Shown: positions 1 through 64,000 of the stretch, one piece after another
Layout of the letters: every line of letters starts with the position of its first letter
How positions within the stretch are numbered: the first letter of the stretch is position 1
Assembly: GCF_017921895.1 (NCBI RefSeq)
Contig: NZ_JAFIDN010000003.1
Span: 310,001-374,000 of the forward strand
DNA length: 64,000 bases
Reading direction: 5' to 3'
DNA from: Natronogracilivirga saccharolytica
GTDB taxonomy: Bacteria; Bacteroidota; Rhodothermia; Balneolales; Natronogracilivirgulaceae
The notes under the pieces: generated by a model
Database searches by the model: none
Seen by the model: the letters and a program-made list of their open reading frames with translations, nothing else
Told to the model about the DNA's origin: nothing
Position numbers and translations under genes: made by a program

Positions 1-833
1 CATACAATGCCCGGATGTTTCAGAATTTCGGCAACCTCCTCGGAGGGTGGTTCCTGGCTGTAGACATCCAGGGCAGCCCCTTTGATGATGTTCCGGTCGA
101 TCAGTTCGGGGAGGTCTTTCTCTTCAAAAATTCCGCCACGGGCACAATTGATCAGGAACATTCCCTGTTTGATTTTTCCTGCGTTTTTAAGACTGATCAA
201 ACCGCGTGTCTGGTCCGTAAGGGGAGTGTGTACGGTGAGGTAATCCGCCTGAGCGAGAATGTCATCGATTTCCATCATTTTCACGCCCATTTCATCGGCG
301 CGCTCATGTGTGGTGAACGGATCGTAGCCGATCACATTCATTCCGAAGGATTTCATGCGGGCCGCAACATTTGACCCGATTTTTCCAAGCCCGATCACAC
401 CCAGGGTTTTCCCGTGCACCTCGGTTCCGAGATACTTTTTCCGGTCCCACCGGCCCTCTTTCAGGGAAGCCACAGCAGCCGCTATGTTGCGCGATACGGC
501 AAGTATAAGCCCGCATGTGTGCTCGGCCGTGGAAATGGTATTGCCGTCAGGTGTATTCATGACCAGCACACCGGAGCGGGTGGCTGCATCCAGGTCGATA
601 TTGTCAACACCTACACCGGCTCTGCCCACAACTCTTAAATTTTTTGCCTTTGCAAGCAGGTCGGCAGTTACTTTGGTTGCGCTCCTGACAACCATGGCAT
701 CATAATCCCCAATAATGCTTTCAAGTTCATCCGGAGGAATTTTGCCTTTGTCGGTGACCTCGAAACCCCTTTCTTTAAGTATTTCCCCGCATACGGCATC
801 TACGCCGTCAAGTAATAATGCCTTGTAAGCCAT
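1..833 (-). CDS. serA: D-3-phosphoglycerate dehydrogenase (3' end outside window)
   Basis: This gene encodes the NAD-dependent enzyme that oxidises 3-phosphoglycerate to 3-phosphohydroxypyruvate, the first step of serine synthesis in the cytoplasm. The reading frame starts at an ATG (MAYKALLLDG) and stays open to the left edge, giving about 277 residues. Visible signatures are VVGRAGVGVDNIDL, the nucleotide-binding GVIGLGKIGSNVA and the INCARGG/ALDVY region holding the catalytic Arg of the D-2-hydroxyacid dehydrogenase family. The C-terminal regulatory part (ACT or ASB domain) lies outside, so allosteric serine control cannot be judged. It lies 17 bp after engB and probably shares a transcript with purF and engB. 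The hydroxyacid dehydrogenase assignment is certain, and SerA in particular is very likely. Confidence 0.92.
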   Translation of the reverse strand, partial: MAYKALLLDGVDAVCGEILKERGFEVTDKGKIPPDELESIIGDYDAMVVRSATKVTADLLAKAKNLRVVGRAGVGVDNIDLDAATRSGVLVMNTPDGNTISTAEHTCGLILAVSRNIAAAVASLKEGRWDRKKYLGTEVHGKTLGVIGLGKIGSNVAARMKSFGMNVIGYDPFTTHERADEMGVKMMEIDDILAQADYLTVHTPLTDQTRGLISLKNAGKIKQGMFLINCARGGIFEEKDLPELIDRNIIKGAALDVYSQEPPSEEVAEILKHPGIV

Positions 834-850
834 TAGATTATAATTTTTGG

Positions 851-1459
851 TTATGGTTTGATTGCATCCTGCATGAAGTCCATGGCAAATGCAAAAAAGT
901 CATCAATAGTTTCCGGTGTCTGCGCTGATACTGTAAACACAGGCACCTCAATATTCATGTTTTCAAGCAGGGCCGAAACAGCGGCTTTTTGCTGAAGTAC
1001 CCTGGTTTTCGAAATTTTATCAGTTTTGTTCAGGATAATGCAGAATGGAATGCCGTTTTCGGCCAGCCAGAACATGAACTCTTCATCAAGCACCGATGGC
1101 TTGTGACGAATATCAACAATAACAACCACCAACTCAAGTGTTTTTCGCTCCAGCAGATAGCGCTTCATCTCACGTCCCCACCGCGCCTGCTCTTTTTTGG
1201 AAATTTTGGCATAACCGTATCCCGGCAAATCAACCAGATACCAGCTGTCATCGATCACATAGTAGTTCAGATTGCGGGTCTTGCCCGGCGAATTGCTGGT
1301 ATGCGCAAGCCGTTTGCGCCGTGTCAGGGCATTGATAAGTGATGACTTGCCGACATTGGAACGCCCGGCAAAACAGATTTCGGGTTTATCGCCGGCCGGA
1401 CAGTGATCCAGGTCCGGAGCACTGAGCAGATATTCGGCTTTTTTGACAGGTTTGGCCAT
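851..1459 (-). CDS. engB: Ribosome biogenesis GTPase EngB/YsxC
   Basis: A 202-residue TRAFAC-class GTPase of the EngB/YsxC/YihA family, which helps assemble the large ribosomal subunit and is essential in several bacteria. The G motifs are in order: G1 GRSNVGKSS near residue 33, the switch region TSNSPGKTRNLNYY, G3 DLPGYGYAKISK and G4 NKTDK, followed by SAQT as G5. Length is typical (about 195-210). It begins 3 bp after the purF stop and precedes serA by 17 bp, so the three are probably co-transcribed. That arrangement links purine and serine synthesis with ribosome assembly only by position. I see nothing unusual in the protein. Confidence 0.96.
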   Translation of the reverse strand: MAKPVKKAEYLLSAPDLDHCPAGDKPEICFAGRSNVGKSSLINALTRRKRLAHTSNSPGKTRNLNYYVIDDSWYLVDLPGYGYAKISKKEQARWGREMKRYLLERKTLELVVVIVDIRHKPSVLDEEFMFWLAENGIPFCIILNKTDKISKTRVLQQKAAVSALLENMNIEVPVFTVSAQTPETIDDFFAFAMDFMQDAIKP

Positions 1460-1462
1460 GAG

Positions 1463-2962
1463 TCAGTAGTACTCGTTTTCCTCTTTCAGCATGCGTGAAC
1501 TGACGGGTACAGGATACTTTCCGGTAAAGCATGCGGTGCAGAATCCCCGTCCTTCGGGGTTCGCTTCACGGACAGCGTCAACCAGTCCTTCGGGTGACAG
1601 ATAGTGGAGGGAATCTGCTCCGATGGAGCGGGCGATATCCTCAATATTGCCGCGATGAACATTGGCGATCAGCTCTTCCGGACTCGGAAAATCCATGCCG
1701 TAATAACAAGGGTGCATAATGGGAGGTGAGCTGACCAGAAAGTGGATCTCTTTCGGTCCGGCATTGCGGATCATATTGACCAGGTGCGCTGATGTGGTTC
1801 CGCGCACAATGGAGTCATCGACCAGAAAAACAACACGGTCTTTCAGCACACCTTTGACCGTATTGAATTTGGTGCGGACTTTTACATCCCGCGAGGCCTG
1901 TCCGGGTGCAATGAAGGTGCGTCCGACATAATGGTTCCGGATGAGCCCGATCTCGTACTTGCAGTCATTGCCCTGTTTTTGATTTTCGTGGGCATACCCG
2001 AGGGCGGCCGTATTGCTGGAGTCGGGCACCGATATGACAATGGGCACCTTGTCGGTCCGGGTAGATGTCACATCAGGTATGGGGAACTCTTTGGCCAGAT
2101 ACTTTCCGATTTTTCTGCGGACTTTATCGGTGTTTTCACCGAAAATGCGGCTGTCCGGACGCGAAAAGTAGACATATTCGAATATGCACTGGCTGTCGCC
2201 GGTTCCGTGTATGGGTTCCAGATGCAGTGAACGCGGCATTCCGCTTTCCATCGTCTGCCGGTCAATAATGAGCACTTCGCCCGGTTTGATGTCACGGATC
2301 AACTCAACCTGGTTTATGTCAAACGCACAGGTTTCGCTGGCTACAACCCAGCTTTCATCCTTTTTGCCGAGTACCAGCGGACGAAATCCGTTGGGGTCTC
2401 TGACGGCGATCAGTTTTTCATCGGTCAGAAGCAGAAGACAATATGCTCCTTCTATCTGGCCAAGTGCGTCCAGAATCTGATCAAGCTGGGTCGATTTGTC
2501 ACTGTGTGATATCAGGTGGAGAATCAGCTCGGTGTCGGATGTGCTTTGAAAAATGACACCGCGCTCTTCAAGCATCTTCCTCAGTGCTGCCGCATTGGTC
2601 AGGTTCCCGTTGTGGGCAATGGCCAGGTTGCCGTTTTTGTAATGCACCCGAAAAGGCTGAATATTCTGCGCATTGGCGGCGGCACCGGATGTGGAATACC
2701 GGTTGTGTCCGATGGCAGCATGTCCGAGGAGCTTCTCGGTAAAGATTTTCTGGTTTTCAAATACATTCAGAACCAGACCGAAGCCCTTGTGCTGGGGCAT
2801 GACCGGAATACTTTTTTCCGGATCGAACCAGGAAGTTACAATACCAGCTGATTCCTGTCCCCGGTGCTGCAGTGCATGAAGTCCGTAATAGGTGTGTACG
2901 GCAGCCTCGGGATGGTTGTAAATCCCGAAAATTCCGCAATAATCGTGAGGTTTGTCGGACAT
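1463..2962 (-). CDS. purF: Amidophosphoribosyltransferase
   Basis: PurF transfers the glutamine amide to PRPP, forming 5-phosphoribosylamine in the first committed step of purine synthesis. The 499-residue protein has an N-terminal Ntn glutaminase domain whose nucleophile should be Cys9 (YCGIFGIY). The eight residues before it look like a short propeptide that must be removed. The PRPP loop VDDSIVRGTTSAH is near residues 381-393. Cys259 (QCIFEYVYF), Cys419, Cys475 and Cys478 (FCTACFTGKYP) match the four ligands of the [4Fe-4S] cluster in the Bacillus-type enzyme, so this is the iron-sulfur, propeptide-bearing class rather than the E. coli class. It heads a short minus-strand group with engB and serA. 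The 155 bp upstream to hisH should hold its promoter, but I see no clear box. Confidence 0.97.
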   Translation of the reverse strand: MSDKPHDYCGIFGIYNHPEAAVHTYYGLHALQHRGQESAGIVTSWFDPEKSIPVMPQHKGFGLVLNVFENQKIFTEKLLGHAAIGHNRYSTSGAAANAQNIQPFRVHYKNGNLAIAHNGNLTNAAALRKMLEERGVIFQSTSDTELILHLISHSDKSTQLDQILDALGQIEGAYCLLLLTDEKLIAVRDPNGFRPLVLGKKDESWVVASETCAFDINQVELIRDIKPGEVLIIDRQTMESGMPRSLHLEPIHGTGDSQCIFEYVYFSRPDSRIFGENTDKVRRKIGKYLAKEFPIPDVTSTRTDKVPIVISVPDSSNTAALGYAHENQKQGNDCKYEIGLIRNHYVGRTFIAPGQASRDVKVRTKFNTVKGVLKDRVVFLVDDSIVRGTTSAHLVNMIRNAGPKEIHFLVSSPPIMHPCYYGMDFPSPEELIANVHRGNIEDIARSIGADSLHYLSPEGLVDAVREANPEGRGFCTACFTGKYPVPVSSRMLKEENEYY

Positions 2963-3117
2963 TCCGAACAGAGGGTCAAGTGTGTACAGTCAAAGAAATA
3001 AAAGATACAAAATGATGCTTCCAAAATCCGGACAGAATAGCACCATTTGTGATTCATCCGTCAGCAGAAACAAACCATTCCTCACAATACAGAAACGACG
3101 CACAGAAGCAGATTCTG

Positions 3118-3732
3118 TTATTGTTTTTTCTCAGAAATCCTTCCGTAAACGAGATCCAGAAAATTGCCCAGAAGCTGCTCACCCGGCTGACCGGATTTTT
3201 CCGGATGAAACTGGACCCCCATAAAGTTGTCCCGCACTGCTACAGCTGCAAATGGCGCAGTGTAATGTGAAACGGCAACCGTATGACCGGTAACCGGTGC
3301 ATAATAGCTGTGCACGTGGTAAAAGTGAGTATCAGGTGCAATATTATGCATTATCGGATGGGGATTGCTGACGGTGACCTGGTTCCAGCCCATGTGAGGA
3401 ACTTTACCAAGATCAGGTTTGAATTTTATCAGCTTCCCCGGGATGATCCCGAGTGTGCGTGTCGGCCCTTCTTCCGTCTCATCGTACAGCAGCTGCATGC
3501 CGAGGCAGATTCCCAGTACCGGTTTGCGCGTCTGCTGAAGCCAGCTGTCCAGGCCGTTTTCCTGCAAATCTTTCATGGCAGAGCCTGCATGGCCCACGCC
3601 CGGAAAAATCACGGCATCCGCTTCATCAAGCACCTTTGTATTATTGGTAATGCGGTACTGAGCCTGCAGTCGCTCCATGGCATTGGAAACCGATGCCAGG
3701 TTGCCGGCCTTGTAATCGATGATGGCTATCAT
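3118..3732 (-). CDS. hisH: Imidazole glycerol phosphate synthase, glutaminase subunit
   Basis: HisH is the class I glutamine amidotransferase that feeds ammonia to HisF, which forms imidazole glycerol phosphate and AICAR. The 204-residue protein shows the nucleophile Cys76 in GICLGMQ and the His176/Glu178 pair in QFHPEKSG, a complete catalytic triad. The start ATG overlaps the hisB stop by 4 bp (ATGA), so the two are translationally coupled. It is the last gene of the hisGDCBH cluster. Its partner HisF is encoded about 48 kb away, beside hisIE, so the two subunits of one enzyme are not co-transcribed here. Confidence 0.97.
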   Translation of the reverse strand: MIAIIDYKAGNLASVSNAMERLQAQYRITNNTKVLDEADAVIFPGVGHAGSAMKDLQENGLDSWLQQTRKPVLGICLGMQLLYDETEEGPTRTLGIIPGKLIKFKPDLGKVPHMGWNQVTVSNPHPIMHNIAPDTHFYHVHSYYAPVTGHTVAVSHYTAPFAAVAVRDNFMGVQFHPEKSGQPGEQLLGNFLDLVYGRISEKKQ

Positions 3733-4706
3733 AACAGTCCTTTGGATGAAGGGAGAATATCGCGATAGTTCTCGTTGCGGTCAACCGCCTGACGAAGACT
3801 CCGGGCCAGAGCCTTGAAACAGGCTTCGATCTTATGATGATCGTTTTCACCCCGAACTGCAACGTGCAGCGTCGCCTGCAAAGCCATGGCAAGCGAATGG
3901 AAAAAATGCGAGGTCATTTCCGTCGGGAAGTCTCCCACTTTTTCGCGCCGGAACTCACCTTCAAAAACAAACCATGGCCGTCCCGACAGATCGATGGCGA
4001 CCAGAGAGCGGGTTTCATCCATGGCCGTGACAAATCCGTATCGACCGATACCTCTTTTGTCTCCCAGCGCCATGCCGATGGCTTCCCCCAGGGCGATGGC
4101 GGTGTCTTCGATGGTGTGGTGCTCGTCAATCTCCAGATCACCTTTGCAGGTAATGTCAATATCCATATAGCCATGCCGGGCAATTTGTTCCAGCATGTGA
4201 TCATAAAAGGGGAGCCCGGTGTCGATGTGCGACTCTCCCGAACCGTCCAGATTGATTTTAATCGAAATATCGGTTTCGCCGGTTTTGCGTGAATGTGAAG
4301 CGGTGCGATAACCCCCGAGCAGGTACGCAGCCAGCTGCTCCCATCCGTCGAATTCCAGTCCGCTGTAATATTCATCCGGACCGGCAGTTCCGGGGTGCGA
4401 CGGATCCTGATCTTCATTGCGTTCCGGTGTCTCCAGCAGCAGTTTCCCCTGATCGCTGACAAATACCCGTATGATTTCGCAGTTTTTCAGCAGGTCATCC
4501 TGCCGGTAGGCATTTACAAACTGGATGTTTTCCTGGTAGAGCAGCTCGGCGACGTGCTCACCAAAGTCATCCGGATTTCCGGCAGGCTGAATACCGCTGT
4601 CGAAAAGTTTTCGCAGGGCGACAATGGAACCGGACCTCATCAGAAAGCCTTCCCTGTCCGGAGCCAGTGCTTCAGAATCAATAATCAGCAGTGAGCGAAT
4701 TGCCAT
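3729..4706 (-). CDS. hisB: HisB: imidazoleglycerol-phosphate dehydratase with decayed HAD half
   Basis: A 325-residue HisB of the bifunctional layout. The C-terminal dehydratase domain (from about residue 145) is intact: DTGLPFYDHML, DEHHTIEDTA (194-203), the SHFFHSLA region and ENDHHKIEA give the manganese-binding histidines and acids that convert imidazole glycerol phosphate to imidazole acetol phosphate. The N-terminal 143 residues sit where histidinol-phosphatase should be but lack its signatures. The DxDGT nucleophile motif reads IIDSEAL (residues 8-14), and I find no TNQ motif, no Cys/His zinc loop and no GDRxTD motif. Only the end of the domain (SGLEFDGWEQLAAYLL to SRKTGETDI) still resembles E. 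coli HisB. I infer that the phosphatase activity is lost and supplied elsewhere. It is coupled to hisH by a 4 bp overlap. Confidence 0.93.
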   Translation of the reverse strand: MAIRSLLIIDSEALAPDREGFLMRSGSIVALRKLFDSGIQPAGNPDDFGEHVAELLYQENIQFVNAYRQDDLLKNCEIIRVFVSDQGKLLLETPERNEDQDPSHPGTAGPDEYYSGLEFDGWEQLAAYLLGGYRTASHSRKTGETDISIKINLDGSGESHIDTGLPFYDHMLEQIARHGYMDIDITCKGDLEIDEHHTIEDTAIALGEAIGMALGDKRGIGRYGFVTAMDETRSLVAIDLSGRPWFVFEGEFRREKVGDFPTEMTSHFFHSLAMALQATLHVAVRGENDHHKIEACFKALARSLRQAVDRNENYRDILPSSKGLL

Positions 4707-4819
4707 AGAAGTATAATGTCGGATTTACAGAACTTGTTAACGGCAAACCGGATGAGAATCAGATACCGGTACCGGGAAAATGTTTTGAATCGTATTCATG
4801 TTTCAGCGTTTTCACCTTT

Positions 4820-5905
4820 TCAGCGTTCGAGTGACCCGCGGTTGTTGAACTCCTCGATAAGCCGGTCATTCTCCGCGGGGGTGCCGACAGTAATACGCAG
4901 TGTGTTTTTACAGTGCAGCTGGTCGCCGCGATAGCGTACGATAACCCCACGTGCTGCCAGGTGATGACACCACGCTTCGGCATTCCGGAACCGCATGAGC
5001 ACAAAATTGGCATCCGAGGGGAAAACGGTTTCCAGGTCCGGGTGACCGGACAGTCCGGAGACCAGCCGCCGGCGCTCAGACAGGATTTTCTGCACATTTT
5101 CCTGCATCCGTCCGGCATGGTCGAAAGCGGCAAGCGCAGTATCGGCTGTCAGCCTGTTGACATTGTAAGGCGCTTTGACTTTCATCATCCATTCAATGAC
5201 AGCCGGATGAGCCAGTGCCGCACCCATCCGTATGGCCGCCAGACCGAAGGCCTTGGACAGTGTCTGAAGAATCACAAGATTGGGGTACTGCTCCATCAGC
5301 GGACACAGGGAGCCGTGTTCGCTGAAATCAACATAGGCTTCATCCATGACAACAAGCCCTTCAAATCCATCCAGAACCTGCCTGATCTGTTCCTGCGACA
5401 GCACATTTCCGGTGGGATTATTCGGAGAACAGAGCATGATCAGTTTGGTCTGAGGCGAGACCCGGGACAGTACCGAACGGGCATCAAGCTCAAACTCCGG
5501 AGTCAGCCCCGCCTCAACCACGGATACATTATTCACCCGCGCGGCCACCTTGTACATGCCGTATGTTGGTGGTGTAATGACTATTTCGTCGTTGCCGGGT
5601 TCACAGAACACACGCATGAGGATGTCAATCGCCTCATCACTTCCCACACCTACAAAGACCTGTTCCATTGCTATACCGCGGAATTCAGCCCATTTGCGGC
5701 GAAGATGGTCAAGCCGGGTATCGGGATAGCGGTGCAGCGGCTCTTCGGTCGGGATCGCCGGGCCGAAGCTGTTCTCGTTGGCATCAAGCAGGATTCCTTC
5801 GTGAAAATCATCCCGTGCCGCATGATAAGGGGTGAGGGTCCGGATGTTCGGTCGTACCCATGGATCGGGATTGAATTGTTCCGGTATCGGTTTCTGATCG
5901 GGCAT
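4820..5905 (-). CDS. hisC: Histidinol-phosphate aminotransferase
   Basis: This PLP-dependent class I/II aminotransferase converts imidazole acetol phosphate and glutamate to histidinol phosphate and 2-oxoglutarate. The 361-residue protein carries the fold-type I signatures: LDANENSFGP near the N-terminus, SPNNPTGN for cofactor and substrate contacts, MDEAYVDF with the PLP-nitrogen Asp, and TLSKAFGLAAIR with the Schiff-base Lys218. The C-terminal RNAEAWCHHLAARGVIVR and LRITVGTPAEN regions are typical of HisC. It stands between hisD (68 bp upstream) and hisB (113 bp downstream). The hisC-hisB gap has no hairpin with a T-run that I can see, so the cluster is probably one transcript. Confidence 0.97.
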   Translation of the reverse strand: MPDQKPIPEQFNPDPWVRPNIRTLTPYHAARDDFHEGILLDANENSFGPAIPTEEPLHRYPDTRLDHLRRKWAEFRGIAMEQVFVGVGSDEAIDILMRVFCEPGNDEIVITPPTYGMYKVAARVNNVSVVEAGLTPEFELDARSVLSRVSPQTKLIMLCSPNNPTGNVLSQEQIRQVLDGFEGLVVMDEAYVDFSEHGSLCPLMEQYPNLVILQTLSKAFGLAAIRMGAALAHPAVIEWMMKVKAPYNVNRLTADTALAAFDHAGRMQENVQKILSERRRLVSGLSGHPDLETVFPSDANFVLMRFRNAEAWCHHLAARGVIVRYRGDQLHCKNTLRITVGTPAENDRLIEEFNNRGSLER

Positions 5906-5973
5906 AGGATCGGGTCTATTCTGTGCTTTTTCGTAATTCCGGAGCCGCTGAGCCGGCCGGTTTATCAGATTTG

Positions 5974-7290
5974 TTATGTGTCATAACTGCCTCTTGCCGG
6001 GTTGTCTGCTTTCAGCCGGATGTCCACCGCGTTTTTGTGCGCATCAAGGTGTTCCACTTCGGCCATTTTCATAACAGCCGGACCGATAGCTTCAAGTCCT
6101 TCGCGGCTAAGCTGTTGAAATGTAATGTGCTTCAGAAAACTGTCCACGGAAACGCCGCTGTACATTCTGGCATACCCGTAGGTCGGCAGGGTATGATTGG
6201 TACCGGATGCGTAGTCGCCGACACTTTCGGGTGTCCAGGGACCCAGAAACACGGAGCCGGCATGCTGAATACCGACGGTGTAGGCTTCAGGCTGATCAAC
6301 CTGCAGTATCAGATGCTCAGGTGCGTACCGGTTAACAATTTCCAGCGCCTGATCCATATTTGCTGTGGAAACGGAAAAACTGTGATTCAGTGCTTTGCGG
6401 GTGATATCAGCGCGGGGCAGTTGCTGAAGGTGCCGCTCCACAGCTTCGCGGATACGTTCAGGACCCATATCGCCGACCGTGACCAGTACCACCTGGCTGT
6501 CCTCACCGTGTTCGGCCTGCGACAGCAGATCGGTTGCTATAAAATCGGGATCGGCATTTTCATCGGCAACCACCATCACCTCGGACGGCCCTGCCGGCAG
6601 GTCCATGCTGACCATCGCCTCACTGTTCTGAAGCAGCATTTTGGCTGTCGTTACAAACTGGTTGCCCGGCCCGAACACCTTGTCCACCTTACGAATACTT
6701 TTGGTTCCCCATGCCATTGCCGCGATGGCCTGAGCTCCCCCGGCCAGATAGATCCGGGGAATGCCGGCGAGTGCCGCCGCCAGCTCAACTTCAACCGGCG
6801 GTCCGCCGTTTTTATCCGGCGGGGTGGCAATAATTTTGTAGGAACTTCCGGCCAGCGTTGCTGGAACACCCAGCATCAGCGTTGTTGATGGCAGCGGAGC
6901 AGTTCCACCGGGAATATAGAGTCCGACCGATGCAACCGGTCTTGACTCCCTCCGGCAGATGACCCCGGGCATGGTCTGCACTTCAATACTTTGCGGAATC
7001 TGAGCCTTGTGAAACTGATACAGATTATGCCAGGCAAGCTCAAAGGCTTTCCGGACATCATCATCAACGGGAATATCATCCGGTTTCCGTACGTCCCGGA
7101 GCAGCGGATCCGGGCGCACACCGTCAAATTTCTCGGTCAGCCTGAGCACGGCCTCGTCACCGTTTGTCCGCACATCATCTATAATATCCTGCACTGCCCG
7201 TGTGATATCAGCTTCATCCATGCGGGGACGCCGGCAGAGCTGCTCCAGCTTTTCTTCATCCAGTGCTTCGTAGTTCCAGTTTTTGAGCAT
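5974..7290 (-). CDS. hisD: Histidinol dehydrogenase
   Basis: HisD carries out the last two steps of histidine synthesis, oxidising histidinol to histidinal and then histidine with NAD and a zinc ion. Signatures include VGLYIPGGTAPLPSTTLML, the KVFGPGNQFV region, GPSEVMVVADE and the C-terminal NHTLPTYGYARMYSGVSV with conserved zinc and active-site residues. I place the start at the ATG at 7288-7290 (MLKNWNYEAL, 438 residues). A GGAG Shine-Dalgarno lies six bases before it, whereas the in-frame ATG four codons earlier has none. Length is normal for the family (about 430). It follows hisG by about 50 bp in the hisGDCBH cluster. Confidence 0.96.
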   Translation of the reverse strand: MLKNWNYEALDEEKLEQLCRRPRMDEADITRAVQDIIDDVRTNGDEAVLRLTEKFDGVRPDPLLRDVRKPDDIPVDDDVRKAFELAWHNLYQFHKAQIPQSIEVQTMPGVICRRESRPVASVGLYIPGGTAPLPSTTLMLGVPATLAGSSYKIIATPPDKNGGPPVEVELAAALAGIPRIYLAGGAQAIAAMAWGTKSIRKVDKVFGPGNQFVTTAKMLLQNSEAMVSMDLPAGPSEVMVVADENADPDFIATDLLSQAEHGEDSQVVLVTVGDMGPERIREAVERHLQQLPRADITRKALNHSFSVSTANMDQALEIVNRYAPEHLILQVDQPEAYTVGIQHAGSVFLGPWTPESVGDYASGTNHTLPTYGYARMYSGVSVDSFLKHITFQQLSREGLEAIGPAVMKMAEVEHLDAHKNAVDIRLKADNPARGSYDT

Positions 7291-7342
7291 GCTGAACTCC
7301 ATACATTCATAGCTCTGACAGAATTGACACGAACGCCGCCTG

Positions 7343-8215
7343 TCAGACGATCATATTTTCAATGGGCAGGATTACAATTCCGGACGCACCGGCGCTTTTC
7401 AGCTCCTCCATCACTTCCCAGAAACGGTCGGTTGGAATTACCGAATGGATGGCAACCATATCATTCTCCGCAAGAGGAAGCACGGTCGGACTTTTCAGGG
7501 AGGGGATGATGTCACAGATACGCTCGACGGCACCGGAGGGTGCGTTCATCATTATGTAGCGGCTTTTTTCCGCCTGCTGACGGGCGCCGATCCGGCTCAG
7601 CAGCTTTTCGATAAGCTCGCTTTTGTGGGCATCAATGGGCTGATTGGTCTGAATCAGTTCGGCCTGACTGTTCAGAATCGTTTCAAGTTCAACCAGTCCG
7701 TTCGTTTTCAGGGTTCCGCCGGTAGAAACGATATCGGCAATGGCATCGGCCACGTTGAGTGTCGGAGCAATCTCCACAGCGCCGGATATTTCGATCGTTT
7801 TGATCCGGATGCCCTGTTTTTCGAAATGGTCTCTGGTAAGCACCGGATAGCTTGTGGCTATGCGGCATCCGTCAAGGTCTTTGAGCGTTTTAATTCCGTT
7901 GTTTTTTGGTACGGCAACCGATAGCCGGCATTTGCCAAATCCAAGGGCCCGCAGACCGGTGACATCGGCCTTGCTCTCGGCCGTTACATTATGTCCGACA
8001 AAACCGAGCTCGCAGATGCCGTCCTGAACATATTCCGGGATATCATCATCGCGGATCAGCAGCAGTTCCACATCGTAATTGCGGCAGGGGACCAGTATGC
8101 GGTTTTTATAATTGTCGAACTCAAGCCCGATATTCTCAAGCAGATTGAGTGTTTTCTCGGAAAGCCGCCCACCTTTTTGAATGGCAATCCTGAGTGAAGA
8201 ATTGTTGTTCACCAA
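7343..8215 (-). CDS. hisG: ATP phosphoribosyltransferase, long form
   Basis: HisG joins ATP and PRPP, the first and feedback-controlled step of histidine synthesis. At 290 residues it is the long form, with a C-terminal ACT-like regulatory domain (roughly residues 215-290, ending in SGIVILPIENMIV) and no need for HisZ. N-terminal LRIAIQKGGRLSEKTLNLL and the phosphate-binding stretch DIVSTGGTLKTNGLVEL are clear. It is the promoter-proximal gene of the hisGDCBH cluster and is divergent from lepA. The 170 bp between them should hold both promoters. I see no T-box, attenuator or other leader in that space. Confidence 0.97.
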   Translation of the reverse strand: MVNNNSSLRIAIQKGGRLSEKTLNLLENIGLEFDNYKNRILVPCRNYDVELLLIRDDDIPEYVQDGICELGFVGHNVTAESKADVTGLRALGFGKCRLSVAVPKNNGIKTLKDLDGCRIATSYPVLTRDHFEKQGIRIKTIEISGAVEIAPTLNVADAIADIVSTGGTLKTNGLVELETILNSQAELIQTNQPIDAHKSELIEKLLSRIGARQQAEKSRYIMMNAPSGAVERICDIIPSLKSPTVLPLAENDMVAIHSVIPTDRFWEVMEELKSAGASGIVILPIENMIV

Positions 8216-8385
8216 AATAATGTCGTCTTAAGGTTTCTGATTACAGCCAAAGATAAAAATATGAGAGGTCATTTATATATGTTTTTCCGTATTTCAGCGT
8301 TTTAGCTTCGTACTGACCTTACAGTTTGACTGGAAATTTCGTAATTTGGCAAGCTTATCAGCAGACTGGAAATAACATATTATTG

Positions 8386-10182
8386 ATGAAGAACATTCGG
8401 AATTTTTGCATTATCGCTCATATTGATCACGGAAAATCGACCCTGGCCGACCGGCTTCTGGAACGTACCGGGGCCATTACAGAGCGTGAAATGCAGGAGC
8501 AGGTACTCGATGACATGGATCTTGAGCGGGAGCGCGGGATCACAATCAAAAGCCATGCCATCAAAATGGATTACAAAGCAGATGATGGCGAAAAGTACGA
8601 TTTAAATCTGATCGACACCCCCGGCCATGTCGATTTTGCCTACGAAGTATCGCGTGCACTCAAGGCCTGTGAAGGAGCGCTGCTGATTGTCGATGCCACC
8701 CAGGGTGTGGAAGCACAGACCATTTCCAACCTGTACCAGGCCATTGACCAGAACCTTGAAATTATTCCGGTAATCAACAAAATCGATCTTCCCGGTGCGG
8801 ATGTGGAAGGTATGGCCCAGCAGGTCATCGACCTGATCGGCTGCGAAAGGGACGAAATTATCCCGGTATCCGGTAAAACCGGCGAAGGGGTTGATTACCT
8901 GCTTGAGGAGATTGTGCGCCGGGTGCCGCCACCGACCGGCGATCCTGAAAAACCGCTCAAAGCGCTAATTTTTGACTCGGTTTTCAACTCCTACCGGGGC
9001 TCTATTGTCTATGTGCGCATCATGGACGGAGTTCTGAACAAGGGTGACAAGATCCGGTTCATGGCTACCGGCAAGGATTACGAGGCGGATGAGATCGGCT
9101 ATCTGCGCATCAAACCCACTGAGTCTGAAACCATGTCGGCCGGAGAAGTGGGCTATATTATCGGAAATGTAAAGTCGCTGGAAGACACCAAGGTCGGTGA
9201 CACGGTCACTTCCCATGCCAATATGGCCAAAGAGCCGATTCCGGGCTACAAAGATGTGAAACCCAAAGTCTTCAGCGGACTGTATCCCACAAAAACCGAA
9301 GATTTTGAAAGTCTTCGCGCGGCACTGGAAAAGCTGCAGCTCAACGATGCCTCCCTTCAGTATCAGCCCGAGACCTCGGCGGCCCTGGGATTTGGTTTTC
9401 GCGCCGGTTTTCTGGGAATGCTGCACATGGAGATCATCCAGGAGCGTCTCGACCGTGAGTTCGACATGGATATCATCACCACCGTACCCAATGTGGAGTA
9501 TGTGGTGCATACGGTCGACGGAAATGAGATTATTGTCGACAATCCCACGGAAATGCCGCCGCCGGGGAAAATTCAGGAAATACGCGAGCCCTACATCAAG
9601 GCCCAGATCATTACGCCGGCCGAGTATATCGGACCGGTAATGAAACTTTGCCAGGAAAAGCGGGGCATATTTATTAATACGCTCTACCTGGACACCAAAC
9701 GGGTGGATATCACCTATGAACTGCCGCTGGCGGAAATTGTTTTCGATTTCTACGACAAGCTGAAGAGCCAGACGCGCGGTTATGCTTCGCTTGATTACGA
9801 GCTGATCGGCAATCGCAAGGGGCAACTGGTCAAACTGGATATACTGCTGAATGGGGATCCGGTCGACGCGCTCTCCTGCATTGTACACCGGGACAAGGCG
9901 TACGAATGGGGCAAGCGGCTGTGCGGAAAGCTCCGCAAACTCATCCCGCGGCAGATGTACGAAGTGGTCATCCAGGCGGCGATCGGGTCCAAGATCATCT
10001 CAAGGGATACGGTCAGGGCATTGCGCAAGGATGTGACCGCCAAGTGTTACGGCGGTGATATAACGCGCAAGCGGAAGCTGCTGGAAAAGCAGAAGGAAGG
10101 AAAAAAGAGAATGAAGCAGGTGGGAACGGTGGAAATACCACAGGAGGCATTTCTTGCCGTGCTTTCGATGGATGAGGATTGA
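8386..10182 (+). CDS. lepA: Elongation factor 4 (LepA)
   Basis: LepA is a ribosome-associated translational GTPase related to EF-G, proposed to back-translocate stalled ribosomes and to assist 30S assembly. The start chosen is the ATG opening [19 protein letters not shown], giving 598 residues, the usual family length; the frame extends 20 codons further upstream without family similarity. G1 [10 protein letters not shown]2 [10 protein letters not shown]3 DTPGHVDF and G4 NKIDLP are intact, and the C-terminal LepA-specific domain ([16 protein letters not shown], then [21 protein letters not shown]) is complete. It is followed within about 12 bp by an exported protein gene and then by lepB, a lepA-lepB association also known from other bacteria. 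Confidence 0.98.
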
Positions 10183-10194
10183 CAGGTGTGCAGG

Positions 10195-10842
10195 ATGACT
10201 GATTCTATAGTGAAGATGCGGGTGCTGATGAGAAGGTGTATACTGGTTCTGATTCTGTTGCCGGTTGTGATTGCGGCCGGAGAGGCGGCGGGCGTGCCGG
10301 GTGGCGGGGGTTTGGAGGGCCAGCCGCGGGATTTGCTGGATGAGCCGGAGATCGTCAAAGTGGAGACGGCCGACCGTGCCTCGTTTCAGCGGCGGTTCGG
10401 TGACGTGCAGTGGACCGGTGCCGGTTTTGAGGGAAGTACGGTCATCGACCGCATTCCGACCCGGGAAATACGCGCGCGGCTTCAGAAAGTATTCGGTGAT
10501 CCCACGCAAAAACTCAAGCATCTTGTGGATGGCGATAATTTCCGGCCCGGTCACTATATTCAGTTCGAATACTGGTTTGTGATCAATGACGAGATACCCA
10601 TGATGGTGCTGGATATTGACGGACCGTTCGGCAACGGGCTGGTATTTGCGGGAGCAAGCCGTTATGTGGATCTCATGCCCGAAATTAAACGCACCCTGTC
10701 GGGAAAGCTGATGGATATCAGCGAACTCGGCGAGTATGAAGATCACTACTTTGAAATTAATGACCGGCAGTGGTATCTGGTCCGGTATAAGGACGGCTCT
10801 TTTGAGGAAGAAGAAGTTTCACGACCCGGCACACTGAAATAA
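10195..10842 (+). CDS. Exported protein of unknown function between lepA and lepB
   Basis: I do not recognise this 215-residue protein. It begins with a basic and hydrophobic segment (MRRCILVLILLPVVIAAG) that looks like a signal peptide. The rest is soluble, with an N-terminal Gly-rich linker and a mixed alpha/beta body containing many aromatic residues (GHYIQFEYWFVIND, EYEDHYFEINDRQWYLVRYKDGSFEEEE). The start is uncertain: ATGs at 10195, 10216 and 10228 are all in frame. Its place between lepA and lepB, with short gaps (12 and 24 bp), means it is very probably translated from the same transcript. That hints at a link to export or envelope quality control, but nothing in the sequence proves it. 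Confidence 0.75.
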   Translation: MTDSIVKMRVLMRRCILVLILLPVVIAAGEAAGVPGGGGLEGQPRDLLDEPEIVKVETADRASFQRRFGDVQWTGAGFEGSTVIDRIPTREIRARLQKVFGDPTQKLKHLVDGDNFRPGHYIQFEYWFVINDEIPMMVLDIDGPFGNGLVFAGASRYVDLMPEIKRTLSGKLMDISELGEYEDHYFEINDRQWYLVRYKDGSFEEEEVSRPGTLK

Positions 10843-10866
10843 TCGGAATTTAAACGGACTACAGCA

Positions 10867-11967
10867 TTGGCAGGAAAGAAAGACGAAAACAAAAAGAAGC
10901 GGCAGGAGCGCAGGCGCGCCCTTGAGAAAAGGAACAGGCAGGATACCAACAAGGCCAAATCCTGGGCCCGCGAATGGATAGATGCGCTGCTTTTTGCCGC
11001 CGTAGCAGCACTCATCATCAGAGCCCTGTTTCTGGAAGCATTCCGCATTCCCACGCCTTCCATGGAATCCACGCTGCTGACCGGGGACTTTCTGCTTGTC
11101 TCCAAAGTTCATTACGGCGCACGGACTCCCATGACGGTCGGAATCCCGTTTACCGGGGTGTATGTCCGCGGACTCGATGTTCCTTCTTTTCGTCTGCCCG
11201 GATTCATGGACGTGCGAAGGGGCGATATTCTGGTTTTCAACTATCCTGTGGATGAGGAAGCGGTATCGCAGAAAACCAATTACATCAAACGCGCGGTCGG
11301 CATTGCCGGGGATACCATCTCCATCAGGGATAAAGTCATCTACGTCAACGGCGCACCCGAAGCCGAAGAAGATACCTACGAACAGCATTATCAGGTTGAG
11401 GTACGGGAGCGGCTGCGGCTGAGTCCCAGCAAAGTCCGTTCTGCCGGAGCTGAAATACTGCAGTCGTCCGGTGACCGGTACCGGATCAACATGACCGCAG
11501 AAGTTGCCGAAGAGATGGCTCAGTGGCAGGAAATTGACTCCATCGAGCCAATGGTTCTGCCGGCATCATTCAACGATTTTGCCCGCCAGCCGTTTACTTT
11601 TGCCCGGGGTTTTCAGGGAAATTACCACCACATGCCTGAAATGATCATCCCCTATGAAGGCCAGAATGTCACGCTATCCGAGAACAACTGGCATATGTAT
11701 CAGGATATCGTGACCCGCTATGAAGACAATACGGTCTCACGTGACGGTGACTTGTTTGTTATCAACGGGGATACCACCAGTGAGTATACCATTCAGCAGG
11801 ATTACTACTTCATGGTCGGCGACAGCCGTGATAACAGCGAAGACAGCCGTTTCTGGGGATATGTGCCTGAAGATCATATTGTCGGCCGGGCCTGGATCAT
11901 CTACTTTTCCTGGGACGGTGAGCGATTTCTGCCGCGCATCCGCAGAATGCTCAACAGAATCAATTAG
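10867..11967 (+). CDS. lepB: Signal peptidase I
   Basis: LepB is the membrane serine protease that cuts signal peptides from exported proteins. The 366-residue protein starts with TTG; no nearby in-frame ATG precedes the conserved region. A strongly basic N-terminal tail (about 30 residues) leads to a transmembrane helix (LLFAAVAALIIRALFLEAF). Catalytic Ser65 lies in IPTPSMESTLLTGDFLLV and the general-base Lys141 in NYIKRAVGIAGDT. GDSRDNSEDSRFWGYVP near the C-terminus is box E. An insertion of roughly 130 residues separates the Lys region from box E, as in Bacteroidota LepB. It is the last gene of the lepA group. Confidence 0.96.
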   Translation: MAGKKDENKKKRQERRRALEKRNRQDTNKAKSWAREWIDALLFAAVAALIIRALFLEAFRIPTPSMESTLLTGDFLLVSKVHYGARTPMTVGIPFTGVYVRGLDVPSFRLPGFMDVRRGDILVFNYPVDEEAVSQKTNYIKRAVGIAGDTISIRDKVIYVNGAPEAEEDTYEQHYQVEVRERLRLSPSKVRSAGAEILQSSGDRYRINMTAEVAEEMAQWQEIDSIEPMVLPASFNDFARQPFTFARGFQGNYHHMPEMIIPYEGQNVTLSENNWHMYQDIVTRYEDNTVSRDGDLFVINGDTTSEYTIQQDYYFMVGDSRDNSEDSRFWGYVPEDHIVGRAWIIYFSWDGERFLPRIRRMLNRIN

Positions 11968-12021
11968 CAGCCCGCACGGCATCCCTTTTTGATTTTTCAT
12001 CAGGATAGTCTTATCATGTGA

Positions 12022-12035
12022 TGTAAGCGCTTACA
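12022..12035. promoter_or_regulatory. LacI/CcpA-type operator before the GH57 gene
   Basis: A perfect 14 bp palindrome TGTAAGCGCTTACA lies 119 bp before the glycosidase start. It fits the LacI-family operator pattern with a central CG, and the CcpA cre consensus TGWAANCGNTNWCA. It is the only such site I noticed. TATTGTTTG directly downstream (12038-12046) could be part of a Bacteroidota-type -7 box, so a bound repressor would block it. That the site is functional is inferred. Confidence 0.6.
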
Positions 12036-12153
12036 ATTATTGTTTGTGCCTGCCAGGTCAGAGGTGCGAGGCCGATAAAGCACTTTCCGGCAAGTCATCA
12101 ACCTGCCTGCATGCCGGTTTAGTACGAAAATGTGATACAAAACTATTTCTCCT

Positions 12154-14766
12154 ATGCAAAAGACCATTACTTTTACAGGCAATTCCGCATCCGCCGCCAT
12201 TATACTTTTCATCTTGCTGTTCGCCTTTGCACAAACAAGCCGGGCAGATTCAGGCCGGTCACCGGACGATTCGCATCAGAATACAGAATCCGGAAATCCG
12301 CCTGTCTATATCGCATTCCACTGGCATATGCATCAGCCCATCTACTGGCCGTATGAATCCATCGTTGAAACCGAAAACCGGGGATCTTACAGTTATTCTC
12401 TCAGGCATGATGTGATGGGTGCCCGGACCGGTCCATACACTGACTGGCCATCCAATGCTGTCCGGATGGGTGACGATGCGGATATGCCGCACTTCGGGGC
12501 GCAGGTCAGTTTCTCCGGCTCACTCATTGAAAATCTCGAAGCCGCCCGGGAAGCAGGATGGGGATTCGACAACTGGGTTGCCCCGTGGGAGGAAGCAATT
12601 CAGCTTCAGACCGAAAAAGGAAATCCGCGACTGGCGATGACCGGCTTCGGCTATCATCATCCGCTCATGCCGCTCATCGGAAATGAGGACATCCGGCGGC
12701 ATATTCAATGGCACCGCGAAATCATGTCCGAAATATTTCCGGGAGAGTACTCAAAAGGAATCTTTCCGCCGGAAACGGCCTTTGCCACCCGCATCATCCC
12801 CGCGCTGAAAGATGAGGGATTTGAGTGGGTGATTGTTGACAACCTTCACTTCGAGCGGGCATCGGAAGGAGCTCCGCTGACTGACGAGAGCGGGGTAAAA
12901 CGTCCGAACAAGGCGGATGTCCGGAACCCGAACCCCGGTGACTGGAAGCAGCTGCACGGCCTTTGGGCACCGACACCCGTTTCCACGCAGTGGGCCCATC
13001 AGCCCAGGTATGTTTCATGGACCGATCCGGAAACCGGTGAGTCCAGCAAAATGATTGCCGTACCGGCTTCCCGCTATCTGGGCGAAGAGGACGGCCGCGG
13101 TGGTTTCGGCGCCCTCCAGTACGAAGAGGTGATGAGTCAGTTTGAAGAGGATAACACCGATCCCGACCAGCCGATCCTCCTGGTTCTTCATCATGACGGT
13201 GATAACCACGGTGGCGGCAGCGAAGCGTATTACAATCACAATTTTCAGAGTATGGTCGAATGGCTGCAGGATCATCCGGACCGCTTTCGCGTCACTACTA
13301 TCCAGGATTATCTGGACCGCTATCCGCCCGATCCGGATGATGTGATCCATGTTCAGGACGGGAGCTGGCTTGGGGCCGACGGCGGTGATCCCGAATTTCT
13401 GAAGTGGCTGGCTGATCCGGGTGATTTTCCCGGCACCGATGAACCCTACAGCCCGAACCGCAATGCCTGGGGGATTCTCACAGCCGCAAAACATATTGTG
13501 CAGGCGGCCGAGGCGGCTGACCCGGATCATCCGGATACAAAACGCGCCTGGGAATATTACCTGAACGGACAAAGCTCGGATTACTGGTACTGGGACGGAA
13601 CCGAGATGTGGGATTCGCATCCTGCCAGAGCGGCCAACCTTGCCGTCGGCAAGGCGCTTCCGCTGGCTGAAAGCGCCGATGATGTCACCGGTCCGGCCAT
13701 TTTTCTGCCCCAGCGTGAACCATACAATCCGGGCGGAATTGAGTGGGAGGGACAGGGTGTGATGCCCTCCGATTTTGAAATATGGACGTTTGCATTCGAC
13801 CTTAGTGGCCTGGAGAGCGTGAAGTTGAAGTACCGAGTGTCTGATTCCGACGAGATATCCGGTGATAACCTGACTTATGACGGAGGCCCCTCTGTTGGCG
13901 AATGGCAGTCTGCAGAGATGTCCGGTACTTTTACAGAGTCGATTACCGACCCGGAGCCTCACTACAAGGCGGAAGAGTTTCGTGCAGAAATCAGCGGCGT
14001 GGAAGAGCAAATGGTGGATTACTATGTCAAGGCCACGGACGTGCATGGAAATACATCGAAATCGATAATTCAGCATGTCTGGGTAGGTGAGTACTCCCCG
14101 GATGACGATCCTGCCAACGGCGCGCCCGATCCGGACGGACCGGTGACATGGGAGCCTGCAGAGCCGGAACCGGATGAGATCGTTACCATAACGGTCCGGG
14201 ATGCGGATACGACGGCAAACCTCCACTGGGCTGTCAATAACTGGACTCTGCCGGATGAGGACTTCTGGCCTGCAGAAACGGTGGCATGGGACGACGGCAA
14301 TGCCGTTCAGTCGCCGATGTCAAGAACAGATGAGGGTGACCTGGAGATACAGCTCGGACCTTTCCGGCATGATGATCAGGAAGTAACCAATATATCCTTC
14401 GTGATCAGCTATGATGACGACAGCTGGGATAACAACAACGGTAATGACTATTTTATCTCAATTCAGCGTGATGTGTCGGCGGATGAACCGTCTCAGGAAG
14501 CACTTGCCTTTGAGCTGAAGGAAAACTATCCCAACCCGTTCAATAATGAAACGGTAATACCTTTTTCACTGGATGAGGATGGGCATGTGAGTCTGACCAT
14601 CTACGATGTCCTGGGCAGAAAAGTTGCTGCACCGGTGGATGAGATGCGTTCATCGGGACACTATCAGGTGCGGTTCGATGCATCCGGGCTTGCCGGGGGT
14701 ACGTATGTGTACAGGCTCGAAAGCCATGGCAGGGTCCGCACCGGCACGATGATGCTCTTGAAGTAA
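12154..14766 (+). CDS. Secreted GH57 glycoside hydrolase with starch-binding-like and type IX sorting domains
   Basis: An 870-residue exported glycosidase of family GH57, whose members act on alpha-glucans (amylase, amylopullulanase, branching enzyme). A signal peptide (residues 1-31) is followed by the catalytic domain. Motif 1 is HMHQP (58-62), the nucleophile motif is probably around Glu207 (GIFPPETAF), and the acid Asp lies in HHDGDN (346-351). Residues about 660-770 (LHWAVNNW ... SWDNNNGNDYFISI) resemble a CBM25-like starch-binding module. Residues 788-870 form an NYPNPFN type A sorting domain, so the protein is likely secreted by the type IX system and retained at the surface or released. 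An operator-like palindrome upstream suggests sugar-responsive repression. The exact substrate cannot be told from sequence alone. Confidence 0.9.
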   Translation: MQKTITFTGNSASAAIILFILLFAFAQTSRADSGRSPDDSHQNTESGNPPVYIAFHWHMHQPIYWPYESIVETENRGSYSYSLRHDVMGARTGPYTDWPSNAVRMGDDADMPHFGAQVSFSGSLIENLEAAREAGWGFDNWVAPWEEAIQLQTEKGNPRLAMTGFGYHHPLMPLIGNEDIRRHIQWHREIMSEIFPGEYSKGIFPPETAFATRIIPALKDEGFEWVIVDNLHFERASEGAPLTDESGVKRPNKADVRNPNPGDWKQLHGLWAPTPVSTQWAHQPRYVSWTDPETGESSKMIAVPASRYLGEEDGRGGFGALQYEEVMSQFEEDNTDPDQPILLVLHHDGDNHGGGSEAYYNHNFQSMVEWLQDHPDRFRVTTIQDYLDRYPPDPDDVIHVQDGSWLGADGGDPEFLKWLADPGDFPGTDEPYSPNRNAWGILTAAKHIVQAAEAADPDHPDTKRAWEYYLNGQSSDYWYWDGTEMWDSHPARAANLAVGKALPLAESADDVTGPAIFLPQREPYNPGGIEWEGQGVMPSDFEIWTFAFDLSGLESVKLKYRVSDSDEISGDNLTYDGGPSVGEWQSAEMSGTFTESITDPEPHYKAEEFRAEISGVEEQMVDYYVKATDVHGNTSKSIIQHVWVGEYSPDDDPANGAPDPDGPVTWEPAEPEPDEIVTITVRDADTTANLHWAVNNWTLPDEDFWPAETVAWDDGNAVQSPMSRTDEGDLEIQLGPFRHDDQEVTNISFVISYDDDSWDNNNGNDYFISIQRDVSADEPSQEALAFELKENYPNPFNNETVIPFSLDEDGHVSLTIYDVLGRKVAAPVDEMRSSGHYQVRFDASGLAGGTYVYRLESHGRVRTGTMMLLK

Positions 14767-14852
14767 GTTTGCAGAATCTGCAAATTAGTCGAGCGCTTCA
14801 TTTTCCGGCGCCTGTCATTTTTTAAATATTATTTCACGATACTTCTGTTGCG

Positions 14853-15656
14853 ATGCTAGAAAAAACGCTGCTGCCACTGAGCCTGAAAGAACCGGAGCAG
14901 AACCTGGAACACCTTGCCGGGTTTATTTCCCATTTCGGCACAAAAAAGGTGTATTTGTGTCATGTGGTTTCGCGCAGAAGTGCCGGACAGATGCAGGAGA
15001 TTGAGCAGAAGCTGGAATATCACGCCGGCATCTTCCGCAGCCGGGATATGGATGCTGAAATACTGATCCGGGAAGGAACGATTGCCAATGCGGTCTGCAA
15101 GCTTACCGGTGAGCTGGATGCGGACTATCTCAGCATCCCCTGGAAAAAGAAAAATGTCATTAAACGGGCAATTTTCAGCAGTCCTGATATCGATTTGCTC
15201 CGAATATGCAGTTTCCCGACACTGATATACAGGCCACCCGGATACCTGGACAGCGGGAACAAACCCGGCACCATCGTCTATGCTACGGATTGCAAGGAGA
15301 CAGACCAAAAAGTACTTCCATACTTGAATACGGTTCCCTTTCATGCCGAAAAACTTTACTTCCTGCATGTAAGGGCCAGAGCACCCGATCCGGATACCGA
15401 AAAAAAGCGCATAGAAGAGCTCACGGAAAAGCTGGACCGTCTTGCCGACCAGTGCCGGGACAACTATCCTGAAGTAAAACCGCTGATCGCTACCGGATCT
15501 GTCCGTTCATTGATACCCAGGAAGTCACGAACCGCGGGAGCTGATCTCATCGTAATCGGCCGCAATGAAAAAAGCAGTCCGATGAACAAGATGCTGGGTT
15601 CTAATGCCGAGTCATTACCCCATCGGACCAACACTCCGATTCTCATTATCACCTGA
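14853..15656 (+). CDS. Tandem universal stress protein, partner of BCCT transporter
   Basis: A 267-residue cytoplasmic protein with two Usp-type alpha/beta domains. The first (residues 1-130) starts LEKTLLPLSLKEPEQN. The second (about 138-267) runs from GTIVYATDCKETDQKVLP to GADLIVIGRNEKS ... NTPILIIT and keeps the GxxG...GS nucleotide-binding pattern only loosely. Usp proteins bind ATP or AMP and modulate stress responses, and several sit next to osmolyte or ion transporters. Here the BCCT gene starts 20 bp downstream, so co-transcription and a role in tuning betaine uptake are likely but inferred. The 86 bp before the gene includes a 17 bp inverted repeat (14768-14784) without a T-run. Confidence 0.85.
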   Translation: MLEKTLLPLSLKEPEQNLEHLAGFISHFGTKKVYLCHVVSRRSAGQMQEIEQKLEYHAGIFRSRDMDAEILIREGTIANAVCKLTGELDADYLSIPWKKKNVIKRAIFSSPDIDLLRICSFPTLIYRPPGYLDSGNKPGTIVYATDCKETDQKVLPYLNTVPFHAEKLYFLHVRARAPDPDTEKKRIEELTEKLDRLADQCRDNYPEVKPLIATGSVRSLIPRKSRTAGADLIVIGRNEKSSPMNKMLGSNAESLPHRTNTPILIIT

Positions 15657-15676
15657 AATATAGTAACCAACGAACC

Positions 15677-17200
15677 ATGAGTACCTGTTTTATGGACAGA
15701 CTGAAAAATAATATCGTCTTTGTGATTTCCCTGTTCATGGTACTGGTTTTTGCCCTTCCGGGGGTACTGTACCCGGATCAGTTTTTTTCATTCGCCACAT
15801 ATGTTCATGAGCATATCATAGCACTGTTCGGTTGGGGATACCTGATTGCTGCCTTCCTGTTTCTGGTATTCTGCCTCTATCTTGCTTTCAGCAAATATGG
15901 TGCCGTAAAACTTGGCAAACAGCACGAAAAACCTCAGTTTTCATACTTTGGATGGTTCAGCATGCTTTTTGCCGCAGGAATGGGGATCGGTCTGATTTTC
16001 TGGGGTGTCGCCGAGCCGATGAGCCACTATCTGAATCCCCCTGAGCATATTGAAGAACGGTCAGGTGAAGCGGCAGGTTTTGCCATGCAGTACAGCTTTT
16101 TCCACTGGGGAATCCAGCCATGGGCCATTTACATCACAATGAGTCTGAGCATCGCATATTTTTCCTTCCGCAGGGGGATGCCGCCGCTGATCTCCAGCTG
16201 TTTTTATCCGCTCATCGGTGACCGTATTTACGGACCGCTGGGGTATGTAATCGATATTCTTGGCGTATTTGCCACAATCTTCGGTATCGTAACATCCCTC
16301 GGGCTCGGTGCCATGCAGATCACGTCCGGTCTCGGTGAGGTGTTTGCCTTTGAAGCCGGGTATATGTCCACCCTGACGGTCATAGCCGTTGTCACCGTTC
16401 TGTTTATGATATCGACACTTAGCGGTGTGGACAAGGGCATTCAGATACTCAGCAAAACCAACATCGTACTCGCTGTTGTACTTCTGTTCTTTATGCTCCT
16501 GGTGGGTCCGACGGTCTATATTTTCAATATCTTTACTCAGACTATTGCTGATTTTGCTTCCGGCTTTCTGACCATGAGCCTCTCTACCAATCCGTTCGAA
16601 GGGTATGAATGGACGCAGGCATGGACCCTGTTTTACTGGGCATGGTGGATAGCATGGGCGCCGTTCGTGGGACTTTTTGTTGCGAGTATTTCCAGGGGAC
16701 GGACCATCAGCGAGTTTGTCGCCGGGGCACTGACCGTACCTGTATTGCTGACCTTCATCTGGTTCAGTGCGTTCGGCGGTGCAGCTTTTGATCTGGAGCT
16801 GACGCAGGGAGCCGATATTGCCGAGTCCATTGCCGGCGATGTCTCGGTCGGGTTGTTCCTGCTCTATGAGCATTTTCCCCTTACATCCATACTGAGCATA
16901 ATCACCATCCTGCTGCTGTCGGTGTTTTTCATAACCTCCGCTGATTCGGCAACATTTGTACTCTCCATGATGACATCATCAGGAATGCTGAATCCGCCTG
17001 CATACAAAAAAATCATCTGGGGTCTGGTCATCTCCACTACGGCAGCCATTCTGCTTTATGCCGGTGGCCTTGAGGCTCTTCAGCAAATGGCAATAACAGC
17101 TGCTCTTCCGTTTACGGTGATCATGCTGCTGATGTGCGTAAGCCTGCTTCGCGGTCTGCGCTATGAGTTCCGGGTTGAGGGCGGACCGGACCAATCGTAA
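15677..17200 (+). CDS. BCCT-family betaine/choline/carnitine transporter
   Basis: A 507-residue inner-membrane secondary transporter with about 12 hydrophobic segments. It imports a quaternary-ammonium osmolyte, most likely glycine betaine, with sodium or protons. Family signatures are GMGIGLIFWGVAEPMSHY in the second transmembrane region, the tryptophan-rich WTLFYWAWWIAWAPFVGLFV that forms the aromatic substrate box, and ISRGRTISEFV. The N- and C-terminal tails are short, unlike the osmosensing tails of BetP, so regulation may come from the upstream Usp protein instead. Betaine import fits a salt-adapted organism. The substrate within the family is inferred. Confidence 0.94.
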   Translation: MSTCFMDRLKNNIVFVISLFMVLVFALPGVLYPDQFFSFATYVHEHIIALFGWGYLIAAFLFLVFCLYLAFSKYGAVKLGKQHEKPQFSYFGWFSMLFAAGMGIGLIFWGVAEPMSHYLNPPEHIEERSGEAAGFAMQYSFFHWGIQPWAIYITMSLSIAYFSFRRGMPPLISSCFYPLIGDRIYGPLGYVIDILGVFATIFGIVTSLGLGAMQITSGLGEVFAFEAGYMSTLTVIAVVTVLFMISTLSGVDKGIQILSKTNIVLAVVLLFFMLLVGPTVYIFNIFTQTIADFASGFLTMSLSTNPFEGYEWTQAWTLFYWAWWIAWAPFVGLFVASISRGRTISEFVAGALTVPVLLTFIWFSAFGGAAFDLELTQGADIAESIAGDVSVGLFLLYEHFPLTSILSIITILLLSVFFITSADSATFVLSMMTSSGMLNPPAYKKIIWGLVISTTAAILLYAGGLEALQQMAITAALPFTVIMLLMCVSLLRGLRYEFRVEGGPDQS

Positions 17201-17249
17201 TTATTGCAGTATGTGAGCCGAAGGTGGGAGATTCCTGATGATGCTCCTG

Positions 17250-17269
17250 ATGATGCGTAGTCGCATCAT
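17250..17269. other. Hairpin after BCCT gene
   Basis: ATGATGCG-TAGT-CGCATCAT forms a perfect 8 bp stem with a 4-nt loop, 50 bp after the transporter stop. There is no T-run on the plus strand after it, so it is a weak terminator candidate or a protein-binding site. Confidence 0.3.
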
Positions 17270-17332
17270 ATCACAAGGGTATGGCATATCATCTGTCATA
17301 CATACAATCAGTTTCAAAAGTAGCCATACTGG

Positions 17333-17389
17333 TGGCGGAATGTCGCCGATAAACTGGCGAAATCTCACCCCCTGTGGCGGTATTTCACC
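17333..17389. repeat. Three helically phased 15 bp repeats before the porin gene
   Basis: Copies start at 17333, 17355 and 17375 (spacing 22 and 20 bp, about two helical turns) and fit TGGCGRWATNTCRCC. Each copy is itself an imperfect palindrome (GGCG...CRCC). This is the expected form of a multi-site operator read from one DNA face. The regulator is unknown. Confidence 0.45.
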
Positions 17390-17657
17390 AGCCTCACATG
17401 CCCCCGGATTGAACTTTCCTCCAAATATCCGGTCAGAGCCCTGCGGACAGTGTCCGGTATTCATGGCATAATTTTTGAATACAACGGATTGGCAAAACTG
17501 TTGCCGGTGCATCAAAACATTTCCTGCAGCATAATTCCCGATCATCAATTCTGTCTCTGAACCAGTCACAGTGACTATTGGTCATACACTGTCACCCGTG
17601 CAAATACGGTGGCACTGCAGACAACAGCGTACACCCCCGAAACGAATAACCATATCT

Positions 17658-18683
17658 ATGAAAAGCCTGATTTTGTTTTTTTCTGTATTGCTGCTTGGCT
17701 ATATATCAGCTCAGGCAGAGGACAGAAGCGAGCCTGTTGCCGAAATGCTCAATGAGAAACTCAAGTCGGAAGCGTTCAGCCTTGGAATTCTGATCCAGGC
17801 CCAGGGGGCGTACTCATTCGAAAATACGGATTTTAACGGGGGCCGGGCATGGGACCTTGGCTCCACACGTATTGATTTTCGTGGTACCGTAGACAGAAAC
17901 TTCCAGTATCGCGTACGGGTCTACTTCCTGAGCCAGCAGCAGAATATTGACGCCCGTGTCGGGTATCGTTTTTCAGACAACTTCAGAGTCATCGCCGGAG
18001 CGTTCAAGCCATATCTGAGCCGAGACCTGGATCCGAGTCCGGCAAATCTGGATATGGTCCGCCGCGCCCGCCTTGTCGGTGCCATGATGAACACACTGGA
18101 AATCGGATTTTCAGCACTCGGCAATATCGGAAACTTCAAGTACCGCCTTGGAATGTATAACGGAAAGGGAGCAGCCGATATCGCCGAACAGAACGACAAC
18201 AGATTTCTTCACACCTCCCGGTTTGCCTATGAGCTGGAACCGGCGGACGGACACCATATCGAACTGGGTGTGAATGGTGCCATAAACAGATCACTGGACG
18301 AACCTGTCGGAAATACCGGGCTCACATCGGTTTCCGACCGGGTGCTTTACGGCGGATATCTTGAATACGACAGCGACTTGCTGTTTGGAACTGCTGAATA
18401 TCTTCGCAGTGATTTTGATGCAGTGGAATTTGACGAACAACAGGAGAGTATAACCGGTTTTTACACCACACTGGGAGTGAAAATGGATCCCAGAAATGAA
18501 CTGCTTGTAAGATGGGATCACCTGTCTCTTGACCTGTCCGATGACGAGTCAGACCGGATATTGCTGGGATGGAACTACTATCCGACCAGCCTGATCAGCT
18601 TCCGTTTCAACGCCCTTGCCGAATTCCGGGCAGATGAGAGTGCACAATTCGGGCTGACCGGCGTATTTCAGTACCACTTCTGA
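17658..18683 (+). CDS. OprO/OprP-like outer-membrane porin
   Basis: A 341-residue outer-membrane beta-barrel related to the phosphate-selective porin (OprO/OprP, PF07396) family. I choose the ATG opening MKSLILFFSVLLLGYISAQA, a clear signal peptide. The frame is open upstream but gives no sensible N-terminus. The mature part has alternating aromatic strands, FDFRGTVDRNFQYRVRVYF-type segments and AGAFKPYLSRDLDP, and it ends with a terminal Phe (FQYHF), the usual barrel-assembly signal. The family often takes up phosphate or polyphosphate under starvation, but selectivity here is not provable. Upstream lies an unusual array of short repeats. It is probably monocistronic. Confidence 0.8.
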   Translation: MKSLILFFSVLLLGYISAQAEDRSEPVAEMLNEKLKSEAFSLGILIQAQGAYSFENTDFNGGRAWDLGSTRIDFRGTVDRNFQYRVRVYFLSQQQNIDARVGYRFSDNFRVIAGAFKPYLSRDLDPSPANLDMVRRARLVGAMMNTLEIGFSALGNIGNFKYRLGMYNGKGAADIAEQNDNRFLHTSRFAYELEPADGHHIELGVNGAINRSLDEPVGNTGLTSVSDRVLYGGYLEYDSDLLFGTAEYLRSDFDAVEFDEQQESITGFYTTLGVKMDPRNELLVRWDHLSLDLSDDESDRILLGWNYYPTSLISFRFNALAEFRADESAQFGLTGVFQYHF

Positions 18684-18814
18684 TCTGTTTTGCACTGCAA
18701 AAGGCAATGTTCACCCGGGCGGAAGGCCGGCTGTTATTGTACAATACGATCTGGTGGAAATTGGCGTTACTGGTTAATATGTAGAAGGTTATCAGAGACC
18801 AAACCCTGTAAGCC

Positions 18815-20092
18815 ATGAAAATCTCCAGCCTGACGCCATTGCTCACTGCCGTATTATTTTTGACATTTTTTTCCTGTGAAGTGATCGATTCCCAAAGCGA
18901 TGAAGGAGAGCCGGAAGTTTTCGAGCGCCGTGAGCTGCCGCGCGAACTCAGCAGTCCTGAACAGAAGCTTGTCAATGGGTCGGGAGCGTTCGGATTTGAG
19001 CTCTTGAACCGTATCACGGACTCCGATTCAGGCGAAAACCATTTTGTTTCCCCCTTAAGCATCGCCCTGGCTTACGGAATGCTGCTCAATGGCGCCGAAG
19101 GTGAAACATTTGACCAGATCCGCGAAGTACTGGGCTTTGATGAGCTGGACCGGAATGAAATCAATGAAGCAGCGTATAATCTGATTGCCCTGCTGCAGGA
19201 ATTTGATGATCAGGTCATATTCAACATTGCCAACTCTGTCTGGTACCGGGATACATTCGACGTTGAACCCGGGTTTCTGAGCACAAACCAGGAATTCTAT
19301 AATGCCATCGTTGAAAAAACCGATTTCAGCGATCCGGCAACCGTTGACAAGATCAACTCATGGGTGGAGGACAAGACCGAAGGACTGATTGACTCCATCG
19401 TTGAGGAGCCAATCGACCCGCTGACCGTTATGTATCTGATCAACGCCATCTATTTCAACGGTGACTGGACCCATCCCTTTGATCCGGAATTAACCAGCAC
19501 AAAACCATTCTTCCTTGCCGACGGTACCGAGTCTGAGGCAGAAATGATGCACCTGGAGGCGACCGAAAATATGGAGCACTTTGCCGGAGAAGACTATCAG
19601 GCGGTGAATCTTCACTATGGCGATGCCGGATTTGTTATGACACTGGTGCTTCCCGATCCGGGAATCGATGTGGAAGAGTGGCTGAAGCAGACCGACTGGG
19701 AGGAGTGGAAGCAACTTACCGGCTCATTCAACAAAGTAACCCTTGAGCTGGAAATGCCGAAATTTGAGAAAGAGTATGAAGTGGACGACTTCCCCGAACT
19801 GCTTGAATCCATGGGCATGGTTGATGCATTTGATCCGTCACTTTCCGACTTCAGCCTGATCAACCCCGATCAGGAGGATTTACATGTCAGTGATTCCCGG
19901 CACAAGACGTTTATCAGTCTGGATGAAGAGGGCACGGAAGCGGCAGCGGTAACTTCTGTCGAAATATCCAGAACCAGTGTGCCACAGCATGTGGAGATTC
20001 GGTTCGATCGTCCGTTTTTTTACATGATCCGCGAGGTTGAGTCCAATACGCCGCTCTTCATGGGGATAATGAACGACCCGGCTGACACGTAA
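18815..20092 (+). CDS. Serpin-type protease inhibitor lipoprotein
   Basis: A 425-residue serpin, a suicide inhibitor of serine or cysteine proteases. The N-terminus is a lipoprotein signal with lipobox LTFFSC (Cys21), so the inhibitor is membrane-anchored outside the cytoplasm. Core serpin signatures are FVSPLSIALAYGMLLNGAEG, the NAIYFNGDW segment, and the C-terminal IRFDRPFFYMI ... NTPLFMGIMNDP. The reactive-centre hinge EEGTEAAAVTS (about residues 370-380) has the small residues needed for loop insertion, so inhibition is likely. Counting from the hinge puts P1-P1' near SRTSV, with Thr or the adjacent Arg at P1. It probably protects against self or predatory proteases. Confidence 0.93.
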   Translation: MKISSLTPLLTAVLFLTFFSCEVIDSQSDEGEPEVFERRELPRELSSPEQKLVNGSGAFGFELLNRITDSDSGENHFVSPLSIALAYGMLLNGAEGETFDQIREVLGFDELDRNEINEAAYNLIALLQEFDDQVIFNIANSVWYRDTFDVEPGFLSTNQEFYNAIVEKTDFSDPATVDKINSWVEDKTEGLIDSIVEEPIDPLTVMYLINAIYFNGDWTHPFDPELTSTKPFFLADGTESEAEMMHLEATENMEHFAGEDYQAVNLHYGDAGFVMTLVLPDPGIDVEEWLKQTDWEEWKQLTGSFNKVTLELEMPKFEKEYEVDDFPELLESMGMVDAFDPSLSDFSLINPDQEDLHVSDSRHKTFISLDEEGTEAAAVTSVEISRTSVPQHVEIRFDRPFFYMIREVESNTPLFMGIMNDPADT

Positions 20093-20225
20093 GTACGGGA
20101 ACCCGGAAGATCTCTCCTGATTTGCGGACATTTTGATGTGACTGAAACTTGTCAGGATCAGGATTCGGAAACGATACACAACCCGGCCGCATACGGTTTC
20201 TGAATTATAATGATGCATCCGGCGA

Positions 20226-21644
20226 TTACCCCGAATCCGATGCTTTCTGCTCCTCAGTTACCTCATCTTTGTCTGCATTGTTCAAATACCGCCAGCCGGT
20301 CAGCAGCATAATCAGATAAAAGAGCAGTGCCATCATGATCACAAAAAAACCGCGGTTCGGATCATCAAAATAGTAGACCGGCGCATTGACGAGAATCAGC
20401 ACGGGGAATCCCAGAATCAGAGCAAATCCCGAGCCGTAAACAAGATTGAAACTGGCCGGCGACTTCATACCGGAGTCCAGAATGCGAAGCAACAGAAGTC
20501 CGGACTGTATCGTACCTGTCATATTTCCAAAAACCGAAGCAAATCGTTCAAGCCGGTAGGTCCGGAACGCGTGATACATCAGGCGGCGCACAACCCACCA
20601 TGTCGCAAGCGCCACTGTTACAGATATAAGAAGCAGGGGGATCCAGTATGTCATGACAACGGCAAGACTGATCGCCGCGACCGATGCAACAATCATGAAA
20701 TCCATGAAAAGATTTGACACGCGGGTCATGGTAATGTCGTCTATAACATCCGCCACACCAGCATAATCCAGTACTTTGCGAACAGACAAGGCCAGGATGG
20801 ATGCGATCACAAAATGGAAAGACCAGAGTGTATGTACTTCCTGTTCGGCACCGGCGAAGGTCATCCCCGCTTCAATCACCCTGAGCAAGCCGTATGTTAT
20901 AATATACACCACTCCGACAAGTCCAAGATGGAGGCTTAGTGATTCAATAATCTCGGGAGAAGTGGTTTGTTTTCCTCCGGATGGACGCTCTGACCGGGGT
21001 ATGGTGCCCTTCCGAAGCTCATCACTCAGTTCATGCCCGGCATCCAGAAACGCAGCCTCCCCGCGTCTGATGCCCCGCCGGATCAGCCAGATTCCGACAG
21101 TGTATGCCACAAGAAACCCGGCCGCGGCGAACGTCAGTCCCACCACGCCACCCGACTCAAATCCGTACTGCTCCCAGTTTTGTCCGAACGTGTACGCCAC
21201 TCCGGGGTTCATTCCGAAAGCGAGAGGCGGCAGCAGTCCGATCCCGGCAAACAGATCAGGCATGAACAGATATATCAGCGCAAAAGCTATGGCAAGTCCG
21301 ATAAGTGCCTGGATCAGATAGGTGATAATGAAGACTGTTCCTGTTTTAACGGAGCTGATTCCCAGTTTTTTCTGGGGTGTCCGCAGGGCAAGCGCGATGA
21401 ACAGCAGGGCAAGCAAATGATAAACATAGGTTCCAAGTCTGTCGGTGGACAGCGGGATGAGATCCAGGCCGTTGGCTCCGGCAGCCAACCCGATCGCCCC
21501 GGCGATCAGGTTCGCAGGAATGAGATTACGCTGAAAAAGTGCGATTTTGTTCCGGAGCAGTATCGCCAGACAAAGCAGCAGCCCGATCCAGGCAAAGTCG
21601 ATAAAAAAATCACCAGCCGTGATGTCAAGATTCCAGGATGGCAT
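20226..21644 (-). CDS. GltS-like sodium:glutamate symporter family protein
   Basis: A 472-residue inner-membrane protein with about 12 hydrophobic segments. It shares the Glt_symporter (PF03616) pattern: PPLAFGMNPGVAYTFGQ in the first half and FGNMTGTIQSGLLLLRILD in the second, the paired signature loops of the GltS fold. A soluble loop of about 40 residues (residues 190-230) splits the halves. Family members import glutamate with sodium, but this is a longer, divergent branch, so the substrate is open. Its ATG overlaps the stop of the upstream acyltransferase by one base (TGATG), so translation is coupled. The last residues are hydrophilic (TEEQKASDSG). Confidence 0.8.
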   Translation of the reverse strand: MPSWNLDITAGDFFIDFAWIGLLLCLAILLRNKIALFQRNLIPANLIAGAIGLAAGANGLDLIPLSTDRLGTYVYHLLALLFIALALRTPQKKLGISSVKTGTVFIITYLIQALIGLAIAFALIYLFMPDLFAGIGLLPPLAFGMNPGVAYTFGQNWEQYGFESGGVVGLTFAAAGFLVAYTVGIWLIRRGIRRGEAAFLDAGHELSDELRKGTIPRSERPSGGKQTTSPEIIESLSLHLGLVGVVYIITYGLLRVIEAGMTFAGAEQEVHTLWSFHFVIASILALSVRKVLDYAGVADVIDDITMTRVSNLFMDFMIVASVAAISLAVVMTYWIPLLLISVTVALATWWVVRRLMYHAFRTYRLERFASVFGNMTGTIQSGLLLLRILDSGMKSPASFNLVYGSGFALILGFPVLILVNAPVYYFDDPNRGFFVIMMALLFYLIMLLTGWRYLNNADKDEVTEEQKASDSG

Positions 21645-22849
21645 CAGAACACCCCCTCATGTGTTTTCACCGCCTGCTCGCCTGATTGCAGCCGCCGGAT
21701 ATACAACTGCCATTGCAAGGCGCTGCGTTTGCCAAGGGTGATCAGAAATGTATCACCGGACGTAGTCAGCATCAGTTTGTGATTCTTTTCGATGGATATG
21801 AACTGTATGTCCTCAACCGGCAGACGTCTGCGGTCTGATCCCCACCTGATTTCAATGTGTGAGGTGGTCAGGCGAATATGGGCGTGCCGGGGATTTTGCA
21901 ACCTGTGTTCATCTGATATTCGGTTGACTGTACAGGGAGTGTCAGGGATTACGATATTTCGGTAGTCCCTGTACAGCGGCATATCGTTTATCCGGTCAAA
22001 AATTTCCGTTACGTGAGCTTTGCGCCCGCTGCCGTCTTCAAGTTCAGAACAGGCATTCATCAGCAAGCGGAATTCCGGTGCCCTCCGGCTCAGCAGCTGT
22101 ATCCCGTCAGGGCTGTAAACCGCATTCTGCACGCCGGTTTCGGGACAGCGGTACAGGATGCGCTGAATGCCGGCTGCCGGTTTTCGGGCGGCATAGGGCA
22201 GCACCGGTTCAGGCGGATCATTTTCATCTATGGCAATGGCGTTATGGCACGCCCGCGAAAAAGAATCATAGTCATCAAAATGGCCGGGATGAAGGGGTGG
22301 CAGCCAGCGGATATCCATACGGTTTCGCCGGGGATGATCGGCCCATCGCGGCCAGGAAAGATAGGAGCCATGGATTTGAACAGGATGAACAGGGACGTTC
22401 ATCTTCCGGAAGAGTTTGATGGTGGCTTCAATCAGAGGCTTGGGCCGGCCATCCCACCGCCGGCCGCCTTCGGGAAAAATGAGGATCATCCTGTTCCGTT
22501 CAAGCATCTTCATCACACTGCGGATGACTTCCGGTTCGGGGACATATTTGCTTGTGGGTATGACACCGGCGCTGCTCATGAACAGCCTAGGCAGGGTCTT
22601 GAAAAACTGATATCGGGTCATGACACCGGTGGTCGGCTCCCCGGTCATCTCATAATTGATCAGAAACGGATCAAAGTTGCTGGAGTGATTGGCAAAGATA
22701 AAACACGGACCCGTAACAGGCATGTTTTCATGCTGAACTATCCGCGGATGATTGTAATACCGGACGACAGGACGTATCACGCTCCGCATGAAGCGGAAAG
22801 CCGGCATTGAAAATCCCCGTTCGTTTTGTCTTGGAAAAAATGATGCCAC
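21644..22849 (-). CDS. PlsC-like 1-acylglycerol-3-phosphate acyltransferase with extra C-terminal domain
   Basis: A 401-residue phospholipid or glycerolipid acyltransferase. The catalytic HX4D motif is in FANHSSNFDPFLINYE and the acceptor motif is IFPEGGRRWDGRPK, both in the first 150 residues, typical of PlsC. A later GSYLSWPRW segment also fits. Unlike ordinary PlsC (about 240 residues), about 160 more residues follow, including IRLTTSHIEIRWGSDRRRLPVEDIQF and a final helix (LQWQLYIRRL), a layout like a bacterial PH or GRAM domain. A second ATG 14 codons in is also plausible as start. Its stop overlaps the symporter start (TGATG), suggesting a membrane-related operon. Confidence 0.85.
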   Translation of the reverse strand: MASFFPRQNERGFSMPAFRFMRSVIRPVVRYYNHPRIVQHENMPVTGPCFIFANHSSNFDPFLINYEMTGEPTTGVMTRYQFFKTLPRLFMSSAGVIPTSKYVPEPEVIRSVMKMLERNRMILIFPEGGRRWDGRPKPLIEATIKLFRKMNVPVHPVQIHGSYLSWPRWADHPRRNRMDIRWLPPLHPGHFDDYDSFSRACHNAIAIDENDPPEPVLPYAARKPAAGIQRILYRCPETGVQNAVYSPDGIQLLSRRAPEFRLLMNACSELEDGSGRKAHVTEIFDRINDMPLYRDYRNIVIPDTPCTVNRISDEHRLQNPRHAHIRLTTSHIEIRWGSDRRRLPVEDIQFISIEKNHKLMLTTSGDTFLITLGKRSALQWQLYIRRLQSGEQAVKTHEGVF

Positions 22850-22975
22850 CGGAATAAAAATAACAGGTTGCTGAGCGGTTTACGGTTGTACCGGAATGAT
22901 ATCATGCCGCTGTGCGGTTTAATCAATTACCAGGTACAGCGTTAATTATACTTTTTTTTTCGTAGAAACTCCCGC

Positions 22976-23007
22976 TTGTCTTGGTAGAATAAAACTTGTT
23001 ACTTTTA
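22976..23007 (+). promoter_or_regulatory. Candidate Bacteroidota-type promoter for add
   Basis: TTG at 22976-22978, a 21 bp gap and TACTTTTA at 23000-23007 match the TTG / TAnnTTTG pattern with one mismatch. The start codon at 23041 would leave a leader of roughly 30 bases. A T-run at 22951-22960 lies just upstream. Confidence 0.3.
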
Positions 23008-23040
23008 ATACCCTTTCAATGTCAACAGAGCACCTTCGAA

Positions 23041-24045
23041 ATGAATGTTACTGCCCTTCCCAAAGTTGAGCTGCATCTCCATCTGGACTGTTCGCTGAGT
23101 TATGATGTCATTTCGAAGATCAATCCCTCGGTTACACCCGCTCAATTCAGAGATGCTTATGTGGCTCCTCCGAAATGTGCCAATCTGGCTGATTATCTCA
23201 CCAGGGCATTCCGGGCTGTGGAACTGATACAGACCGAAGATCATCTCCACCTGGCTACATCAGATCTGTTCGATCAGCTTAAGGCCGAGAATGTGATTTA
23301 TGCTGAGATTCGCTTTGGCCCATTGCTCCATACTGCCCGGGGACTTTCTTCATACAAAGTAGTAGAAACGGTCAATGATGCTGTAGAGGAGGGGATGCAG
23401 CGTACGGGTATCCGGGCCGGACTGATTTTGAGTACACTTCGTCATTACAACGAAGATCAAAGCATGGAGACGGCTGAACTTGCCGCACAGTTTCTGAATA
23501 AAAATGCAGCCGGGTTCGATATTGCCGCTGATGAAGCAGGGTATCCGATTGACAATCACATCAGTGCGTTTCGGTATGCAAGGAAAAACGGAATTCCGCG
23601 CACAGCACATGCCGGAGAGGCAAAAGGTCCTGAGAGTGTCTGGGAGACGCTGGAATATTTCCGGCCCGACCGGATAGGACACGGCGTCCGCAGTGCTGAA
23701 GACCCCGGCCTGATCGCTCATCTTTGTGAGAACAATATTCACCTTGAAGTTTGTCCGACCAGCAACATTCAGACCGATGTCTTCGACCGGATTGAGAATC
23801 ACTCGGCCGACAAAATGTATCAGTCCGGGGTGTCAATGAGTATCAACACGGACAACAGAACGGTCTCCAATGTCACACTGGAGGAAGAGTACCAGGTCAT
23901 GAGATCACATTTCGGGTGGGGTCTGGAGCACATCCGGCGGTGCAATCTGGAAGCTGTTCATCATGCATTTACAACTCCGGAAATCAAAGCGGAGCTGCAA
24001 AGCACCATTGAGCAGGCCTATCCAGTGGCTGACGAATCAGCCTGA
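23041..24045 (+). CDS. add: Adenosine deaminase
   Basis: This enzyme deaminates adenosine (or 2'-deoxyadenosine) to inosine in purine salvage, in the cytoplasm, with a zinc ion. I take the ATG at 23041 (MNVTALPKVELHLHLDC, 334 residues); 15 earlier codons are open but lack family similarity. The metal motif HLH (12-14), the catalytic HAGEAKGPESVWETL with Glu, RIGHGVRSAEDP, CPTSNIQT and INTDNRTVSNVTLEEEY with the metal-binding Asp are all present. The NTDNRTVS form rather than TDDP is a known variant. Related adenine or aminofutalosine deaminases cannot be fully excluded. It is convergent with the isoaspartyl peptidase gene, with 6 bp between the stops. Confidence 0.9.
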   Translation: MNVTALPKVELHLHLDCSLSYDVISKINPSVTPAQFRDAYVAPPKCANLADYLTRAFRAVELIQTEDHLHLATSDLFDQLKAENVIYAEIRFGPLLHTARGLSSYKVVETVNDAVEEGMQRTGIRAGLILSTLRHYNEDQSMETAELAAQFLNKNAAGFDIAADEAGYPIDNHISAFRYARKNGIPRTAHAGEAKGPESVWETLEYFRPDRIGHGVRSAEDPGLIAHLCENNIHLEVCPTSNIQTDVFDRIENHSADKMYQSGVSMSINTDNRTVSNVTLEEEYQVMRSHFGWGLEHIRRCNLEAVHHAFTTPEIKAELQSTIEQAYPVADESA

Positions 24046-24051
24046 GTACAT

Positions 24052-25107
24052 CTATTCCCAGATGGCAACTTCAAACAAACCTCCGGAATCAGCGGCTCCG
24101 CGGAACATGCCGGGTGAACTGAATTCCATAACAATATTTCCGTTTTTATCAATGGCTATGATGCCCCCGTCACCCTCCTCCAGCTTTTCCCGGATCACAA
24201 TACGGGAGGCTTCTTCCAGCGATGCCCCCTGATACTCCATGATGGCGCAAACCTGATAGGCGACCGCATTTCTGATAAACTTTTCCCCGTGTCCGGTTGC
24301 GGAAACGGCACAGCTGTTGTTGTCGGCATAGGTTCCGGCCGCAATGACAGGAGAATCGCCTATGCGGCCCGGTTTCTTGTTGGTCATACCGCCGGTAGAT
24401 GTTCCGGCTGCAAGGTTTCCGTCGCGGTCCAGCGCCGCTACTCCGACCGTACTGAATTTGTCTTTTTGGTCGTCACTGTGATCAAGAATGACGGAAGCCT
24501 GCTCTCTTGCATTTCTGAGCTGTTCCCTGCGCCGATCGGTACTGAAATAGCTGTTCTCAACCCGTTCCACATCGGTTTCATCGGCAAAAAGCTCTGCTCC
24601 GTCGGCTGCAAACATGACGTGGCGGCTCTCCTCCATGACTTTCCTCGCAAGGGATATCGGGTTCCGGACGGTACGCACACCTGTGACCGCACCCGCATCC
24701 AGATCTCTGCCATCCATAATGGATGCATCCAGCTCATGGCGCTCTTCACTGGTGAAAACCGCACCTTTGCCGGCATTGAACCGCTCATCATCCTCAAGAA
24801 TTCGGATGACCTGTTCTACGGCATCCAGACTGCTCCCGCCGTTATCGAGCAGATCCCGGCCGGTCTCAAGCGCCTTTTCCAGTGATGCCAGGTAGCCGTC
24901 TCTGACGTCCGGGTCGATGTCGCGGTCAATAACTCCGGCGCCGCCATGCAGAACAATGGCAAAGTCTTTGCGTTCCATATCTGTTGCGTATTCGTCGTTA
25001 TCGTTTGATGAGTTGCAGCCGGTAAGTGACACAGCCAGAAAACAGACACATCCGGCAAGGATGGCCGGCAGAAACGGAATTCTGAAAGAAGAAGTATGTA
25101 CAGTCAT
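24052..25107 (-). CDS. Isoaspartyl peptidase/L-asparaginase lipoprotein
   Basis: A 351-residue Ntn hydrolase of the plant-type asparaginase (T2) family. It hydrolyses isoaspartyl dipeptides, which arise from protein damage, and asparagine. The precursor is self-cleaved in front of the Thr nucleophile, here Thr220 in FSTVGVAALDRDGNLAAGTSTGG. AIVLHGGAGVID near residue 50 and NPISLARKVMEES also match. The N-terminus is a lipoprotein signal (VSLTGC, Cys31), so it acts outside the cytoplasm, unlike E. coli IaaA. The final subunit would be about 132 residues. It is convergent with add. Confidence 0.93.
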   Translation of the reverse strand: MTVHTSSFRIPFLPAILAGCVCFLAVSLTGCNSSNDNDEYATDMERKDFAIVLHGGAGVIDRDIDPDVRDGYLASLEKALETGRDLLDNGGSSLDAVEQVIRILEDDERFNAGKGAVFTSEERHELDASIMDGRDLDAGAVTGVRTVRNPISLARKVMEESRHVMFAADGAELFADETDVERVENSYFSTDRRREQLRNAREQASVILDHSDDQKDKFSTVGVAALDRDGNLAAGTSTGGMTNKKPGRIGDSPVIAAGTYADNNSCAVSATGHGEKFIRNAVAYQVCAIMEYQGASLEEASRIVIREKLEEGDGGIIAIDKNGNIVMEFSSPGMFRGAADSGGLFEVAIWE

Positions 25108-25244
25108 GGTATATGGAGTTTATCAACGGGTTGTTTGACCGGAAATATAACATTGTCCGCAGAAATTTTGTAAGATATTGCCGTACAGGATATATTCTGT
25201 CAGCAACCTTTATCAGCAACAAAAATTTAAAACAACAGGGACAT

Positions 25245-26138
25245 ATGAAGGAACAGGACAACCGGACCATAAGCATGTTTTCACAAACCGGAAAAATAAG
25301 CAGTACATTCTCACTCCTGGCAGTTGGCTTGATGACGGTATGTCTGGCATTTGCGGCTGCCGGATTTACGAATAAAGCATCCGCAGAGACACAGGAAAAC
25401 AGCACTGTCTACCTCCAGATAGATTATTATGCGGTTCAGCCGGGACAGCAGCAGGACTTTGTCACACTTATGGATGAGCTATGGAAGCCGGTCCAGCAGA
25501 AACGCATGGAGCAGGGTGACATCACCGCATGGCATGTTTATGATGCGCTGGTAACCGGGTATACGGCAGACTATCAGTTTGTCACAATTACCACCACCGA
25601 TGATTTTTCGGCGCTGTACGGCGAACTTCAGGATGAGCTGGTTGCAGCGGTCCATACCGGTGATGATCCGGAAACGCTGAAAAAACAGATGTATGACGGT
25701 TTCACCAGGGTGAACAGCGAAATCTGGAGCATGGACGGTGCTGCTCTGCCGGAGGGGGCGTCCGGACCCGAAGGAAAATACATCACCAAGAATTACATGG
25801 ACGCCCGAGATGCTTCCGGTGAACACGAAGCGATGGAACTGGATTTCTGGAAGCCAATCCATTATGTTCGGATCGATCAGGATATTCTGAACAGCTGGGT
25901 GATGTATTCCATGGTCAAGCCCGGCGGTGCATCACGGGAATATACCTACAGCACCATAGATTACTATGATCGTCTTGGTGACATAGAAGGATCGGTGGGA
26001 ATGGAGCTGGCGCGAATAGCGCACCCCGATCTGACGGATGATGAGCTTTCCGATTATTTTGCCCGGACTAGTGAGTCGCGCACGGCCTACAAGACGGAAA
26101 TGTGGCGGGAAGTGGTTTCTGCCGGAAAGCCAAACTGA
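25245..26138 (+). CDS. Exported protein of unknown function with a duplicated ferredoxin-like unit
   Basis: I do not recognise a named family. The ATG at 25245 follows an AGGGA Shine-Dalgarno and gives 297 residues with a signal peptide (LLAVGLMTVCLAFAAAGF ... ASA). The mature protein contains two similar halves. One is LQIDYYAVQPGQ...ELWKPVQQ...ITAWHVYDAL, and the other is ITKNYMDARDAS...DFWKPIHY...LNSWVMYSMV. The shared spacing of a beta strand, a WKP helix end and a W-x-x-Y strand suggests a tandem ferredoxin-like (alpha-beta barrel) fold like NIPSNAP or ABM domains. No catalytic residues are evident. It is convergent with larB (49 bp gap). Confidence 0.75.
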   Translation: MKEQDNRTISMFSQTGKISSTFSLLAVGLMTVCLAFAAAGFTNKASAETQENSTVYLQIDYYAVQPGQQQDFVTLMDELWKPVQQKRMEQGDITAWHVYDALVTGYTADYQFVTITTTDDFSALYGELQDELVAAVHTGDDPETLKKQMYDGFTRVNSEIWSMDGAALPEGASGPEGKYITKNYMDARDASGEHEAMELDFWKPIHYVRIDQDILNSWVMYSMVKPGGASREYTYSTIDYYDRLGDIEGSVGMELARIAHPDLTDDELSDYFARTSESRTAYKTEMWREVVSAGKPN

Positions 26139-26187
26139 CCGGAGTTTTGACCGTTTCTCACTTATGCCCGGCGGACATCCGGTCTGT

Positions 26188-26934
26188 TCACAGCTTGTTG
26201 ATCATGCCAGCGAGATAGCCGGCCCCGAAACCGTTGTCAATGTTGACGACACTGACGCCGGCTGCACAGCTGGTCAGCATGCCAAGCAGGGCGGATAATC
26301 CCGAAAAATTGGCTCCGTACCCGATACTTGTGGGTACGGCTATCACCGGTTTGTCAACCAGTCCGCCAACCAGACTTGGGAGGGCACCTTCCATTCCTGC
26401 AACAACGACGACAACCCGGCACTTCCGGATATCATCAAGATTGTCATACAGTCTGTGCACTCCGGCAACGCCCACATCAAAAAATCGCTCTACACGGTTG
26501 TCAAAAATTTCTGCCGTAACGCAGGCTTCTTCGGCAACCGGTAGGTCTCCGGTACCGGCTGTGACTACAGCAATGGACTCAGCGGTTTTTTCCGCAGGTT
26601 TTTTGCGGATGGTCAGGCAGCGGGCCAGTTTGTGATATTGGATATCGGGTGAGAGGTCGCTGACGTACCCGGACACTTCCGGATCGACGCGTGTCGCCAG
26701 TATATTGCTCTCTTTGGAAATCATGAAGGAGATGATCTCACGCAGCTGTTCCGGTGTTTTACCCTGACCGAAAATTACTTCAGGATAGCCGGTCCGGATT
26801 TCCCTGTGATTGTCAATTTTGGCAAAGTCCAGATTTTTGTAGGTCAGATCGTCAAGATGCTCCATGGCCCGGTCGATATCCGTTGACCCCTCCTGAACAT
26901 CCTCCAGCAGTTTTTTCAGTTTTTTCTTATCCAT
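26188..26934 (-). CDS. larB: LarB, nicotinate adenine dinucleotide carboxylase
   Basis: LarB carboxylates and hydrolyses nicotinic acid adenine dinucleotide to pyridinium-3,5-biscarboxylic acid mononucleotide, the first step to the nickel-pincer nucleotide cofactor. The protein is about 248 residues; its C-terminal half has a PurE-like alpha/beta layout with SIAVVTAGTGDLPVAEEA, VVVVAGMEGALPSLVGGLVDKPVIAVPTSIGYG and DNGFGAGYLAG. I use the ATG at 26934, which overlaps the end of larE by 8 bp (ATGGATAA). An upstream TTG at 26949 is also in frame. It is the third gene of a larC-larE-larB group. Confidence 0.93.
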   Translation of the reverse strand: MDKKKLKKLLEDVQEGSTDIDRAMEHLDDLTYKNLDFAKIDNHREIRTGYPEVIFGQGKTPEQLREIISFMISKESNILATRVDPEVSGYVSDLSPDIQYHKLARCLTIRKKPAEKTAESIAVVTAGTGDLPVAEEACVTAEIFDNRVERFFDVGVAGVHRLYDNLDDIRKCRVVVVVAGMEGALPSLVGGLVDKPVIAVPTSIGYGANFSGLSALLGMLTSCAAGVSVVNIDNGFGAGYLAGMINKL

Positions 26935-27766
26935 TGCTTTTTTTTGCAATATTCTGATCCATGCTCCCTGTCTTGTACCCCTGCAAATCCACCGAAATAT
27001 ACGTAAAACCGATGTTTTTCAGTTGGGAAGTAATTTCGTCTGCCATTTCCTGTTCCAGCAGTTTGCCGGTCAATTCCTGGTTGACCTCAATGCGTGCCAG
27101 GTCATCATGCTTGCGCACGCGCACCTTCCGGAATCCGTGATCAATCAGAACACGCTCTGCCTGCTCGATCATGCGCAGATCTTCATCGCGGACATAGGTG
27201 TTGTAGGGAATCCGGGTAACCAGGCAGGTGTTGGCCGGTTTGTCCCAGTCGGGCAATCCCATGTTGCGGGACAAAAGCCGGATTTCATCTTTCGTCAGGC
27301 CGGCTTCCTGCAGGGGGGAGCGGACATTGTGCTCTTTAATGGCTTTTAATCCCGGTCGGAACTCTCCCGCATCATCTGCATTGGTGCCATCAGCAAGGGT
27401 GTCGAAATTCATTTTGGCGGCCTCTTCACGGAACCGGGCAAAGGTGCTGGATTTGCAATAATAGCAGCGGTTCGGAACATTATTTCGAACTTCCTCATCC
27501 ACCGGAAGTTCGATCTCCTTGTGACGGACACCCAGCTCGCGAATAATGTCCCGGGCTTCCTTCAGCTCCCACTCCGCAAAATAAGGTCGTTTCATGGTCA
27601 ATGCGATAACATTGTCCGTTGCATCTTTGGCGGCTGCAACCAGGAAAGTGCTGTCAACCCCGCCGGAATAGGCGACGGCAATACTTCCCATATCTTTGAG
27701 TATCTGTTGCAGTCTTTCATATTTACTGTCGATGTCATTTTCGATTGCAGGTGAAGATGATTTCAT
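26927..27766 (-). CDS. larE: LarE, sulfur transferase of the three-cysteine type
   Basis: LarE activates the biscarboxylated mononucleotide with ATP and inserts sulfur twice to give the dithiocarboxylate. The 279-residue protein has the PP-loop AVAYSGGVDSTFL near residue 33. Cys101 and Cys104 (RCYYC) plus Cys181 (NTCLVTRIPYN) match the three-cysteine LarE class, which is thought to hold a [4Fe-4S] cluster and to take sulfur from an external source. The Lactobacillus type instead sacrifices its single Cys, converting it to dehydroalanine. It lies 83 bp after larC and overlaps larB. Confidence 0.94.
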   Translation of the reverse strand: MKSSSPAIENDIDSKYERLQQILKDMGSIAVAYSGGVDSTFLVAAAKDATDNVIALTMKRPYFAEWELKEARDIIRELGVRHKEIELPVDEEVRNNVPNRCYYCKSSTFARFREEAAKMNFDTLADGTNADDAGEFRPGLKAIKEHNVRSPLQEAGLTKDEIRLLSRNMGLPDWDKPANTCLVTRIPYNTYVRDEDLRMIEQAERVLIDHGFRKVRVRKHDDLARIEVNQELTGKLLEQEMADEITSQLKNIGFTYISVDLQGYKTGSMDQNIAKKSNG

Positions 27767-27849
27767 AACGGACTCTTGTTTTGTATGATGTTGCCGCTTC
27801 CGGACTTGAATTTCGGTGGAGTTTTCATTTTTCTTAACCGAGGTTGACG

Positions 27850-29196
27850 TTACTGCGATTTCTCAGTGGTATGGAAGGTTTCCCTGGTATTTTTTTCAAA
27901 TTCGGCATGGATGATCCGGCATACCTCCATTATCGGTAATTGATGTTGCTCAGCCAGCTTTCTGCAGTCTTCAAATTCCGGTTTCCATTTGAGAAGTTCG
28001 CCGTTGTAAAAGCACTTTTTTATGATAACACTGCCCAGCGAAGATGAAAAAGTAACGCTTTCCCGCTCCAGTTCAGTACGGTTCACAGGATAGGTCCGGA
28101 CACCGATCGTGGTTGTTTCTTTCAGTATAACCGCAATCAGCTCTTCTTCCAGTTCCGGTTCACAAAGCACGGTCAGCAATGTGCCGGGCCGGCCTTTTTT
28201 CATGACCGATGGAGTAAGAAAGGCATCATTTGCTCCTTTTTCAATCAGCATTTCAAGCACAGGCGGATACCACTCCGGATTCATGTCATCCAGATTGCAC
28301 TCGATTACCATTTTCTGATTTTGCCGTTTTGCGCCGGCGCCGGCCTGCAGGGAATCAGCATCTGCAGACGGGCCGGATGGCCTTGCTATTATCAGCCGCA
28401 GGATATTCGGCACCTCTGTATCACGCTGACCGATTCCGTATGCCGTTTTTTCGGGTGTAAATGCCGGATTTGAAACAAATTCATTCACATTGGCGGCAAT
28501 TATGGCAGCGCCGGTGGGGGTTGTTGCTTCGTGGTTTGTCCCACCCAGTTTTACAGGAATGTTTTTCAGGATTTCGGATGTTGCGGGAGCCGGAACGGGC
28601 ATGGTGCCGTGAGCACATTTAATCATTCCTCCGCCAAGCTCAACGGGTGAACTCAGTATGCGATCGGGTGCAAGGTAGTCAATGCATATGGCAGCACCGG
28701 TAATATCCACTATGGAGTCAACAGCCCCGACTTCATGAAAGTGCACATCGTCAACGGACATGCCGTGAATCTTTGCCTCGGCTTTGGCTATGAGCTGAAA
28801 CATCTTCATTGCCCGCTCTTTCGTTGATGCCTTCAGACCGCTTTTGCTTACAATCTCTTCGATATCCTTCAGGTTTCTGTGAACATGGTTATGGCCATGA
28901 CCATGTTCATGATCGTGCCCAAGACCGTGATCATGAGCGTGCCAATGTTCATGATCATGCCCATACTGCTGCCCGGATGAGTTTCCAGTCTGCTGATCAT
29001 CATCGATAATAACATCAACCCTTGTGCCTTCAATTGATTTGCGCTTGTCCCTGGAGAAATTGAGTCTGAATCCATCCAGGGGCAGTTTGTTCAGCTCACT
29101 CACCAGGTGATCCGGATCAACACCCGCATCAATCATGGCTCCAAGGTGCATATCACCGGAGATGCCGGCAAAACAATCATAATAAAGTATTTTCAT
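27850..29196 (-). CDS. larC: LarC, nickel insertion enzyme, with His-rich loop
   Basis: LarC uses CTP to insert nickel and finish the nickel-pincer nucleotide cofactor. The 448-residue protein spans both LarC1 (KILYYDCFAGISGDMHLGAMID, DVHFHEVGAVDSIVDI) and LarC2 (ECNLDDMNPEWYPPVLEMLIEKGANDAF) parts in one frame, so the programmed frameshift known in Lactobacillus is not needed here. Residues 80-106 contain 13 histidines (GHDHEHWHAHDH and onward), a probable nickel store or delivery segment. It is the first gene of larC-larE-larB. No larA-type racemase is in the window. Confidence 0.95.
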   Translation of the reverse strand: MKILYYDCFAGISGDMHLGAMIDAGVDPDHLVSELNKLPLDGFRLNFSRDKRKSIEGTRVDVIIDDDQQTGNSSGQQYGHDHEHWHAHDHGLGHDHEHGHGHNHVHRNLKDIEEIVSKSGLKASTKERAMKMFQLIAKAEAKIHGMSVDDVHFHEVGAVDSIVDITGAAICIDYLAPDRILSSPVELGGGMIKCAHGTMPVPAPATSEILKNIPVKLGGTNHEATTPTGAAIIAANVNEFVSNPAFTPEKTAYGIGQRDTEVPNILRLIIARPSGPSADADSLQAGAGAKRQNQKMVIECNLDDMNPEWYPPVLEMLIEKGANDAFLTPSVMKKGRPGTLLTVLCEPELEEELIAVILKETTTIGVRTYPVNRTELERESVTFSSSLGSVIIKKCFYNGELLKWKPEFEDCRKLAEQHQLPIMEVCRIIHAEFEKNTRETFHTTEKSQ

Positions 29197-29549
29197 AGCT
29201 GTGATAATGACCTCTCATCAGTAAATACCGGTTCATCTGTCAGAGAGACAACATGATTTTGTTATCCCGCATTTAATTTTATCTTATATTTAACGGAAAG
29301 GCTAATATAATAATGTTATTAAAAAAAGCCGGATTATCACTGCTTTCCGTGCCCGCTGGATCTGATGTATTAAATATTTCCTTATATGCAGGCCATGGAA
29401 GGCAATTACTCCTGATGAAAAAACCTGTGGAAGATATGCGACGCAGGTTTGAAATAAGCTGGAATTATTTAAAGCAAAAGTGAGCAACTGGATTCATAGC
29501 ACAGTTCGCCATCTCCTTGCACCGACTGAAGAAAAAATTATTTAAACAC
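29197..29549. other. 353 bp between divergent lar and DUF362 genes
   Basis: This AT-rich spacer should hold two divergent promoters. I cannot pick convincing boxes. The only coding candidate is a 56-codon frame (29313-29483), listed separately. I see no hairpin terminator or riboswitch-like leader. Confidence 0.5.
29313..29483 (+). CDS. Possible small ORF before DUF362 gene
   Basis: A 56-codon frame (MLLKKAGLSLLSVPAG ... FEISWNYLKQK) with ATG start and TGA stop. A GGAAAGG stretch lies about 15 bases upstream, farther than ideal. The protein has a short hydrophobic start and a basic tail and matches nothing I know. It may be chance, since the region is AT-rich. It is listed because it fills most of the gap before the DUF362 gene. 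Confidence 0.2.
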   Translation: MLLKKAGLSLLSVPAGSDVLNISLYAGHGRQLLLMKKPVEDMRRRFEISWNYLKQK

Positions 29550-30467
29550 ATGCAACGCAGAGACTTTCTCCTCAAAAGTATTGGCGCCGGGATTTTCGTC
29601 GGTACAGCCGCATCCTTTGGCGGTGTAACTTCGCTTTTCTCAAAATCAAAAGTCAGTCTGCCTTATGACCTGGTCGCTTTGCGTGGCGGCGGAGCAGCTG
29701 AAATGTTTGATAAAGGCATTGCTGTTCTTGGAGGAATGTCTGCATTTGTGAGCAGCGGGCAGACCGTTGTGGTCAAGCCGAACATCGGATGGGACCGGCC
29801 GCCTGAAATGGGTGCAAATACCAATCCGGCACTCGTCGGCCGGATCGTGGAACACTGTATTGAAGCCGGAGCCCGGCGCGTATACGTATTTGATCACACT
29901 TGTGATGAGTGGCGCGCGTGCTACCGCAATAGTGGAATTGAAAAGGCTGCGTCTGATGCCGGAGCCCGTGTGGTACCCGCCAACTCGGAACGGTATTACG
30001 AGGATATTTCCATCCCGGGAGGAAAACGCCTGACGGAAGCCAAAGAGCATGAGCTTCTCCTGGAATCCGATGTCGTAATCAACGTGCCTGTCCTGAAACA
30101 TCACGGCGGCACATCCATTACCGTATCCATGAAAAATCTGATGGGCAATGTCTGGGACCGCAGATACTATCATCAGAATGACCTGCATCAGTGCATCACA
30201 GACTACACGACCTACCGCAAGCCTGATCTGAATGTGGTCGATGCCTATCGTGTCATGATGCGCAACGGTCCGCGCGGCGTTTCCGAAGAGGATGTTGTCG
30301 TCCGGGAGGCACAGGTGATTTCCACCGATATGGTTGCCGCGGATGCGGCTTCAAGCCTCATATTCGGTAAAGAACCCAAAGAAGTGGGACATATACGTCT
30401 TGGTCAGGAAATGGGTGTTGGCACACTTGAACTCGACGACCTGAATATTAACAGGCTTCGGTTGTAG
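29550..30467 (+). CDS. Tat-exported DUF362 protein
   Basis: A 305-residue DUF362 (PF04015) protein. The start MQRRDFLLKSIGAGIFVGTAAS is a twin-arginine signal, so the protein is folded and probably carries a cofactor before export. An in-frame TTG 11 codons upstream is a weaker start. The body has conserved family segments: KPNIGWDRPPEMGANTNP, YVFDHTCDEWRACY, VPVLKHHGGTSITVSMKNLMG and the C-terminal LNVVDAYRVMMRNGPRG. The His and Cys residues could bind iron or another metal. The function of DUF362 is not established; it is often found with iron-sulfur membrane proteins, as here, where the next gene starts 25 bp downstream. The two probably form one redox unit. Confidence 0.9.
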   Translation: MQRRDFLLKSIGAGIFVGTAASFGGVTSLFSKSKVSLPYDLVALRGGGAAEMFDKGIAVLGGMSAFVSSGQTVVVKPNIGWDRPPEMGANTNPALVGRIVEHCIEAGARRVYVFDHTCDEWRACYRNSGIEKAASDAGARVVPANSERYYEDISIPGGKRLTEAKEHELLLESDVVINVPVLKHHGGTSITVSMKNLMGNVWDRRYYHQNDLHQCITDYTTYRKPDLNVVDAYRVMMRNGPRGVSEEDVVVREAQVISTDMVAADAASSLIFGKEPKEVGHIRLGQEMGVGTLELDDLNINRLRL

Positions 30468-30492
30468 CGAGCATCATTTACAGCGAGTTGTC

Positions 30493-32232
30493 ATGCGCCC
30501 AAAAATTCTGAAAATTTCCAGGGTTATCGTCTCCCTTTTCTTCCTGACGATCACAGCCTTTCTGTTTGTCGATTTTGCGGAGACGTTGTCCGCGTCTCTG
30601 ATCAACGGTGTGACTTGGATCCAGTTTGTGCCGTCCCTGGTGAAGTTTATCACACTGACCGGATTCCTGACACTGGGTTTCCTGGTTGTAATTATTGCTA
30701 CACTTCTTTTTGGGCGGATCTATTGCTCCACCGTCTGCCCGCTGGGCATCCTGCAGGATGTCAGTTCTCGCATATCCCGCTTCTATACGGAAAAAATCCG
30801 CAGGCGCCGCAACCGCTATCGCTTTGCAGAACCCCAAAACCTGCTGCGATACAGCCTGTTGGGCATAACGGCGGTTACGTTTGCATTCGGAAGCGTGTTT
30901 TTTCTCAATCTGCTGGATCCGTTCAGCCTGTTCGGGAAAATGTTTTCCGGTCTGGTCCGCCCGGTGTATTACGCGCTGAACAATATAACGGCAGATATCT
31001 TTTATGCATTCGGGCTGTACACGTTTTACCACGTTGAGACCCGGCAGATGACCATCCTGCCTTTGATATACCCCGCCCTGATGCTGATGCTGGTTGTCGG
31101 TCTTTCTCTGATGCGCGGACGGCTCTACTGCAACACGGTCTGCCCGGTCGGTACCCTGCTTGGAATCATCTCCAGATATGCAATGTATCGCATCGAGATC
31201 AATGATGAGCTTTGCACCCGCTGTGCCGACTGTTCACTCAACTGCAAAGCACAGTGCATCGATCTGAAAAACAACGAAATTGATTTTACCCGGTGCGTAG
31301 GCTGTTTTAACTGCATGGACATCTGTTCGCGCCAGGGTATCGATTATCAGAACAAATGGTTCCCTTCCCGGAACAAAGCGCCCTCGGAAGCAGTGATCAG
31401 GGAGGTTTGCGACGCGGATGATGCAGATTACGCCGGTGACGCCGGTGACGCCGGAAATGCGGCAATACCGGAAACTTCGCCGGAAAAAGACCCTGCCGCC
31501 CGTGCTTCTTCCGACAGCGGGCGACGCAGTTTCCTGTTTGGGCTGACATCCTACTTTATCGGGTTTTCTGCTGCATCACGTGTTGTGAGAGCGAATGGCC
31601 TTCAGCAGGAGCCTGATATCCGTGATGACCTCGATGTGGAGGTTACCAAACCAACTACCATCCCGGAGGACAAACAATTCCCCATTTCTCCGCCGGGTTC
31701 AGTAAGCCTGGAGCATTATAATGATGCCTGTACCGCCTGCCAGCTGTGCGTGAGTGCCTGTCCGACCAGAGTGCTGCAGCCATCATTTCTGGAACACGGA
31801 TTCACGGGCATGATGCAGCCGAGGATGGATTTCCATGCCAGTTTCTGCAACTTCGACTGTGTTGTTTGTACCGAGATTTGTCCGACCGGTGCGATTCAGC
31901 CCCTGACCATGGCAGAGAAGCACCTGACTCAAATTGGGGTGGTGCGGCTTGAGCTCGACAATTGCGTGGTCAAAACCGAAAATACCGCGTGCGGAGCCTG
32001 TGCAGAACACTGTCCCACCCAGGCCGTGCGGATGGTTCCTTATCAGGACGGGCTGACAATTCCCGAGATTCTGGTCGAGCATTGTGTCGGATGCGGGGCA
32101 TGTGAATATATTTGTCCGACCCGTCCGTACCGTGCGATCTACATCGACGGTAATGAAGTGCACGTCAAAGCGGAGCCGCCGGTTATTGAGGAGCTGGATT
32201 ACGAAGAACCCGAGGAGGATTTCCCGTTTTGA
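30493..32232 (+). CDS. NapH-NapG-like membrane iron-sulfur fusion protein
   Basis: A 579-residue protein that joins two parts normally found separately. Residues 1-290 are NapH-like: about four transmembrane helices, the cytoplasmic-side motifs CSTVCP (from Cys78) and CNTVCP, then a two-cluster ferredoxin (CTRCADCSLNC, CVGCFNCMDIC). After a linker rich in Asp, Ala and Gly, an RRSFLFGLTSYFIGFSAA segment (about residue 345) looks like a twin-arginine signal left inside the chain. The rest is NapG/MauM-like with four [4Fe-4S] motifs (CTACQLCVSACP, CNFDCVVCTEICP, CGACAEHCP, CVGCGACEYICP). It likely carries electrons from the quinol pool or membrane to the DUF362 partner. It is convergent with rlmN (18 bp apart). 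Confidence 0.88.
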   Translation: MRPKILKISRVIVSLFFLTITAFLFVDFAETLSASLINGVTWIQFVPSLVKFITLTGFLTLGFLVVIIATLLFGRIYCSTVCPLGILQDVSSRISRFYTEKIRRRRNRYRFAEPQNLLRYSLLGITAVTFAFGSVFFLNLLDPFSLFGKMFSGLVRPVYYALNNITADIFYAFGLYTFYHVETRQMTILPLIYPALMLMLVVGLSLMRGRLYCNTVCPVGTLLGIISRYAMYRIEINDELCTRCADCSLNCKAQCIDLKNNEIDFTRCVGCFNCMDICSRQGIDYQNKWFPSRNKAPSEAVIREVCDADDADYAGDAGDAGNAAIPETSPEKDPAARASSDSGRRSFLFGLTSYFIGFSAASRVVRANGLQQEPDIRDDLDVEVTKPTTIPEDKQFPISPPGSVSLEHYNDACTACQLCVSACPTRVLQPSFLEHGFTGMMQPRMDFHASFCNFDCVVCTEICPTGAIQPLTMAEKHLTQIGVVRLELDNCVVKTENTACGACAEHCPTQAVRMVPYQDGLTIPEILVEHCVGCGACEYICPTRPYRAIYIDGNEVHVKAEPPVIEELDYEEPEEDFPF

Positions 32233-32250
32233 GTATCAGGGCGGATTGTT

Positions 32251-33348
32251 TCAGCTGAGCACTTTTTTATCGATGGTTTTGCCTCTTCCGTCCTGATCCT
32301 TGATGGCAAGCTGACCGCATCCGGCATCGATGTCATCCCCCCGGCTTCGCCGGACAGTTGCCCGGGCTCCCATCCGGCTCAGACCGGACATGAAGCGGTT
32401 GAGCCGGTCTTCCTTTGCCCGCTGCAGTTCCACACCCTCAACATCATTGTACATGATGATATTGATTTTTGACGGCACCCAGCGTGCAATCTGTGCCAGT
32501 TTGCGGGCATCGTCCGGACTGTCATTGAACTGGTCAAAGAGCAGGTATTCGTACGTGACGGGTTGATGCATGATGCTGTGGTAATGCTCAAGCGATTTGC
32601 GAAGTGCCGACAGGTTCAGACTTTCATTGATGGGCATGATCTGATTTCGTTTTTCATCGTCGGCGGCATGGAGGGATATGGCCAGGTTCCAGGGGCGTCG
32701 TTCGTCGGCATATTTCGTAATGAAGCGGGTCAGTCCTACCGTGGAGATGGTTATCCGTCGGGGGGAGAGATTCAACCCGAGAGGGTCACACAAGATTTCT
32801 GCAGAATCGACTACCGGCTGATAGTTGTGAAACGGCTCGCCCATGCCCATGTAGACGATGTTGGTGATCCGTTTGCCATATTCTTTTTCCGCTATCTGGT
32901 TTATGGACAGCACCTGGCCGGTGATCTCGCCGATGGTCAGGTTGCGGAACAGCCCCATTTTCCCGGTAGCACAGAAACTGCATCCGAATATGCATCCCAC
33001 CTGGGAGGAAACACAGACCGTCAGCCGGTCAGCCACCCCGTCATCAAAAAACTCGGGTATGAGCACCGCCTCCACAAGCTTGTCGTCATGAAGCCGGAAG
33101 AGGCACTTGATTGTTCCGTCAGCCGAGCGGTTGACACTGGCAGTCTGCACCCCTTTGATCTCTGCCATTCCGGAAAGCTGATTGCGCAGCTCTTTGGGCA
33201 GATTGGTCATTTCATCAAATGAACCCGCATTTTTTTGATGTATCCACTGAAACAGCTGGTCGGCCCGGTACTTTTTCAGGTCAAGACTGCTGCAGAATCC
33301 GGACAGTTGTTCTTTGTTCAACTCGGACAAATTGATGCGGGATGTCAT
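32251..33348 (-). CDS. rlmN: 23S rRNA/tRNA adenine-C2 methyltransferase RlmN
   Basis: This radical SAM enzyme methylates C2 of A2503 in 23S rRNA and A37 in some tRNAs, improving decoding accuracy. The 365-residue protein has the cluster motif GCIFGCSFC (Cys119, Cys123, Cys126), the catalytic pair Cys112 and Cys344 (AGCGQL) required for the methyl-transfer intermediate, and GMGEPFHNY as a SAM-binding GGE-like motif. Length is typical. A 27-nt hairpin lies 30 bp before its start. It is convergent with the iron-sulfur gene and its promoter should lie in the 126 bp up to the protease-like gene. Confidence 0.96.
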   Translation of the reverse strand: MTSRINLSELNKEQLSGFCSSLDLKKYRADQLFQWIHQKNAGSFDEMTNLPKELRNQLSGMAEIKGVQTASVNRSADGTIKCLFRLHDDKLVEAVLIPEFFDDGVADRLTVCVSSQVGCIFGCSFCATGKMGLFRNLTIGEITGQVLSINQIAEKEYGKRITNIVYMGMGEPFHNYQPVVDSAEILCDPLGLNLSPRRITISTVGLTRFITKYADERRPWNLAISLHAADDEKRNQIMPINESLNLSALRKSLEHYHSIMHQPVTYEYLLFDQFNDSPDDARKLAQIARWVPSKINIIMYNDVEGVELQRAKEDRLNRFMSGLSRMGARATVRRSRGDDIDAGCGQLAIKDQDGRGKTIDKKVLS

Positions 33349-33377
33349 TGTAAGTTTCTGATTTTTTGACTGGTAAT

Positions 33378-33404
33378 AACGGCTGTGTTGCGTTTACAGC
33401 CGTT
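33378..33404. other. Perfect 9 bp hairpin upstream of rlmN
   Basis: AACGGCTGT and ACAGCCGTT pair around a 9-base loop. On the minus strand it follows the protease-like gene and precedes rlmN, but no T-run follows, so it may be a weak terminator or a leader structure for rlmN. Confidence 0.3.
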
Positions 33405-33474
33405 CCGCAGAACGAACGCGGTTTTGTGCCGTATGTTGTCTGACCGTGCCGTAATGAAGCCGGCATCATGCATA

Positions 33475-34473
33475 TCAATCATGTATGATCAGCTCTGCGT
33501 TGAAATAATCGATTGTAATGTGTGCACTTCTGAAAGCATCCGCACCAAGAGCTCCTGTGACCGGTTCGTCGGTAAATTGTGAAAACCAGTCCGCGAATGC
33601 GTCGTCATTTCTGACGGCAAAGTGCACCGGTCCGGCAGTGTACGAACCGATCTGTATCTCCGGAACTTTGATCAGGTCACCGTTATAATTGATGTCGACA
33701 TCGTCAAAAACATTCCAGTCGGGATTTTCCTCACGCCATTTCCGGAACTGAGATTCGGAAATGAGTCCGGCTGGAAAGATATGGTCCGGATGGTCCAGCT
33801 GCTCTTTGCCGCTTTCATCCAGAATGATATTGCTGCCGGTCTTCAGGACCAGCGAGAGTGTATCACTGCCGATGACAACGGGTAATCTGGCAAAATGGTA
33901 ACGGCGGTCTCCGTCTTCTTCGGCAAAACTGATCGGAATGGTTTCACCCGGATCCAGATTTCTGGCATCTTCATCGGTGGGTTGCACATAGAAGGTTTCT
34001 TCCGGAAAGTTGATCGTCCATGTGCGCATGGCAAACCATGTGCTTCCGAGGATACCGTTGCCATGCTTGAGAATAACTCTGTGGTGCGGCGGTTTTCGGT
34101 CATCGGAACGCAATGGAATCAGACCGTCGGAGATGATTGGTGAAGGTATGTAATGATCATCAGCAAAAGGAGGTAAAAAGGCGGCTTCCTGCTCGCGGTC
34201 ATTGATAATGGCGCTGGTGGTGGTCAGTTCAAGACGCCTGGCAGTATCTTCATACATGAGGCTGCCATCAGCAGTGTCTGTAAAAAAACGCAGCGTGTCC
34301 CCATCCTGGCTGACCGGCTCGACAAAAATCAGTCCGTGCTGGAAATGAGCCGGCATTTTGACAGGATGGTCGATATCAATAAAACGGGCTTCGGCCATGC
34401 CCGTCCAGACAGCCGGCATAGCAACCAGGGTTGAAAAAACTAAGGCACGGATTGTCAGAAAATAGCTGGGCAT
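33475..34473 (-). CDS. Exported pepsin-like protein lacking one catalytic Asp
   Basis: A 332-residue exported protein with signal peptide (LVFSTLVAMPAVWTGMAEA). It has the two-lobed layout of an aspartyl protease: lobe 1 carries TDTADG (65-70) and GILGSTWFAMRTWTINF, and lobe 2 carries LKTGSNIIL (KTGS, 211-214) and GALGADAFRSAHITIDYF. The first catalytic Asp is kept in an unusual DTAD form (normally DTG), but the second is replaced by Lys211. I infer that proteolysis is lost or altered and that it now binds a peptide or another ligand. A bidirectional terminator separates it from osmC upstream. Confidence 0.8.
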   Translation of the reverse strand: MPSYFLTIRALVFSTLVAMPAVWTGMAEARFIDIDHPVKMPAHFQHGLIFVEPVSQDGDTLRFFTDTADGSLMYEDTARRLELTTTSAIINDREQEAAFLPPFADDHYIPSPIISDGLIPLRSDDRKPPHHRVILKHGNGILGSTWFAMRTWTINFPEETFYVQPTDEDARNLDPGETIPISFAEEDGDRRYHFARLPVVIGSDTLSLVLKTGSNIILDESGKEQLDHPDHIFPAGLISESQFRKWREENPDWNVFDDVDINYNGDLIKVPEIQIGSYTAGPVHFAVRNDDAFADWFSQFTDEPVTGALGADAFRSAHITIDYFNAELIIHD

Positions 34474-34517
34474 AAGTCATCTTGGTCTGCCGGGTGTTCT
34501 TTGATCTGTCTAAAAAT

Positions 34518-34548
34518 AAAAAAAGCCGGTGATATTCCGGCTTTTTTT
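34518..34548 (-). terminator. Rho-independent terminator after osmC
   Basis: A 12 bp stem (AAAAAAAGCCGG and CCGGCTTTTTTT) with a 7-nt loop. The T-run exists on both strands. It lies just downstream of osmC on the minus strand. Confidence 0.85.
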
Positions 34549-34602
34549 AATCTGATGGTAGCGTTGCTGTCCGGTCTGCTGTGCAGAACCGGAATTACAG
34601 TT

Positions 34603-35031
34603 CTAATTTTTCAAACGTGCCGTCAGGTTTATTTTGGCCCCTGCAAGGACTTTGGAGACGGGACATCCTTTTTTTGCACCCTCGGCCAGTTCCTGAAACT
34701 TGCTTTCATCAATGCCCGGGACGTGTGCGTCACAGTCCAGGTCGATTTCAGAAATTTCAAAACCACTGTCGACTTTGACCAGGTGAACGCTGGCTGTGGT
34801 TTTAACACTCTGAGGCTCATAACCCTCTTTGCCCAGGGCTCCGGAAAAAGCCATGGAAAAACATCCTGCATGTGCGGCTCCAATCAGTTCTTCGGGATTG
34901 GTGCCCACCCCTTCCTCGAACCGGGATGAAAATGAGTACGCTCCTTCAAAAGCTCCGCTTCCCAGAGCCATTGTTCCGTTTCCTTCCGGCAATTTACCCT
35001 TCCACTCGGCATTTGCTGTTCGTTTAGGCAT
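34603..35031 (-). CDS. OsmC-family peroxiredoxin
   Basis: A 142-residue OsmC/Ohr-type protein that reduces organic hydroperoxides with a reactive cysteine pair. Cys57 (HAGCFSMAFS) is the peroxidatic and Cys123 (GCPVSKVL) the resolving residue. The N-terminal KGKLPEGNGT ... FSSRFEEGVGTNPEELI stretch is the OsmC rather than the Ohr subtype. Length is right for the family. It sits upstream of the terminator at 34518, so it is probably monocistronic or the end of a short transcript. The DUF4301 gene starts about 108 bp upstream. Confidence 0.92.
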   Translation of the reverse strand: MPKRTANAEWKGKLPEGNGTMALGSGAFEGAYSFSSRFEEGVGTNPEELIGAAHAGCFSMAFSGALGKEGYEPQSVKTTASVHLVKVDSGFEISEIDLDCDAHVPGIDESKFQELAEGAKKGCPVSKVLAGAKINLTARLKN

Positions 35032-35139
35032 ATCTTTTCTCCATTTATTTGATGAGGTATGAATTAGTTATACAACGATGTGTGAATCAGCCACAGAGCA
35101 ATACGCAAAACTGTCTGTATTTCTGATATGGCTATAACA

Positions 35140-36735
35140 TCAGTATAACTCTGATTCATTCCGGTGTTCTTCCCTTAGAAGGTCATTGACCGTTTTTACC
35201 GGACAAAATGTAGAACCGGGAACTTCAACAAAAACGGTATTCCAGAAAGCCATACTACCGTTCCACAAGCCCGGGAGTTCAAGTGCTTTCAGGTCCCGGC
35301 CCTGATAGGACTTCATCGAAATAAAGCCGGTTTCCGGGTCACGATAATACTGCAGATCAAAGGGATGGCCCTTGTAATCACGAAGAGAACAGACCAGATC
35401 AACCGGATTGAAATGGGTGGATGACTCGAATATTTTTCGCTGTTGTACATCCTCCATATTGACTTGTGCACTTTCAACGATTTGAAGGGATGTTGTACCG
35501 TCATCATGATTGACTATGAACGGTCCGCCTCCCGGCTCTCCTTCATTTTTCACCATCCCGCAAACGCGGATAGGGCGGTTCAGCCGGTTGTACAGCCATC
35601 GAATCACCAGTTTGTCATCGCTGCGCTGCTTTTTGGCTTCAGCAATCTCATCAGGCAGGTCGATGAATAATTCTGACCGGAGGAACGCGATGATTTCATC
35701 CAGGATATGGACCGGCACTTCACCGCGGTCAAGCTCTTTCAGATAGTAGAAAATCTTGTCCTGAATGGTGAGCAGATATCCGCCGATCAGCTTTTTATAG
35801 GTATGGGTAGTTTCCTTGAGCCGGTCGGGGACAACGTTGTCAATATTTTTAATGAAAACGATATCGCCCTGCAGCTCTTCAAGGTTTACCAGCAGTGCGC
35901 CATGTCCGCCAGGTCGAAATACCGCATTTCCCTCATCATCCAGAAAAGGCTGATTTTCAGGATCGGCAGCTATGGTGTCGGTTTCAGGTTTCTGAAAGGA
36001 TGTTTCCACGTGAAAGCGGGTATCATCAGATTCAAACTTGCTGCGTACAGACTCCAGCCTCTGGTAAAACAGCTTTTCGTGCTCCGGTGAAATGGTAAAG
36101 TGAATGCGGATGGAGCCGTTTTCAGGACGTGTATAGGCAATGGCCTCTGCAAGATGTTCTTCCAGCGGAGCCCGGCGGTGATCATCGTACCGGTGGAACG
36201 GGATCAGGGCTTTCGGAAGTGATGCCAGTCCCAGGCCCCTGTTTTCGAGAACAAAGGACAGCAATGTGTGATAATCGCCGCTTTTTTTCAGTTCAGCCGG
36301 ATCCTTGCCCGCTTTCTTAAGTACTTCAACCAGGTCTTCATAAAAAGCAAAAACCTCCAGGTTGTCCAGAAATGTTTTGGCAAACCGGACATCTTCGTGA
36401 TCCTTGTTCGCTTCAAAATACTGCGGAGTAAGCTTTTCCGGCTCATTTAGCATGGACTGGAGCACCTTGAACATCCTGCTTGCCGCTCCAGAAGCCGGCA
36501 CAAACTTCATAACCCTTCCCTCTTTTTGTGCCTGATGGAAGCGCTCAGTCAGATGAGGTTTCTGGTCTTCTGACAGGTCAAGAATTCCGTCACCTATGGT
36601 CGCCGGCCTGTCGATTTCAAGGTTGGAAAAACCTTTCCGGAACCGGTCAAGCTGGGATTGAACATCAGCAGGGGAAATACCGTGTTCCTTGATTTGCTGG
36701 TCAAGTTTTTCAGAAAACCGTTCGCTCATACTCAT
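35140..36735 (-). CDS. DUF4301 protein, likely nucleotidyltransferase relative
   Basis: A 531-residue cytoplasmic protein of the Bacteroidota family DUF4301 (PF14134), function not assigned. I see signatures like those of UTP-sugar-1-phosphate uridylyltransferases. KFVPASGAASRMFK (77-90) resembles the GGxGTRL nucleotide loop, LPKALIPFHRY (173-183) resembles the PKPL sugar-phosphate motif, and FRPGGHGALLVNL (273-285) followed by IKNIDN (295-300) matches the PGGHG and NVDN motifs of the UDPGP/UAP fold. So it may activate or sense a nucleotide or sugar phosphate. The link is mine, not established. No clear partner gene is adjacent. Confidence 0.85.
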   Translation of the reverse strand: MSMSERFSEKLDQQIKEHGISPADVQSQLDRFRKGFSNLEIDRPATIGDGILDLSEDQKPHLTERFHQAQKEGRVMKFVPASGAASRMFKVLQSMLNEPEKLTPQYFEANKDHEDVRFAKTFLDNLEVFAFYEDLVEVLKKAGKDPAELKKSGDYHTLLSFVLENRGLGLASLPKALIPFHRYDDHRRAPLEEHLAEAIAYTRPENGSIRIHFTISPEHEKLFYQRLESVRSKFESDDTRFHVETSFQKPETDTIAADPENQPFLDDEGNAVFRPGGHGALLVNLEELQGDIVFIKNIDNVVPDRLKETTHTYKKLIGGYLLTIQDKIFYYLKELDRGEVPVHILDEIIAFLRSELFIDLPDEIAEAKKQRSDDKLVIRWLYNRLNRPIRVCGMVKNEGEPGGGPFIVNHDDGTTSLQIVESAQVNMEDVQQRKIFESSTHFNPVDLVCSLRDYKGHPFDLQYYRDPETGFISMKSYQGRDLKALELPGLWNGSMAFWNTVFVEVPGSTFCPVKTVNDLLREEHRNESELY

Positions 36736-36921
36736 GGATGCAGTTTAATTATGTGTTTTAGTGTGCGGATGATGCTGTGCCGGTGACGTGGCGGGCACTG
36801 GAAAAGCTGTGCCTGAATCATACGTCACAATATGAAAATTACGCTTATCAGTAAAGTGCAGACCGGAATATAATATGTAATCTTCAATGCAAGGAAAATG
36901 CAAAGAAATCTTCGCTTCAAA

Positions 36922-37659
36922 TTATTGTTCCTTGCTGATTACCGACCCGGAAGTGATCATGTAGAAACGGGCACCTGGGGTGTCCGGAAGAGTGTGTGAT
37001 CCGGTAAAACTGCCGAATGCGGGCATGATGATACTATTGTTTCGGACCCTGAAGCACGGCAATGTCACCGTCTGGCGGGCACGTCCGCGGATGCGGCATG
37101 AGGGATGCAGGTGGCCTGCAATGTAAGTCTGGTCATCCTGCGCTGGTGGCTCATGCGTCATCATGAAGGGACCGGCCTGAAGTGTGCTGACGCACTCCAA
37201 TCCCAGTTGATGGTATGTTTCCTGATGCATAATGTCGTGGTTTCCCATGACAAGGATCATCTCCGGTTTGCGGAAGTGAGTGTCCCGCCACGTGTCAAAA
37301 GCCTTCATTACTTTACTGATACTGCTGTTTTCCGTGCTGTGAAACAAGTCCCCCAGAAATATGATGCGGGTAACCGATAAATCACTTATCAGCGCATGCA
37401 GCCGCAGCAGGTCGTCATCCGTACCTTTGCCGGGTACCGGAATGCCCTGCTGCTGGAATGTTTCGGCTTTACCAAAATGGGTGTCTGAAAGAATGAGCGT
37501 GCCGCCAGCCATCGCCTGATTATTCCGGGAGGGTTCGGATGCATCAGGCCAGTAAATCGCTTTTTGCGGAAGGAGCCAGAGTGTCTCTCCGGCTGCCTGC
37601 ACGACACATCCACGGGAAAAATCGTATCTGTTCTGACTGAATAATTCAGGTTTTTGCAT
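36922..37659 (-). CDS. pdeM: PdeM, ligase-associated metallophosphoesterase
   Basis: A 245-residue calcineurin-fold phosphoesterase of the ligase-associated DNA damage response set. Metal motifs are LILSDTHFGKAET, IIFLGDLFHS, MGNHD and GHLHPSC, with the family tail AFGSFTGSHTLPD. PdeM homologues are nucleases or phosphodiesterases normally found with a DNA ligase, an Lhr-type helicase and a beta-CASP exonuclease. Here only the helicase (5 bp upstream) is present. The gene starts at an ATG opening MQKPELFSQNRYDF. About 190 bp of sequence without a gene separates it from the DUF4301 gene downstream. Confidence 0.88.
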   Translation of the reverse strand: MQKPELFSQNRYDFSRGCVVQAAGETLWLLPQKAIYWPDASEPSRNNQAMAGGTLILSDTHFGKAETFQQQGIPVPGKGTDDDLLRLHALISDLSVTRIIFLGDLFHSTENSSISKVMKAFDTWRDTHFRKPEMILVMGNHDIMHQETYHQLGLECVSTLQAGPFMMTHEPPAQDDQTYIAGHLHPSCRIRGRARQTVTLPCFRVRNNSIIMPAFGSFTGSHTLPDTPGARFYMITSGSVISKEQ

Positions 37660-37664
37660 GGTAT

Positions 37665-40157
37665 TTATGAAATAATCTGTTGCTGCATTTTTTTGATGCG
37701 ATCCTCAAGCTCTTCCGAGCTCAGCTGGCCCCGCAGCCGGTCAGCAAGAATGGGAATGCAAAACGGCGACGGCTTTTGCAAAGGCTGGACTACGATCTCT
37801 TGTCCGGCAATCCGGTCCACAGCAGCTTTCAGCCGCCGGAGGTCTATCTGTCGGTTCAGCACTTCCGAGACAGCCTGCCCGATCAGCAAGTTCTCAGGAT
37901 CATACTTCCTGAAAACGTCAAAAAGCATTTCCGAACTGGCTTGCAAGTGTCTGGCACCTTTTGGATTTCCCGGGTAACCGCTGAACACAAGACCCGCCAC
38001 CCGTGCAATTTCCCGGAAGTGTCTGCGGGACATTTCCGATGCGTTGATGGCCGCGGTCAGGTCTGATACCAGGTCATCCGGAGAAAACAGGTCTTTGAGC
38101 AGATCCGGTGTAAGGTCAATATGCTGATCACTAAGCAGCTCAAAGCCGAAATCATTCATGGCGAGGGAAAAAGTGACCGGTATTTTCCGGGCAATCCGCC
38201 AGCTCACCAGTGAGGCCATGCCTTCGTGGATGGCCCGCCCTTCAACCGGATAAAAAAACAGGTGGTATCCTTCACGGCTTTTGAACTGCTCTGCAAGCAA
38301 TTCATTATTCCTGGGAATGCGCGATCTTTCCGACTGTACGGTAATTATTCGGGCGATAGCTCTGGATTCGGCTGTGTCAAAAACACCTTCCGAAAGTTTC
38401 TCAAACACGGCCCTGATTTCACCTGCAAGCTGAGAGCTGAGCTGCATCCGTCCGCCCATCCACCGGCTGACAATGCCCCGCTTTTTCTTCGAACGCCTGA
38501 CGTATACGGTCATGTCTTTCAGGCGCACGATAGTGAGCCATTTTCCTGCGAACAAAAATACGTCGCCACTCCGCATGCGTGAAATAAAAGACTCTTCAAT
38601 TGTTCCGAGAAAGCCTCCCTTGAGATACTGCACTTTGAGGACAGGATCGTCCACTATGGTTCCGATCGAAAGCCGGTGCCGCCTGAGCTGCTTTTTGTCT
38701 GTCAGAGCGTACAGGCCGCCGGTATATTCCAGCTTTTTGTAATCCGGGTAGGACCGAAGCGCCTCTCCGCCGGTACTCAGAAACCGCAGCGCCCACTGCC
38801 ACTCCGCATCTGTCAGATTCCGGTAAGTCACCGTTTTCCGGGTCATTGCCAGTGTATCATCCGGACTGAATCCGTTTCCTGCGGCCAGTGTCGACAAAAA
38901 TTGCAGCAGGACGTCAAGCGGCTTGTCATATAGCGGCCGCGACTCGATACGGTTTGCAGATGCCGCGCGGTGCAGAGCATCAGCTTCAATGAGTTCCATT
39001 CCGTGAGTAGGCACAAACCAGATCCGGCTTTCGGATCCGGGCTGGTGTCCGCTTCGCCCGGCCCGCTGGAGATAACGGGCCACGCCCTTCGGGCTTCCGA
39101 CTTGTATTACGGTTTCGACCGGACTGAAATCTACTCCCAGATCCAGACTCGATGTGCTGATAACCACCTTCAGTTTTTCATCCCTGATGGCCTGCTCCAC
39201 CCATTCACGCAGTGACTTGTCTACCGACCCATGGTGAATGGCTATTTGTCCGGCCAGTCCCGGTTCGTATTCAAGCAGTTTCTGGTACCATACTTCCGTT
39301 TGTGACCGCGTGTTGGTGAAAAGCAGTGTTGTCCTGCTGTCGCCAATTATCTCTTCCACTTTGGGCAGCAGTTTAAGCCCCATGTGGCCGGCCCATGGAA
39401 AACGATCGGCGCGATCGGGAAGCAGGGTCTGCATCCGGATTTTTTTCTTAACTCCGGAGCGTATGAGCTTGAATTTCTGTTGCTGTTTATGATCGCTGCC
39501 TGCGAGGACGTTCATCGCCTCTTCAAGATTTCCAATCGTGGCGGACATCCCCCAGACGGAAAGCTCCGGCTGCAGATATCGCAAGTAGGCGAGGGCGAGT
39601 TCGGTCATTATACCGCGTTTGGAGCCTGTGAGCTCATGCCATTCGTCAGCAACTACCGTATCAAGACTGGAAAACAGCTCCTGGTTTTTGGAACCCGAGA
39701 TAAGTACATGAAGACTTTCGGGAGTGGTGATGAGGCAATCCGGCGGCTTTCTGGTAATGGATGTCCGGGTTGCTGATGAAGAGTCACCTGTGCGTCTTTT
39801 GATATTCCAGTCTGTTTCCAGTTCGGCACAGATACGCTTCAGTGATTCTTCGGTGTCACGCGCCAGCGCACGGAGCGGTGTGATCCAGATGACCTTGATT
39901 TTCCGTGATGAGCGTGAGCTGACACTTTTTCCGGTCAGTTTTTCAATTATGGGAAGCCAGATGGCAGCGGTCTTGCCGGTACCGGTGGGCGCGTTCAGTA
40001 AACCGGAGTAACCCTCAAGATATGCCCGGTATGCTGCAACCTGATGTTCAAAGGGTTCCCACTTCCTTCCGGAATAAAAACGCTGCATCAGCGACGGAGA
40101 AAGCTCACTGTTCTTTTTGGGATGACGGATGTTATCAGTTGCCGGACGCTCTTTCAT
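37665..40157 (-). CDS. Lhr-like ligase-associated DEXH-box helicase
   Basis: A large superfamily 2 helicase of about 830 residues, of the ligase-associated Lhr type that unwinds DNA in repair. Motif I is APTGTGKTAA, motif II DEWHELTGSKRG (DEWH rather than DEAH), motif III MSATIGN, and motif VI QRAGRSGHQPGSESR. A C-terminal Lhr-core domain follows (ARVAGLVFSGYPGNPKGARHLQAS). The start is unclear: a GTG opens MQTVLIAMKER, and I prefer the ATG 7 codons later (MKERPATDN). It lies 41 bp after a histidine kinase gene and 5 bp before pdeM, so all three may share a transcript. Confidence 0.9.
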   Translation of the reverse strand: MKERPATDNIRHPKKNSELSPSLMQRFYSGRKWEPFEHQVAAYRAYLEGYSGLLNAPTGTGKTAAIWLPIIEKLTGKSVSSRSSRKIKVIWITPLRALARDTEESLKRICAELETDWNIKRRTGDSSSATRTSITRKPPDCLITTPESLHVLISGSKNQELFSSLDTVVADEWHELTGSKRGIMTELALAYLRYLQPELSVWGMSATIGNLEEAMNVLAGSDHKQQQKFKLIRSGVKKKIRMQTLLPDRADRFPWAGHMGLKLLPKVEEIIGDSRTTLLFTNTRSQTEVWYQKLLEYEPGLAGQIAIHHGSVDKSLREWVEQAIRDEKLKVVISTSSLDLGVDFSPVETVIQVGSPKGVARYLQRAGRSGHQPGSESRIWFVPTHGMELIEADALHRAASANRIESRPLYDKPLDVLLQFLSTLAAGNGFSPDDTLAMTRKTVTYRNLTDAEWQWALRFLSTGGEALRSYPDYKKLEYTGGLYALTDKKQLRRHRLSIGTIVDDPVLKVQYLKGGFLGTIEESFISRMRSGDVFLFAGKWLTIVRLKDMTVYVRRSKKKRGIVSRWMGGRMQLSSQLAGEIRAVFEKLSEGVFDTAESRAIARIITVQSERSRIPRNNELLAEQFKSREGYHLFFYPVEGRAIHEGMASLVSWRIARKIPVTFSLAMNDFGFELLSDQHIDLTPDLLKDLFSPDDLVSDLTAAINASEMSRRHFREIARVAGLVFSGYPGNPKGARHLQASSEMLFDVFRKYDPENLLIGQAVSEVLNRQIDLRRLKAAVDRIAGQEIVVQPLQKPSPFCIPILADRLRGQLSSEELEDRIKKMQQQIIS

Positions 40158-40198
40158 GGCTATCAGAACAGTCTGCACGGCAACCGGGTTTCCTCTGG

Positions 40199-41122
40199 CT
40201 AAACATCTTCCTGTGTTTCTGCCGGAACCGGTATTTCAAGTGTTATGGCTGTACCCTTGCCCGGCAGGGAATCGATCCACATCCGCCCGTTCATTTTCTG
40301 TGTGACATAGCACGCTTTGGTGAGTCCGAAACCGCCTCCCCGGGTTCTGTCGCCGGCGTTTTTGCCCCGGTAGCCGAAGTGTACAACCATGTCAATGTCC
40401 TGCTCGGGAATTCCGATGCCGTTGTCCCGGACCTCCAGGACAAGTTTTTCCCCGTCATTTGCAAGCAGTGCCGAGATCTGTCCGCCGGGTTTTGTGTATT
40501 TGCGGGAATTGGCGATCAGGTCTCGCAGGCAATCCTGAAGGATAGTCGGCATTACAATGGTTTCTTTATCCGGACTTTCGACAGTAAAGGTGAACAGATA
40601 GTCGTTTTCTTTCTGATCTGCCTGGTTGCCCACGATCCGGTATCTCCCCCTGCTGTTATTTTCTATCGCGCGGAGCATCTCCTCAAGATTGCTTTTAATA
40701 TCACTTATTTTGAGTGATTTCCACATTTCAGGAGCGATCTTCTGATGAGTGTGCATCCTGACGAGGTTGTGCAATATCCGGAATAATGATCGTATGTTGT
40801 TGATGGTTTCATCAATGGCATCCCGGTTTTTTTCCGCGTCCGCAAAGTCCCGTATTTCGCTTGCAATCTCCTGTTCCACAAGGTTATGCAAATCCTGGAT
40901 GTGATGTGATGACAGCAACGGAAAGCTGGTATCATCAAAAGCATTTTTAATCCGGCCTGCCATCCGGCGTGATCCGCTGAAAGCGTCGGCATTACCAAAG
41001 GATCCTGCAAGGGAGGCCAGATCATCGGCAAGGATGTTCAGTATATTGAGGTAGCTGTGGGAATAAAGAAGCGCTACCTGATTTTCCGTTAATGACAGAG
41101 CCCGTGATATTTCTTTTTTCAT
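40199..41122 (-). CDS. Cytoplasmic sensor histidine kinase, no receiver partner
   Basis: A 307-residue soluble histidine kinase. The C-terminal HATPase domain is complete: N box DCLRDLIANSRKY, G1 VRDNGIGIPEQD, and G2 GGGFGLTKACYVTQKMNG. The N-terminal 200 residues are helical with no membrane segment or PAS domain; the phosphoacceptor is probably His22 in LLYSHSYLNILNIL, but it does not fit the usual H-box. No response regulator is beside it. It precedes the Lhr helicase by 41 bp on the same strand, which may mean co-transcription with a DNA-repair gene pair. Confidence 0.85.
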   Translation of the reverse strand: MKKEISRALSLTENQVALLYSHSYLNILNILADDLASLAGSFGNADAFSGSRRMAGRIKNAFDDTSFPLLSSHHIQDLHNLVEQEIASEIRDFADAEKNRDAIDETINNIRSLFRILHNLVRMHTHQKIAPEMWKSLKISDIKSNLEEMLRAIENNSRGRYRIVGNQADQKENDYLFTFTVESPDKETIVMPTILQDCLRDLIANSRKYTKPGGQISALLANDGEKLVLEVRDNGIGIPEQDIDMVVHFGYRGKNAGDRTRGGGFGLTKACYVTQKMNGRMWIDSLPGKGTAITLEIPVPAETQEDV

Positions 41123-41230
41123 GATGTCAATCTAACCAAAAAATCATTTCAGATGAACAGGCAATCACGGGAGCTGTACTACGCACTGACTGAATACCGG
41201 CAATTTCACGGAAACGCGGTGTGATGCCGC

Positions 41231-44182
41231 CTATTTAATCAGCGTCATTCTGCGCACTTTGTGATAGTCCGTGTGCCCGTTTTGTGACATAACCTGCATC
41301 CGGACAACATATATCCCGCTGGCCCACCTGTCCGCATCAATCTGAAGCTGATGCCTGCCGGCATTCTGCATTCCTTCATCGAATGTGGCAACACGCCTTC
41401 CGTCAACAGAATAGACCGTAATAACCACGTTTCCGGCTTCGGGAAGCTCGTAGGGTATGGTGGTCCGGTTATTGAATGGATTCGGATAATTCTGGCCAAG
41501 ACGGTAGGCTTCCGGTTTTGAAGTGTCATCATCACTCTGGCCGGCAGAGGTGTCAACGGAGCGAAACACGGCAGTGAGTTCCAGATCATCTTCCGAAGTT
41601 ATGGTCAGAAGTGAATCATGATGATCCGGATATTCTTTCCATCCCTCGAATATGTGACCGCTGTCGGGAACAGCAGTAAACGTTATGGGATAATCCTTGA
41701 AATAGGTTCCGCTCCAGGGCCATGGATCATCGGAAACACCGCGGGTACTGCCCTTTACAGCCATATCATTAATGCGAATATGCCCGCCTGTTCCTGAACG
41801 GCTTTGCTCTGAGGTCGTCATTTTCCCGACAATATCCCCGTTGTCCGCGTTGTTCCCGGAAAGGGACTCTTCGCCGAACGTTTCCGAAACATCAAGGGTA
41901 ACCCGTATGGTATCGGAAAGCTCATCGAAATATCCGATCATGTGACTGCGATGGGCGGCCGGCCGGTCCGAAGCGAAATTTTTCAGAAATTGAATGTGCG
42001 CATGCCAGTTTTGCAGACTGGTGGGATACTGCCAGCGGCTGATATGTTCTTCAATGACGGGCGCAATGGCTTCCCGGTAGTGCCGGATGTGCTCCCGGAC
42101 ATATTCCGGTGAGAAGAACGTGTTCATGTAATTTGCGGAGCGGTTGATGAATTTGCTCCGAAAGGTCTCGTTCTTCAGAAGGCGGCTCAGCTCAATGGTG
42201 GACCAGCCCGGATTCGGCGCTTTGTCACTGGGTGTTCCCGTAGCAATGGCAAGCATATCAAGGAAGGCATCCTCATCCGGATCACCATGGCCGCGTGATG
42301 GATCCCGGTGGCCAAAGCCATAATCCGTGTCCACAAGCATGTATCGCCACCGCCCGTCCCGGCCGGGGCCGGCATCCGGATCATATTCGGTCTGATACCG
42401 GAAAAAATCGCGGTTGTTTCCCGGCCAGTCCCGGTTGGCAATGTAAATATTCGTGATGTTGTAATCGATGAAGTTGTCGATATCCAGCATGGTGGTGATA
42501 TGCGCGTAATGGGAGCTGTCCTGCATGTCGTTACCGGACAAGTAGTCCCGGTACTCGTCATAATGACTTCGCGAACCTTCCTTGACCGTGGAAAACTGGG
42601 TCATCAGATCAATGCGGTCATCGGGAATATCATAGGTTCTGCTGATGTAGTGACGGTCATAGCGCTCGCGTATATTCATGATGCCCCAGAACTCCCCGTT
42701 CAGAAAAACCACCGCGGGACGATATGCCTGGGTGTCAAAATTAAGATGGTCCACCAGCCCCTGTGCCATGGCATCGCGGAACATGGTGGAAAACAGGAAG
42801 AAATCCTGACCGGAGTTGCGGAGTATGAGCCGGTTGTAGGAGGGAGGGTCGTCTCCCGCACCGAAATGAGGGCCGTCATACTCCGGACGGGAATCGGGAT
42901 GATCAAAAAACGGGTAGTCAAACCGCCGCTCTCCGTATTCACTTCGGGCATAAAGACGAAGCGACTTCAGCGGGAGGGATCGTGATGTGCTGCCGTGAAT
43001 CCGGATGCCGATGTCCTGGGCAAGCACCCGCCCTTCGCCGGGCTCGAAAAGCTCGAAGCCGGCATGTCGCTCCCACTCTCTGCCGCGGTAGAAGTAGTTT
43101 CCGTAGGGCATGCCCCAGGGGGGATTGAAAAAGCCATCCTCATAACGCTTTCCGGGAATGTAAATGCCGTCCTCGTGATCAAAAAAACCGTGCGGATCCG
43201 TAGTTATGGAGACCACAGGAAGCGGATACCTGCTTGCCGACGGATCGCTCCGGCTGTAAACTTCTGCATCATGTTCACCGGCTGCTGCGCCTTCATCGCC
43301 GGTCACAAAATAGGTGTTTGTGATAATTCGCGATGGCATGGCACCGTCACGGAAACCACGGATTCGCAGGTTAGTTGCCAGAAACGGTGGTTCTTCGGGT
43401 TCCCTCCAACGCCGGTTTTCGGGCATTTCAGGCGGATTTGTCGGGATCAGGGATAACAGATCACCGTCCGGCTGGCGCTTGCTGATGGTCATGGTGTCCG
43501 GCCAGACAGGGTCATTTTCATCTGGCTCGGATCCATCCAGGGTGTAATGAAGCCGGGTTCCGGGTTCGCTTGTAACAGTGAGAGTGATGGGACCGTCATA
43601 AAAACCGCCGGAGTGCGACGGTTCCGGATCGGCGACCTGATCATCCCACGACGGCTGCCTGTTCGGACTGGCCGGGGTGGGGAAGTTGAAAAAACGCCAG
43701 TTGTCGGTTCCGTCCGGATAGCGGCCGTACGATATGTCGGACGGAATGCGGGTCGGCGGGACATGGTCGATCCGCTCCCCGGTTTTGTGGTGAGTCAGCA
43801 GCACCTCTTCACCGGCCTGTGCAATACTGAAGCTGGTGTGCAGCTCTGCGTCAGGATCCCGCCGGTCTTTGCCCGATGCCCAGACAAGCAGATAATCTCC
43901 AGGGGCCAGCTGTACCCCCTCGGGAAACGTCCATCGGAAGGGGCGGTCGTAATCATCGGAGAGTCCGTGAAACGACAGATCGGCAGTATCGGAGCCGGCG
44001 TTGTAAAGCTCGATCCAGTCCTCATAATCCCCGTCAGCATCGGCATAGGTCGTGTTGTTGGATGCCAGGATCTCATTGATGACCACCCGGGGTCCGGCTT
44101 CCGAAATATGCACGAAACCCATTATCGCGCACAGCGTTATCAGGAGGGTGAATGATGTTGCATACGTTCTGTCCGGACTCAT
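41231..44182 (-). CDS. Secreted CotH-family kinase with lamin-tail and type IX sorting domains (copy 1)
   Basis: A 983-residue exported protein. Domain order: signal peptide, lamin-tail domain (about 35-180, INEILASNNTTYADADGDYEDWIELYN), a chitobiase-like beta domain (GGFYDGPITLTV ... LHYTLDGSEP), the CotH atypical kinase domain (about 370-770), a linker and an NYPNPFN sorting domain (last 90 residues). CotH kinases phosphorylate secreted proteins; the likely metal residues are in NRDWPGNNRDFF (near 580) and LVDTDYGFG (near 617), plus NIRERYDRHY. Type IX sorting places it on the surface. It is 55 bp after a close paralogue, so it arose by tandem duplication. Targets are unknown. Confidence 0.9.
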   Translation of the reverse strand: MSPDRTYATSFTLLITLCAIMGFVHISEAGPRVVINEILASNNTTYADADGDYEDWIELYNAGSDTADLSFHGLSDDYDRPFRWTFPEGVQLAPGDYLLVWASGKDRRDPDAELHTSFSIAQAGEEVLLTHHKTGERIDHVPPTRIPSDISYGRYPDGTDNWRFFNFPTPASPNRQPSWDDQVADPEPSHSGGFYDGPITLTVTSEPGTRLHYTLDGSEPDENDPVWPDTMTISKRQPDGDLLSLIPTNPPEMPENRRWREPEEPPFLATNLRIRGFRDGAMPSRIITNTYFVTGDEGAAAGEHDAEVYSRSDPSASRYPLPVVSITTDPHGFFDHEDGIYIPGKRYEDGFFNPPWGMPYGNYFYRGREWERHAGFELFEPGEGRVLAQDIGIRIHGSTSRSLPLKSLRLYARSEYGERRFDYPFFDHPDSRPEYDGPHFGAGDDPPSYNRLILRNSGQDFFLFSTMFRDAMAQGLVDHLNFDTQAYRPAVVFLNGEFWGIMNIRERYDRHYISRTYDIPDDRIDLMTQFSTVKEGSRSHYDEYRDYLSGNDMQDSSHYAHITTMLDIDNFIDYNITNIYIANRDWPGNNRDFFRYQTEYDPDAGPGRDGRWRYMLVDTDYGFGHRDPSRGHGDPDEDAFLDMLAIATGTPSDKAPNPGWSTIELSRLLKNETFRSKFINRSANYMNTFFSPEYVREHIRHYREAIAPVIEEHISRWQYPTSLQNWHAHIQFLKNFASDRPAAHRSHMIGYFDELSDTIRVTLDVSETFGEESLSGNNADNGDIVGKMTTSEQSRSGTGGHIRINDMAVKGSTRGVSDDPWPWSGTYFKDYPITFTAVPDSGHIFEGWKEYPDHHDSLLTITSEDDLELTAVFRSVDTSAGQSDDDTSKPEAYRLGQNYPNPFNNRTTIPYELPEAGNVVITVYSVDGRRVATFDEGMQNAGRHQLQIDADRWASGIYVVRMQVMSQNGHTDYHKVRRMTLIK

Positions 44183-44237
44183 TTTGCCGGGTTTGCATCG
44201 GAGTTGTTCTGTGCTGACAAGCTAAGGAAGTATTTGC

Positions 44238-47033
44238 TTAACGAACAATCACCATTTTGATTGACTCGCGGACAGGATTGCCTCCGGACTGCGGCTCCAT
44301 GTTCAGCCGGGCAATGTAGACACCGCTGGCCATGCCGGAGGCATCGACACGGACGGAATGTTCGCCGGGCTGCTGCGTTCCTTCACGGATACTGCGCACC
44401 AGCCGGCCGTCAGCACTGTAAATGTCCAGTGTTACAGCCGCATTTTCGGGAAGCTGATACGGAATAACGGTCTGGTTGTTAAACGGGTTTGGGTAGTTTT
44501 GCTTTATCCGGAATTGATCCGGGATTTCCTTCGCTTCCTCAGATACGACTGTCAGGCGGCGAAATTCGGCAAGAAGGTGGATATCTTCTCCCGGTTTCAG
44601 CTTTACGTTTTCCTCCGTTGAATAGACTATGGTATCATCCTCAACAACCTGCAGCCAACGCTCAAAAACTGCCTCTTCTGCGGGTTTTGCAGACAGGGTG
44701 GATGTGAGTTCGCGGGGATAGGTGCCGGTCCAGGGCCACGGGTCGGCTTCAACACCCTCGGTCGATCCGGTGATGTCGATGGAGTTGACCCGGACATGTC
44801 CTAGTGCTGGGTCGGATACATCTACGGTCAGATCTGATGTCCGGTAGCCGGTCCGGTCCAGAAGGTGATCCCATTGATATTCTTGACGCTTTTCAACAAA
44901 CTCGCGCATGACATTGACTTCATCCACCCATTCCTGCTTTGAGATGACAGGCCGGTAAAAATGGTCCCAGACCTCCGGTTCGTTTTTGTTCCACCGGATG
45001 ATATGTTCTTTGATTTCGGGTTCGTAAATCGCCTTCATGGAGTCCAGAACGGCCTCCATCCGTTCCGGGCGGAATGTGGTGTTGAGCATATCGGCAAAAC
45101 GCAGGTAAAAATCCTCACGAAACGACCGGTTTTGCATAAGTTCGCGGAACATCATCGTGGACCAGTTATCATCAAAAACATGGTCGAACATATTCCGGGT
45201 ATGTGCGCGCCGGTCGAGCAGCCGGGGCCCGTCCCAGTCGTTGGGGACAAACGGGAAATTTTCCGATTGCCACCCGAAGCCGAAATCCATGTCGAACATC
45301 ATCCAGCGCCAGCGGCCGTCCTGTTCGGGGATATCCGCATCCGGATTGTAGTCGCTTTGATACCGCCAGTAGTCGATGTTGTTGTGGGGCCAGTCGGTAT
45401 TCCGCGCATATATCTGGGCTATATAGTAGTCACGGAAGTTTTCGGTGTCCATCATCGTTTGAATGTGTTCCAGGTGCTCGTCATCCCGGGCGCCGTGCTG
45501 TTCAAAGTAGGATACCAGCCCGTCATAATGGTCGCGGGACCCGTCCTTCAGAACGGCGTTACCGGTCATCAGGTCAACCTCTTCGCGGTCAACATCGTAA
45601 TGGGTCTCCAGAAAATGGATGTCAAAACGCTCGCGGATGTTGTACAGGCCCCAGTACTCTCCGTTGATAAACACCTTGACCGCCCTGGCTGCCTGAGTGG
45701 GAAAATTCATGTGCTTTACGGTTTCCTGGATGTAGGCGTCGCGGAACATGGTCATGGTTACATCCTGCCCGGAATGCCGCAGTATCAGACGGTTGAAGTT
45801 GTCCAGATCCATCTCCGGGAAGAAACGATAGCGGAACCGACTGGTGCCGTAATCACTTCGCGAATACAAACGGAAGCTTTTTTGCGGGAAATGCCGGGAT
45901 GCACCGCCGTGTATCCTGACGCCAATGTCCTGCGAAACTACCTGCGATCCGTCGGTCTCATACATTTCCATGTGCATCGGGCGCTCCCAGTCGTGCCCGC
46001 GTCCGGCAAAATTGGCATCGGCTCCAAGGCCGTGCCGTTGCCCGTCCTCGTCCCATCGCCGGCCCAGCACATAAATCCCGCGGTCATATCCGAACAGGCT
46101 GTCGGCATGCGAACTCAGAGAAATAACCGGAACAGAGTAGCGATCATCGCCGCGTTCATCCACAAAATAGGTTTGGGTAACCACATCACTGCGGACACCG
46201 CGTCCGAAAGCGGCTGCCCGGACTACCGTTCCTTTGAACACCTTCTCGATGGGCGGGGCGGCATTCCCGTAATTATTGGATATTTCGATGATGGTGGAAA
46301 GGTCGTTGGGCTCGTCGGACCGGTCGGTTATCCGGATGGGGTCCCGGTACCGCTGTGAGGCTGCAGTGGGAACCGAACCATCCAGGGTGTAACGAATTTC
46401 ATATCCCTCTTCGGCAGAGAGTGCGATGTCGATGGAGTCCTGATAGAATCCGCCTTTTTTCGAAAAGGTGACGGCCTCAGGGATCAGGGCATGATCACCA
46501 TCGGTATTGGATTCACCGGGGGTTGGGTTCCGGAAGAAGACCCAGTTGTCGCTGCCGTCCGGATCGCGGCCATAGGACTGGTCCGAAGGAATTTCGATGG
46601 GGTCGATTTCGTCGAGGCGTTCACCTGTCTGAAAATGGGTGAGCAGCACTTCTTCTCCGGCCTGGGCAATACTGAAATTGGTATGGAGCTCTCTTTCGGG
46701 ATCGTTACGGTCTTTTCCGGAAGCCCATACCAGTAGAAATTCGCCGGCGCCGATGACCGTACCCTCCGGAAAGGTCCATCGAAACGGCCGGTCAAAATCG
46801 TCGGAGAGTCCGAAATGGCTGATGTCGAATGGCTCGTCTCCGGTATTGTATAATTCGATCCAGTCTTCGTAGTCACCGTCTTCATCAGCGAGGGTGGAGC
46901 TGTTTGATGACTGAACTTCGTTTATCAGTACCTGCGCATCTGAAGGCGATGCGGCGGCAATCAGGAGAATTGCGAGCAGCAATGCGGCGCCGGTCTGCCT
47001 GAAAACAGAAAAACCTGGTAATTCCATGATCAT
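44238..47033 (-). CDS. Secreted CotH-family kinase with lamin-tail and type IX sorting domains (copy 2)
   Basis: A paralogue of the next gene, about 931 residues from the ATG at 47033 (MIMELPGFSVFRQTGAALLL), which has an AGGGA Shine-Dalgarno six bases upstream. It has the same domain order: lamin-tail (INEVQSSNSSTLADEDGDYEDWIELYN), chitobiase-like domain, CotH kinase with NTDWPHNNIDYW and FDMDFGFGWQ motifs, and an NYPNPFN sorting domain. The catalytic acids are conserved, so both copies are probably active. A candidate promoter (47053-47079) lies just upstream and would serve both copies. The upstream beta-helix gene ends at its own terminator. Confidence 0.9.
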   Translation of the reverse strand: MIMELPGFSVFRQTGAALLLAILLIAAASPSDAQVLINEVQSSNSSTLADEDGDYEDWIELYNTGDEPFDISHFGLSDDFDRPFRWTFPEGTVIGAGEFLLVWASGKDRNDPERELHTNFSIAQAGEEVLLTHFQTGERLDEIDPIEIPSDQSYGRDPDGSDNWVFFRNPTPGESNTDGDHALIPEAVTFSKKGGFYQDSIDIALSAEEGYEIRYTLDGSVPTAASQRYRDPIRITDRSDEPNDLSTIIEISNNYGNAAPPIEKVFKGTVVRAAAFGRGVRSDVVTQTYFVDERGDDRYSVPVISLSSHADSLFGYDRGIYVLGRRWDEDGQRHGLGADANFAGRGHDWERPMHMEMYETDGSQVVSQDIGVRIHGGASRHFPQKSFRLYSRSDYGTSRFRYRFFPEMDLDNFNRLILRHSGQDVTMTMFRDAYIQETVKHMNFPTQAARAVKVFINGEYWGLYNIRERFDIHFLETHYDVDREEVDLMTGNAVLKDGSRDHYDGLVSYFEQHGARDDEHLEHIQTMMDTENFRDYYIAQIYARNTDWPHNNIDYWRYQSDYNPDADIPEQDGRWRWMMFDMDFGFGWQSENFPFVPNDWDGPRLLDRRAHTRNMFDHVFDDNWSTMMFRELMQNRSFREDFYLRFADMLNTTFRPERMEAVLDSMKAIYEPEIKEHIIRWNKNEPEVWDHFYRPVISKQEWVDEVNVMREFVEKRQEYQWDHLLDRTGYRTSDLTVDVSDPALGHVRVNSIDITGSTEGVEADPWPWTGTYPRELTSTLSAKPAEEAVFERWLQVVEDDTIVYSTEENVKLKPGEDIHLLAEFRRLTVVSEEAKEIPDQFRIKQNYPNPFNNQTVIPYQLPENAAVTLDIYSADGRLVRSIREGTQQPGEHSVRVDASGMASGVYIARLNMEPQSGGNPVRESIKMVIVR

Positions 47034-47052
47034 GTATTGTCCCTGTAGCATT

Positions 47053-47079
47053 ATTATATCCAACTGACAAGATAGTCAA
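47053..47079 (-). promoter_or_regulatory. Candidate sigma70-like promoter for the CotH pair
   Basis: Read on the minus strand, TTGACT (47079-47074) and TATAAT (47058-47053) are separated by 15 bp, shorter than the usual 17. The boxes themselves are near-perfect. The leader to the ATG at 47033 would be short. Confidence 0.4.
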
Positions 47080-47116
47080 TTTATTTTTAAAGGCTATTCG
47101 GGGGGGCGACGCAGCA

Positions 47117-47161
47117 AATAAAAAAAGCGGAAACGGGCTTGTCACCGGGACAATTCCGCTT
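47117..47161 (-). terminator. Rho-independent terminator after the beta-helix gene
   Basis: On the minus strand a 13 bp stem (AAGCGGAATTGTC / GACAA...TTCCGCTT) with one six-base bulge and a five-base loop is followed by a T-rich run (TTTTTTATTT). It follows the beta-helix stop by about 80 bp. Confidence 0.8.
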
Positions 47162-47239
47162 CCGCTTCAGTAAGGGACACGAGAAAAAAACATTGCGAAG
47201 CCGGTCAGAAGCCGCTCCGCAATGCCGCGCAAGGCTCTT

Positions 47240-50200
47240 CTATTTGACCATCATCATGCTTCGTGTCTGTTCAAATTCGCCTGCCTGCAGGCGGTAGATG
47301 TACGTACCGCTCGAAAGTCCGCCGGCATCGAAGCTGACTTCGTATTCACCGGGACCCTGTGTTTCGTTAACAAGCCGGGCTACTTCCTGGCCGAGCGTGT
47401 TGTAAACCACAAGTGTAACCGAAGCTTCTTCCGGAAGCTCGTATCTGATTTGCGTATCCGGGTTGAATGGGTTCGGATAATTCTGCTTGAGGGTGAAGGA
47501 TTCCGGATTTTCAGCAAGCTCATCCGCACTGGTTTCTGTGGGAAGCCCGAGCGTAAGGGAGAAGGTTTCTTCGGCATGACGCGCAGTGTCACCGGCACTG
47601 GCTGTAACATTCCAGTAGGCGGTTATTGATTCACCTTCAGCAAGACCCTGATCCATCAGGAAATCCTGAAGCTGACCTATGGTAAGCGTGAGCTGGGTAT
47701 CTTCTCCGTCATTATCCGATTTACTTTCCAGCAGCACATCATCCAGATCACTGTCACCGGCAAGTGTCCAGTCGTAGGTCAGTTCATTTGAGGCAACGGA
47801 TCCGGCCTCTTCCCATTCAATGACCACTTCCTGATCTTCATCTCCTTCAACCGTGAGGTCGGTTTCGTCTGCTGGTGCAACCAGGGCAAACGGCTCGATG
47901 TTGGCTATGGTGGTGTAGCTCCAAACCTCTGACCATTCTCCTTCAGTGTCATCGGTCAGAGCGCGGACTCGCCAGTAGTAGGTCTGGGCGTAGTCGCGTT
48001 CACCGAAGGTGTGGCAGCCGGACTCATCGACCCTTTCACTTACGACCGGGTCTTCGAACTCTTCGTTCTCATCGACCTGGATTTCATAGCCCGCAGAGGC
48101 ATGTTCATTGCTGCCCCAGCAGTAAACGGTGTTGTCGTCAACCTCACGAGCTCCGGCTTCCGGCGACTCCAGGGCTACCGGTTCGGGGACAACCGGTTCT
48201 TCCGGTTCGGCTATTTGGACCACCTCGCTGAACTGACTGGTGTTGCCGTCACTGTCGGTAGCAGTGGCAACGATCGTTGCATCATCCGGAATGGAAGTTC
48301 CGAATGCCGGCTCTACTGATCCCAGGGCCCAGCTGGTAGCGTCACCATCGGAGTAGCTGACCGATCCCAGGTATGTTTTTCCCTGCTGCTCTTCATTTTC
48401 AACAAGGTAAAGGTCGATGTCAAGGGGATAAGCAGCATTCCCGGCATTGGTGCGGACACGGTATCGGAACTCTATCTGACCGCTGTTCGGATTGTATGTG
48501 GTTTCCTCTTCATCAAACTCCGGAAAATTCTGAAGATTGTTCGGACCGGCATCTCCGCCGCCCACATCCACATTATCCATTCCCAGGTTGATACCGCCGC
48601 TGTTGGCAAATATGCTGTTGCCGCGAATGGCATTATTGACAGCATCTTCCTCAGCTCGACCAAGATCCACAGCGTATTCGGTATTGTAAGCAATGATATT
48701 GCCTTTTCCGGCTGATCCTGCTTCATCGGAAACCGTTTCACCGGCGGCGTAACCGATGATGTTATCAGTGGGATGGCTATCGGATGAAGTTATGAGATTT
48801 ATCCCGGTGGCGTTAGGAATTGGATTTCCATCAGTATCGACACCAATATAATTACCCTCTATGCGGGCACGTGTAAAACCAAGAACCGTGAAAATTCCTT
48901 CTGAAGTATTGTAACCGATGATGTTGCCGTCACCGCTACCGGAGCCGATACGTATATCAAGATCATTCCAGTTCTGGGATAACCTGATACCCGTTTTATT
49001 ACCGATATCATCACCGTCTTCATTGGTCCCGATATAATTGTTCAGAATGGATATACTGCTGCCTTCGGCATTGAACAAAGTAAGTGCTACTCCGGTATTG
49101 TTGTTTCCAATTACGTTTGCATCGGAAATATCTTCGGAGCCCAGGGTGTTGTCACCTTGGGCAAACTGGACACCATACAACTCCTGGTCGTAAACCTCAT
49201 TTCTCACCACTGTGTTGTCTGTTGACCGAACCAGAATGCCGATACGATTGTTGGCAACCAGAGAACTTCTTACCTCATTGCCAGTTCCGCTTTGGATCAG
49301 GATACCATATTCCTGTCCGACTTCTTCTCCGTTCGAATTGGTGCCGATTAGATTTCTGCGGATACTGTTGTCGTTCCCTTCAACATAGATACCGGCCTCC
49401 TCGGAATTTGCTATAGTATTGGCCGCAGCTCCACCGCCACCAACGGTATTATTGGAACTGAACAGGGCTACACCCGATGAATCATTTCCAAATTCGGCCA
49501 GATCGTCTCTCGAATCCCTTTCACCATTGTGAGGCAGACCGATGTAGTTGCCGAAAATGGTCTGGTTATCCGCCTCTGCGATGATACCGCCCTGGTCATT
49601 GTTAGAGATGGTGTTGGGTCCCGAAAGGAAGGAGCTTCCGATAACATTATCCTGTCCGGCAGACGCGGCAATCTTGATACCGGTACCACGGTTGCCCCAG
49701 GAAGGACGAAACGTGTCGCCGGAAGTTCCGGGTCGCAGGCCGATAATGTTGTCTCCCACCAGTGATGCTGCTGATCCTTCATCAATAAGGATACCGTTTT
49801 CGTCCGTATTCAACACGATATTGCCGGAGATCTGTGTAATGTTTGAGGCGCCTGTATCAGAAGCACCACGTACAACAATACCATTTCCTCCGATATCACC
49901 GGGATTTACGGCAACTCCGGGTGATAAACGGATTCCAATGATATTGTTCTCGATGGTATAACCAGTACCACCTGTCAGCAGGATACCATTGTTTGTGAAA
50001 TTGATGATTCCCAGACTGTTGACGGTAGAACCGTTACTGCCTGACCGGAAACGTAATGCACTGATATTGAACCGCTCAGGTCCCGTAAAATCGAGATAGA
50101 CTCTGGGCAGCTCATTGTCTTCATCATACAGGGGATGCGTTGTGCCGTCGATGGTCAGCTCGTTTTCAATCCAGGGAAGACCCGATTCAATGGAGATGAT

Positions 50201-50527
50201 GGAAAGCTGATCATTGACAAAGGCCGCATCGGTTGTGGGTATCTGATTGGAAAAGTTGATGGTCACCGGATCGGATACTTCATTTGCTTCCTGAATGGCC
50301 GCACGCATGGTGCATTCGACAAGCTGGTCTCCATTGGCGGAAACAGTTTCACCGGTATCGCAATTGCCGTCACCCACGGTTTCGGCAGGCAGGTCGGACA
50401 GGGAATTGACCGTAAAGGTTGTTTGTCCCATGGATGATGTTGCAAAACCAGCAAGCAGAACCATCAGGATGCAGCTTTTTAGCGCTTTTAGAGGGTAAAT
50501 CATTCTTGTAGTAGCGGTTTGTGACAT
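47240..50527 (-). CDS. Secreted parallel beta-helix protein with type IX sorting domain
   Basis: A protein of about 1095 residues, starting at the ATG at 50527, which has an AGGAG Shine-Dalgarno. The signal peptide is followed by a CSLREA-like segment (CTMRAAIQEANE) and then a long right-handed beta-helix built of short NxIGxNxxGI-type repeats (such as NNTGVALTLFNAEG and NRIGILVRS). A fibronectin-like domain (ESGCHTFGERDYAQTYYWRVRALTDD) and an NYPNPFN sorting domain (last 80 residues) complete it. It is probably an adhesin or polysaccharide-binding or -degrading surface protein; I see no catalytic motif. Acidic composition fits a halophile. It is followed by a strong terminator. Confidence 0.88.
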   Translation of the reverse strand: MSQTATTRMIYPLKALKSCILMVLLAGFATSSMGQTTFTVNSLSDLPAETVGDGNCDTGETVSANGDQLVECTMRAAIQEANEVSDPVTINFSNQIPTTDAAFVNDQLSIISIESGLPWIENELTIDGTTHPLYDEDNELPRVYLDFTGPERFNISALRFRSGSNGSTVNSLGIINFTNNGILLTGGTGYTIENNIIGIRLSPGVAVNPGDIGGNGIVVRGASDTGASNITQISGNIVLNTDENGILIDEGSAASLVGDNIIGLRPGTSGDTFRPSWGNRGTGIKIAASAGQDNVIGSSFLSGPNTISNNDQGGIIAEADNQTIFGNYIGLPHNGERDSRDDLAEFGNDSSGVALFSSNNTVGGGGAAANTIANSEEAGIYVEGNDNSIRRNLIGTNSNGEEVGQEYGILIQSGTGNEVRSSLVANNRIGILVRSTDNTVVRNEVYDQELYGVQFAQGDNTLGSEDISDANVIGNNNTGVALTLFNAEGSSISILNNYIGTNEDGDDIGNKTGIRLSQNWNDLDIRIGSGSGDGNIIGYNTSEGIFTVLGFTRARIEGNYIGVDTDGNPIPNATGINLITSSDSHPTDNIIGYAAGETVSDEAGSAGKGNIIAYNTEYAVDLGRAEEDAVNNAIRGNSIFANSGGINLGMDNVDVGGGDAGPNNLQNFPEFDEEETTYNPNSGQIEFRYRVRTNAGNAAYPLDIDLYLVENEEQQGKTYLGSVSYSDGDATSWALGSVEPAFGTSIPDDATIVATATDSDGNTSQFSEVVQIAEPEEPVVPEPVALESPEAGAREVDDNTVYCWGSNEHASAGYEIQVDENEEFEDPVVSERVDESGCHTFGERDYAQTYYWRVRALTDDTEGEWSEVWSYTTIANIEPFALVAPADETDLTVEGDEDQEVVIEWEEAGSVASNELTYDWTLAGDSDLDDVLLESKSDNDGEDTQLTLTIGQLQDFLMDQGLAEGESITAYWNVTASAGDTARHAEETFSLTLGLPTETSADELAENPESFTLKQNYPNPFNPDTQIRYELPEEASVTLVVYNTLGQEVARLVNETQGPGEYEVSFDAGGLSSGTYIYRLQAGEFEQTRSMMMVK

Positions 50528-50584
50528 ATTGCTCCTTTTCTGTTTTTTTTTACGTCTTCTGATGATAGACAAAACGCTTCACTG

Positions 50585-50613
50585 CAAGTGTATGTGCAGT
50601 ATTGAGTGTCAAA
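50585..50613 (-). promoter_or_regulatory. Candidate Bacteroidota-type promoter for the beta-helix gene
   Basis: On the minus strand TTTG (50613-50610), a 17 bp gap and TACACTTG (50592-50585) fit TTTG / TAnnTTTG with one mismatch. The leader to the ATG at 50527 would be about 50 bases. Confidence 0.35.
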
Positions 50614-50799
50614 AACGGGCAAGGGGTAATCGTCAAACTGTAGAAGATTACTCAACTGATGAAGAACCAATCACAGGACATCAGGCATGTATATGAGTCA
50701 TCTGCCTGTTATTGTGATCCTTTACCAACTGCCGCGTTTATTTGAAGAACGGCCTAATGTATTGATATATAAGAGCCATGTCAATAAGAAAAATAAAAA

Positions 50800-51408
50800 C
50801 TACTTCTTGTGGCGCGTTTCAAGTTCGGATACAAGGTCTTGGAGCGTCATGTCTTCACTTGAGAGCAGCATCATCAGATGGAAAAGCAGGTCGGATGCCT
50901 CGTAGGTGAACTCTTCACGTGAGTTTTTTACGGCAATGACGGTTTCCACCGCCTCTTCGCCCACTTTCTGGGCAAGTTTGTCACGGCCGGCACGGAACAT
51001 CTTGCTGGTATATGATCCCTCGGGCAGCTGCTCTTTGCGCTCATACAGCAGCTCTTCCAGTTCTTTCAGAAAGGCCAGATCATTGCTGTAAGGTTTCTGA
51101 TGAAAACAGGATGTTTCGCCCGTGTGGCAGGTAGGTCCGGCCGGTATGGCTTCAACCAGCAGTGCATCTTTATCGCAGTCTTCCTGGATTTCCACCAAGT
51201 GCAGCACATTGCCTGATTCTTCTCCTTTCATCCAGAGCCTTTGTCTGGATCGGCTGTAAAAGGTTACTTTTTTCGTATCCAGTGTTTTCTGAACAGCGTC
51301 CCGGTCCATATACCCCAGCATGAGGACCTGTTTGGTTCGGCTGTCCTGAATAACCGCCGGTATCAATCCGTCAGAGGATGAAAAATCAAGCTTGTCAACT
51401 GCGATCAT
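50800..51408 (-). CDS. hisIE: Bifunctional PR-AMP cyclohydrolase / PR-ATP pyrophosphatase
   Basis: This 202-residue protein carries out the second and third steps of histidine synthesis. The N-terminal HisI part (1-110) has LMLGYMDRDAVQKTL, TFYSRSRQRLWMKGE and the zinc-binding EDCDKD ... PTCHTGETSCF. The C-terminal HisE part (about 112-200) has the acidic pyrophosphatase motif KVGEEAVETVIAVKN and DLLFHLMMLL. It lies 26 bp after hisF on the minus strand. Both are far from the hisGDCBH cluster, about 43 kb away. Confidence 0.96.
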   Translation of the reverse strand: MIAVDKLDFSSSDGLIPAVIQDSRTKQVLMLGYMDRDAVQKTLDTKKVTFYSRSRQRLWMKGEESGNVLHLVEIQEDCDKDALLVEAIPAGPTCHTGETSCFHQKPYSNDLAFLKELEELLYERKEQLPEGSYTSKMFRAGRDKLAQKVGEEAVETVIAVKNSREEFTYEASDLLFHLMMLLSSEDMTLQDLVSELETRHKK

Positions 51409-51434
51409 AAAAATGGCATTAATGTGTGAGGTAA

Positions 51435-52190
51435 TTACAGCCTGACGGGGATGCCGCTGTCATGCATCACCCGTTTCAGATCCGAAATTTCGATTTCACG
51501 GAAGTGGAAAATACTGGCAGCAAGTACGGCATCGGCCTGCCCTACTGTAACAGCATCGATACAATGCTCCACCGTTCCCGCTCCGCCGCTGGCTATCAGC
51601 GGAATGGAAACGGTCGATGATATTTTCGAGAGCAACGTATTGTCAAAACCGATTTTCGTTCCGTCGCGGTCCATGCTGGTCAGCAGAATCTCACCGGCGC
51701 CGCGCCGGGCCACCTCTTCGCACCAGTCAACGGCATCAAGGCCGGTATCTTTTTGTCCGGCATTAATATATACATTCCAGGAGCTGCCTTTGGACTTGGC
51801 ATCCACCGCCGCAACAATACACTGCGACCCGAAACGGTCGGCGGCTTCGGTAATCAGTCCGGGATTGCGCACGATGCTGCTGTTCAGGGATACTTTGTCA
51901 GCACCAGCGTGAAGCAGTGCCGCTATTTCATCAGTGCTGCGTATTCCGCCTCCCACTGTAAAGGGAATCCGGATATGACGGGCGATGTCCTGAACCAGGG
52001 GCACAAGTGTTTTACGTTTTTCATTGGTGGCGGTGATGTCGAGAAAGACAAGCTCATCGGCTCCTTCTTCAGAGTAGCGTCCGGCCAGTTCAACCGGATC
52101 ACCGGCATCTATGAGCCCGACAAAATTTACACCTTTGACCGTCCGGCCGTTTTTTATATCAAGACAGGGAATGATTCGTTTTGCCAGCAA
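51435..52190 (-). CDS. hisF: Imidazole glycerol phosphate synthase, cyclase subunit
   Basis: HisF forms imidazole glycerol phosphate and AICAR from PRFAR and ammonia supplied by HisH. The 251-residue TIM barrel has [17 protein letters not shown] with catalytic Asp9, [10 protein letters not shown] with the second Asp near 130, and the phosphate sites [16 protein letters not shown] and [16 protein letters not shown]. It precedes hisIE by 26 bp. Its glutaminase partner hisH is in the other cluster. It is divergent from a lipoprotein gene; the roughly 105 bp between them should hold both promoters. Confidence 0.97.
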
Positions 52191-52294
52191 AATTCTGCGA
52201 TTTAAAATTACATTGTGATATCATATACTTCATTACGTTACAACAGAGTTAACCTGTTATAATCACCGTCAATAATACACAAAATAGACCAGAT

Positions 52295-52912
52295 ATGTTG
52301 CCATTAGTAAAAGGTTTCCCTTTCCTTATTCTGACCTTCTCGCTTTTTCTTTTTATTTCGGCCTGTAATGGCGAGGAGGAAGTGGAGCCTGCACCGGAGG
52401 CCGAAGTTGAACTGACATCAGAGGAAGCTTTTTTTGAAACCATGCGCACATTTTGCGGCGAGGAGTTCTATGGAGAAACCACCTATATCGACGATCCTGA
52501 CGATGAAATGGCTGATGCCGAACTCCGTATTCATCTGGCAGAATGTGATGAAAACGAAATCCGGATTCCGTTCCATGTTGATGACGATGCCTCCAGAACC
52601 TGGATCCTGACCATGGATGATGAGGGATTGCTTTTCAAGCACGACCACCGGCATGAAGACGGAACACCCGAAGATATTACCAACTATGGCGGATACGCTG
52701 ATCATCGCGGGGATGCCTACCATCAATATTTTCCGGCTGATGAAGAAACTGCCGAAATGCTCCCCGAAGCTGAGACCAACGTCTGGATGATTGAAGTGGA
52801 CCTGGAAGAGATGAAACTTATCTACGACCTCCAGCGTCACAATGAGCCGCGCTATCGTGCCGAATTTGTATTGCAGGAAGAAGCACCCGGCCAGGAGCAG
52901 CAGCAACTCTGA
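52295..52912 (+). CDS. Acidic lipoprotein of unknown function
   Basis: A 205-residue lipoprotein (lipobox FISAC, Cys24) with a highly acidic mature part. I do not know the family. Segments such as FCGEEFYGETTYIDDPDDEM, RTWILTMDDEGLLFKHDHRHEDG and YGGYADHRGDAYHQYFPAD have spaced His, Asp and Glu residues that could bind a metal, but no known motif is clear. Two cysteines (in FCGEEF and AECDEN) could form a disulfide. It is divergent from hisF and followed 80 bp later by the DUF4139 gene on the same strand. Confidence 0.75.
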   Translation: MLPLVKGFPFLILTFSLFLFISACNGEEEVEPAPEAEVELTSEEAFFETMRTFCGEEFYGETTYIDDPDDEMADAELRIHLAECDENEIRIPFHVDDDASRTWILTMDDEGLLFKHDHRHEDGTPEDITNYGGYADHRGDAYHQYFPADEETAEMLPEAETNVWMIEVDLEEMKLIYDLQRHNEPRYRAEFVLQEEAPGQEQQQL

Positions 52913-52992
52913 AATTGACCGCCGCCGGAACATGCCCGCTCAAAACATGCGTGCCTGTTCCTTTATAAATAACACTTAACTCCATCACGCTC

Positions 52993-54420
52993 ATGAATCC
53001 GGACCTTATCTCCGGAAACCGGCACGACACCGCTGTTGTGCCGGTTCCATTTTATCTGAAATGGCTGATTCTGCCGTTTGCTGCAATGATTTTTCTGCCG
53101 GCAGTTCTGTCAGCATCACAGAAGGGACAAAAACAGCTGGATCTTACCGTTTATCAGGGGTTCGGCTGGATACAGGACACCAGAACTTTTGAGCTGGTGG
53201 AAGGATCAAATGAAATTCGGTTCCCCGGCATCGCCAGACAGCTCGATACCGGATCGGTACGGCTTGAAAGTGACGGGGAGCTGATCTCCCTGCGAACCGA
53301 TATGGGGCATTACGGCTGGGATGATACTTTTGAGGATCTGAAAGGTGAGCAGGTCCGGCTGATCAGCAGCTACGGTGAGCTTGTGGAGGGAAAAATAAGC
53401 GATTATGTTCACGGCCGCCTCTATCTGGAAAAAAGTGACGGCAAGTACACCATGATTCCCAATCCGCACAGCTACCGGGTGGAGCTTAAGGAACTTCCCG
53501 GCCCACCCGCTTCCGGAGCAAATATCCTGGCCCGGGTGAACATGCATTCTGCCGGGGAATTCCCTGTTACACTTTCGTATGTTCTGGGTAACATCGGATG
53601 GAGAATGGACTATTCCCTTGTTGTTGATGAAGATACCGGAACCGGCGTGCTGACCGGACTGGCCGGTATCCGCAATGATACCGGAACGGATTTTAAACAG
53701 GCTTCAGTCAGACTGGTTGCCGGACAGATCAATGTGAGACCGGGTCATTTTCATGCTCCGGCAGATGCCAGGGGAGAAGTTGCGGCAATGGCCGAACAGG
53801 CTGATACGCAGCCTGACCGGTATTCTGATTTTTATGTCTATGAGATATCTGAAAAACTGGACCTTGAAAAGCACGGGATGTACCAGGTACCTCTTGTATC
53901 ATCGGAAAAGGTGTCTTTCCGGAAGCAGTACCGCCATATGATACGTCCATTCTCCGGAAGCAGTGATGACCCGCAAAACGCGGACATCCGTTTTATTTTC
54001 TCCAATACGGAAGAGGATGGATTGGGCAAACCGTTGCCGGCGGGCAATGCGCGGGTATATGCAAGGGAGGCAGAGGGGAGTGTCCGGCTGATCGGGCAGG
54101 ACCGCATTTCACATACATCCTCCGGAGATGAAATCCGTCTGGGCACGGGCAAGGCGTTTGACATCCGCGTCATCGAAACCGTGACCGGGAGAGAGGAGAT
54201 AAGCCGAAACGTCCGCGAGGAGGACCGGAAAATCACGGCGAAGAACGAATCAGAAGAACCGGTAACCGTCACGCTTGAACTTCCGCTGCACCGGAATATC
54301 ACTGTTACAGCATCCGATACAGATCCCGTGAGTGAAACAGCAGACCGGAAGGTATACGAGATCAGTGTTCCTGCGGAAGGAGAGCAGACGTTCAGCATTA
54401 CGCTTCGTCAGGGGAACTGA
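52993..54420 (+). CDS. Exported DUF4139-domain protein
   Basis: A 475-residue protein of the DUF4139 family (no assigned function). The N-terminus is a long signal segment (WLILPFAAMIFLPAVLSAS). The N-terminal part (QLDLTVYQGFGWIQDTRTFEL ... EIRFPGI) and the long beta-rich C-terminal domain with ISYVLGNIGWRMDYSL-like and RIGQDRISHTSSGDEIRLGTGKAFDI motifs match the family. Such proteins are envelope-associated in many bacteria; a role in surface adhesion or signalling is only a guess. It is convergent with hisA (17 bp). Confidence 0.8.
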   Translation: MNPDLISGNRHDTAVVPVPFYLKWLILPFAAMIFLPAVLSASQKGQKQLDLTVYQGFGWIQDTRTFELVEGSNEIRFPGIARQLDTGSVRLESDGELISLRTDMGHYGWDDTFEDLKGEQVRLISSYGELVEGKISDYVHGRLYLEKSDGKYTMIPNPHSYRVELKELPGPPASGANILARVNMHSAGEFPVTLSYVLGNIGWRMDYSLVVDEDTGTGVLTGLAGIRNDTGTDFKQASVRLVAGQINVRPGHFHAPADARGEVAAMAEQADTQPDRYSDFYVYEISEKLDLEKHGMYQVPLVSSEKVSFRKQYRHMIRPFSGSSDDPQNADIRFIFSNTEEDGLGKPLPAGNARVYAREAEGSVRLIGQDRISHTSSGDEIRLGTGKAFDIRVIETVTGREEISRNVREEDRKITAKNESEEPVTVTLELPLHRNITVTASDTDPVSETADRKVYEISVPAEGEQTFSITLRQGN

Positions 54421-54437
54421 TGCCCGTAAGCTGATAT

Positions 54438-55163
54438 TTACGCATCTTCATGAAAGGAGAGCATCTCTTCAAGGGAGATTTTTCCTTCATAGTAGGCGCG
54501 TCCTATCACGACACCATAAAGTCCTTCAATGGCAAGCTGTCGCAGGTCTTCTGTACTTGCAACGCCGCCTGATGCAATAGTGTTTACCATCGGATATCGC
54601 TGCGCTATTTCGTTGTAAAGTCCCGAGTTTACACCGGTAAGCATACCGTCCCGTGAAATATCGGTGCACAGAATGGTTTTTACTCCGACACGCACCATGC
54701 TGCCGAGGAAATCCATCGCATCTTCATCGGAAATGCGCTCCCATCCGCCATAGGCCATTTTGCCGTCCTTGATATCAAGGCCAAGGATGCATGTGTCCCC
54801 GCCATAGATATCCAGCGAGGCAATCCATTCATCCGGACGCTGAACGGCCATGGAGCTGCTGACTATACGGGATACGCCGACATCCATCAACGTCTGGATG
54901 TCTCCCCGGCTGCGGATACCTCCGCCAAACTGAACACTCACACCGGTTTTTTCAATAATATTTTCAATGACCGGCAAATTCATGAAACGGCCTTCGCGTG
55001 CCCCGTTGAGATCAACAACATGTATATGCGTGAAACCCGCTTCGCGAAATTTCTTGACAAAGGAGGCCGGATTATCAGAATAAACCGTAACCTCTTCGTA
55101 GTCGCCTTTTTTAAGCCGGACAACCTGCCCGTTAAGCAAATCGATAGCTGGAATAACTTGCAT
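54438..55163 (-). CDS. hisA: ProFAR isomerase
   Basis: HisA isomerises ProFAR to PRFAR, the step before HisHF. The 241-residue TIM barrel has the catalytic Asp in VIPAIDLLNGQVVRLKKGDY, phosphate sites VQFGGGIRSRGDIQTL and IASGGVASTEDLRQL, and the second Asp in TDISRDGMLTGVN. It is alone on its strand, with about 220 bp upstream to lgt. It is separated from hisF by two genes on the opposite strand, so it must have its own promoter. Confidence 0.97.
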   Translation of the reverse strand: MQVIPAIDLLNGQVVRLKKGDYEEVTVYSDNPASFVKKFREAGFTHIHVVDLNGAREGRFMNLPVIENIIEKTGVSVQFGGGIRSRGDIQTLMDVGVSRIVSSSMAVQRPDEWIASLDIYGGDTCILGLDIKDGKMAYGGWERISDEDAMDFLGSMVRVGVKTILCTDISRDGMLTGVNSGLYNEIAQRYPMVNTIASGGVASTEDLRQLAIEGLYGVVIGRAYYEGKISLEEMLSFHEDA

Positions 55164-55387
55164 CGTTTAAAACACCTGTACTTATACTATTAATAAATGA
55201 CTTATCTGTTTTCAGAGATAAAGTAATAATGGCCGTTTACAGTCATCCTCCAATATACACTTGCCGTTGCAATAGTACACTGCTTTTTAAAAGAAAACCG
55301 GAAATAACAGTGGTGACTACCGGGCATTGCTTTATGTCAGACCATAATGCCTGCCAGGAAGATGCCGCTGCAATATCCTGATATATC

Positions 55388-56464
55388 TCAGGAGCGGGCC
55401 GGCTGGCGCCAGTTGACTTTTTTCCAAAGCACCCAGATCCCGAAAATGATAAACGGCAGACTGAGGAGCTGCCCCATGCCAAAAGCCCATGTTTCCGTAA
55501 AAGGAGCCTGTTCTACCTTGGTATATTCGATGAAGAATCTGCTGGTGAACAGAATGATCATGAATACCCCGGTGAGAAGTCCCTCAGGCGGATACTTCCG
55601 GTAATACTGGTACAGTGCAATCAGCACAACAAAAATAATAATGCAGAATATGGCTTCATAAAGCATGCTCGGGTGCCTGGGCAGCTCATCAACCCGTGCA
55701 AATATCACCGCCCAGGAGACGTCGGTTGGAAGACCGTAAATCTCCGAATTGAAAAAATTTCCAAGACGGATAAAAGCGCCTCCCAGAATTACAGGAATAC
55801 TCAACCGGTCTGTAAGCCAGAAAAAAGTGATTTCCGGATGCTTTCTGATAAAGAGCCAAAGCGCAAGCAATATGCCCACTGTAGCTCCGTGACTGGCCAG
55901 GCCGCCCTGCCAGATGTACAATACTTCCTGGATGTTCCGGATGTAGTAATCGAAGTCATAGAAAATCACATGACCCAGCCGGGCTCCGATTATGGTGGCA
56001 ATGACAATGTAGGTAAGCAGCCTGTCTGCCAGCGCCACATCTTTTCCGGCATCCCGGAACAGTTTGCGGCCGATAAAATATCCGATCAGAAAAGCCGAAG
56101 CAAAAAGCGCACCGTACCATCGTATCAGAATCGGGCCAAATTGTTCGATGGTTGGGCCGGGCAGAACAAAAAAGATCAGCTGGCCGGCAACAAGACATCC
56201 GATCAGCAGTCCCGCACTCTGCCAGCCGGTCAATTCGGCCGGTTCATCTTTGCCGGAGGAACCTCGCGAACGTCTCCGGCGCTTGTGCTTATCCGCTGAT
56301 TGTTTCCGCTTATCCGACTTTGCACCTTTGAGCAAACCCGGCAGAAGCAGAAAGGCCAGAATGGCAAGTATCAGACCGGGAATACTGAGCGCAAAAGGCA
56401 GTGTGACCTCACCAAGGTCCAGCATGACCGGGTTTCCTTCCCAGAAAAAAAAGTCATTATTCAT
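55388..56464 (-). CDS. lgt: Prolipoprotein diacylglyceryl transferase
   Basis: Lgt moves diacylglycerol from phosphatidylglycerol to the lipobox cysteine, the first step of lipoprotein maturation in the inner membrane. The 358-residue protein has the core motifs GGLASHGATVGILL (His), RLGNFFNSEIYG (Arg) and PRHPSMLYEA. It is longer than E. coli Lgt (291); after the first membrane helix a basic loop (KRKQSADKHKRRRRSRG, about residues 53-70) is inserted. Several lipoproteins in this window (the serpin, asparaginase and acidic lipoprotein) depend on it. It starts 8 bp after the cysS stop and is probably co-transcribed. Confidence 0.95.
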   Translation of the reverse strand: MNNDFFFWEGNPVMLDLGEVTLPFALSIPGLILAILAFLLLPGLLKGAKSDKRKQSADKHKRRRRSRGSSGKDEPAELTGWQSAGLLIGCLVAGQLIFFVLPGPTIEQFGPILIRWYGALFASAFLIGYFIGRKLFRDAGKDVALADRLLTYIVIATIIGARLGHVIFYDFDYYIRNIQEVLYIWQGGLASHGATVGILLALWLFIRKHPEITFFWLTDRLSIPVILGGAFIRLGNFFNSEIYGLPTDVSWAVIFARVDELPRHPSMLYEAIFCIIIFVVLIALYQYYRKYPPEGLLTGVFMIILFTSRFFIEYTKVEQAPFTETWAFGMGQLLSLPFIIFGIWVLWKKVNWRQPARS

Positions 56465-56472
56465 AGCTCAGA

Positions 56473-58002
56473 TCAGGATTTTTTATAAACGGAGCCATCG
56501 GGTCCGTCTTCGATTGTTATGCCGGCCTCTTTGAGACGGTCACGAATAGTATCAGCCATCGCCCAGTCTTTGTTCTTTCGTGCCTGCTGGCGGATGTCCA
56601 GCAGAAGCTGCATCACCTCGTCAAACGGAACATCCGACCCGGATGTCTCTTTTTCTGCGGGATTCCATATGGCAAGCACGTCTCTGCAGAACACAGTGAT
56701 GAATCCGGAAAGTTCGGAGATATTGGCCGGGATGTCGCCTTTCTGCAATGCCGGTTTCAAAGGCCTGAGCTTTTCAAACAGAAATCCGATGGCCTTGGCC
56801 GTATTGAAGTCATCATTCATGCGTTCATGCAGGCCATCCTGAAGCGCCTGAAGGTCAAAACTGTCACCGTTTTTGCCCGTGGATGAACCGGAAGCCTTGC
56901 CACTTTGGCCGGTGCTCTTTTCTCCGGACTGACTATTGCTGTCATCGCTCTCACCGCCAGCCTGATAGATCAGATCCAGGATTTCCGACAGATTCTGATA
57001 GCCGGCCTCTGTTGATTCCAGCGCAGACTCGGAAAAATCGGTGGTGCTGCGGTAATGACTTTGAAGCAGGAAAAAACGGATGATATCCGGCGACCAGGAT
57101 CTGCTGAGCAATTTGTGGCTTCCTGTGAAAAACTCCTCCAGTGAAATGGCGTTTCCGAGTGACTTGCCCATTTTCTGACCGTTCAGGGTCACCATGTTGT
57201 TGTGCATCCAGTAACGGACAAATGGCTCGTCGTGGGCTCCTTCGCACTGTGCTATCTCGCACTCATGGTGTGGAAACTGGTTTTCCAGACCGCCTCCGTG
57301 GATATCGATGGTGCGCCCGAGATACTTGGTAGCCATTGCGGAACACTCTATGTGCCAGCCGGGGAAACCGTATCCCCAGGGAGAGTCCCATTGCATGATG
57401 TGTGACTCATCGGCTTTTTTCCAGAGAGCAAAGTCGGCGGGATTTTTCTTGTCACTGCTGGTCTCGACGCGGGAGCCGCTTTCCGCTTCATCCAGACTGC
57501 GTCCGCTCAATTTTCCGTAATCCGGAAGTGTGGTGACATCAAAATAGACGTTTCCGTCAGCTTCGTAGGCATGGCCTTTTTCAATGAGCCGCTTGATCAT
57601 GGCTATCTGTTCCGGGATGTGGCCGGTTGCACGCGGGGAGATATCCGGTCGCTGAACGCGAAGCCTGTCCATATCCCTGAAGTAGCGATAGGTGTATTTT
57701 TCCGCCAGTTCCATGGGCTCCAGGCGTTCGATGCGCGACTGTTTGGCCATTTTGTCTTCCCCTTCATCGGCATCGTCGGTCAGGTGGCCGACATCGGTAA
57801 TATTTTGCACGTACCGGACACGGTAGCCCAGGTAGCGGAAATATCGTACAACCACATCGAAACTGATGTAACTCTTGGCGTGCCCGAGGTGAGGGTCACC
57901 GTAAACTGTAGGGCCACAGACGTAAATCCCTACAAAACCCTCTTTCAAAGGTTTGAATGGCTCTTTTTTTCTCGTCAGTGTATTGTAAATATGTACTTGC
58001 AT
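56473..58002 (-). CDS. cysS: Cysteinyl-tRNA synthetase
   Basis: CysS charges tRNA-Cys. I start at the ATG opening MQVHIYNTLTRKKEP (509 residues); an upstream TTG adds 16 unlikely residues. The class I motifs are present: the HIGH motif as DPHLGHAKSY, the KMSKS motif as KMGKSLGNAI, and the zinc ligands Cys in CGPTVY, WHIECSAMATKYLG and HHECEIAQCEGAH. The Gly in KMGKS replaces the usual Ser. A low-complexity Ser/Gly linker (about residues 360-390) splits the C-terminal DALR domain from the core. It is followed by lgt 8 bp downstream. Confidence 0.96.
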   Translation of the reverse strand: MQVHIYNTLTRKKEPFKPLKEGFVGIYVCGPTVYGDPHLGHAKSYISFDVVVRYFRYLGYRVRYVQNITDVGHLTDDADEGEDKMAKQSRIERLEPMELAEKYTYRYFRDMDRLRVQRPDISPRATGHIPEQIAMIKRLIEKGHAYEADGNVYFDVTTLPDYGKLSGRSLDEAESGSRVETSSDKKNPADFALWKKADESHIMQWDSPWGYGFPGWHIECSAMATKYLGRTIDIHGGGLENQFPHHECEIAQCEGAHDEPFVRYWMHNNMVTLNGQKMGKSLGNAISLEEFFTGSHKLLSRSWSPDIIRFFLLQSHYRSTTDFSESALESTEAGYQNLSEILDLIYQAGGESDDSNSQSGEKSTGQSGKASGSSTGKNGDSFDLQALQDGLHERMNDDFNTAKAIGFLFEKLRPLKPALQKGDIPANISELSGFITVFCRDVLAIWNPAEKETSGSDVPFDEVMQLLLDIRQQARKNKDWAMADTIRDRLKEAGITIEDGPDGSVYKKS

Positions 58003-58254
58003 AAGTTTTTCCGGAAGGGCAAATCCGGCAATAATGTTTTTTAAAATCAATTTCCGGAGCCGGCAACGGGCAATTATCCTGATTTCCTCATCAAAAATTC
58101 CATTGTCCGTCCCGGCAAAACTGATTCAAAGATACAAAAGCCATGAGGAAAGCATAAATATTGAATGTAAAAAATCCATATTATCCAACGGATTGTCATG
58201 GATTTCTTATTTTTCCATGAACATTGACCCTGTACCATTGCGACCGGAGAGCAT

Positions 58255-59586
58255 ATGACCGACGAAAAGATTGACCTGCTGTACAAAAAACAGAATACGG
58301 AAGTAAGGGAGCTGTTTCTGCATGGTCTTGAAGAAGTTACTCCCGGGAAAATAATTCAGTCATCGGTTTCGCTTTCCGGTGACGAACTGGTCGTGTGCGG
58401 AAGGGCCTATGACTTGAAGGAGCTCGGGAAAGTCTGGGTTTTTGGTTCGGGAAAAGCCGCGGGGCATATGGCGGAATCTCTTGAGAATATTCTCGGGAGC
58501 CGTGTTTACGATGGCATTGTGATCTGTCCTTATGGACTGAAAACCGGAACAACCCGAATTCAGCAGTTTGAGGCTTCCCACCCGGTACCGGATCTCAACA
58601 GCCACACAGCCACACTTGAGCTTATTGATGTTGCCGGGGATGTCAGGGAGAATGATCTTGTACTCTTTGTGCTGAGCGGCGGAAGCTCATCGCTGCTATG
58701 CTCTCCGCCGGAAGAAATTGACCTTGAAGACATCCGTGAGCTGAACCGGCAGCTGCTGAGCTGCGGTGCTCCGATTCGCGAAATGAACAGGATCCGGAAA
58801 AGTGTTTCCGGAGTGAAAGGAGGCAAACTCCGTGACGTCTTCGGCAAGGCCATAGTGGAAGTGCTTGCCGTATCGGATGTTCCGGACAATGATCCGGCTG
58901 TGATCGGCAGCGGTCCTTTGGTGCATGACCCCGTTCCTTCAGGCGAGGCATTGCGTCTGCTTGAAAAGTATCAGATCGATAAAAAAGTCCCGCGCAGTAT
59001 CATTAAGTTTCTTGGAAAGGATGATCACTCTGATGTCGCGCCGCCGGAGCTTAAAACGTACTACAATATTCTGGCCAGTGTAGAAAAAGTTGCCGAAGGT
59101 ATACGGGAAGAAGCCGGGAAAAGAGGATACCATACATGGCTTAATGACGGTTTTGTTACCGGTGAGGCCCGAAAAGTGGCTCGTCAGATTGCTGGAAAAG
59201 CTTTTAAGGTTCTGGAGAACGGAGATCCGGTTTCGCTTCCCGCGGCATTGATATTTTACGGTGAGACAACGGTCACCGTTACCGGTTCCGGTAAAGGCGG
59301 CCGGAACCAGGAAATGGCTCTGGCCATGGCCCTGGCCATTGAAGGCAAACGCGGCATCACCTTTCTGAGCGCCGGAACGGATGGCCGCGACGGAGAGACG
59401 AACGCAGCCGGGGCGGTTTGCAACAGCATGACGGCAGCGGGGGCCAGAGAGATAGGTATTGATCCCGAATCATATCTCGAGAACAATGACTCCTGGAATT
59501 TTTTCAGAAAGACAGACGGATTGGTAATTACGGGCGTTACGGGTAATAACCTGATGGATATTCAAATTGTGCTGATTGAAAAATGA
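58255..59586 (+). CDS. Class II glycerate 2-kinase
   Basis: This enzyme phosphorylates D-glycerate to 2-phosphoglycerate, feeding lower glycolysis. The 443-residue protein has the MOFRL-type family segments: WVFGSGKAAGHMAESL, LFVLSGGSSSLLCSP, the LSDVPDNDP-like AVSDVPDNDPAVIGSGP, and the C-terminal GSGKGGRNQEMALAMALAI ... AGTDGRDGETNAAG. It has a GGAGA Shine-Dalgarno before its ATG. Its stop overlaps the start of the downstream BatB-like gene by 4 bp, so they are translationally coupled although their roles do not obviously match. Confidence 0.93.
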   Translation: MTDEKIDLLYKKQNTEVRELFLHGLEEVTPGKIIQSSVSLSGDELVVCGRAYDLKELGKVWVFGSGKAAGHMAESLENILGSRVYDGIVICPYGLKTGTTRIQQFEASHPVPDLNSHTATLELIDVAGDVRENDLVLFVLSGGSSSLLCSPPEEIDLEDIRELNRQLLSCGAPIREMNRIRKSVSGVKGGKLRDVFGKAIVEVLAVSDVPDNDPAVIGSGPLVHDPVPSGEALRLLEKYQIDKKVPRSIIKFLGKDDHSDVAPPELKTYYNILASVEKVAEGIREEAGKRGYHTWLNDGFVTGEARKVARQIAGKAFKVLENGDPVSLPAALIFYGETTVTVTGSGKGGRNQEMALAMALAIEGKRGITFLSAGTDGRDGETNAAGAVCNSMTAAGAREIGIDPESYLENNDSWNFFRKTDGLVITGVTGNNLMDIQIVLIEK

Positions 59587-60611
59587 TTTGGGAATCACCC
59601 GGATACTTATTTCTGCTGCTGCTTATACCGGCTTTATATTTCGGCGCCCGATATATCTCGGAGCAGATCCGGAAAAAAAGAATGGCCTATTTTTCAGATG
59701 AACTCTTTTCCCGCCTTCAGGCACACCGGGATGAAAGGACGCTGAAAATCAGGGAAGGACTGTTTTTTGCGGCACTTTTTTTCCTGATAATTGCGCTTGC
59801 AGGTCCCAAGGTGGGAACGGAAGTCAGGGAGGTGACCCGGGAACAGCTTGACCTGATTGTTGCCCTGGACCTGTCTCTCAGTATGAAAGCGGAGGATGTG
59901 CGTCCCAGCCGGCTTGAAAAATCGCGGTTTGAAATTGGCCGGATGATTGACCATATGCAGAATGACCGGGTCGGACTGATCGTGTTCACCGGTCATGCGA
60001 TGCTTCATTGTCCGCTGACAACCGATTATGCCGCATTCCGTATGTTTCTGGATATTGCCGAGCCCGATATCATGCCGTCAACCACCACGGACTTCCGTCC
60101 GATGTTCCGGGAGGCGGTTTCCGCTTTTGAATCATCCGGAAACAGCGAAAGCAACCGGGGGAGTGATCCTGCAAGGGTACTGGTGATATTCTCCGACGGG
60201 GAAGATCATTTCGACAGATACAGTGAACCGCTTCAGGAACTGATGGGGATGAATGTTCATATTTTTGCGGTCGGCATCGGCACTGAAGAAGGGGGAAGAA
60301 TTCCCGTTCCGCACCCCGAAACCGGCGAACTTCTGGATTATCATCGTGACAGACATGGGCAAATAGTCACAACACATCTTGTCCCTGAAACACTCAGGGA
60401 AATGGCGGAGATCACCGACGGCCAGTACTATCAAATATCACGAACCGCTCACAATATTGAAGGTTTTGTCAGACAGCTGCAGCAGTTTGACCGCAGCACC
60501 TTTGCCACGGAAGAGGTTACGGAATACAGGAACCGTTATGGCATTCCGGCTGTATTTGGGGCTATTTGTCTTATAGCCATGTTGCTTATACCCGGGTATC
60601 GTCGCCATTGA
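59583..60611 (+). CDS. BatB-like VWA-domain membrane protein
   Basis: A 342-residue inner-membrane protein with two N-terminal helices (YLFLLLLIPALYFG and LFFAALFFLIIALAG), a periplasmic VWA domain and a C-terminal helix. MIDAS residues are complete: DLSLSMKAED, the Thr in CPLTTDYAA and IFSDGEDHFD. The Bat proteins (with MoxR) form a Bacteroidota membrane complex linked to stress and cofactor assembly. The DLSLSM motif suggests BatB rather than BatA. No batA, batC, batD or moxR gene lies beside it here. It overlaps the glycerate kinase gene by 4 bp. Confidence 0.88.
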   Translation: MIWESPGYLFLLLLIPALYFGARYISEQIRKKRMAYFSDELFSRLQAHRDERTLKIREGLFFAALFFLIIALAGPKVGTEVREVTREQLDLIVALDLSLSMKAEDVRPSRLEKSRFEIGRMIDHMQNDRVGLIVFTGHAMLHCPLTTDYAAFRMFLDIAEPDIMPSTTTDFRPMFREAVSAFESSGNSESNRGSDPARVLVIFSDGEDHFDRYSEPLQELMGMNVHIFAVGIGTEEGGRIPVPHPETGELLDYHRDRHGQIVTTHLVPETLREMAEITDGQYYQISRTAHNIEGFVRQLQQFDRSTFATEEVTEYRNRYGIPAVFGAICLIAMLLIPGYRRH

Positions 60612-60668
60612 AAGCTTCCCCAAATACTAAAAAACTGATAAATTCAAAATTTGGCAGATTGGGGAATC

Positions 60669-61793
60669 ATGAAAAAATCACTTAGAGATGTTAAATCAGT
60701 ACTCGTATTAGGTATTGAAAATAATATTGTACTTCCTGTAATCAGGGCATTAGGACGATTAATGCCGCATGCCAAAATATTTACGCAATCACCCATCAGT
60801 AATGGCCGGCCGGCATGGGCATCTTCTAAATATATCGCGGATCACTATTATTTTCATACAACCGGAGACTCTGACAATTTAAGGGAGGTAATCGCCTGCA
60901 TTGAACGCACGCAAGCCGATATCATAATTCCGGCCAATGAAGACTATGTTCGATGGGTATCCAAAAATAAAGACACCATCAACAAACACACACTTGTCCC
61001 ACCTCTTCCATCACCCACGCAATTTGATCAGCTGGTTCCGAAACATAAGCTGAATGAGTTTTTAATCGATCACAATCTTCCGCACGCCAATAATTATCGG
61101 CTTGATGATCCCATTTTGCACAACTGGAATATTGAAGTTACTCATCTTATTCTAAAACCGATTCGTGGATCGTCGGGCACGGGAATGAAAAAAATAAGTA
61201 GTATTAAAGAGTTGCATGAAACCATCCAAAATCTGGACCCGGAAAAATATTTCCTGCAGGAAGAGATTGATGGCGAAATAATGGACTGCAGTTTACTTGC
61301 AATTGATGGCGAAATAAAAGCCTGGTCCATTAAAAAAAATCTTGCGAAAGTTGGCTATAACTTTTCTACTGCCATGGAGTTTATCGAGCACAACGAGATA
61401 TATAAAACAACGTGTAAGCTGGTTGAGCTTTCAGGGTATAGTGGATTGGCAAATCTGGATTATTGTCTGGATAAAAAAGACGGTCAGCCAAAACCGATTG
61501 ATTTTAACGCCCGATTTTGGGTCTCTCTTTTAGGTGCGAAAGCAGCCGGGATTGATTATACTGAACTGTACTGCCTGGCAGCTTTTGGCCACTCAATAAG
61601 CAGACGTGAGTATAATAAGTGTATTTATTTGATGGGAAAAAGCGCAATGAACCATTACAGGAAAAAGGTTTTGAGTCCTTTTTCAAAACATTCCTCAACA
61701 TGCATACACACTGACTTATGGGATAGAGTTACTGATCCGAAACCGGAAATTCTTCAGCTGATTAGAAACAGGTATCGTAGCGGCGTTACTTGA
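60669..61793 (+). CDS. ATP-grasp ligase, AT-rich, probably acquired
   Basis: A 374-residue ATP-grasp protein. The ATG at 60669 has a GGGG Shine-Dalgarno. The ATP-grasp core shows the binding Lys in LILKPIRGSSGTGMKK, the acidic pair YFLQEEIDGEIMD, and PIDFNARFWVSLLGAKAAG, close to the carbamoyl-phosphate-synthase-type ENPRFWGS motif. A ligase that joins a carboxylate to an amine is likely, but the substrates are unknown. Composition is unlike the neighbours: 60661-60720 is about 32% GC, against about 65% at 59341-59400. Horizontal transfer is the simplest explanation. No partner biosynthetic gene is adjacent. Confidence 0.85.
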   Translation: MKKSLRDVKSVLVLGIENNIVLPVIRALGRLMPHAKIFTQSPISNGRPAWASSKYIADHYYFHTTGDSDNLREVIACIERTQADIIIPANEDYVRWVSKNKDTINKHTLVPPLPSPTQFDQLVPKHKLNEFLIDHNLPHANNYRLDDPILHNWNIEVTHLILKPIRGSSGTGMKKISSIKELHETIQNLDPEKYFLQEEIDGEIMDCSLLAIDGEIKAWSIKKNLAKVGYNFSTAMEFIEHNEIYKTTCKLVELSGYSGLANLDYCLDKKDGQPKPIDFNARFWVSLLGAKAAGIDYTELYCLAAFGHSISRREYNKCIYLMGKSAMNHYRKKVLSPFSKHSSTCIHTDLWDRVTDPKPEILQLIRNRYRSGVT

Positions 61794-62060
61794 AATAGTA
61801 CATTTTTTAAATAGTAAACACTGCTGAAAGATTTCTTGTCAGCCCGTCAACGTAAACGAATCATTACATAAAGCCTTGGTATTACATCTGACGATAAAAA
61901 CCTGCAGGTTGTCGTTTCACCCGTTACCGGTTCGTTTATCCCATGGAGCCAGGATCCGGATCAGATGTTACTCTGCGATTTTTTTCATCAGCGGATTCCG
62001 GGTTGACTCAATCTCTGTTGAACCATATGTTTTTCCGCTTCAAACCGTTTTAAAATTACC

Positions 62061-62864
62061 ATGGTACGATATTTTATTCTCGACATAGACGGATGCGTAA
62101 CCATTCCGTTTCAAAGCCCCGACTGGACTGCCATCACACGAATTCGTGACCTGCAGCAGCAAAGCAAGTACGATGAACATGTCCCTGCGCTGAGTCTGTG
62201 TACCGGGCGGCCGTTGCCCTATACCGAAGCAGTGGCCCAGTGGCTCGGCATTCGCAATACTATCATCTTTGAAAGCGGAGGCGGATTCTACCATCCGATT
62301 ACCAATGAGCTTACCTGGTCACCTCACTTCAGCGATGAGATCCGCCGGAAGTCCCTGGAACTGCGTAAATGGTTTCAGGATGATGTGCTGTCCCGGTTTC
62401 CCGGAGTGATGCTGGAATTCGCCAAGAAGACGGATGTCGGTATGGTGCACACAGACATCAATGAAATCAGGAAGGTGTATGACATCGCAGTGGAAAAAAT
62501 CGCGGATGGGTATCCCGAATTCGAAGCACATTACACTGAAGTTTCGGTGAACATTATCGTTAAAGCGTGTAACAAAGCCTCGGGGTTGCAGTTTTTTGCA
62601 GATGAACACGGCGTCACGGCCGATGAGATTGCTTACATCGGAGATTCTTCAGGGGATACCATGGCACTGGAATGGGCTGGAGCACCCTACGCACCGGCTA
62701 ATGCAATCGAAGAAGTCCGGAAACGGGCCGATGTGATGAACGGTAAAGCGACCCGGGGTGTGTTGGAGGCCTATCAACAGATCATCGCCCGCAATATGAA
62801 GAACATGTCCGGAAACAATGTCCCCGCTCAGCACAAGCAGAACACTGCCAGTGAGGATCAGTAA
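62061..62864 (+). CDS. HAD-superfamily phosphatase (Cof/IIB type)
   Basis: A 267-residue phosphatase of HAD subfamily IIB. Nucleophile motif DIDGC (Asp8, Asp10) has Cys in place of the usual Thr. Motif II is CTGRPLPYTEA, the Lys lies in IVKACNKASGLQF, and motif IV is YIGDSSGDTMAL. Cap type C2 fits sugar-phosphate or phosphoglycolate phosphatases. The substrate is not determined. It is tempting but unsupported to see it as the missing histidinol-phosphatase. The 267 bp before it holds nothing I can identify. It is convergent with the last gene. Confidence 0.88.
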   Translation: MVRYFILDIDGCVTIPFQSPDWTAITRIRDLQQQSKYDEHVPALSLCTGRPLPYTEAVAQWLGIRNTIIFESGGGFYHPITNELTWSPHFSDEIRRKSLELRKWFQDDVLSRFPGVMLEFAKKTDVGMVHTDINEIRKVYDIAVEKIADGYPEFEAHYTEVSVNIIVKACNKASGLQFFADEHGVTADEIAYIGDSSGDTMALEWAGAPYAPANAIEEVRKRADVMNGKATRGVLEAYQQIIARNMKNMSGNNVPAQHKQNTASEDQ

Positions 62865-62878
62865 TAAAACTCCCAAGC

Positions 62879-64000
62879 TCAGTTTTCGGACCTGATGCCG
62901 GGCTCATCCATCTGTTCCTCCATCAGTTGAAAGTAGCGTTCAATCAATCGCTGATAGTCGTCACGGAAACGGGAGAAATCGCTTGATTCTGCTCCTGAGC
63001 GGATCTCTTCCCTGAGTTCCTCCATGGTCATTTCAGGAATCTCCTGTTCATCGTAATCTTCTGCCGTTTCACCAAGACGCTCCTCCTCATCTTCATCCCG
63101 CCGGTGTACCGACTCCTCGACCTCAAGCATGCGTGACAGAATATTGTGCTGCCTCTCGACCATCAGGTCATCCGTGGAGCCGCCGCGCATATCATTGATG
63201 GCATCTTCCATTTCTTCGGAAAGGCGCTCCATTTCGCTCATCAGGCGGTCACCTTCCAGGCCACCGCGCCGCTGAAGTTCCCGCATTTGCTCTCTTATCT
63301 GATTCTGCTGTCGTGCCATCTGGTCGAGACGCTCCATGTGATCCCTGGTAAGCCGCTCGCCTGCAATATCATTGATGAAATCCTGAATCTGTTCGTTCAA
63401 CTGCTGCTGTTCCTCAGACATGCCCTGCATCTGCTCCATCATCTGCTGCATGCTCATGGCACCTTCTCCGCCGCCGTTGCTCATGTCGTTAAGCTGATCG
63501 AGCAGATCGGCAACCATGGTGCCAATCTCATTCAGGCCGCCAAGTGACAGGCGTTCCTGTGACGTCGACCTTGACCGGTCACGGTCAATGAGATAATCGA
63601 CAGCTCTGTCCATATGGCGCTGAATCTCCCGTTTGCGGTCATTGATTTTGTTGGAAAACTGGGGGATTTCAGCGGAAACCTGATACAGCGAATCCGTGAG
63701 CATATTAAACTGGCCGTTGATGTTGCGCTGCCGGCGGGCCTGCTCGATAAATCCCGGACTGTTGGAAGTCAGGTCGGATGTCCGCCTGAGCACATCTTCC
63801 TGCTCTTCAGACAGCAGAATGACAGACTCCAGTATGTATTTCAGGGCCTGCATGTTGATGTCGATGGTCTGCTGCTGCATGCTTTCCCTCATACCGGACA
63901 TGGTCTGGGCCATCTGGTCCATTTGCCGGCTCATGTCCTGCTGATCCTGCTGCATTTGTGACGGATCAGCCTGGTCATCCTGCATGTCCATGATATTCTG
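62879..64000 (-). CDS. C-terminal part of a long coiled-coil protein (5' end outside window)
   Basis: The frame is open to the right edge, so only the last 373 or so residues are visible. It is rich in Gln, Met and acidic residues with strong coiled-coil character (MSMQQMMEQMQGMSEEQQQL, MARQQNQIREQMREL), and resembles the C-terminal half of large DUF4175-like membrane proteins of Bacteroidota. These often lie near Bat or MoxR genes, which fits the BatB-like gene 2.3 kb away. Function is unknown. The last residues are MDEPGIRSEN. Confidence 0.75.
   Translation of the reverse strand, partial: QNIMDMQDDQADPSQMQQDQQDMSRQMDQMAQTMSGMRESMQQQTIDINMQALKYILESVILLSEEQEDVLRRTSDLTSNSPGFIEQARRQRNINGQFNMLTDSLYQVSAEIPQFSNKINDRKREIQRHMDRAVDYLIDRDRSRSTSQERLSLGGLNEIGTMVADLLDQLNDMSNGGGEGAMSMQQMMEQMQGMSEEQQQLNEQIQDFINDIAGERLTRDHMERLDQMARQQNQIREQMRELQRRGGLEGDRLMSEMERLSEEMEDAINDMRGGSTDDLMVERQHNILSRMLEVEESVHRRDEDEEERLGETAEDYDEQEIPEMTMEELREEIRSGAESSDFSRFRDDYQRLIERYFQLMEEQMDEPGIRSEN

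Follow-up and report, generated by a model that had tools for sequence, protein, structure and literature searches.

Does a histidine pathway whose HisB protein has apparently lost its phosphatase half have another enzyme for the missing step, and, if so, why is the disabled half still attached? The question is raised by a 64,000-nt window (the whole stretch of DNA analysed) of Natronogracilivirga saccharolytica, NZ_JAFIDN010000003.1, positions 310,001-374,000 of the forward strand. Its HisB ends in an intact IGPD half (a PF00475 match at residues 163-304, E 2.3e-61, 206.5 bits, above cut-off) with the metal-binding DEHHT motif. A sequence-only reading had taken the N-terminal 143 residues to hold the place of histidinol phosphatase; the coordinates fit, the remnant proper covering approximately residues 1-134. 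It had also placed the remaining histidine enzymes in the window, where hisG, hisD, hisC, hisH, hisIE, hisF and hisA are indeed recognised, all on the minus strand and named from their translated sequences. Its further statement that only the histidinol-phosphatase step is unaccounted for is correct only as far as the window goes: the genome as a whole encodes a candidate, HisN, on another contig. The features referred to below are:

3729-4706, minus strand: hisB, an ORF of 325 aa
3729-4304, minus strand: intact IGPD half of HisB, stop codon included (PF00475)
4305-4706, minus strand: degenerate HAD (histidinol-phosphatase) remnant, HisB residues 1-134 (hhalign against intact HisB-N, AlphaFold2, dN/dS)
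4665-4682, minus strand: vestige of HAD motif I, IDSEAL replacing LDRDGT (alignment with intact HisB-N)
4530-4532, minus strand: Glu59, in an LLxQExI helix; no other residue is invariant across the 49 remnants
4341-4343, minus strand: Trp122, about 90% conserved, the counterpart of an invariant Trp of intact HisB-N
3118-3732, minus strand: hisH (ORF and sequence)
4820-5905, minus strand: hisC (ORF and sequence)
5974-7302, minus strand: hisD (ORF and sequence)
7343-8215, minus strand: hisG (ORF and sequence)
50800-51408, minus strand: hisIE (ORF and sequence)
51435-52190, minus strand: hisF (ORF and sequence)
54438-55163, minus strand: hisA (ORF and sequence)
Contig 4, 212411-213184 (G000:C4:212411-213184): hisN (L098), IMPase-type (TIGR02067 and HisN motifs)

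Alignment with intact HisB shows that, at the level of its sequence, the N-terminal half has lost the HAD catalytic motifs. Motif I reads I9-D10-S11-E12-A13-L14 against L-D-R-D-G-T of intact HisB. Neither TNQ nor zinc-loop/RKP nor GDRxTD is present in the window's HisB, and all three are effectively absent across an alignment of 49 remnants, in which the DxDGT motif is broken and the nucleophile column holds Asp in only 12 of the 49. Residues 1-143 draw no Pfam or NCBIfam match up to E = 1, and TIGR01261, the model of the HAD-type HisB-N, has no match over its cut-off in the window's genome (G000). An assembly or frame error is excluded, since approximately 50 HisB proteins of related genomes have this degenerate N-half as an open, in-frame sequence. 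In all these respects (DxDGT lost; TNQ, zinc-loop and GDRxTD missing; a tail that can still be aligned with HisB, with W122 pairing with the invariant Trp) the alignment bears out what had been read from the letters.

Almost certainly, this is the short N-terminal HisB domain that Del Duca et al. (2021; PMC8305728) described in all four Balneolota that they studied and in Melioribacter roseus. They found no BLASTp similarity to the HAD half and called the function unclear; their survey searched for HAD, GmhB and PHP phosphatases, IMPases not being among them. The BLASTp result, together with the lack of a Pfam or NCBIfam family match to the remnant, could be taken to mean that a new and unrelated domain has replaced the HAD half. 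We regard that as highly improbable: when the 49 remnants are set against 11 intact HAD halves, hhalign yields a score of 37.0, far above 200 column shuffles (mean 11.7, SD 2.3, maximum 18.7), and a global profile-profile alignment (probability 91.6%) pairs strand 1, helix A, strand 2, the next helix and the C-terminal Trp helix, helices and strands being in register and the tail Trp common to the remnant and intact HisB. Arg134 of the remnant, too, is more than 90% conserved among the 49. The profile comparisons show the N-terminal half to be a descendant of the HAD histidinol-phosphatase half of HisB. Like the bifunctional HisB of E. coli and Bacteroidota, the window's protein occupies the hisC-hisH gene position and has an intact IGPD half, joined to a homologous N-half in which the order of elements is kept; unlike it, the N-half is shorter, the catalytic motifs are all lost and the phosphatase function appears to have shifted to HisN.

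That another phosphatase must act had already been argued from the window, and a search of the genome for PHP- and IMPase-type phosphatases bears the argument out, pointing to the IMPase-type HisN on contig 4 and yielding no HisJ over cut-off. The genome encodes three IMPase-family proteins. One of them, L098, scores 267.1 bits against TIGR02067, the HisN model, with the next-best model at 126; the NCBI cut-off of 275.15, which is passed in 69 of the 245 genomes of the class, lies slightly higher. L098 carries all six of the HisN motifs of PMC5516325, including the diagnostic motif 5 (RxxGDxxxH) as RTWGDAYGH, and has Leu at position 91, where Lys is merely preferred in HisN. The pattern R[TS][WY]GDAYGH occurs in every one of the 33 HisNs that were examined, some genomes contributing two, and the HisN motifs are also found in the HisNs of about 28 more genomes of the order Balneolales. 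The best solved relative of L098 is the histidinol phosphatase of M. tuberculosis (5yht, 131 bits). In its six motifs, best PDB match and best NCBIfam model, L098 is thus like the IMPase-type HisN of C. glutamicum, M. tuberculosis, Z. mobilis and plants (PMC5516325), and it is unlike known HisN in scoring slightly below the NCBIfam cut-off. Its gene lies outside the his cluster, beside an M1 peptidase gene; a large gene read as M1 peptidase adjoins hisN or is close to it in six of six neighbourhoods examined (families f1 to f4), which suggests vertical descent of hisN.

The other families of histidinol phosphatase give little. There is no HAD-type enzyme elsewhere in the genome (a single match, E 0.004, 18 bits), and none of the 245 class genomes has a PHP-type HisJ (TIGR01856) over cut-off; the best TIGR01856 matches in the class lie for the most part in frames of ~600 aa, as would fit PolX. 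In the window's genome the PHP-type matches proved to be DnaE-like, PolX-like and RNase AM/TrpH-like proteins, and a HAD protein at 62061-62864 of the window is of the HAD-IIB (Cof/phosphoglycolate-phosphatase-like) type, not HisB-N.

We therefore weighed two other assignments of the histidinol-phosphatase step. One is that L098 is not the histidinol phosphatase here and that the step falls to the SuhB-like IMPase or to a different HAD protein. The sub-cut-off TIGR02067 score and the existence of such proteins (the one at 62061-62864, for example) speak for it; what makes it very unlikely is that HisN motifs 4 and 5 are confined to L098 among the genome's IMPases, that the SuhB-like L097 has an RRPGSA motif, and that HisN and the intact HAD half exclude each other across the order, as described below. 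The second, that the remnant has kept histidinol-phosphatase activity through a different chemistry, might appeal to Asp10, which the window's protein has kept, and to PMC8305728, which left the question open. It is scarcely credible in view of the scatter at the nucleophile column already noted, the deletion of the metal and leaving-group motifs, the finding of no other conserved set of Asp, His, Cys or Lys across the 49 remnants, and a step that HisN would account for. We identify L098, on motif and model evidence and with high confidence, as the putative replacement histidinol phosphatase; it would be expected to dephosphorylate histidinol phosphate in vivo.

The distribution of the two enzymes argues in the same direction. 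A scan of contigs brought up Balneolales and related ones in which HisB has a comparable degenerate N-half, and HisB was found in 226 of 245 genomes in a class-wide search. Approximately 60 loci were read in the order and neighbouring families, and the remnant is mostly 95-135 residues long; some members of the family to which the window belongs have inserts in it. (In genus g4 of that family the inserts in the remnants of L117, L122 and L127 are of low complexity, L127 for example having a long GQ repeat.) Searched against 296 genomes of the phylum, the profile of the 49 remnants matches only Balneolales and two genomes of another family, G284 and G354. Among Balneolales genomes of at least 90% completeness, counted by hand, 82 of 85 have HisN (E 1e-73 or better). 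Two of the three without it, G053 and G106, have an intact fused HAD half; the third, G096, has no HisB match. (G096 is 96% complete, and neither HisB nor HisN is matched well in it; it is possibly a histidine auxotroph.) Within the order the model of the intact HAD half is matched over cut-off only in G053, G106 and G107, whose HisB has LDRDGT, TNQ or SNQ, RKPGTG and GDRxxD (that of G106 being seen through its match only) and whose best HisN-model matches are far weaker, at E 1e-51 to 1e-54. These matches show the predicted HisN and the intact HAD half to be mutually exclusive across the order. The HisB of G053 groups among Bacteroidota, and an AU test rejects a shared origin of it and the HisB of the order (p 0.001), so that it was probably acquired horizontally, in what looks like a replacement.

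In a quick tree of 87 rows the remnants of the order come out as a single clade (SH-aLRT 93); a more careful tree of 53 rows puts gammaproteobacterial rows among them, though a single clade is not rejected by the AU test (p 0.42). Two lineages within the order have dispensed with the remnant. In G114 (L197), whose genome has HisN, it is cleanly gone and the IGPD follows directly after hisC; in genus g28 (G104, L149; G101, L150) HisC and HisB are fused, and a low-complexity linker occupies the remnant's place.

Is the remnant, then, anything but debris? Over eight close pairs of relatives its dN/dS is 0.355 (0.291-0.433), against 0.059 (0.044-0.076) for the IGPD in the same pairs, whereas in intact HisBs the HAD-half value is about 1-2 times that of the IGPD; constraint has thus been relaxed but is not gone, and the estimates show weak purifying selection on the remnant. 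AlphaFold2 models the remnant as a beta-alpha-beta layout with pLDDT 83.7 and pTM 0.77, so that it is predicted to fold, with no sign of intact catalytic residues in the alignment. Foldseek gives no significant match of the model to the PDB (best E 0.06), the weak matches including several HAD phosphatases such as GmhB, and the evidence from fold is accordingly just supportive; a profile sequence search of the PDB with the remnant also returns only weak matches (best E 0.14). The suggestion that the remnant might have another role is thus favoured in part, by selection and by the predicted fold, the role itself being a matter of surmise: our best guess is that it would be structural.

The remnant may instead be a functionless relic that persists because its clean removal would need a new start site before the IGPD. 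Its rate of evolution is about six times that of the IGPD, its length is very variable (with the low-complexity inserts of the window's own family) and it has been cleanly lost in G114 and g28. We think this unlikely, while according it some weight: the upper bound of its dN/dS, 0.43, is well under 1, a single length class prevails over most of the order, the predicted fold is confident and Glu59 is invariant.

Degeneration of the HAD half is not confined to the order. The degenerate HisB halves of G168 and G171 (family f11) and of G284 and G354 (f27) lie elsewhere in the IGPD tree, and an AU test rejects grouping them with the order (p 0.005 and 0.009), which makes at least three separate degenerations likely, subject to the tree being that of a single domain. 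In G284 and G354, an independent lineage, the remnant is paired with HisN (E 2e-87 and 2e-85). (Their loci, L244:451-1350 and L243:449-1348, respectively, represent a lineage outside the class that lies near Ignavibacteria in the IGPD tree.) G168 and G171 (L166, L169) belong to a different family within the class. Their HisB carries a longer degenerate HAD half, and no HisN, HisJ or intact HAD histidinol phosphatase was found in them, their IMPases being only SuhB-like and nucleotidase-like; loss of the HAD half is therefore not always accompanied by HisN. If the remnant were a repurposed pseudophosphatase domain with a positive role of its own (organising the IGPD oligomer, for instance, or sensing histidinol phosphate, or docking HisN to HisB), that role would account for the way in which reduction halts at one shared core in separate lineages; we hold this to be a long shot.

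Other arrangements of the IGPD were encountered along the way. In Bacteroidales MAGs (L020, L038, L039, L043, L048) HisC and the IGPD share a single ORF with no HAD half, and no IMPase with a HisN motif was found in the one of these that is G016 (L043). HisD and the IGPD share a single ORF at L171-L175, in several families of the class. Family f8 (L222, L223; G149, G152) has a stand-alone IGPD of ~200 aa; no HisN or HisJ over cut-off and no HAD histidinol phosphatase was found in these two genomes, and their divergent IMPases are without the HisN motif.

The history that we propose would start from an ancestral HisB that was a bifunctional fusion of HAD phosphatase and IGPD. An IMPase-type HisN, presumably present before the decay began, would have rendered the HAD half redundant; the latter would then have lost its nucleophile, TNQ loop, zinc/RKP loop and GDRxTD motif and shrunk to a Rossmann-like core of ~95-135 residues on an intact IGPD, to be kept, we infer, on structural grounds (folding or solubility, for example, or the packing of IGPD subunits). 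Taken as a whole, this account of a bifunctional ancestor, takeover by HisN and decay of the HAD half to a fused remnant is very probably correct.

What PMC8305728 had left aside, and what is found here, is the HAD ancestry of the domain and its putative IMPase-type replacement. Part of the text of PMC5516325 records HisN in Chlorobi and some Chitinophagaceae, Balneolota not being mentioned there, and a literature search found no further paper connecting Balneolota with histidinol phosphatase. The ancestry of the remnant, the replacement enzyme, the selection on the remnant and the recurrence of its degeneration are new. The gap in the histidine pathway of Balneolota that was left in 2021 would thereby be filled, in a form that can now be tested directly, and HisB proteins that bear the remnant should not be annotated as bifunctional HisB. 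They present a clean natural example of takeover between enzyme families, in which the dead domain is still attached, is kept by selection and has probably arisen more than once.

Follow-up and report, generated by a model that had tools for sequence, protein, structure and literature searches.

The described enzymes closest to the protein family DUF4301 are the eukaryotic UGP type (PF01704; for instance, 3r2w from human, 5weg from sugarcane and 2oef from Leishmania), UAP1/AGX1/AGX2 (1vm8, 1jv1), the Leishmania USP (3oh1, 8tgs) and the GlmU-type uridylyltransferases. USP is characterized by broad sugar use, which makes it a model for the specificity of DUF4301. For the UGP of A. nidulans (AnUGP), the published account (PMC10470519), to which all AnUGP residues below refer, lists Leu121, Gly123, Gly124, Gln198 and Gly227 as uridine contacts, Lys135, His228 and Lys403 as phosphate contacts, Asp258 as the Mg ligand, and Asn256, Asn329, Asn331 and Glu307 as sugar contacts.

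We analysed a stretch of 64,000 nucleotides from Natronogracilivirga saccharolytica (Bacteroidota), hereafter the window. On its minus strand, a 531-aa ORF, stop included, exactly fills positions 36735-35140 (Table 1), whereas the plus-strand translation of the same interval has stops throughout. The encoded protein passes the gathering cut-off of Pfam DUF4301 (PF14134) with 692.5 bits versus 27; an NCBIfam scan matched no family, and a PHROGs search gave no match. The genome encodes one DUF4301 copy. The full-text literature searched has nothing on the function of DUF4301; one paper names the family, for a Prevotella protein listed in a table of the rumen metaproteome, and neither PF14134 nor its InterPro accession IPR025393 was found. 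The family is present in 51 of the 296 genomes sampled within the phylum of the window, and also occurs in Thermodesulfobacteriota, Myxococcota, Fibrobacterota, Spirochaetota, Planctomycetota and Calditrichota. The nearest relative of the window protein is a deltaproteobacterial one (L032, 52% identity), and in the tree the window protein is placed near Deltaproteobacteria, apart from most Bacteroidota. These two observations faintly point to a possible acquisition of the gene by horizontal transfer.

To the first-pass annotation of the window, DUF4301 looked like a relative of UDP-sugar pyrophosphorylases, an idea against which a fold unlike that of nucleotidyltransferases would speak. This was not the outcome of the structure search. 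The AlphaFold2 (AF2) model, built from an alignment of 60 homologues chosen for spread out of 80 loci plus the window, has a pLDDT of 93.7 and a pTM of 0.92, and its best PDB matches in a Foldseek search were UGP, UAP and USP. There were 71 matches at E≤0.001 (best 2.2e-12), and all of the 50 listed are UDP-glucose or UDP-GlcNAc pyrophosphorylases. Structural superposition with VIA-align gave closely similar results for AGX2 (Z 21.1, 353 residues, 3.6 Å) and human UGP (Z 21.0, 337 residues, 3.2 Å), the predicted fold thus being alike over about 340 residues in the case of the UGP type. Leishmania USP belongs to the same fold class, but its match is slightly weaker (Z 17-19) and its chain is longer (578-608 residues), whereas GlmU (Z 16.4-16.8) shares the nucleotidyltransferase core, with just 231-233 residues aligned. 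In a viral structure library, the sole match at E≤0.001 was the UTP--glucose-1-phosphate uridylyltransferase of Klosneuvirus. Overall, AF2, Foldseek and VIA-align predict the UGP/UAP nucleotidyltransferase fold over most of the DUF4301 protein.

The sequences, as an independent line of evidence, lead to the same superfamily. The window protein remains below the gathering cut-off of Pfam UDPGP (PF01704; 19.8 versus 22 bits), but 39 of the 60 DUF4301 homologues match UDPGP at E≤1, the best of them at 5.4e-6; two match the next family. Searches against PDB sequences gave nothing significant with the window protein in phmmer (best E 0.54); with the profile of the 60 homologues, UGP chains rank first, yet nonsignificantly (E 0.14 and worse). 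Profile-profile comparison with an alignment of 17 bacterial UDPGP proteins using hhalign yielded a score of about 52 (E 1.3e-5) for a collinear match over PGGHG to NIDN; in a second collinear segment, FWNTVFVEVPGSTFCPVKTVNDLL is paired with FENSAALRVPRSRFAPVKSCEDLL. Scored alongside its controls, the real pair reached 51.4; 100 column-shuffled profiles reached at most 39.7 (mean 18.7), and the score was 19.6 with the profile reversed and 14.8 with an unrelated kinase profile. The global mode of hhalign gave nothing useful for DUF4301 against UDPGP. With the predicted fold and the profile comparisons, membership of DUF4301 in the UDPGP/UAP superfamily is about as secure as a prediction can make it; the family forms a rebuilt branch of its own there, outside Pfam UDPGP as curated.

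Table 1. Features of the DUF4301 gene and protein in the window (AnUGP equivalents after PMC10470519)
Feature	Residues	Coordinates	Strand	Basis
DUF4301 gene	531 aa	35140..36735	-	ORF; PF14134 E 5.1e-208; AF2 pLDDT 93.7
Nucleotide-binding loop PASGAASRMF	80-89	36469..36498	-	Strand 75-79 before, helix 87-96 after (model)
Helical insertion 1, loop to PK lysine	about 91-173	36217..36465	-	AF2 model; spacing
PKALIPF	174-180	36196..36216	-	P174, K175 invariant 108/108; low-threshold hhalign alignment
Putative uridine-contacting Gln (AnUGP Gln198)	Q248	35992..35994	-	Invariant 109/109; motif
PGGHG	275-279	35899..35913	-	hhalign; G277, H278, G279 invariant 109/109
NIDN	297-300	35836..35847	-	hhalign; N297, D299, N300 invariant 109/109
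Helical insertion 2	about 304-387	35575..35826	-	AF2 model; family spacing
C-terminal stretch	415-522	35170..35493	-	PF01704 E 0.00037, 19.8 bits (cut-off 22); weak UGP-chain matches
Sugar-site Glu (AnUGP Glu307)	E421	35473..35475	-	Aligned with chain 8c0b; invariant 109/109
Sugar-site Asn (AnUGP Asn329)	N443	35407..35409	-	Aligned with chain 8c0b; invariant 109/109
PVKTVND, with catalytic lysine K514 (AnUGP Lys403)	512-518	35182..35202	-	Invariant 109/109

The four motifs on which the proposed relationship had been based, GAASRMFK (83-90), PKALIPF (174-180), PGGHGALL (275-282) and NIDN (297-300), are all there and in the order originally described. They are not chance occurrences: every homologue that spans the key positions has the same residues there; invariance was counted in an alignment of 109 homologues, or 108 for positions up to 175 because one protein (L107) is truncated. 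In the nucleotide loop, S82, G83, A85 and R87 are invariant (108/108). The motif spacing, which had been considered plausible for UDPGP enzymes, agrees in its later intervals but not between the nucleotide loop and the PK lysine. In curated UDPGP, this distance is 7-8 residues (8 in 17/17 reference sequences, counted from the Thr just before the equivalent position), whereas R87 and K175 are 88 residues apart in the window protein (family range 66-90, median 87). The abnormal spacing is due to a helical insertion of roughly 80 extra residues, with helices at 104-109, 114-124, 132-141, 146-152 and 155-163 in the AF2 model. A second insertion follows NIDN (helices 304-336, 342-355, 362-370 and 374-385), and the distance from N300 to R390 ranges from 77 to 93 residues across the family. 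Only 9-22 residues follow the catalytic lysine in DUF4301 versus 68-121 in the UDPGP references, and the C-terminal domain of the eukaryotic-type UGP is absent.

Like eukaryotic UGP, DUF4301 has the PGHG histidine, NIDN, VP..F.PVK..DLL with the catalytic lysine, and the sugar-site Glu and one Asn, but unlike UGP it carries the two insertions, lacks the C-terminal domain and has Val or Thr in place of Asn331. UAP1/AGX1/AGX2 resemble DUF4301 in the fold and in the loop arginine (GTR in UAP, ASR in DUF4301) and differ likewise by the insertions and C-terminal truncation of DUF4301; in the two UAP-type references, Asn takes the place of the PGHG His that DUF4301 shares with UGP.

The nucleotide loop of the window protein also aligns with PAAGAGSR of a UDPGP-type protein (L153) from a separate family of 1109-1112 aa, encoded at L153:712-4050 (+), L154:3892-7224 (-) and L155:866-4195 (+). 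In L153 and L154, a stretch resembling the kinase part of the bifunctional fucokinase/fucose-1-P guanylyltransferase (about 173-561) precedes a UDPGP-type domain (about 885-1005), and these proteins apparently are kinase-pyrophosphorylase fusions, of a type without a name, with a DUF4301-like nucleotide loop; in L154, the gene adjoins a GalU-like gene. The DUF4301 profile aligns with L153 in two segments, FvPaSGaAsRm on FTPAAGAGSRW and KaLlkFHkyeeesrtaleEhL on KALNPFCRIGGAHRTFIETHL, at low scores (8.2 and -2.4 bits). The two aligned segments sit a few residues apart in L153, which helps to place the loop in DUF4301.

We then mapped the AnUGP contacts onto DUF4301. Profile alignment with the AnUGP chain 8c0b pairs Glu307 with E421, Asn329 with N443 and Lys403 with K514, the latter being also placed by the low-threshold hhalign alignment, and the PGHG and NIDN blocks of hhalign equate, by motif, Gly227 with G277, His228 with H278, Asn256 with N297 and Asp258 with D299. 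S82-G83 would stand for Gly123-Gly124. Q248 is one residue off register relative to Gln198 in the gapless hhalign alignment, and was therefore assigned from motif, order and invariance. The weakest of the catalytic mappings is that of K175, the putative equivalent of Lys135; the low-threshold hhalign alignment puts K175 opposite the lysine of UDPGP, and motif, order and invariance otherwise indicate it. With this qualification for K175, the catalytic and phosphate-binding set K175, H278, D299 and K514 is complete and invariant. All mapped uridine, phosphate, Mg and sugar positions are invariant across the 109 homologues save V445, which corresponds to Asn331 (V in 101/109, T in 8/109). Homology, a shared fold (by prediction) and invariant active-site residues are thereby shown, and the kinship with UDPGP/UAP enzymes, advanced earlier as a functional hint for the family, is supported by the predicted fold, the sequence matches, and the agreement of the invariant catalytic and nearly all mapped substrate residues.

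Because the predicted fold comes with nearly all active-site residues of the enzymes that make UDP-sugars, activation of a sugar phosphate with UTP is probable, and within the UDPGP/UAP superfamily DUF4301 is likely to be a UTP-dependent sugar-1-phosphate uridylyltransferase, in other words, a UDP-sugar pyrophosphorylase. From the mapped residues, we infer the following placement of substrates and chemistry. UTP would lie on the 80-89 loop, with the base read by Q248 and the backbone of 276-277, Mg bound to D299, and the beta and gamma phosphates held by K175. H278 and K514 would keep the sugar-1-phosphate, and also the transition state, in place, and E421, N297 and N443 would bind the sugar, whose phosphate would attack the alpha phosphate of UTP, with PPi leaving. 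The two helical insertions may act as a lid or as oligomer parts, replacing the missing C-terminal domain. Several points count against this assignment, namely, the UDPGP score below the cut-off, the nonsignificant matches to PDB sequences, the mapping of Q248 and K175 from motif and weak alignment, the abnormal loop spacing, the absent C-terminal domain and the replacement of Asn331, as well as the lack of a sugar pathway among the neighbours outside Flavobacteriaceae, the strong nicotinamide-riboside context and the alternative GlmU already present.

As a first guess, the substrate of DUF4301 would be glucose or galactose 1-phosphate. Co-occurrence with sugar-nucleotide genes was assessed in 60 of the 296 genomes of the phylum, 31 DUF4301-positive and 29 negative, in 66 genomes for the alternative GlmU (TIGR03991) and in 79 for PnuC; positives were hand-picked, mainly one per genus, and negatives were also chosen by hand, so that the tallies are not random samples. 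Pathway co-occurrence yielded no sugar assignment. Only two of the 60 genomes, G190 and G249, have galU (TIGR01099) over the cut-off, and galT is found in 7/31 positive versus 5/29 negative genomes (12/60). Pfam UDPGP exceeds its cut-off in two of the 60, both times in longer proteins of DUF4301-negative genomes. The genome of the window has no galU match at E≤1e-40 and no UDPGP besides the weak match of DUF4301 itself. A role as the galactose gap filler was also rejected: the GalY predicted in the relevant account (PMC5583593) is a PF00483 protein, not DUF4301.

It is unlikely that DUF4301 is a UDP-GlcNAc pyrophosphorylase that replaces GlmU. UAP enzymes are among the best fold matches, and strong matches to the uridylyltransferase half of GlmU (E<1e-60) are found in only 1/31 DUF4301-positive versus 10/29 negative genomes. 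Furthermore, one genome, G230, has DUF4301 (E 8.3e-241) and neither form of GlmU at the thresholds used (E≤1e-20 for GlmU, E≤1e-10 for the alternative GlmU). However, the alternative GlmU is present in 30/31 positive genomes, including that of the window, which has one copy, so that the UDP-GlcNAc step is already covered; it is also found in 22/29 negative genomes (52/60 in total), and among the six additional genomes, taken from other loci, one match lies over the cut-off and one below.

The one strong genomic context ties DUF4301 to nicotinamide riboside instead of a sugar. The scan included 109 loci (L002-L110), and counts were made on 104, since L044, L050, L076, L083 and L109 were left out by the ORF caller. 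Outside Flavobacteriaceae, the listed neighbours, read by eye, include no shared operon partner and no sugar pathway; a recurrent neighbour in 13 mostly deltaproteobacterial loci lies on the opposite strand to DUF4301. In the window, genes for a calcineurin-like phosphoesterase and a large Lhr-type helicase are located upstream on the same strand (36922-40178); they are separated from each other by 5 bases and from DUF4301 by 186 bases, and thus probably form an operon of their own. In Flavobacteriaceae, by contrast, PnuC and, after it, a NadR-type nicotinamide-riboside kinase, which are not homologues of DUF4301, are encoded directly upstream of it, or the kinase is fused to DUF4301. Such adjoining or fused PnuC and/or NadR-type kinase genes are found in 49/110 loci, including 14 fusions (L017-L026, L028-L030 and L066) in three places of the tree (the Flavobacterium clade, L017 and L066), which hints at functional coupling of the two proteins. 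However, fusion is made easy by a 4-base overlap between the two reading frames, seen for instance in L078 and L060. PnuC of the linked loci scores over the TIGR01528 equivalog cut-off, whereas the linked kinase matches positions of about 160-320 out of 325 of TIGR01526, that is, the kinase half of NadR without the adenylyltransferase half. In L099, L027 and L091, PnuC precedes DUF4301 and the ORF caller called no kinase in between; the DUF4301 protein of L099 starts with MEEK, as the kinases do, which would fit a deletion of the kinase.

Transferring a nucleotidyl group to a phosphate monoester takes no other chemistry than that of the superfamily, and DUF4301 might apply it to a nicotinamide or other vitamin nucleotide, adding, in Flavobacteriaceae, a nucleotide to the product of the NadR-type kinase, for instance, NMN. 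We consider this quite unlikely, despite the linkage and the fusions. The linked rows need three changes on the tree, within essentially one Flavobacteriaceae-centred group (49/52 rows; branch support 80%), and although PnuC is found in 22/31 DUF4301-positive versus 18/48 negative genomes, it is absent from nine of the 31, that of the window included, whereas NadD is present in 60/60. On these grounds, we regard the link with nicotinamide as specific to a lineage. Kinase-only relatives of NadR occur without DUF4301 (for instance, in G088, G033 and G167), full-length NadR relatives occur in the DUF4301-positive G190 and G182, and the uridine- and sugar-site residues mapped from AnUGP are invariant regardless of whether the protein is linked. 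Displacement of NMN adenylyltransferase is likewise unsupported by the distributions of PnuC, NadR and NadD; none of these adenylyltransferases (NadD/NadR/NadM) is among the structure matches listed, a listing that does not exclude them. That a UDPGP-fold pyrophosphorylase was recruited to the PnuC/NadR-kinase salvage operon of Flavobacteriaceae and there adds a nucleotide to the kinase product, making a dinucleotide such as NAD or its uridine analogue, is very doubtful; if true, it would be an NMN nucleotidyltransferase without relation to NadD/NadR/NadM. It is also very unlikely that DUF4301 is catalytically dead or regulatory and binds UDP-sugar or UTP, as the unusual loop spacing and the missing C-terminal domain might suggest, because retention of K175, H278, D299 and K514 in 108-109 homologues from several phyla would not be expected of a dead enzyme.

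With UDP-sugar pyrophosphorylase as the likely activity of DUF4301, a nameless family would become a predicted enzyme that is directly assayable, with named residues to mutate.
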